Below, piece by piece: positions 1 through 22,153 of a DNA stretch of 22,153 nucleotides. Numbering within the stretch: the first letter of the stretch is position 1; each line of letters starts with the position of its first letter. Source of the stretch: Pseudomonadota bacterium (lineage in GTDB: Bacteria; Bdellovibrionota_C; UBA2361; OMIW01). The translations under genes and the position numbers were made by a program. The stretch spans positions 1 to 22,153 of the forward strand of contig OMIW01000201.1 of NCBI GenBank assembly GCA_900299205.1. The letters are read 5' to 3'. The notes beneath the pieces are model-generated. The model was not told the DNA's origin. It did no database searches and saw only the letters and a list, made by a program, of their open reading frames with translations.

Positions 1-2
1 CC

Positions 3-254
3 TCTGCCTTCTCTCAAATAACCATTCTCTTCCCCCTCCCGTGTGGAAGCTTTCAAGCTCAGGACCTCAATGGTTATGATCACCTTTTCTTTGAACGTGA
101 CTCTCGACTCTTCGGGAATGGGATAACGACGACGGACATAGCGCCTCATGACGGCCGCCGCTTCATTGGGATAGGTAAGGTACGAGCTGCCTTTTCCGAG
201 ACACCTGACAGTCTGGTGCGGGGGCGTCTCACCCCCTACATGACACCCGCCTGA
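3..254 (+). CDS. 3' end of an unidentified protein, truncated by the window edge
   Basis: One plus-strand frame is open from the left edge to a TGA at 252-254, giving 83 codons with no start inside the window. The stretch reads like ordinary globular protein (for example FFERDSRLFGNG near position 120) and has no low-complexity bias. It would converge on gltB and overlap its last 19 bases tail to tail. I recognise no family. A competing minus-strand frame is open from an ATG at 147-149 to the edge and is rich in Arg and Lys; only one of the two is likely real. I prefer the plus-strand frame because it stays open longer and ends cleanly at the gltB terminus, but the evidence is weak. Confidence 0.3.
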   Translation, partial: SAFSQITILFPLPCGSFQAQDLNGYDHLFFERDSRLFGNGITTTDIAPHDGRRFIGIGKVRAAFSETPDSLVRGRLTPYMTPA

Positions 255-3200
255 ATCGGTGCTTGAAGAGCATCATCGCCCTGAACGACGGGCTCTTCGA
301 TTAAGCTCTCATCCGTGGCTATGGTGCCTTTCACCTCAACAGCCAACCGCTCTCTATCCACCCGCTCAGCCTCACATGTTCTATTTGGCACTATGCGCAG
401 GAACCGATGGCGGAAGACGCGCCATTCGCCGAGCATCCACCGGACCCGGTCGCTCGTGGTTGCCGTCGCGTACTGATTGAGGATCGCAAGGAGTTCCAGC
501 TCATCGCTCGGACGAATCGGCGATGGTGCGACCGACTCGCGGTTCAGTCGGTCTGCATACTCGTCGAGCAGATAGAGAGATCCTCCCGTCATGCCCGCAC
601 CGACGTTGTGCGAGACCTCTCCGAGTACGATGACGGTGCCTCGGGTCATATACTCGCAGAGATGGAGCCCCGCTCCCTCGATAACGGCGGTTGCGCCGCT
701 ATTGCGGACAGCAAAGCGGTCACCCGCGGTTCCGTGGGCAAAAAGCTCACCGCCGGTTGCACCGTACAGAGCGCAGTTGCCGATGATTACGTTGTGCTCA
801 GGACGGTAGCGGGCACTCGCGGGGGGTTTGATGATGATCGTTCCACCCGACATGCTCTTCCCGACCGAATCGTTTGCCTCCCCTTCAAGAGTAAGGGTAA
901 TTCCTTCGGTGAGAAACACACCAAAACCCTGCCCCGCGCTACCGGTAAAGTTAAGATCGATCTGCGGTGAGAAAATGAGCTGTTGGCCATAGGTATCCGC
1001 AACACCGCCATTTTCCGCAATCACCGCAAGTCGCGCCTCACGAACCCTGCGAGCGATAGAGGCGCTCAACGGAGCTCCGATCGACCGATCCGCTGTGGTA
1101 ATTGGATAGGCCAATCGATGAGCCACCGATCGTTGCTGCCCTCCCACCCGAGAAATACCCTCAATAAGACCCCGACAATCAGCTCCAATCCGCTCATTCA
1201 ACGGGGAGAGCTCGTGCACATTCAACGACAGTCCGCGGAAGCCACCCGCAGGACGTGAGCGGAGAAATTCGCCGAGGTCGAGGTGGCGATCATGGCACAG
1301 CGGTTCATGTTGGGGATCGACCTCGAGGAGATCCGAGCGCCCACACGCCTCTTCGAGAGAGCGCAATCCTAGCCTCGCAAGGTGATGCCGCGCATCCTCA
1401 GCGAGGTGATCCATTAACCGAACGATTCCATCTACCGATCCGGAGTACTTGACCTTGAACTTCGGATCGTGGGTGGCTATCCCAGCGGGACATTTGTTCT
1501 TTTCGCAGACCCGCGCCATCACGCATCCCTCGGCGACGAGGAGTAATTTTCCGAAATCAAACTCATCGGCACCGAGGAGTGAAGCGGTGACGATATCAGC
1601 TCCTGTCTGGAGGCCTCCATCGACCCGAAGCCGGACGAAACCCCGGAGGCTATTTTCGACCAGGGTCGAATGCACCTCGACAAGCCCCATCTCCCAAGGG
1701 AGGCCCGCGTGCTTCATCGATGAGAGGGGGGATGCACCAGTGCCTCCGTCCCAGCCCGCGATATGAATGATCTCAGCTCCCGCCTTCGCTACCCCAACGG
1801 CGATCGTCCCGATACCCGATCCAGCGACGAGTTTCACACTCACCTTTGCCTCAGGGCGGAAAGATTTGAGGTCGTGGATTAGCTGTTTGAGATCCTCAAT
1901 GCTGTAGATGTCGTGCTGAGGAGGGGGAGATATCAGATCGACCTGTTCATCTGAATGACGGGCCCGCGCGATATCGCGACCCACCTTCACCCCCATCAAC
2001 TGACCACCTTCGCCAGGCTTTGCTCCCTGCGCTATCTTGATCTGGAATTCATCCGCAGAAACCAGATATTCGGCGGTAACTCCAAAACGGCCCGAAGCGA
2101 TCTGCTTAATGGTTGCGGTCGATCCATCAATGAAATAAAAGGGATTCTCGCCTCCTTCACCGCTGTTGCTCCGCCCACCAAGGATGGTCATCGCGTGGAA
2201 AATATCTCGTTGCGCCTCTGCGCTGATCGCACCAAAGGACATCGCGCCCGAGCCGAAGCGAGCGGTAATCGCCCGATGCGGTTCGACCTCATCTAAGGGA
2301 ATTCCATGGTCCCCGACCTGCGAGCGCAAGAGATGGCGCACGGTGACGGGAACATCCTTGGTGAGCTCGTCGAGGTACTCCCGATAGATGCGAGCCGCCT
2401 CAGCCCGTCCCGCGTCGTCTGCCGTCGTGCGAATGAGCCGTTGCAAGAGTCGCGAACGGAGATTGGTCATCGAGTGGCGTTCTCCCGCGGTCCCCTTGGT
2501 GTGCTCTTTGTACTGATACGAGCTTGGGAAGAGCATTCGACCATCGTCGATCGCTGCTTTATTCGCACGGGCGACGAGCCGCTCCGCGATCATCGGGAGA
2601 GTAAGCCCACCGATGCGTGAACGGAGTCGTGGAAAGAACTCATCGAGGAGCTGTTGGTTTATCCCGATAGGCGTAAAGAGCTCGGACCCCTGGTAGCTTC
2701 GTACTACCGAGATCCCCGCCTTTGACATTATCTTAAGAAGTCCGTGTTCGTAGGCTTGGAGCAGCTTGCGCTCATTCATATCGGGGTCGGTTCCTGCCAG
2801 ATCCCCGACGGTCGTGTTGCGTGCGTATGACAGTGCCAGCGCGGGACAGACCGCAGCTGCGCCAAATCCGATAAGCATCGCGACCTGGTGAGTCTCAACA
2901 ACCTCTCCCGATTCAACGATGATCGATGTTGCAAGGTTGATCCCCTGGGTGTTCAGCGCGTTGACGACCGCTCGCAGGCCCAACAAGCTCGGAACCGGTG
3001 CCTGATTTGCATCAGCCCCCAAATCGCTCAGGATAAGGATACCAGCTCCCCTTCGAACCGCTGCAACCGCCTCGTTTGCGATACGGGTAAGTGCCGTCCG
3101 CAAGCCCACCTGTCCGTGGTCAAGACAGAAGAGGAGCGAGATGGTGGTCGCATTTGGATATCGCTCGGTGAGCGATTGAAGCATCGACCGACTCATCAGA

Positions 3201-4873
3201 GGAGAGGAAAGGAGAATTCCTTGCGGGGGAGGGATGAGCTCTTTGGGTGCGAAGATATTTGGCCGCGGCCCAAGAAAGGTCGCAAGATCGGTCACCATTC
3301 GCTCTCTCAGGTAATCGAGGGGGGGGTTCGTCACCTGAGCAAAGTCATGCGAAAAATAATCGAAAAGAGGCCGATCTTCATCGGAGAGGATCGCCAGCCG
3401 AGCGGTATCTCCCATTGATCCTATCGGCTCTTTTCCTTCCCGAATCATCGGGACGAGTATTCGATCGAATATCTCCTGATTGTGGCCGAAGAGTTTGTAA
3501 GCGGCATCACTCAGGGGTGGGGGAGTTCTTTTTGCCGGAGGTAGAGTTTCGAGCCGAGGGTCGAGAACAGCCGTTTTCACCTCCGGAGACTGGCTAGGAT
3601 CCTCGAGAGAATAGGAGCCATCATTGAGACACACCCGAAATCCCCGACCTGCTCGCAATATCCCCTTATGCAGAATCTTTGACTCATCGATGGTAAAGGC
3701 GCCCGCTTCTGAGGCAAGGTAGATGAAATCATCGGTGACCGCCCACCGGCACGGCCGGAATCCGTTTCTATCGAGTCGCGCTCCGATCGACTCACCATCG
3801 GAGTAGGCGATAAGGGCAGGTCCATCCCACGGTTCCAGAGCCCGCGCCCAGAACTGGTAATAGAAGTTCTTCAGGTCAGCAGGAGGCATCAAGATGGCGA
3901 GCAGATCCTCCATGTGGGGGATACTACTTCGATATTTGAGCGCCTCAACCATCTCGTTCAGACTTCCTGAGTCGCTTATGCCCTCATGGGTCAGAAGCTC
4001 ATCAGGAGGGAGTCCGAGGGCACGCTCCCGAGAGAGCGCCCACGCGCGGTTCCCCGCGATTGTGTTGATTTCACCGTTGTGCCCGATCAGACGAAACGGC
4101 TGAGCCTTGTCCCACGAGGTTCGGGTATTGGTACTGAACCGGCGATGAAAGAGGGCAAACCGCGTGGTGAACGCGGGATTTTGGAGATCCTTGTAGAAAC
4201 GGGGAAGATCAAGCGCGTTGGTGAGAGCTTTGTAAACGATCGTGGTGGTTGAGAGCGAGGTAAAGAAAAACTCCTGAATGATGCCCGAACCACGCTCCCG
4301 AGTTCGGGTCCGTTGCTTAGCCATGTACAGAAGTTTATTGAACGCCTCATCGGTGCGACAGTGGGCTGGGCGCTCGATGATAGCGTGTTTGATGCTTGGC
4401 AGCCGACTGCGGGCATCTGGCCCCAGCACCGACTCGTCGCACGGTACATCTCGATACTCGAGGATGCGAAGCCCCATAAATGCGAAGGTATCTTCGAAGA
4501 CCTGGAGAGCCAAACGCGATCGAGCTCGGTCGGCAGGCATGAAGAGGGTTGCTACTGCGATGTTCCCCCGCTCGTACCCGAGAAGGTCGAACGGAATATC
4601 GGTCATTATCCCCGCACCATCGCCGGTGATACCATCAGCGCCACAAGCGCCTCTGTGTTCGACCCGGACAAGCGCCTCGAGCGCTTCACGGAGAACTCCG
4701 TGTGATCGACGTCCTGACCGGTCGACGATAAAGCCGACTCCGCATGCGGAACGCTCTTCACTTTGCTGAGGCAAGGGGCTGATTGGACTGGAGGAATCAC
4801 CTGAGCGTGGGAGAGACCCTTGATGATCGCAATGAGGCTGCACCGAGGGCGTGGGGGCGAGGAGCTCGTTCAT
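236..4873 (-). CDS. gltB: Glutamate synthase large (alpha) subunit, ferredoxin/NADPH-GOGAT type
   Basis: Transfers the amide nitrogen of glutamine to 2-oxoglutarate to make glutamate, the second step of GS-GOGAT ammonium assimilation in the cytoplasm. The 1545-aa product is full length for the family. An N-terminal propeptide of about 43 residues precedes the nucleophile Cys44 (SACGVGF) of the class II glutaminase domain (about 44-430). A central linker domain follows, then the FMN-binding synthase barrel (about 850-1220). Cys1117, Cys1123 and Cys1128 form the C-x5-C-x4-C site for the 3Fe-4S cluster. The C-terminal part (about 1290-1500) is the Gly-rich GXGXG beta-helix. The start is an ATG at 4873 with a TGAGG ribosome-binding site five bases upstream. 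No gltD (small subunit) follows within the 235 bases available, so its location is unknown. The poorly conserved tail after about residue 1500 is longer than I would expect. Identification is secure. Confidence 0.97.
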   Translation of the reverse strand: MNELLAPTPSVQPHCDHQGSLPRSGDSSSPISPLPQQSEERSACGVGFIVDRSGRRSHGVLREALEALVRVEHRGACGADGITGDGAGIMTDIPFDLLGYERGNIAVATLFMPADRARSRLALQVFEDTFAFMGLRILEYRDVPCDESVLGPDARSRLPSIKHAIIERPAHCRTDEAFNKLLYMAKQRTRTRERGSGIIQEFFFTSLSTTTIVYKALTNALDLPRFYKDLQNPAFTTRFALFHRRFSTNTRTSWDKAQPFRLIGHNGEINTIAGNRAWALSRERALGLPPDELLTHEGISDSGSLNEMVEALKYRSSIPHMEDLLAILMPPADLKNFYYQFWARALEPWDGPALIAYSDGESIGARLDRNGFRPCRWAVTDDFIYLASEAGAFTIDESKILHKGILRAGRGFRVCLNDGSYSLEDPSQSPEVKTAVLDPRLETLPPAKRTPPPLSDAAYKLFGHNQEIFDRILVPMIREGKEPIGSMGDTARLAILSDEDRPLFDYFSHDFAQVTNPPLDYLRERMVTDLATFLGPRPNIFAPKELIPPPQGILLSSPLMSRSMLQSLTERYPNATTISLLFCLDHGQVGLRTALTRIANEAVAAVRRGAGILILSDLGADANQAPVPSLLGLRAVVNALNTQGINLATSIIVESGEVVETHQVAMLIGFGAAAVCPALALSYARNTTVGDLAGTDPDMNERKLLQAYEHGLLKIMSKAGISVVRSYQGSELFTPIGINQQLLDEFFPRLRSRIGGLTLPMIAERLVARANKAAIDDGRMLFPSSYQYKEHTKGTAGERHSMTNLRSRLLQRLIRTTADDAGRAEAARIYREYLDELTKDVPVTVRHLLRSQVGDHGIPLDEVEPHRAITARFGSGAMSFGAISAEAQRDIFHAMTILGGRSNSGEGGENPFYFIDGSTATIKQIASGRFGVTAEYLVSADEFQIKIAQGAKPGEGGQLMGVKVGRDIARARHSDEQVDLISPPPQHDIYSIEDLKQLIHDLKSFRPEAKVSVKLVAGSGIGTIAVGVAKAGAEIIHIAGWDGGTGASPLSSMKHAGLPWEMGLVEVHSTLVENSLRGFVRLRVDGGLQTGADIVTASLLGADEFDFGKLLLVAEGCVMARVCEKNKCPAGIATHDPKFKVKYSGSVDGIVRLMDHLAEDARHHLARLGLRSLEEACGRSDLLEVDPQHEPLCHDRHLDLGEFLRSRPAGGFRGLSLNVHELSPLNERIGADCRGLIEGISRVGGQQRSVAHRLAYPITTADRSIGAPLSASIARRVREARLAVIAENGGVADTYGQQLIFSPQIDLNFTGSAGQGFGVFLTEGITLTLEGEANDSVGKSMSGGTIIIKPPASARYRPEHNVIIGNCALYGATGGELFAHGTAGDRFAVRNSGATAVIEGAGLHLCEYMTRGTVIVLGEVSHNVGAGMTGGSLYLLDEYADRLNRESVAPSPIRPSDELELLAILNQYATATTSDRVRWMLGEWRVFRHRFLRIVPNRTCEAERVDRERLAVEVKGTIATDESLIEEPVVQGDDALQAPIQAGVM

Positions 4874-4878
4874 GGGTA

Positions 4879-4896
4879 CCTCAAAGGAAGCTGAGG
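4879..4896 (-). promoter_or_regulatory. Hairpin that would cover the gltB ribosome-binding site
   Basis: On the minus strand, CCTCA pairs perfectly with TGAGG across an 8-base loop. The TGAGG arm is the gltB Shine-Dalgarno sequence, five bases before the ATG. The stem is only 5 bp, so it may simply modulate translation or be chance. Nothing here identifies a ligand or protein regulator. Confidence 0.3.
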
Positions 4897-5153
4897 ATTA
4901 ATTTGTCATACGTCGGGAGAAAAACGGTACTACAAAAAGGGGAGCCTCGACCCGAGTCGCCGGTAGAGTAATTTTAACCGTCTCGGCAGAGGCCATCGAC
5001 TGCACGCTACGACAGAATGGGGCGAAACGGTAGGGTGGAAGGAAGAGCATTTTTCAGGGGGAGATTGCGGTGTGGCGTATTGTGTCCAAGATAAGACATC
5101 CTGACATCGTGCCTGATGTATCACCCAATGGTGGTTATTTTCAGCTCAAGATC
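4897..5153. other. Non-coding divergent intergenic region between gltB and tRNA-Gln
   Basis: No convincing ORF or RNA gene is visible. The region must hold the gltB promoter. A TAAAAT reading on the minus strand (plus coordinates 4971-4976) could be a -10 box, with a poor -35 (TCGATG) 17 bases upstream, giving a leader of about 90 bases. A GC-rich inverted repeat (CTCG-ACC-CGAG, about 4947-4957) lies within that leader. These are weak assignments. Confidence 0.3.
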
Positions 5154-5183
5154 TTGTATGACACCGGGTACTTCGATTATAAC
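5154..5183 (+). promoter_or_regulatory. Possible promoter of tRNA-Gln
   Basis: TTGTAT (5154-5159) and TATAAC (5178-5183) are separated by 18 bases and lie 38 bases before the tRNA, a sensible distance for a short processed leader. The -10 is good and the -35 is weak. Confidence 0.35.
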
Positions 5184-5221
5184 TCTTTGGTCAACAGCGC
5201 TCGAGTGTCGGGCTGTGATGC

Positions 5222-5293
5222 TGGCGGGTCGCCAAGTGGTAAGGCACCGGGTTTTGATCCCGGCATGCGCAGGTTCGAATCCTGCCCCGCCAA
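5222..5293 (+). tRNA. tRNA-Gln (anticodon UUG)
   Basis: A complete cloverleaf can be folded by eye. The 7-bp acceptor stem TGGCGGG/CCCGCCA spans 5222-5228 and 5286-5292, with discriminator A at 5293. The D arm contains AGTGGTAAGGC. The anticodon stem CCGGG/CCCGG encloses the loop TTTTGAT, with anticodon TTG at 5254-5256. The T arm carries GGTTCGAATCC. The U at the first acceptor position and the UUG anticodon are typical of bacterial glutamine tRNA. The 3' CCA is not encoded, so it must be added by CCA-adding enzyme. Confidence 0.95.
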
Positions 5294-5397
5294 TTTCAGT
5301 CCATCAGGGCCCAAACGGTCCTATGAGCCGAGTTCTCGGAGGGGCTCTCGTACCCCGAAGGGTCCGACAGGGTCGCCTCGGAGATTCCCCCGCGAAG

Positions 5398-5439
5398 CCT
5401 GGTTGAAGCGAACCCTGGTTGAAGCGAGGTTCGGCTTCA
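5398..5439 (+). repeat. 14-bp direct repeat running into a hairpin, downstream of tRNA-Gln
   Basis: CCTGGTTGAAGCGA occurs exactly at 5398-5411 and 5414-5427 (16-base period). The second copy forms one arm of a hairpin (5420-5439) in which TGAAG and CGA pair with TCG and CTTCA around a GGT loop with one bulged G. No T-run follows, so it is not a classical terminator. It may be a 3' processing or leader structure between the tRNA and prs. Confidence 0.5.
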
Positions 5440-5490
5440 CGAGGGACTGCATTTGCCCGATTCCTCCTAGTTTCTCTCAATCTTTACCTC

Positions 5491-5536
5491 TTATCTCTCC
5501 CGATAGAAAACCGTTATCTCTCCTGATAGGAAACCG
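5491..5536 (+). repeat. Tandem pair of 23-bp repeats abutting the prs start codon
   Basis: Copies at 5491-5513 and 5514-5536 share 21 of 23 bases; both begin TTATCTCTCC and end AAACCG (or AAAACCG with the first change). The second copy ends directly before the prs GTG and supplies its AGGA ribosome-binding site. In copy 2 only, TCCT-GAT-AGGA can pair and would cover that site; in copy 1 the matching bases differ and do not pair. Confidence 0.7.
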
Positions 5537-6490
5537 GTGGCGCGAAAACTCATTATTTTTTCAGGGCGGTCAAACCCGGCTTTTGGGCGCGCTATCGGCG
5601 AGTCCCTCGGTATGGCGTTGGGTGGCCTCGAGGTCGTTCCATTTAGTGATGGGGAGCTGAATGTAGATATTAAGGATAATGTTCGTGGAAGGGATGTGTT
5701 TATCATTCAGAGCACATGCATGCCCTGCAACGAATTCCTGATGGAGCTACTTATCACCCTTGATGCCCTCAAGCGTGCCTCCGCCGCCCGGGTAACGGCA
5801 GTGATGCCATATTTCGGTTACGCTCGGCAGGATCGAAAGGTGAAACCCCGTGTCCCTATCACCGCCAAGCTCGTCGCGGACCTCCTGACGGTCGCGGGAG
5901 CCTCCCGCATTTTGACGGCGGACCTGCACGCAGGCCAGATTATGGGGTTCTTTAATATTCCTGTCGATAATCTCAATGCATTTCCGATACTGTGCCCCTA
6001 TATAAGGGCAAATTATGGAGGTGCAGATGAGTTAACGGTCGTATCGCCGGATGCGGGAGGAGTTGAGCGGGCCCGTATCTTCGCAACGCGGCTCGATAAT
6101 ACGCCCATGGCGATCATCGACAAAAGACGGACTCGACCGAATCACGTTGCTGAAATGAAGGTGGTAGGGGACGTGCAGGGCAGGACCTGTGTGATCGTTG
6201 ATGACATGATAGACACGGCATCGACCCTCTGTAAGGCTGCTGCGACCCTTGTCGGAGCCGGGGCGAAGCGGGTGCTGGCAGTGGCGACCCACGGAGTTCT
6301 ATCAGGGGAGGCAGTGGAGCGCATCGAAGCATCCCCCCTTGAGCGAGTAGTGATCACCGATTCAATTCCCCTACCGGAGGAGCGGACAGCGAAGGGTTCC
6401 AAAATAGCGATTCTTTCGATTGCCCCGCTTTTTGCGGAGGCGATTCGAAGGATTCATGGTGACGATTCGGTTAGCAGCCTATGCGAGTAG
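5537..6490 (+). CDS. prs: Ribose-phosphate pyrophosphokinase (PRPP synthetase)
   Basis: Makes 5-phosphoribosyl diphosphate from ribose 5-phosphate and ATP, feeding purine, pyrimidine, His, Trp and NAD synthesis in the cytoplasm. The 317-aa product has the usual length (about 310-320). Visible landmarks are the regulatory/ATP-binding segment YARQDRK (about 95-101), the PRPP-synthetase signature around DLHAGQIMGFF with catalytic His131, and the ribose-5-phosphate/PRPP loop VIVDDMIDTAST (219-230). The start is GTG, preceded by AGGA seven bases upstream and lying at the end of a tandem repeat. The next gene is rplY, 327 bases downstream, a pairing common in many proteobacterial genomes. Identification is secure. 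Confidence 0.97.
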   Translation: MARKLIIFSGRSNPAFGRAIGESLGMALGGLEVVPFSDGELNVDIKDNVRGRDVFIIQSTCMPCNEFLMELLITLDALKRASAARVTAVMPYFGYARQDRKVKPRVPITAKLVADLLTVAGASRILTADLHAGQIMGFFNIPVDNLNAFPILCPYIRANYGGADELTVVSPDAGGVERARIFATRLDNTPMAIIDKRRTRPNHVAEMKVVGDVQGRTCVIVDDMIDTASTLCKAAATLVGAGAKRVLAVATHGVLSGEAVERIEASPLERVVITDSIPLPEERTAKGSKIAILSIAPLFAEAIRRIHGDDSVSSLCE

Positions 6491-6581
6491 CTTGATGGTT
6501 TCTTTGCTTGATATCGGGTCCGCAAAGAGAGAAATACCTTCGGCCGCGAACCGTCTGCCGTTATTTGTGGGCCGAAACCAC

Positions 6582-6609
6582 TTGAAACTTTCGTCGAAAT
6601 AGATATCAT
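6582..6609 (+). promoter_or_regulatory. Predicted sigma-70-type promoter for rplY-pth
   Basis: TTGAAA (6582-6587) and TATCAT (6604-6609) are spaced by 16 bases; each matches the consensus at most positions. Transcription would start near 6616 and give a leader of about 200 bases before rplY. Confidence 0.5.
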
Positions 6610-6622
6610 CGGGGTCCGAATG

Positions 6623-6709
6623 GGGTCTTGATGGTCTCCGGTGTGGGAAGACCCGAATGTGCGGGCGCAGTGGAAGAGTATCCGTCCATTTGAAATGGGT
6701 CCCTCTTCC
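6623..6709 (+). promoter_or_regulatory. Two consecutive stem-loops in the rplY leader
   Basis: Stem 1 pairs GGGTCTT (6623-6629) with AAGACCC (6648-6654). Stem 2 pairs GGAAGAG (6672-6678) with CTCTTCC (6703-6709) and encloses an inner hairpin CCATT-TGA-AATGG (6686-6698). Both begin just after the predicted transcription start. No T-run follows either stem, so they look like leader structure, not terminators. The rest of the 327-base prs-rplY gap holds no convincing gene. Confidence 0.45.
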
Positions 6710-6817
6710 GTCGCGACAAGCAGAGCTGAGCTGCACGGGTCGAGCTGCTGGAACGGGCGTTCGAATTGCCGGGAATTCGGATAGTAAGGTATTGGTTTCT
6801 TTGTATAAGAGGGTAAG

Positions 6818-7501
6818 GTGGCTGATTTTACATTGTCAGTGCAAGAGCGTTCGGATTCGGGGTCACGGGCCTGTCGCGCCCTTCGGCGGCGAGGTGAGGT
6901 GCCGGGAGTAATCTACCACCGGGGGGAGGAGTCGGTTGCGGTGGCCTTGGGCCTTAAGGAGTTTACTTACCTCGCCAAGCAGGCCAAGCCGAGTCAGGTG
7001 TTTACCCTCAAGAGCGAGAGCCCACGAATTAACGGGAGGCCGGCGCTTGTCCGCCAAATAGCAAGAGATTCAGTCAAAGGTGAGGTGCTCCACGTAGATC
7101 TTCAGGCGATGCGTGAAGATGAGGAGGTATCGCTCGCGGTTCCGGTGCGAATCGTCGGGGAGGCCCCAGGGGTGAAGATTGACAAGGGCATCCTGTCGCT
7201 TCTTGTGCACGAAGTGACCGTGTCGTGTCTTCCGAAGAGTATTCCAGCTGAAGTGCTGGTGGATGTTACTCAGCTGGGGCTAGGTCAGAGCATTCACGCC
7301 CGTGATCTCGCCCTTGGGGAAGGCGTAAAGTTGGGTGATGATCCAGAAGAAACCATCGTCACGGTGGTCGCGGCAGGGGCAGCGGAAGCCGCGGCAGAAG
7401 CACCCTCTGCAGCAGCTCCGGCAAAGGGAGCAGCAACCGCAAAGAGTGCGGCAGCCCCTGCGAAGGCAGCTCCTGCTAAATCTGGGAAGGGAGGCAAATA
7501 A
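6818..7501 (+). CDS. rplY: 50S ribosomal protein bL25, long CTC/TL5 form
   Basis: Binds 5S rRNA in the large ribosomal subunit. The 227-aa protein has the N-terminal L25 beta-barrel (about 1-95, with the RGEVPGVIYHRG motif near residues 25-36) and the C-terminal TL5/CTC domain (about 96-185). A low-complexity Ala/Pro/Lys tail (about 186-227) follows. This makes it a general stress protein CTC-type bL25, unlike the short E. coli form. Start is GTG with a GAGGG ribosome-binding site (AGAGGGTAAG) just upstream. It is followed by pth after 39 bases, likely co-transcribed. The basic Ala-rich tail is typical of this group and probably disordered. Identification is secure. Confidence 0.95.
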   Translation: MADFTLSVQERSDSGSRACRALRRRGEVPGVIYHRGEESVAVALGLKEFTYLAKQAKPSQVFTLKSESPRINGRPALVRQIARDSVKGEVLHVDLQAMREDEEVSLAVPVRIVGEAPGVKIDKGILSLLVHEVTVSCLPKSIPAEVLVDVTQLGLGQSIHARDLALGEGVKLGDDPEETIVTVVAAGAAEAAAEAPSAAAPAKGAATAKSAAAPAKAAPAKSGKGGK

Positions 7502-7540
7502 AAGCTTGCGAGGCGGAGAGACTAACTGCGGGGGCACCAT

Positions 7541-8137
7541 ATGTTTCTCGTCGTAGGTCTCGGAAACCCTGGTCAGCAATACAGGAATACTCGTCACAAC
7601 GCTGGTTTCCTAGTCGTCGAGGAAATTGCACGTCGTTCGGGTGTGTTGGTTTGGCGGAATGAGCGGGATTCTGAGTCGAGTCGATGTAGGCTCGGCGGGG
7701 AGGAAGCGCTTCTGGTGAAGCCCACCACCTTCATGAATCGCAGCGGAGAAGCGGTGAGGCGTATAGCGCACTTTCATCGTATTCCCCTGAGCGACGTTAT
7801 CGTGGTTCATGACGAGCTGGACATCCCTTTCGGCACGATTCGGGTTAAGGTTGGAGGGGGAGACGCAGGGCACAACGGGCTTAAGTCCATTACCCAACAC
7901 CTTGGTGCTCCCGGCTACTGTCGGGTTAGGGTGGGTATCGGGAGGCCATCCCACCCGGAGATGGCAGTCGCAGACTGGGTTCTTGGGGTGTTCGGAGCGG
8001 CAGAAGCCGCGAACCTCTCTGAGGTGATCAAGGATGCGGCTGAGGTGATAGAGGAATTTGTCCGAGGAGGCCTTCAGAAGGCGCAGCAGCGGGCAAGTGG
8101 CAGACTTGGAGCCCGGGGTCGAGAGAAGGAGACTTAG
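7541..8137 (+). CDS. pth: Peptidyl-tRNA hydrolase
   Basis: Cleaves the ester bond of peptidyl-tRNAs that drop off ribosomes, recycling tRNA in the cytoplasm. The 198-aa product is normal length. Conserved motifs are GLGNPGQQY (6-14), the catalytic His19 in NTRHNAGF, Asn66 in TFMNRSG, Asp91 in HDELDIPFG and Asn112 in GHNGLKSI, all expected positions for Pth. The ATG at 7541 gives the canonical N-terminus although the ribosome-binding site (a GGGGG tract) is poor, suggesting translational dependence on upstream rplY. The C-terminus ends in a basic segment. ychF, often the next gene in related lineages, is not present; rpsF follows after 160 bases. Confidence 0.96.
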   Translation: MFLVVGLGNPGQQYRNTRHNAGFLVVEEIARRSGVLVWRNERDSESSRCRLGGEEALLVKPTTFMNRSGEAVRRIAHFHRIPLSDVIVVHDELDIPFGTIRVKVGGGDAGHNGLKSITQHLGAPGYCRVRVGIGRPSHPEMAVADWVLGVFGAAEAANLSEVIKDAAEVIEEFVRGGLQKAQQRASGRLGARGREKET

Positions 8138-8141
8138 GAAC

Positions 8142-8157
8142 CTCTGAGGAGTCAGAG
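8142..8157 (+). terminator. Stem-loop directly after pth
   Basis: CTCTGA-GGAG-TCAGAG forms a perfect 6-bp stem five bases after the pth stop. There is no U-tract, so it is a weak terminator candidate; it may protect or process the 3' end. Confidence 0.3.
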
Positions 8158-8221
8158 CGGACTGGGCAAGAGGGGAGTCAGATCAGAGAAACACTCTCCC
8201 GTGAAGAATGGTCGGGTTTGG

Positions 8222-8259
8222 TAGGCGGACCCGCGATATTGTTTAAGGTGTTAGGCGGA
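8222..8259 (+). promoter_or_regulatory. Repeated TAGGCGGA element in the rpsF leader
   Basis: TAGGCGGA occurs at 8222-8229 and again at 8252-8259, exactly 30 bases apart, about three helical turns; each copy is followed shortly by a GATAT sequence. The first copy is inside a possible hairpin (CGGGT 8213-8217 with ACCCG 8229-8233). Bacterial rpsF leaders often carry autoregulatory structures bound by S6:S18, but I could not match this to that motif. Confidence 0.3.
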
Positions 8260-8297
8260 TATTTGATATCTGGTTAATTGAGCGACAGGGGTAACAA

Positions 8298-8672
8298 ATG
8301 AATAAGTACGAAGCGGTGGTAGTATTTCCAGGAGCATTGGGCGATGATGTCATCAAGGACGAGTCGGCGCGCATCCAGTCGCTTATAACCTCCCGAGGAG
8401 GAACCACGACATCGGTGACGAGTTGGGGAAAGAAAGATATTGCCTACTCAGTCAAGGGCAGCAAGTCGGGGACCTATACCGTGTTTTCATTTGACCTGCC
8501 TGTAGCCGAACAGCTCACGCAGATCGTCCTGTCTCTTCGGTTAATGGAGCGGGTGGCAAAATTTCAGATTCACAAGTTGAGTGAGCGGGTCCGAAAATTC
8601 CAGGGAAATCCAAAACGCCACTCTGGGTCGCTGACTGATGATGGCGATGATGATTTTTCAGACGACGAGTAG
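8298..8672 (+). CDS. rpsF: 30S ribosomal protein bS6
   Basis: Part of the small-subunit platform, where it binds 16S rRNA together with bS18. The 124-aa product begins MNKYEAVVVF and carries the ferredoxin-like S6 fold (about 1-95), including WGKKDIAYSVKG and the LRLMERVAKF strand-helix region. A short acidic tail (DDGDDDFSDDE) follows; such tails are common in bS6 and are glutamylated in E. coli, though the tail sequence here is Asp-rich. ATG start with AGGGG eight bases upstream. Unusually, rpsR does not follow: rplI comes next after a 161-base spacer. Confidence 0.96.
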   Translation: MNKYEAVVVFPGALGDDVIKDESARIQSLITSRGGTTTSVTSWGKKDIAYSVKGSKSGTYTVFSFDLPVAEQLTQIVLSLRLMERVAKFQIHKLSERVRKFQGNPKRHSGSLTDDGDDDFSDDE

Positions 8673-8728
8673 GAGCAATTGGAGCAGTCCCCCTAGCGAC
8701 TCTGGGCTGAAAGGGGAAATAGGCAAGA

Positions 8729-8764
8729 TTCTCAGCGAACCTAGTAGATAGGTAGTGCCGAGAA
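8729..8764 (+). promoter_or_regulatory. Extended imperfect hairpin in the rpsF-rplI spacer
   Basis: TTCTC pairs with GAGAA, then after one mismatch GCG pairs with TGC (one G-U), and after a small internal loop ACCTA pairs with TAGGT around the loop GTAGA. That is 13 pairs in 36 bases. No U-run follows, so it is unlikely to be a simple terminator. It lies where rpsR would normally be and 70 bases before the rplI start, and could control rplI translation or mRNA processing. Confidence 0.45.
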
Positions 8765-8833
8765 GCGATTTAAACTTAGGCGGGGTTGGCGCGAGAGCGA
8801 AGTAATCCACCACCGATCAGTAAGGAGTACATC

Positions 8834-9361
8834 ATGCAGGTAATACTCTCAGAAGATTATCCCTCCCTCGGGTATGTAGGGGACACGGTAACGGTAAAGC
8901 GCGGCTTCGCCCGGAATTTTCTCATCCCTCGGGGGATAGCGGTAGAGATCGCGTCCTCCAGTGCTCGGGTGCTTGCACACCGCATGGCTCACATTCATGC
9001 AATCAAGGCGCGGAAGCGAGCAGAGGCTGAAAAATTTGGCGGCAATATCGCTGGGATAGTTCTTGAGTTCTCGCTTAAGTTTGGAGAGTCGGGGAAGAGT
9101 TTCGGCTCCATCACCGCTCGCGATATTGAGGAGGCTTTGTCGGCTCGTGGCTTTTCAGTCGATCGTCGGCAGATCAAATTGAGTGAACCAATCCGCATGG
9201 CTGGTGATTATCGAATTCAGGTAAAGCTCCATTCTGAAATAGCTGTGCCGATAACCATTTCCGTCATCTCGGATGCAGCTGCGAAGGCGCTTTCCAAGAA
9301 GAGAGAGGAAGAGCTTGCTGAGGCTGCTCGGGGTCAGTTAGAAGCATCATCTGATGATTGA
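8834..9361 (+). CDS. rplI: 50S ribosomal protein bL9
   Basis: Binds 23S rRNA near the L1 stalk and extends across the ribosome surface, helping frame maintenance. I place the start at ATG 8834, which has a near-perfect AAGGAG six bases upstream and yields the canonical N-terminus MQVILSEDYPSLG. A longer in-frame reading from TTG 8786 adds 16 residues not found in the family. The 175-aa product has the N-terminal L9 domain with the signature region GDTVTVKRGFARNFLIPRG (about 16-34), a long connecting helix (about 42-75) and the C-terminal RNA-binding domain (about 77-150). An acidic/Ala-rich tail follows, slightly longer than usual. Confidence 0.95.
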   Translation: MQVILSEDYPSLGYVGDTVTVKRGFARNFLIPRGIAVEIASSSARVLAHRMAHIHAIKARKRAEAEKFGGNIAGIVLEFSLKFGESGKSFGSITARDIEEALSARGFSVDRRQIKLSEPIRMAGDYRIQVKLHSEIAVPITISVISDAAAKALSKKREEELAEAARGQLEASSDD

Positions 9362-9389
9362 TCAACCTTTCAGCTGAGCTCGGAGGCGC

Positions 9390-10211
9390 TTGAAATATCG
9401 GGTTGTAGCACTTTTGTTATGGGGTGTGCTTTGGCCCGGGTGCACCAGCTCGAAAACTGACGGAATAAATCAGGCACAAAGGGCCAAGGTTCCGGTCGTG
9501 GTGGCGGTGAGTGGAAGTGCTCATCGCTGGACGGTGCCCTCGAGTGATCATCGTAACCCCACTCCCTCTGAAGACTTTCTGTTCTTCGTGTGGGTGAAGC
9601 TCTCCCGAATGCCCGCCGATTCTGTCAGGGCAATCGCGGCAATGAAGTTTGACGAGGCCTCTCCGGATCGTCAGGGGTTTGCCATAGCCCTCTCTCAGTC
9701 AGGCGGAGGTGTTCGACCGGAAGTGTATTGGAAGGATGCTTTGCCCAGGGGAGGGTGGTATCCCTTTCCGGAGCTAGTGGTATCACCACATCGCTGGACA
9801 CTCCTCGCTCTTAGCTATCGTTCTGCAAAATTTTTGGGGCTTCACTCTCTCGTTCGTAACGTCGGTGGGGGGCGAAAGGTGAGCGAACTTGGTGGGCATC
9901 TCGTGTCCGGCCCCCCCCCTCAATCCACAAAGCCGATAATTTTAGGCTCAGTGACCTCGACATCCTCATTTCGGGGCAAGGTGGGTCCCATGGGAATTAT
10001 CTCGGGGAGCGGGCTGGCAGAAAATATTTCCGATATTTTGGCGGCAATCGATCAGAATCCGGGGCTCGCTCCTTCCATACCTGACGGCCTTAGGCTTGAT
10101 ATGTTCATCAGCGGAAATCAGCATGAGGGGTCGATTGGTGCGAAGGGAATCGCACTTGGACCGGACCAAGGAGCACCGCTTTTTTCTCCCATACCGACTT
10201 ACACAAGATGA
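9390..10211 (+). CDS. Probable lipoprotein with a LamG/concanavalin-like domain
   Basis: The 273-aa product starts at TTG 9390 (GGAGG four bases upstream). It begins with a positively charged, then hydrophobic stretch ending at Cys21 (LWPGCTSS), a signal peptide with an atypical lipobox. Residues about 40-220 alternate beta-strand-like segments: a FFVWVKL strand, a MKFDEASP segment, a WTLLALSYRS strand and an IILGSVTS...FRGKVGPMGI turn. This arrangement resembles the LamG-like jelly-roll domain used for carbohydrate or protein binding, and I infer an envelope location. No catalytic residues are evident. Its last bases overlap the ispH start (ATGA), implying translational coupling, though the functional link to IspH is obscure. 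The family assignment is by fold impression only. Confidence 0.6.
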   Translation: MKYRVVALLLWGVLWPGCTSSKTDGINQAQRAKVPVVVAVSGSAHRWTVPSSDHRNPTPSEDFLFFVWVKLSRMPADSVRAIAAMKFDEASPDRQGFAIALSQSGGGVRPEVYWKDALPRGGWYPFPELVVSPHRWTLLALSYRSAKFLGLHSLVRNVGGGRKVSELGGHLVSGPPPQSTKPIILGSVTSTSSFRGKVGPMGIISGSGLAENISDILAAIDQNPGLAPSIPDGLRLDMFISGNQHEGSIGAKGIALGPDQGAPLFSPIPTYTR

Positions 10212-11452
10212 AGATACCTCGCTCCCAAGAACAGAAGTATTTTTCTGATGTGGTAACGTCTATTCGGCGCCGTCGCACAGAGGACGATCCGCGAAAACGC
10301 GATCTATCTCCAACAAGGATTGAGCGACCGGGAGTTTCTTTTCTCCTCGCAAGACATTTTGGCTTCTGTTTTGGGGTCGATAATGCAGTCGAGGTCGCTT
10401 ACCGCGCTCTCGCTGAGAATCCGAACAAACGGATATTTCTCGTGAGCGAGATGATCCATAATCCCTCGGTTAATGCGGATCTTGTCGGTAGAGGTATCCA
10501 ATTTTTACGTACCAGCGATGGTAAGGAGATAGTGCCCACGTCGCAGCTACAAAAAGGAGATGTTGTAATCGTCCCCGCCTTTGGTGCTCCCCTGGCTGTT
10601 ATGGAAGAGCTTTCCTCGGCAGGGATCGAGGTCACAGCGTATGACGCCACCTGTCCGTTCGTTGAGAAGGTGTGGCGACGAGCGGCTCAGTTGGGTAAAG
10701 ATGGCTACTCCCTGGTTGTTCATGGGAAGGGATACCACGAGGAGACGCGGGCAACATTTTCCCGGGTTCAGCAGTGTGCGCCGGGAGGTGTCGTCGTAAA
10801 AACTCTTGAAGAGGTAGATAGGCTTTGTCTCTACATTAAGGGCGAGGGGTCGCGGGAGGGATTTTATCGTGAATTTGAGGACAAGATAACTCCAGAGTTC
10901 GATCCAGAAGTACACCTCCGACGGCTTGGGGTGATCAACCAGACAACGATGCTTGCCGAAGAAACGAAAGAGGTTGGTCGGCGTGTCCGATTGGCTCTTA
11001 TCGAGAGGTTCGGAGCTGATTCGATTCAGGAGCATTTCGCAGATACTCGAGATACGCTCTGCTACGCGACATCAGAGAATCAATCGGCGGCGCGGGCCTT
11101 GCTCTCTGATTCGATCAGCAGTGCGAGCGACCTTGCGATTGTCGTAGGGGGATTTAACTCCTCGAACACCGCTAATCTGGCGACCCTACTTCGTAAGAAG
11201 TTCGACACCTACCATATCAGAGGGGCGCAGGATATAGGGCAAGATGGAGTGGTCTCTCACCTTGCACCTCATGCTCAGGTTGTTCAGACGGCTGATTGGC
11301 TTCCCTCAAGTCGTCCCGTTCGAATCGCTTTAACCGCTGGGGCTAGTACGCCCGATGCGGAAATCGAGGGGGTCATGTGTCGCATCGAGGAATTGCTGCG
11401 ACAAGAGACAAGTGGGACAAGAGACAATGTAGACGTACATCGAGGAAATTGA
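10208..11452 (+). CDS. ispH: 4-hydroxy-3-methylbut-2-enyl diphosphate reductase, plant/cyanobacterial-type
   Basis: Last step of the MEP isoprenoid pathway: reductive dehydroxylation of HMBPP to IPP and DMAPP on an iron-sulfur cluster, in the cytoplasm. The three cluster ligands are Cys54 (FGFCFGVDNAV), Cys149 (DATCPFVEKVW) and Cys285 (DTLCYATSENQ). Other landmarks are EMIHNPSVN (71-79), HGKGYHEET (172-180, active-site His/Glu region), INQTTML (243-249) and GGFNSSNT (314-321). The 414-aa length, the insertion around 200-240 and the HNPSVN/NQTTML wording match the longer plant and cyanobacterial branch and not the 316-aa E. coli type. A charged N-terminal extension of about 43 residues precedes the domain; it is Arg-rich and probably disordered. 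The ATG overlaps the stop of the preceding lipoprotein gene by four bases. Confidence 0.95.
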   Translation: MKIPRSQEQKYFSDVVTSIRRRRTEDDPRKRDLSPTRIERPGVSFLLARHFGFCFGVDNAVEVAYRALAENPNKRIFLVSEMIHNPSVNADLVGRGIQFLRTSDGKEIVPTSQLQKGDVVIVPAFGAPLAVMEELSSAGIEVTAYDATCPFVEKVWRRAAQLGKDGYSLVVHGKGYHEETRATFSRVQQCAPGGVVVKTLEEVDRLCLYIKGEGSREGFYREFEDKITPEFDPEVHLRRLGVINQTTMLAEETKEVGRRVRLALIERFGADSIQEHFADTRDTLCYATSENQSAARALLSDSISSASDLAIVVGGFNSSNTANLATLLRKKFDTYHIRGAQDIGQDGVVSHLAPHAQVVQTADWLPSSRPVRIALTAGASTPDAEIEGVMCRIEELLRQETSGTRDNVDVHRGN

Positions 11453-11456
11453 CGCT

Positions 11457-12446
11457 ATGAATAATACCCGTCCATATCGTTTATGCGGTTTTGGTAATGC
11501 AATCGTGGATATCTTTGTTCGGGCGCAGGACGAGCATCTGTCAACGCTTTCGCTCGAGAAGGGGTCGATGAGGCTTGTCGATCAAAGTGAGCAGGCCGGA
11601 CTTATCGAGCGATTAGGGGGACAGATTGAGACTAAAGTGAGTGGGGGCAGTGTTGCCAATTCGGTGGCGGCATTTGCACAGCTTGGGGGTTCTGCTGCCC
11701 TCATGGCAGTGCTCGGAGACGACGACTGGGGACGGTTCTATGTTGATGAATGTGGCTCGATGGGGGTCTCTTTCGTTGGTGCTCGCATCGGTGCTGGAAC
11801 AACGGGTACCTGTCTTTCTATGGTAACCCCTGACGCGGAACGAACCATGCGCACCTGTCTCGCAGCTTCAGCTCTTCTAAGCCCGGAGCATGTTCGGGAG
11901 GAGGTTCTTTCCGACTCCGAGTGGATTTTCGTTGAGGGATATCCCTTTGCCAACCCCGAATTCGGACGTCCCGCAACACTTGCAGCGGTGAAAGCAGGAA
12001 AACGCCTCGGGACAAAGGTGGCGCTCACATGCTCGGATGCCTGGGTCATCGAGAGCTGTCGGGAGCCTTTATTGGAGGCGATTGAATCCGTTGACTTTCT
12101 TTTTGCCAATGAAATCGAGGCGATGACTCTCACCGGTGTGTCTGATTGTGAGGAGGCATTCAATCGGTTGTGCCGGATGGTCCCGGGCGTGGCTTTAACT
12201 CGCGGCGCTCAGGGGGCTTGGGTGTGGTACAATAAAGAGGAGGTTCGGGTCCCATCTCCTGAGGTCGTGGCGGTTGATGCAACCGGAGCTGGGGATATGT
12301 TTGCCGGGGCATTGCTTTACGGGATTACTCACGGGCTGTCACTCGAAAATGCGGCGCTTCGTGCGTGTTCCATGGCTTCCCGGGTCATAACCCAGATGGG
12401 GGCGAGGTTCTCGGGGGGCGCGCGCCAACATTGGGACCTCTTGTGA
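11457..12446 (+). CDS. PfkB-family carbohydrate/nucleoside kinase, adenosine-kinase type
   Basis: Phosphorylates a sugar or ribonucleoside with ATP; similarity of overall pattern favours adenosine kinase (purine salvage), but substrate cannot be fixed from sequence. The 329-aa protein has the ribokinase fold. The N-terminal CGFGNAIVDIF (10-20) and the substrate-side GGSVANS (63-69) are present, followed by FLFANEIEA (214-222). The C-terminal PfkB signature DATGAGDMFAGALLYG (274-289) contains the catalytic base Asp280 and anion hole. It starts four bases after the ispH stop; GAGGAA inside the end of ispH serves as ribosome-binding site, so the two are co-transcribed. Alternatives are fructokinase or inosine-guanosine kinase. 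Confidence 0.88.
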   Translation: MNNTRPYRLCGFGNAIVDIFVRAQDEHLSTLSLEKGSMRLVDQSEQAGLIERLGGQIETKVSGGSVANSVAAFAQLGGSAALMAVLGDDDWGRFYVDECGSMGVSFVGARIGAGTTGTCLSMVTPDAERTMRTCLAASALLSPEHVREEVLSDSEWIFVEGYPFANPEFGRPATLAAVKAGKRLGTKVALTCSDAWVIESCREPLLEAIESVDFLFANEIEAMTLTGVSDCEEAFNRLCRMVPGVALTRGAQGAWVWYNKEEVRVPSPEVVAVDATGAGDMFAGALLYGITHGLSLENAALRACSMASRVITQMGARFSGGARQHWDLL

Positions 12447-12551
12447 GGGCAGGGCCTTTTGGGGCGATGTTCAATCGGATGTGATAAGGCGAGAGTTAGT
12501 GAAGCCATCGTTTTTGGACGGAATGGTTCGTATAGTCTCGTGACCGTTCGG

Positions 12552-12594
12552 CTGACTTCCGACCCGTGCCAGTTGCTGCCGTCAGGTGTTTTTT
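12552..12594 (+). terminator. Weak stem-loop plus T6 tract before the next gene
   Basis: CTGAC (12552-12556) pairs with GTCAG (12581-12585), with weaker inner pairing, followed closely by a T6 run (12589-12594). It sits 13 bases before the next start codon, so it could be a terminator for the pfkB transcript or an attenuator. The stem is short and the call is tentative. Confidence 0.25.
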
Positions 12595-12606
12595 GAGTAA
12601 GGTGTC

Positions 12607-13911
12607 GTGTCGATTCAGGGACTTTTCAAGGGTACGCCAAATAATCCACGCGGGATGATGGTGATTGTTGGTGCCATCCTCGCGGTGGTGGCGCTATGGT
12701 ATTCGCCGGAAATTGTATCGACCTTCGCTTCGAAAGGTAAAAGCGGTGATGCACCTCCTCCAAAGTCTCAGGAAGTAGCAGCACGTCAGCTTGCTGACAG
12801 GGTGGTTAAGAGAAAGAGCGGAGACCCTTTCGATTCGGTGATTGGAAAATTTGAAGCTGGTGAGTACGACAAAATTACAGCCGCGGGAGTCGAGGCGGGT
12901 GTCGTGCCGAATCTGGGTGACTCGGAGCCTCAAGGGTTTCTCTCGAGGCTCTTTGCTCCGCTTCGACCCAAGAACAAGGGTCTTAAAGCACTTCGTGGGG
13001 ATAAGCCGGCTCAGAGAAAGGTGCTCCTGAGAGCGCTCAAAAGCGGAAATCCAACGTGGGAGGTACTTCAGCTTCCCGTTGTTCTCTCGACGATCCAACG
13101 AGCATCGGCGGAGAGTGAATCTCTTTTTAAAATGCTACCCCCTCAGAACGTTGACTCGAGGCTTGCGGTTCGGAATTTTATCGCAGGTTTGGAGTATTTT
13201 CAGGGCAAGGAGATCCGCTCCCTTTCACCACGCGAAGGTCTTCAGTTCCTTCAACGAATTGATCGCGATGTGACAGATTCGCTTGTGCGTGAAAAAGTAG
13301 GCAGGGATATATTTAACGTGTGGCGTAACGTGTCGCTAGAGACGTTGCTGGCCGACAGCGGTTCTTTTGAATATAGGGAGAACCTTGCACCGCCTTTCGT
13401 TGCGGACCTCATTGTAACTTCAGTAAATCTATCGGAAGAGGACCGGAAAAAAAACCGTTCCCTGCGAAGAAAACCGAGGTGGAAGGTCATGGTGAGTGGT
13501 TTTGTTGAGTCGAAAGCGGCGACTCAGGTGGAGCTACTCGGACCAGGCGGCCTGAAAAAAAAGGCGTCTCTACCGGGCAGTAGAGAGAACGAGGGGAGGT
13601 GGCGACCTTTCAATTTTACAACAACCGAATCTCCTTACGGGCAGTTTATTATCAGAGTCTCTGACGACAAAGGGGCCTTCCTCGAGAAGTTTTATCATTT
13701 CATCAGAATAGGCCAGAGATTCCGTAATCCGCGGGGTGGGACTTACCAGTTACCGACCGTAAATACCACGGAACGAGACCGACCAATCGATAAGGCGCTC
13801 GATAGATTGTTCCTTGTGAGAGGCCCTCGCGTTGGAGGTCCAGGTATGGAATCCGCACAGCAGCCATCTATGGGGAATTACGACGCGCCGCCCGACTCAG
13901 TTCCCTTTTAG
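12607..13911 (+). CDS. Unidentified protein with one N-terminal membrane anchor
   Basis: I do not recognise this family. The 434-aa product starts at GTG 12607 with TAAGGTG just upstream. A single hydrophobic segment (about 17-33) without a cleavage site suggests an inner-membrane anchor with the bulk in the periplasm. Residues 40-100 are polar, basic and low in predicted structure. Residues 110-255 look mainly helical. Residues about 265-375 look beta-rich, with short alternating hydrophobic strands (WKVMVSGFVE, TQVELLGPGG, GQFIIRVSDD), like an Ig-like or beta-sandwich domain. The tail is Pro/Gly-rich. It is separated from pfkB by 160 bases and lies before the glycosyltransferase cluster, so a role in envelope assembly or surface-polymer export is possible but not shown. 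Confidence 0.75.
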   Translation: MSIQGLFKGTPNNPRGMMVIVGAILAVVALWYSPEIVSTFASKGKSGDAPPPKSQEVAARQLADRVVKRKSGDPFDSVIGKFEAGEYDKITAAGVEAGVVPNLGDSEPQGFLSRLFAPLRPKNKGLKALRGDKPAQRKVLLRALKSGNPTWEVLQLPVVLSTIQRASAESESLFKMLPPQNVDSRLAVRNFIAGLEYFQGKEIRSLSPREGLQFLQRIDRDVTDSLVREKVGRDIFNVWRNVSLETLLADSGSFEYRENLAPPFVADLIVTSVNLSEEDRKKNRSLRRKPRWKVMVSGFVESKAATQVELLGPGGLKKKASLPGSRENEGRWRPFNFTTTESPYGQFIIRVSDDKGAFLEKFYHFIRIGQRFRNPRGGTYQLPTVNTTERDRPIDKALDRLFLVRGPRVGGPGMESAQQPSMGNYDAPPDSVPF

Positions 13912-13947
13912 GGATGTACCCTAGGAAACGCGAGACTTTCTGGTGAT

Positions 13948-14268
13948 TTGGATGGTCGCCAGCCATGTCCTTGCTCTGGACGCAGACCTATCCTCGTGAT
14001 CAATCCAGCGTTTTGTCGCAGCGCTTGCGAAATAGAGGTTGATTTTCAAGGCGATTCTTTCAACAGCCAATGGTTGAACAATCTGACTGAACATTCAGAG
14101 CCTCTCTTATTAAGGTTCTCCACTCGACTGAAGCATAATCAGCACTTTTCACTAAAGTTTTACGAATCCGTGAACCTCCACGACCTCGTTCCGCGTCATA
14201 CTGAGGGACACATACTGGGGTTTTGCGGAGCGGCTGCCGTGCGCTTGGGGATGCTTGGGATTCTTTAA
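13948..14268 (+). CDS. Doubtful small ORF in a 418-base gap
   Basis: A TTG-initiated frame of 106 codons (CPCSG motif near the N-terminus, no signal peptide or membrane segment). There is no good ribosome-binding site, codon use looks less ordered than in the neighbours, and I recognise no domain. It may be a degraded gene or chance. Otherwise the 13912-14329 interval shows nothing convincing apart from a small hairpin near its end. Confidence 0.2.
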   Translation: MDGRQPCPCSGRRPILVINPAFCRSACEIEVDFQGDSFNSQWLNNLTEHSEPLLLRFSTRLKHNQHFSLKFYESVNLHDLVPRHTEGHILGFCGAAAVRLGMLGIL

Positions 14269-14308
14269 GCGATGTCGAGGGCGACGCTTAAAGGTGCAGA
14301 GAGAGCAC

Positions 14309-14326
14309 GGGCTTTAAAGAGCCCTT
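14309..14326 (+). terminator. Small GC hairpin upstream of the glycosyltransferase cluster
   Basis: GGGCT (14309-14313) pairs with AGCCC (14320-14324) followed by only two T. It also sits directly before a poorly supported ATG at 14330, one reason to prefer the later start of the next gene. Confidence 0.3.
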
Positions 14327-14365
14327 CCAATGACCAATCTGTTTCACTACACGGGGTGGGAAGTC

Positions 14366-17356
14366 ATGGCGTCGCGAGAACTTGATGGGAACGTTCCGAA
14401 CTCCAAAAATCAATTGACCCCAGGTGGTCGATTAGAGCAGGGTTCCTACTCAAATGGCAAAGTCCAGGCAGGACGTGACGAAAGTCTTCGAATCTTGATT
14501 CAGAATCGTCCGAATACGTTCACTCAACGAGGGGGCGATTCGGTTCAGGTGGAGCTGCTAAGTGAGGGGTTACGGGCCCGAGGGTGTGAGGTGGTTGTCG
14601 ACCTTAATGGTTCACAGGACCCGGGCGGTTTCGACCTAGTTCATCTCTATAACTTTGCGACGACCCAATATACCGAGCAGCTCGCAAAACGAGCCTATGC
14701 CGCCGGTGTTCCTTATGTGGTCACAACTCTCTACGAGGAGGTTCAGTTCTTCCACAATCAATCGCACCTTGTCGCCCAATACCTTTTTGACTACATACGT
14801 GCGGGCCAGTCGAGGCGATGGTGGGACCGTGCCATACTTGACTTATCAACAGCACCGATGGCTCGACGATTTCCGGCTGACTGGATCGTCTCTCATGCAG
14901 CAGCTCTATTTCCTAATGGTTCAAGAGAGACGGCGTCGATTAAGCGGGATTTTCCCGATGCAAAAAACCTAATTGAGATTCCCCTTGGTCACGAGGTAGG
15001 AGCGCTTGTTGGTCCTGAACAATTTATCGCTGAATATGGGATCAGAGATTTTGTCTTCTGCGTTGGCCGATTTGAGACTCGGAAGAATCAACTGATGTTG
15101 TTGCGTGCTCTCGAGGATTCCGATCTTCCAGTGGTGCTCGCGAGTGGAGGGTTTACCTATCAACCTGAATATGACGAGGCGATCAGGAACTTCAAACGGA
15201 AGGGGCGGACAATTATCATAGAACGAGTGAGCCCTGAAATGCTGTCATCAGCATATGCTGCATGCCGAATACATGCTCTACCTAGTTGGTATGAGCTCCC
15301 TGGGCATGTCTCACTCGAGGCAGCAGCTCACGGCAGAAATATTGTTGTGACGGATACCGGAACTCAGCCGGACTATTTTGGTACAAATGCATTTTACTGT
15401 CAGCCGTGGGATATCGAATCGATTGAAGCAGCAGTGCTTGCAGCCTGGAACGCTCCCGTTCTCGATGGGCTCGCGAGAGTAGCGAAAAGTTATTCATGGG
15501 AAACTACAGTGGACAAGACTCTTGAAGCATATCGGACAGTTGTGACGAGATCGGAACATATGAGCGCAGAATCCTGCTCTGCTCGTCAATCGGATGTGAC
15601 GCAGAACTCCGGCACGGTCGGAGGAGGGAGGGCTCTTATACGGCAAGCACAAAGTGCGGCACGCTCAGGTGACATGATGACTGCTCAGCGCATCGTAAGC
15701 GAATTAGCTGAACGGCTCCCTGATGACCTCGACGTGCTTCGCCTACAAGGAGGCCTCTTCATGGTTTCGGGCCGCTTTGTTGAGGCCCAGCATGCCCTGG
15801 GCCGGGCTTTAGAGCTTTTGTCGGGCGATTCTGATCTGGTGACTGCATTTTTGGTGTCGGCTTCGCGAGGAGAGTCTGGGATGATGCCCCTCACGGCCGC
15901 AGCTAAACTATTTGGCTCATCGGACGGGGCAATAAACGCGAAATGTCAGGCAGGCTCCGTTGATAGCAGTGATACGGTGGAGGTTATTCCGAGGCCATCC
16001 CAACGGTCCGCATCGGAAACCACAACTCAGCCACAATCGTCGACAGTAGACAGTCGACCGTCACTGGGTGATAAGGAGATTGAAAATACTCTTGTCGAAG
16101 CGGAGCTGCTCACACAGCGAGGAGAGTATGCGAGCGCTCATCGGATGCTCGATAGCATTATCGCGTCAAATCCAGCAAATATTCGAGCTCTGAGGTCGAA
16201 GGCTACCACTTTTCTGGTTGATAAGAAGGCACCAGAGGCGATACCCCTTTTCGAGGCAGTTATCGCAATTGACCCCGTCGATACTCGAGCCTTGACGGGA
16301 CTGGGTATGAGTCACGTCGCCCTGCGGCAGCATGCGACTGCCTATTCATATCTTGTTCGTGCGCTCAAGGCCGATCCAAGCCAGTCAATAGCACTGATTA
16401 ACCTCATGGAGTGTGCATATCTTCTGAATCGTTTTGATGATCTCGTAGTAGCTCTTGAGAAGCATCTTAATTCGCATCCGAAGGACAAAGAGATGCGATA
16501 TTGCTACGCTGCAGCGCTGTATCGGAGTGGTAGGATGTCGGAGGCGAAGCACGAGGTTGAAGCCGTCCTCAAAGAGGACTCCTCCCATCGGGGGGCGAAT
16601 GAGCTTATCAGTGTCATGCAGTCTATTAATGGGTCTTCCCAGCAGAATGACGGGAGAGGTAGCTCAATTGATGACCAGATTGGAGAGCTTGAGGTACTTA
16701 AAAAGAGGCACGAATACGGCACAATATTACAACGCTGCGACCAGCTCTTAGATCAGACAGTTACCGATGGCTCTCTGAGAGAGCGGATCATGATCCTTAA
16801 AGCCGAGAGTCATGCGCTTTCTGGGGATGAGGAACATGCCAAGGCGGTCTACTCTCGAGTCCTTGAGAGTAATCCTCAGTCGAGTCGTGCTTTGAGTGGT
16901 CAGGGCGCTCTCGCCGCTTATAGAAGTGGCTGGGAGCGAGCAGAGGAGCTCTTCACTCGCGCGAGAGATCTCGACGGGCGCAACGATGCGGCATGGGCGG
17001 GTCTTGGGTTATGTGCTCGGATTGGTGGTCGGTGGGAAGATGGCTGGGATGCATTCCTCCATTCTCTCGATATAAATCCAGAGAATCTCGGAGCCCTCTA
17101 TGGAGCTATCGATGTAGGGTACCATCTTGGGCGTCTTTCAGATATCGAGAAGCTTATTCGAGGTTATCTCAAGCTTCACGCGGGGGATGCGGAACTGCTT
17201 CTCTCTCTTGGCGACTGTTTATTAGCGCAAGGAAAGCAAAGCGAAGCGGAGGCTTGTCTTGAGAAGCTCGGTTCTCTTGAGCCAAATGGTGATCGGTATC
17301 GTCAGCTGGCGGTGAGGCTCGCTGAATCGCGGGTAGGGACCGAAAATCGGCAATAG
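14366..17356 (+). CDS. Glycosyltransferase (GT-B fold) fused to a long TPR array
   Basis: Probably adds a sugar from a nucleotide-sugar donor to a surface glycan or protein. I choose ATG 14366, with GGGAAG five bases upstream; an in-frame ATG at 14330 lacks a ribosome-binding site and follows a hairpin. The product is 996 aa. Residues about 41-395 form a GT4-like GT-B domain: a LRILIQNRP first strand, a FVFCVGRFETRKNQ start of the donor-binding half (about 230), and the E-x7-E donor motif in YELPGHVSLEAA (Glu310 and Glu318). Residues about 420-990 are tetratricopeptide-type repeats, interrupted by a Ser/Thr/Gln-rich linker near 530-560; repeat phrases such as FEAVIAIDP and YSRVLESNP mark individual units. 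TPR-fused glycosyltransferases often act on proteins, which would fit the pilin gene 3 kb downstream. Confidence 0.85.
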   Translation: MASRELDGNVPNSKNQLTPGGRLEQGSYSNGKVQAGRDESLRILIQNRPNTFTQRGGDSVQVELLSEGLRARGCEVVVDLNGSQDPGGFDLVHLYNFATTQYTEQLAKRAYAAGVPYVVTTLYEEVQFFHNQSHLVAQYLFDYIRAGQSRRWWDRAILDLSTAPMARRFPADWIVSHAAALFPNGSRETASIKRDFPDAKNLIEIPLGHEVGALVGPEQFIAEYGIRDFVFCVGRFETRKNQLMLLRALEDSDLPVVLASGGFTYQPEYDEAIRNFKRKGRTIIIERVSPEMLSSAYAACRIHALPSWYELPGHVSLEAAAHGRNIVVTDTGTQPDYFGTNAFYCQPWDIESIEAAVLAAWNAPVLDGLARVAKSYSWETTVDKTLEAYRTVVTRSEHMSAESCSARQSDVTQNSGTVGGGRALIRQAQSAARSGDMMTAQRIVSELAERLPDDLDVLRLQGGLFMVSGRFVEAQHALGRALELLSGDSDLVTAFLVSASRGESGMMPLTAAAKLFGSSDGAINAKCQAGSVDSSDTVEVIPRPSQRSASETTTQPQSSTVDSRPSLGDKEIENTLVEAELLTQRGEYASAHRMLDSIIASNPANIRALRSKATTFLVDKKAPEAIPLFEAVIAIDPVDTRALTGLGMSHVALRQHATAYSYLVRALKADPSQSIALINLMECAYLLNRFDDLVVALEKHLNSHPKDKEMRYCYAAALYRSGRMSEAKHEVEAVLKEDSSHRGANELISVMQSINGSSQQNDGRGSSIDDQIGELEVLKKRHEYGTILQRCDQLLDQTVTDGSLRERIMILKAESHALSGDEEHAKAVYSRVLESNPQSSRALSGQGALAAYRSGWERAEELFTRARDLDGRNDAAWAGLGLCARIGGRWEDGWDAFLHSLDINPENLGALYGAIDVGYHLGRLSDIEKLIRGYLKLHAGDAELLLSLGDCLLAQGKQSEAEACLEKLGSLEPNGDRYRQLAVRLAESRVGTENRQ

Positions 17357-17442
17357 ATCGGAAAAAGGGCAGGGGGTAATTTTGATGGGGGATGAGGTGG
17401 CCATTCGAATCTCCTCGCGCGCTGTTTGAGGGTGAGATTTAT

Positions 17443-18744
17443 ATGAATGTGCTTCTTATCAATCAGTATTGGTTCGCAAAGGAGTGGCGGGAGGATGGTC
17501 ATCGGGTGGTATCGATTGGTCGATATCCTTACCTCGATGTCAACGTCCCGTATGGTATTTCCCACATCAATCACATACTCGGATACTATCTACCCGATTT
17601 TTTTCCCGATGTTGTTGTCATCTACGACGATAGCACACCACTATCGGTCTTTGGGCTCGACGAGCTTAACGTTCCGATCCTGTTTTATTCTGTTGATACA
17701 CATCATCACTTCGAGCGGCACCGCGAACTAAGTGAGGCGGCTGATAAAACTTTGATTGCACAGAGTGACTTTCTTCCGTTCTTTCGGGAGAAGGACCATC
17801 AGGTCGAATGGTTCCCCCTGTGGGCCTCCGTTGAATATGAGGGATCGGTAGAAAAAGAGCTGGGTGCATGTTTTGTCGGAACGCTCAATCCAACTCTTAA
17901 TCCGAGGAGAGTGGATTTTTTCAACAGACTTCAATCGTGCGTTCCTGTGACCGTTACCACCGGTTCTTTCCAGAGTATCTTCCCTAAGAGCCACATCGTC
18001 ATTAATCAGACAGTCAAGGGGGATCTAAATTTTCGCGTGTTCGAGGCGATGATGTCGGGTTCTCTGCTTCTTACCGAAGCTACCGGAAATGGGTTACATG
18101 AGCTGTTTAAAGAGGGTGAGGTTCTCGTCACATACACCCCCGATGATCACATGGATGCAGCGGAAAAAATCGCCTTTTTCCTCGCTCATAAGGACAGGGC
18201 GCGCAGCATTGGTGAGGCAGGGCGAGCCGAAATACTCCGCGCACATCTCCCTCGTCATAGAGCTGATGTGATCGGCAATATGTTGAGCACTCTTCAATTC
18301 CAGGGAGGGCGACATCGACACCTCGGGATGATGACGAATCACGTGCACTTGGCTTTGAGTAGACGCGCGCTTCCGCATGTGGCTCTTCGGATTGAGGCAC
18401 TCGCAGCCGCGGCCCTTGCGCTTGAACAGGCGATCTCAGCGGGGGAACAGATCACCCACACCCAAGCCGCGATGGCAGTGGCGGGTTGCCTTGAGTATGA
18501 CGTACTGCAGCAATCCTCGGCTGGTGCTCGGTTGATTGATCAGGCGATTGAGGCGTGGCCGGGATCTCCGGTTCTTGGATTGGTTCGTATCTGGAGGCTC
18601 ATGCAAAATGGGCGAGAGGGGGAGGCTCGGGTCTGTGCAGCCAACACCTTTTTAGGCGAAGCGGACCAGATTTGTGTTCAGGCTCAACAGTTGAAAGCTC
18701 TTATCACTGAGATGTACGGTGAGTCAGGGAATAGTTCGTCTTAA
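17443..18744 (+). CDS. CgeB-like glycosyltransferase
   Basis: Likely a sugar transferase of the CgeB/Glyco_trans_1_2 type. ATG 17443 is preferred over an in-frame ATG at 17392 because it follows GAGGGTGAG and begins directly with the first strand MNVLLINQYW. The product is 433 aa. Residues 1-130 form the acceptor-side half (SVDTHHHFERH near 83-93). Residues about 140-290 form the donor half (ACFVGTLNPTLNPRR, then NFRVFEAMMSGSLLL with Glu201, then a GEVLVTYTPDD segment). The last 140 residues look alpha-helical and may be TPR-like, with no clear family. It lies 86 bases after the TPR-glycosyltransferase and 31 before the next one, so all three are probably one operon. Acceptor and sugar are unknown. 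Confidence 0.82.
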   Translation: MNVLLINQYWFAKEWREDGHRVVSIGRYPYLDVNVPYGISHINHILGYYLPDFFPDVVVIYDDSTPLSVFGLDELNVPILFYSVDTHHHFERHRELSEAADKTLIAQSDFLPFFREKDHQVEWFPLWASVEYEGSVEKELGACFVGTLNPTLNPRRVDFFNRLQSCVPVTVTTGSFQSIFPKSHIVINQTVKGDLNFRVFEAMMSGSLLLTEATGNGLHELFKEGEVLVTYTPDDHMDAAEKIAFFLAHKDRARSIGEAGRAEILRAHLPRHRADVIGNMLSTLQFQGGRHRHLGMMTNHVHLALSRRALPHVALRIEALAAAALALEQAISAGEQITHTQAAMAVAGCLEYDVLQQSSAGARLIDQAIEAWPGSPVLGLVRIWRLMQNGREGEARVCAANTFLGEADQICVQAQQLKALITEMYGESGNSSS

Positions 18745-18775
18745 TGTTGAAACAAGGCGCGTATGAGGGGTTGCC

Positions 18776-19978
18776 ATGAGACGTGATGGCCCGCGTGGAG
18801 CCAAAGTATCACTTGCTGTCGATGTGAGGCTTTTTGCTTATCCGGAGTTGGGAGAGCGAGGGATCGGACATTATGTCGAGCCACATCTTCGTTCAACTTT
18901 CCGGGCTGGTACTCCGATCAATGTGACCTTAATCGTCGATAGAGAGGGGGACGTGCATCCGCTCATTTCCCGACTTTCTGTTGAGTTTGGGTGTCGCGTG
19001 GCGTCGCTGGAGCGGGTGAGAGACGAGGTTTTTGATATTGTGCACATACCTGACCCGATGACGATTCTTCCGGGCTATGATTCACCACTTCGGAGTCGTC
19101 CCCGTTCGGATGTTACGACCACCCTTTTTTACGACCTGATACCGCTTCGGATAGCTGATCAGCACATTGACCGGTGGGATCAGCGCTCTCGGGAGGTTTA
19201 CCTCAACCGACTGGAACAGGTGACCCAAAGCGACTGCCACATTTTTTCAATTTCAGACTGCACTCGTGTCGATCTCATCAGTCTTGCGGGGATTGATCCA
19301 GAGCGGATTACGACTATTCATGCCGGATGTAACTTTCAAGCGGAGTTTTCCGACCGAGGGGTTGACCAGGATAGTATCCGCGATATCTCCAGTCGTCATG
19401 GGATTCGGCTTCCGTTTTTTTTAATCGTCGGAGGAATCGAGAAACATAAAAATTTTCCCCTTGCACTCGAGGCGTTTGTGGCAACGCGGAAGTGCCATGC
19501 GTGCCAGCTCGTAGTAGTCGGCAGCTTCGGCGATCCGTATAAGCAGGCCTATAGGGACCTTTGTCGAGAGCAGGGGATCTCAGATGTGCTATTCACCGGA
19601 TTTCTTGAAAAAGAGGAGCTTCGGGCCCTCTATAACGCTACCACCGCGGTGTTGGTGCCCTCGCTGTACGAGGGGTTCGGGTTTCCCGCACTTGAAGCGA
19701 TGGAACAGGGCAGTCCCGTCATCGCGAGCTCTGCGGCGTCATTACCCGAAGTTGTCGGAGATGCTGGCTTCTTGTTGCCCCCGGATGATCCGATAGCGTG
19801 GAGCTTCACGATGCGACAGCTGTTGGAGCATCCCGATGGTCGAGAAGTTTATCGCCAGAAAGGCATATCCCAGGCTCGGCGATTCTCATGGCAGCGAAAC
19901 GGAGAGTTGGTACGCGAGGTTTGGAATAACCTCCTGAGTGCGAGGCAGGTCCGGCGGTTTCTTCAGGCTCACCCTTAA
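18776..19978 (+). CDS. Glycosyltransferase family 4 (group 1), mannosyltransferase-like
   Basis: A retaining GT-B enzyme of the type that builds O-antigen, capsule or protein-linked glycans on the cytoplasmic side of the inner membrane. The 400-aa product has an N-terminal acceptor half (strand [10 protein letters not shown], 11-20, and GERGIGHYV, 26-34) and a C-terminal donor half. The donor half starts at [13 protein letters not shown] (214-226) and contains the E-x7-E motif EGFGFPALE (Glu299 and Glu307) and the [10 protein letters not shown] loop (322-331). Start is ATG 18776 with GAGGGG six bases upstream. It is the last gene of the cluster; no clear terminator follows, but the palindromic region begins about 50 bases downstream. 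Family assignment is secure; the sugar is not. Confidence 0.9.
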
Positions 19979-20018
19979 GGATAGGGTAATAACATCTCTC
20001 AAGCCTCAAAAATTTGCT

Positions 20019-20056
20019 TTGACATTATGTCCGATAATTAACGATTATCGGACATA
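20019..20056 (+). promoter_or_regulatory. Perfect 13-bp inverted repeat overlapping a promoter-like sequence
   Basis: TATGTCCGATAAT (20026-20038) and ATTATCGGACATA (20044-20056) are exact inverted copies around TAACG. A consensus -35 box TTGACA lies at 20019-20024 and GATTAT at 20043-20048 is a possible -10 (18-base spacing), so a protein on the palindrome would block the promoter. The half-sites also resemble those bound by Tn3/gamma-delta-type serine resolvases. No T-run follows, which argues against a terminator. Confidence 0.6.
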
Positions 20057-20215
20057 GGATCGCTATCCTATGACTAGGAACGTACTACGTACTACATAGT
20101 ACTTTGCATTTCATGAGAGGCTCTCCCGAATATGAGTTGACAAAGTTTGTCGGTGAGTGAGCCAAATTTTGCTCCGAATGCCGAAAAGCTAGTCTCCGGG
20201 ATGTCTAACTAGTTA
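20053..20215. repeat. Cluster of further short palindromes in the pre-pilin gap
   Basis: CATAGGAT-CGCT-ATCCTATG (20053-20072), GTACTA...TAGTAC (20082-20102, containing a GTACTAC tandem), GAGAG-G-CTCTC (20115-20125), GACAAA-G-TTTGTC (20139-20151, overlapping a second TTGACA at 20137-20142) and TAACTAGTTA (20206-20215). The remaining bases to 20443 hold no convincing gene; the stretch is AT-richer than its surroundings. Confidence 0.6.
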
Positions 20216-20443
20216 AATCTACTAATTATTTCACCAAAGTCTGCAACGGGAGTGGTGTGGCATGTTGTGTGCTAATTGGAATCTATTGGTTTGGTGTGAG
20301 GGATTGAATTAATGATCACGAGGCTGGTTTCAACAAGTGCTACCCATGAGGTTCGAAGGAGCGGTGATGGGTGTTAGTCGTCGGGATCATGGAGACCTTG
20401 AACGATTCTAAATATAACGATATTGCAGGTAGTGAGGTGGTAT

Positions 20444-20842
20444 ATGAAAAGGGTGGTTCGGAAAGAGAAGGGTTTTACGTTGATAGAGGTGCTGGTAGTT
20501 ATCGGAATAATAGGGATTTTAGCGGCGATAGCGGTGCCTCAGTTTGCGTCATACCGGAAGAAGGGGTACGACTCGATCGCTCGGAGCGACCTCAAGAATG
20601 CTGCGACGGCTGAAGAGGCCTTGTTTGCCGATGAGGGGCAATATAAAGGGTGCACTAAGCAAGAATGTCAGACCGTCCTCCCCGGCTTCGTCCTGTCGAA
20701 AGAGATGCAAACGAATGGGTCGCTGGTGATGGCAGCTGTTGGAAGCCCTTCGACTAGCTTCACGGGCTCGTCCTCCCACTCAAAGGGGACTGGTGCAGAT
20801 AAGCCCTTTACGTGGGATAGCAGCCAAGGGGGATTGCAATAA
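20444..20842 (+). CDS. Type IV pilin-like protein (prepilin)
   Basis: Structural subunit of a type IV pilus or a pseudopilus, processed and N-methylated by prepilin peptidase at the inner membrane. ATG 20444 is chosen because GAGGTGG lies just upstream; an in-frame TTG at 20423 has no such site. The 132-aa precursor has a basic leader ending in Gly10, followed by Phe11 of FTLIEVLVVIGIIGILAAIA. Glu15 is the conserved Glu5 of the mature pilin. The hydrophobic helix runs to about 30. The globular part (about 35-132) has Cys70 and Cys75, which could pair, and a Ser/Gly-rich C-terminal region ending FTWDSSQGGLQ. It is close in style to short PilA-like pilins of deltaproteobacterial groups. It stands alone, with a terminator behind it and three glycosyltransferases upstream. 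Confidence 0.92.
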   Translation: MKRVVRKEKGFTLIEVLVVIGIIGILAAIAVPQFASYRKKGYDSIARSDLKNAATAEEALFADEGQYKGCTKQECQTVLPGFVLSKEMQTNGSLVMAAVGSPSTSFTGSSSHSKGTGADKPFTWDSSQGGLQ

Positions 20843-20863
20843 GGATAACGACCAATTTCGTTT

Positions 20864-20901
20864 AAAGGGGAGGAGCGGTTCGGTCCCCCCCTTTCCCTTT
20901 T
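20864..20901 (+). terminator. Rho-independent terminator after the pilin gene
   Basis: AAAGGGGAGGA (20864-20874) pairs with TCCCCCCCTTT (20884-20894) with one mismatch, and a T-rich tail (CCCTTTTCT) follows. It is 22 bases after the pilin stop. On the other strand it could also help end the converging gene. Confidence 0.7.
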
Positions 20902-21009
20902 CTACGATTGCCCTCGGTGCGTATGCACCTACGGAATGCGCGGCAATCTCACCCCGCCCCCTCTCATCATCGTACCTGTCCGACATTCGTACCGGTGCGG
21001 CTGCCCCCT

Positions 21010-22153
21010 TCAGGGGGGGCACGTTCCACCTGGTCCCTGCCCGAGGAAGAAGCCTTGCAAAGATACAGCGTAATAGCTGGTAAAGCCGCTGGCCAAGAAC
21101 TCTCCCTCCTGATTTACTCCCTGCAATCGACACTGCACAACGTACGGCTTGTCGTCTTTGCTATCGACTGAAACGAGGTCGTGACACCACACCCCAGCCG
21201 CCGGATTGCTCTGGTTGCACCGACAATTCTTTCGTTGAGCAGCGCTCGCATTTGCGGGCAGAGTGCCGCAGGACGTACCACCGGCGGGCTCTTTCGGACG
21301 GATATCAAAGACCACCGTGATAGGAGTTGGCGCCGCCTTGCTCACTGGTGGAACAACGGAGATGTCTGTTTGGTCGACCGGTGGCGGGGTTCCCGCAAGA
21401 AAGACGGGATTCGTAACCTCCCGAGTTATCCGACTTGCCCCCCCAATCTTTACCCGTCGGAACTCGGCCACCCTGATGCCATTTTTGATAGAGACGATTC
21501 TCTGAAAGACCTCACAGGTGTACTTGCTTTTACCCTGGAAGCTTGGTCGCACCCGCCAAGAGATCCTCATCAATCGCTTGCTACCCTTTACCTTTACCGC
21601 CCGCGCAGTCTGGCCGCAGAAGGTGGGTTTTGACTTAGAGGGGTCGAAACAGGTAGCGGTGAAAGCGTCGGCGTATCCACATCCACATTTTCCTGGACGT
21701 GACTTTAAAGGGTCGGAATCGCACAGATCCCTGCCGCAGGCGAGCCCTCGGTCTTCATCCTCATCTTTATCAAAGGCGTTGTCCGGGCAGGGTGTTGAGG
21801 TTGGGGTCGCTGACGGCCTCGGGGTCGGGGTTTTCGATGGCGTTGCTGTGGGGGTGTTTATCGGGGTTGTCGTAGGAGTTCGCGTTATCGTAGGAGTTCG
21901 CGTTATCGTCGGAGTCGGTGTTATCGTCGGAGTCTCTGTAGCAGTCTGAGTGGGGGTGATGGTAGGCGTTGCGGTCGGCGTTAACGTAGGAGTTGCCGTT
22001 GCCGTCAGGGTTGGAGTGTTCGTTGGCGTTCGCGTCGGAGTTAGTGTTGGCGTTGGTGTGTTTGTCGGCGTAGGTGTGTTTGTCGGCGTAGGTGTCGGAG
22101 TCACCGCACTGAGAATGAACAAGACATCATCAAAGTTTGGACTAAGTGGAAGA
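21010..22153 (-). CDS. Secreted-type Thr-Pro-repeat protein with CGCG motif, N-terminus beyond the window
   Basis: The minus-strand frame is open from the right edge to a TGA at 21010-21012, so the N-terminus is missing; an internal TTG at 22122 is not the likely start because the frame continues upstream as [13 protein letters not shown]. About 110 residues of T-P repeats come first ([11 protein letters not shown] style), probably an extended, possibly glycosylated stalk. A Cys-rich segment follows: Asp/Glu-rich [13 protein letters not shown], then [18 protein letters not shown], the calcium-loop-like motif found in thrombospondin-type-3-like repeats of many secreted bacterial proteins. The remaining about 200 residues alternate beta-like strands with several Cys pairs ([17 protein letters not shown]) and I recognise no domain. 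A CCCCC-TGAA-GGGGG hairpin overlaps the stop codon. Surface or extracellular location is inferred. Confidence 0.8.
21778..22101 (-). repeat. Degenerate 6/18-base repeat array encoding Thr-Pro repeats
   Basis: The DNA is built on a 6-base theme with 18-base higher units. CGTAGGAGTTCGCGTTAT occurs exactly twice in tandem (21871-21906), followed by two diverged copies to 21942. GTGTGTTTGTCGGCGTAG occurs exactly twice (22056-22091). Exact neighbouring copies suggest recent slippage or unequal exchange, so copy number may vary between strains. Confidence 0.85.

Follow-up and report, generated by a model that had tools for sequence, protein, structure and literature searches.

We used sequence searches of the genome, its relatives, plasmids and viral contigs to interpret a perfect palindrome in an uncultured bacterium, which very probably serves a Cre/IntA-like tyrosine recombinase as its core recombination site (att/res type). 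The palindrome lies in contig C201 (here called the window, the whole 22,153-nt stretch of DNA that was analysed) of a 2.45-Mb draft genome that consists of 206 contigs and is 89.75% complete. Computation established the site, a second copy of it, a recombinase gene, and an association across genomes between recombinases of this family and sites of this type. Most likely, the palindrome is thus a further example of an already known kind of recombination site and not a gene switch.

The initial annotation had described a perfect 13-bp palindrome following TTGACA, and this was confirmed: the inverted repeat TATGTCCGATAAT-TAACG-ATTATCGGACATA occupies 20026-20056, with 13-bp arms and a 5-bp spacer, and the span from TGTCC to GGACA is indeed 27 bases. 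The left arm (20026-20038, plus strand) and the right arm (20044-20056, the same 13 letters when read on the minus strand) are the presumed recombinase half-sites. Inside the palindrome, which extends beyond it by one base per side, is the core site ATGTCCGATAA-TTAACGA-TTATCGGACAT (20027-20055, plus strand), of 11-7-11 form with an asymmetric centre; its assignment is based on the exact sequence, the second copy, the match to the IntA att site and an alignment of 15 related sites. The centre TTAACGA (20038-20044, plus strand) is the presumed crossover region, as judged from the layout of the IntA att site and the site alignment. No other inverted repeat in the window combines perfect arms of 10 bp or more with a spacer of up to 20 bp, and about 0.005 repeats with arms of 13 bp or longer would be expected by chance in 22 kb. 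It sits in a 0.45-kb gap between a gene that we read as glycosyltransferase-like (18776-19978) and one that we read as pilin-like (start at 20423 or 20444). A search of the window allowing up to 2 mismatches yielded no second pair of half-sites, and the earlier statement that the window holds no recombinase gene is consistent with its list of open reading frames. The last bases of the right arm also belong to a shorter inverted repeat, CATAGGATCGCTATCCTATG (20053-20072). A minus-strand frame (21010-22152) that encodes a long Thr-Pro repeat extends up to the end of the contig, and this repeat may be the reason why the assembly stops there.

Sites of this kind have been experimentally characterised on the plasmids of Rhizobium etli CFN42, where attA and attD are the sites of the recombinase IntA; the att site reads TCCGATAAGCATTACTTATCGGA, and its core arms are TCCGATAA-N7-TTATCGGA (PMC4928290). 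Positions 20030-20052 of the window read TCCGATAA-TTAACGA-TTATCGGA, so that both 8-bp arms (20030-20037 and 20045-20052) and the length of the centre match attA (PMC4928290). Both systems also have a tyrosine recombinase, the one here being related to plasmid recombinases that are encoded beside the same site. As among the IntA sites, the 7-bp centre is divergent, being TTAACGA in the window, TTAACCG at the second copy on contig C126, and other letters elsewhere. In contrast to the IntA system, the two sites here lie on chromosome-like contigs and at a distance from the recombinase gene, the host belongs to an unrelated uncultured lineage, the letters of the centre differ, and activity is predicted from sequence. 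Location beside the recombinase gene is usual for IntA-type sites but not required, as attD is on a different plasmid from attA.

The search for other copies of the half-site that had been proposed at the outset led to the second copy. It is the only other one found in the genome with up to 3 mismatches, is intergenic (C126, 7071-7099) and has perfect 11-bp arms. Read on the minus strand, its centre is TTAACCG versus TTAACGA in the window, a difference at 2 of 7 bases. The motif GATAA-N7-TTATC occurs genome-wide in these two places only, and the half-sites with one mismatch on contigs C8, C49 and C74 each stand alone, with no partner arm. The C126 copy is located between an hpf-like gene (ribosome-hibernation factor), which is followed by a hairpin and a T-run, and an rpmG-like gene. 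When the two regions were compared, they had little in common beyond the site itself and a stretch of about 43 bp (20078-20120 in the window, plus strand), which includes the inverted repeat GTACTACGTACTACATAGTAC. Its counterpart adjoins the C126 copy (7010-7058, about 45 bp, also with an inverted repeat), and the local alignment score of the pair is 25, the best among four comparisons and matched by 0 of 500 shuffles. The stretch is a possible accessory element.

The sole match to PF00589 (Phage_integrase) in the genome is a 331-aa protein encoded on contig C145 (9011-10006), which is 37-40% identical to four IntA-type plasmid recombinases, the comparison being with recombinases encoded beside the site and not with the IntA sequence itself. 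Its best matches among solved structures are chains of Cre (E 2e-10, residues 43-316), and it has kept the catalytic positions R171, H279-S-L-R282, H305 and Y314, whose roles we presume from what is known of Cre. Its resemblance to Cre of phage P1 thus covers nearly the full length, and both systems have a simple inverted-repeat core, although the arms of loxP are 13 bp and its centre 8 bp long, with letters other than those found here. Assignment of the protein to XerC/XerD was rejected, since it scores 54 bits versus NCBIfam equivalog cut-offs of 330-335. In the phylogenetic tree, the IntA-like recombinases stand apart from the Xer-type proteins of the order, and the C145 protein groups with its class relatives with moderate support (89/91). 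The conserved Xer-type recombinase of the order, present in 19-20 of 27 relatives at 52-78% identity, could not be found in this genome, which is 89.75% complete and in which the IntA-like protein is the only tyrosine recombinase detected. No repeat of 11-7-11 form was found on the C145 contig with the recombinase gene, even with arms shortened to 8 bp and 2 mismatches allowed, whereas the homologous genes of class relatives have an adjoining site. The sites on C201 and C126 would therefore be used in trans.

The same site is widespread on plasmids. A BLAST search with 42 bases returned 213 plasmid records under a lax E-value limit that also admitted weak matches, and 150 of these are typed as conjugative. 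The commonest genera belong to the Alphaproteobacteria, and the matches include Agrobacterium, Rhizobium, Sphingobium and Gluconobacter. An IntA-like reading frame adjoins the site in 10 of 12 inspected plasmids, usually less than 100 bp away, with the frame looking broken or unannotated at two loci (L150 and L178); in the remaining two (L149 and L177), no IntA-like gene is within reach of the site. Several of the inspected sites adjoin repC, DUF1403 and ScpB genes. At L177, a Sulfitobacter plasmid (NZ_CP139710.1), the site is near TniB-like and Mu-transposase-like genes. Among viral sequences, TGTCCGATA-N5..13-TATCGGACA was found in 45 stretches of IMG/VR, and an IntA-like frame is also present in seven of those checked. 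Phage records gave no useful match to the site. Two viral contigs (L102 and L103) are near-identical phage-like stretches in which HNH-like and terminase-like frames are found near the site and the part examined has no IntA-like gene. In AT-rich viral contigs (L112, L115, L132, L141, L143, L145, L105, L138 and L139), TGTCCGATATTTATTATCGGACA or its reverse complement occurs in similar flanks and has a very short centre; it is apparently a different hairpin element, and was set aside.

Relatives from the same class associate the recombinase family with the same form of site. All 5 close homologues of the C145 protein (35-47% identity) are preceded, at a distance of 20-80 bp from the open frame, by an 11-7-11 inverted repeat of the GATAA/TTATC type with ATAA/TTAT inner ends, and the same test applied to 450 kb of unrelated control loci found 0 of them. 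The outer arm letters of these repeats are ACTTCC and others versus ATGTCC here, and ATGTCC is what the plasmid sites have. The same site was not found in relatives, which use other outer letters (0 of 27 genomes of the order when up to 3 mismatches were allowed and 0 of 44 relatives at up to 2). Two class relatives (L161 and L168) combine more distant recombinases with similar repeats whose centre is 6 bp long, TTCGTGATAA-N6-TTATCACGAA and TACGTGATAA-N6-TTATCACGTA. Across the alignment of 15 related sites, the letters are conserved and not the pairing alone.

If the site works like those of IntA and Cre, each 11-13-bp arm would be bound by one recombinase monomer, and two such sites would be brought together in synapsis. 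The catalytic tyrosine would then cut the strands at the borders of the 7-bp centre, followed by exchange and rejoining. The likely enzyme for both copies is the 331-aa C145 protein, which would act from a distance on C201 and C126, and we infer its binding and catalysis and the exact crossover points by analogy with IntA and Cre. Against this reading stand the lack of a site beside the recombinase gene, the differing outer arm letters of the class relatives and the two plasmid sites that have no IntA-like gene within reach; the draft of 206 contigs also shows no product of recombination. Depending on how the copies are oriented to each other, exchange between them would either delete or integrate the intervening DNA or invert it. 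As in the plasmid systems, the role of the site would most likely be the resolution, or the integration and excision, of a replicon or an island.

The initial annotation had offered two readings, an operator and a mobile-element recombination site of the serine class. That the palindrome is the operator of a dimeric repressor overlapping a promoter directed at the pilin gene would fit a perfect intergenic palindrome that precedes a type IV pilin-like gene, and TTGACA-18-GATTAT can indeed be read there, but we consider this very improbable. The proposed -35/-10 pair is weak, as this is one promoter-like match versus a mean of 1.2 in shuffled sequence, and the pilin start is about 370-390 bp off. 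TTGACA (20019-20024, plus strand), claimed as the -35 box, is missing at the C126 copy and at related sites and is probably incidental. The C126 copy, moreover, is in the hpf-like/rpmG-like interval, which is unrelated to pilin, and related sites adjoin recombinases; overall, the operator and promoter alternative gained no positive evidence. The second reading was right about the kind of site but not about the class of enzyme, as tyrosine recombinases adjoin such sites and the arms match the IntA att site. A res-like site of a Tn3/gamma-delta-type resolvase would agree with the 27-bp span, and the half-site letters TGTCCGATAATT resemble those of gamma-delta; the likeness of the Tn3/gamma-delta letters TGTCCGATAAT is nevertheless superficial. 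Res sites of this type are used by serine enzymes and have three subsites and a 2-bp overlap, whereas the intergenic region has one palindrome and not a three-subsite array. The suggested search for a serine recombinase gene gave no PF00239 match in this genome at its 89.75% completeness, although the same search was positive in 10 of 14 control genomes, and the neighbours of the inspected plasmid sites are tyrosine recombinases. The serine reading is therefore extremely improbable. Equally slight is the chance that the palindrome acts as a transcription terminator or other RNA hairpin: the fold is strong (z of -5.7 and -5.1 on the two strands), but a perfect DNA palindrome always folds, the related sites conserve letters and not pairing alone, and no terminator-like site was found in 19960-20460.

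Two variants concern the role of a tyrosine recombinase site and not its nature. In one, the IntA-like enzyme would have taken the place of the Xer-type enzyme and the site that of dif in chromosome-dimer resolution. This is conceivable because the Xer-type protein of the order was not detected in this genome and the IntA-like one is the only one detected; the arms of XerC/XerD-dif and of single-Xer systems (XerH/difH) likewise end in ATAA/TTAT around a short centre, which we take to be a dif-like trait here, and the enzymes belong to the same catalytic family. However, dif is a single copy at the terminus, whereas there are two copies here, neither with a sign change in GC skew within its short flanks. 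The genome is, moreover, 89.75% complete, and its assembly may simply lack the Xer gene. We regard this role as unlikely. In the other variant, the copies would be inverted and flip a segment including the pilin side, as a phase switch. The position between a glycosyltransferase and a pilin-like gene fits such a switch, and asymmetric centres would set a defined orientation, yet the difference between TTAACGA and TTAACCG at 2 of 7 bases would possibly hinder exchange, and such a switch would depend on how C201 and C126 are placed and oriented to each other; we hold it to be quite unlikely. There is likewise a small chance that a plasmid-type IntA/Cre-like recombinase is now the only one of the tyrosine class on the chromosome, acting at two stand-alone sites and replacing Xer/dif or rearranging a region of surface-structure genes (glycosyltransferase/pilin).

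Taken as a core recombination site, the palindrome belongs to a conserved and mostly unannotated group, found in the 213 plasmid records (weak matches included) and in some viral contigs, that is tied to one recombinase family. The present analysis extends both the palindrome and the recombinase family to the genome of an uncultured lineage. This family offers simple core sites to compare with Cre/lox. Since its arms are identical to the ones characterised for IntA, elements that bear this site could in principle recombine with such genomes.
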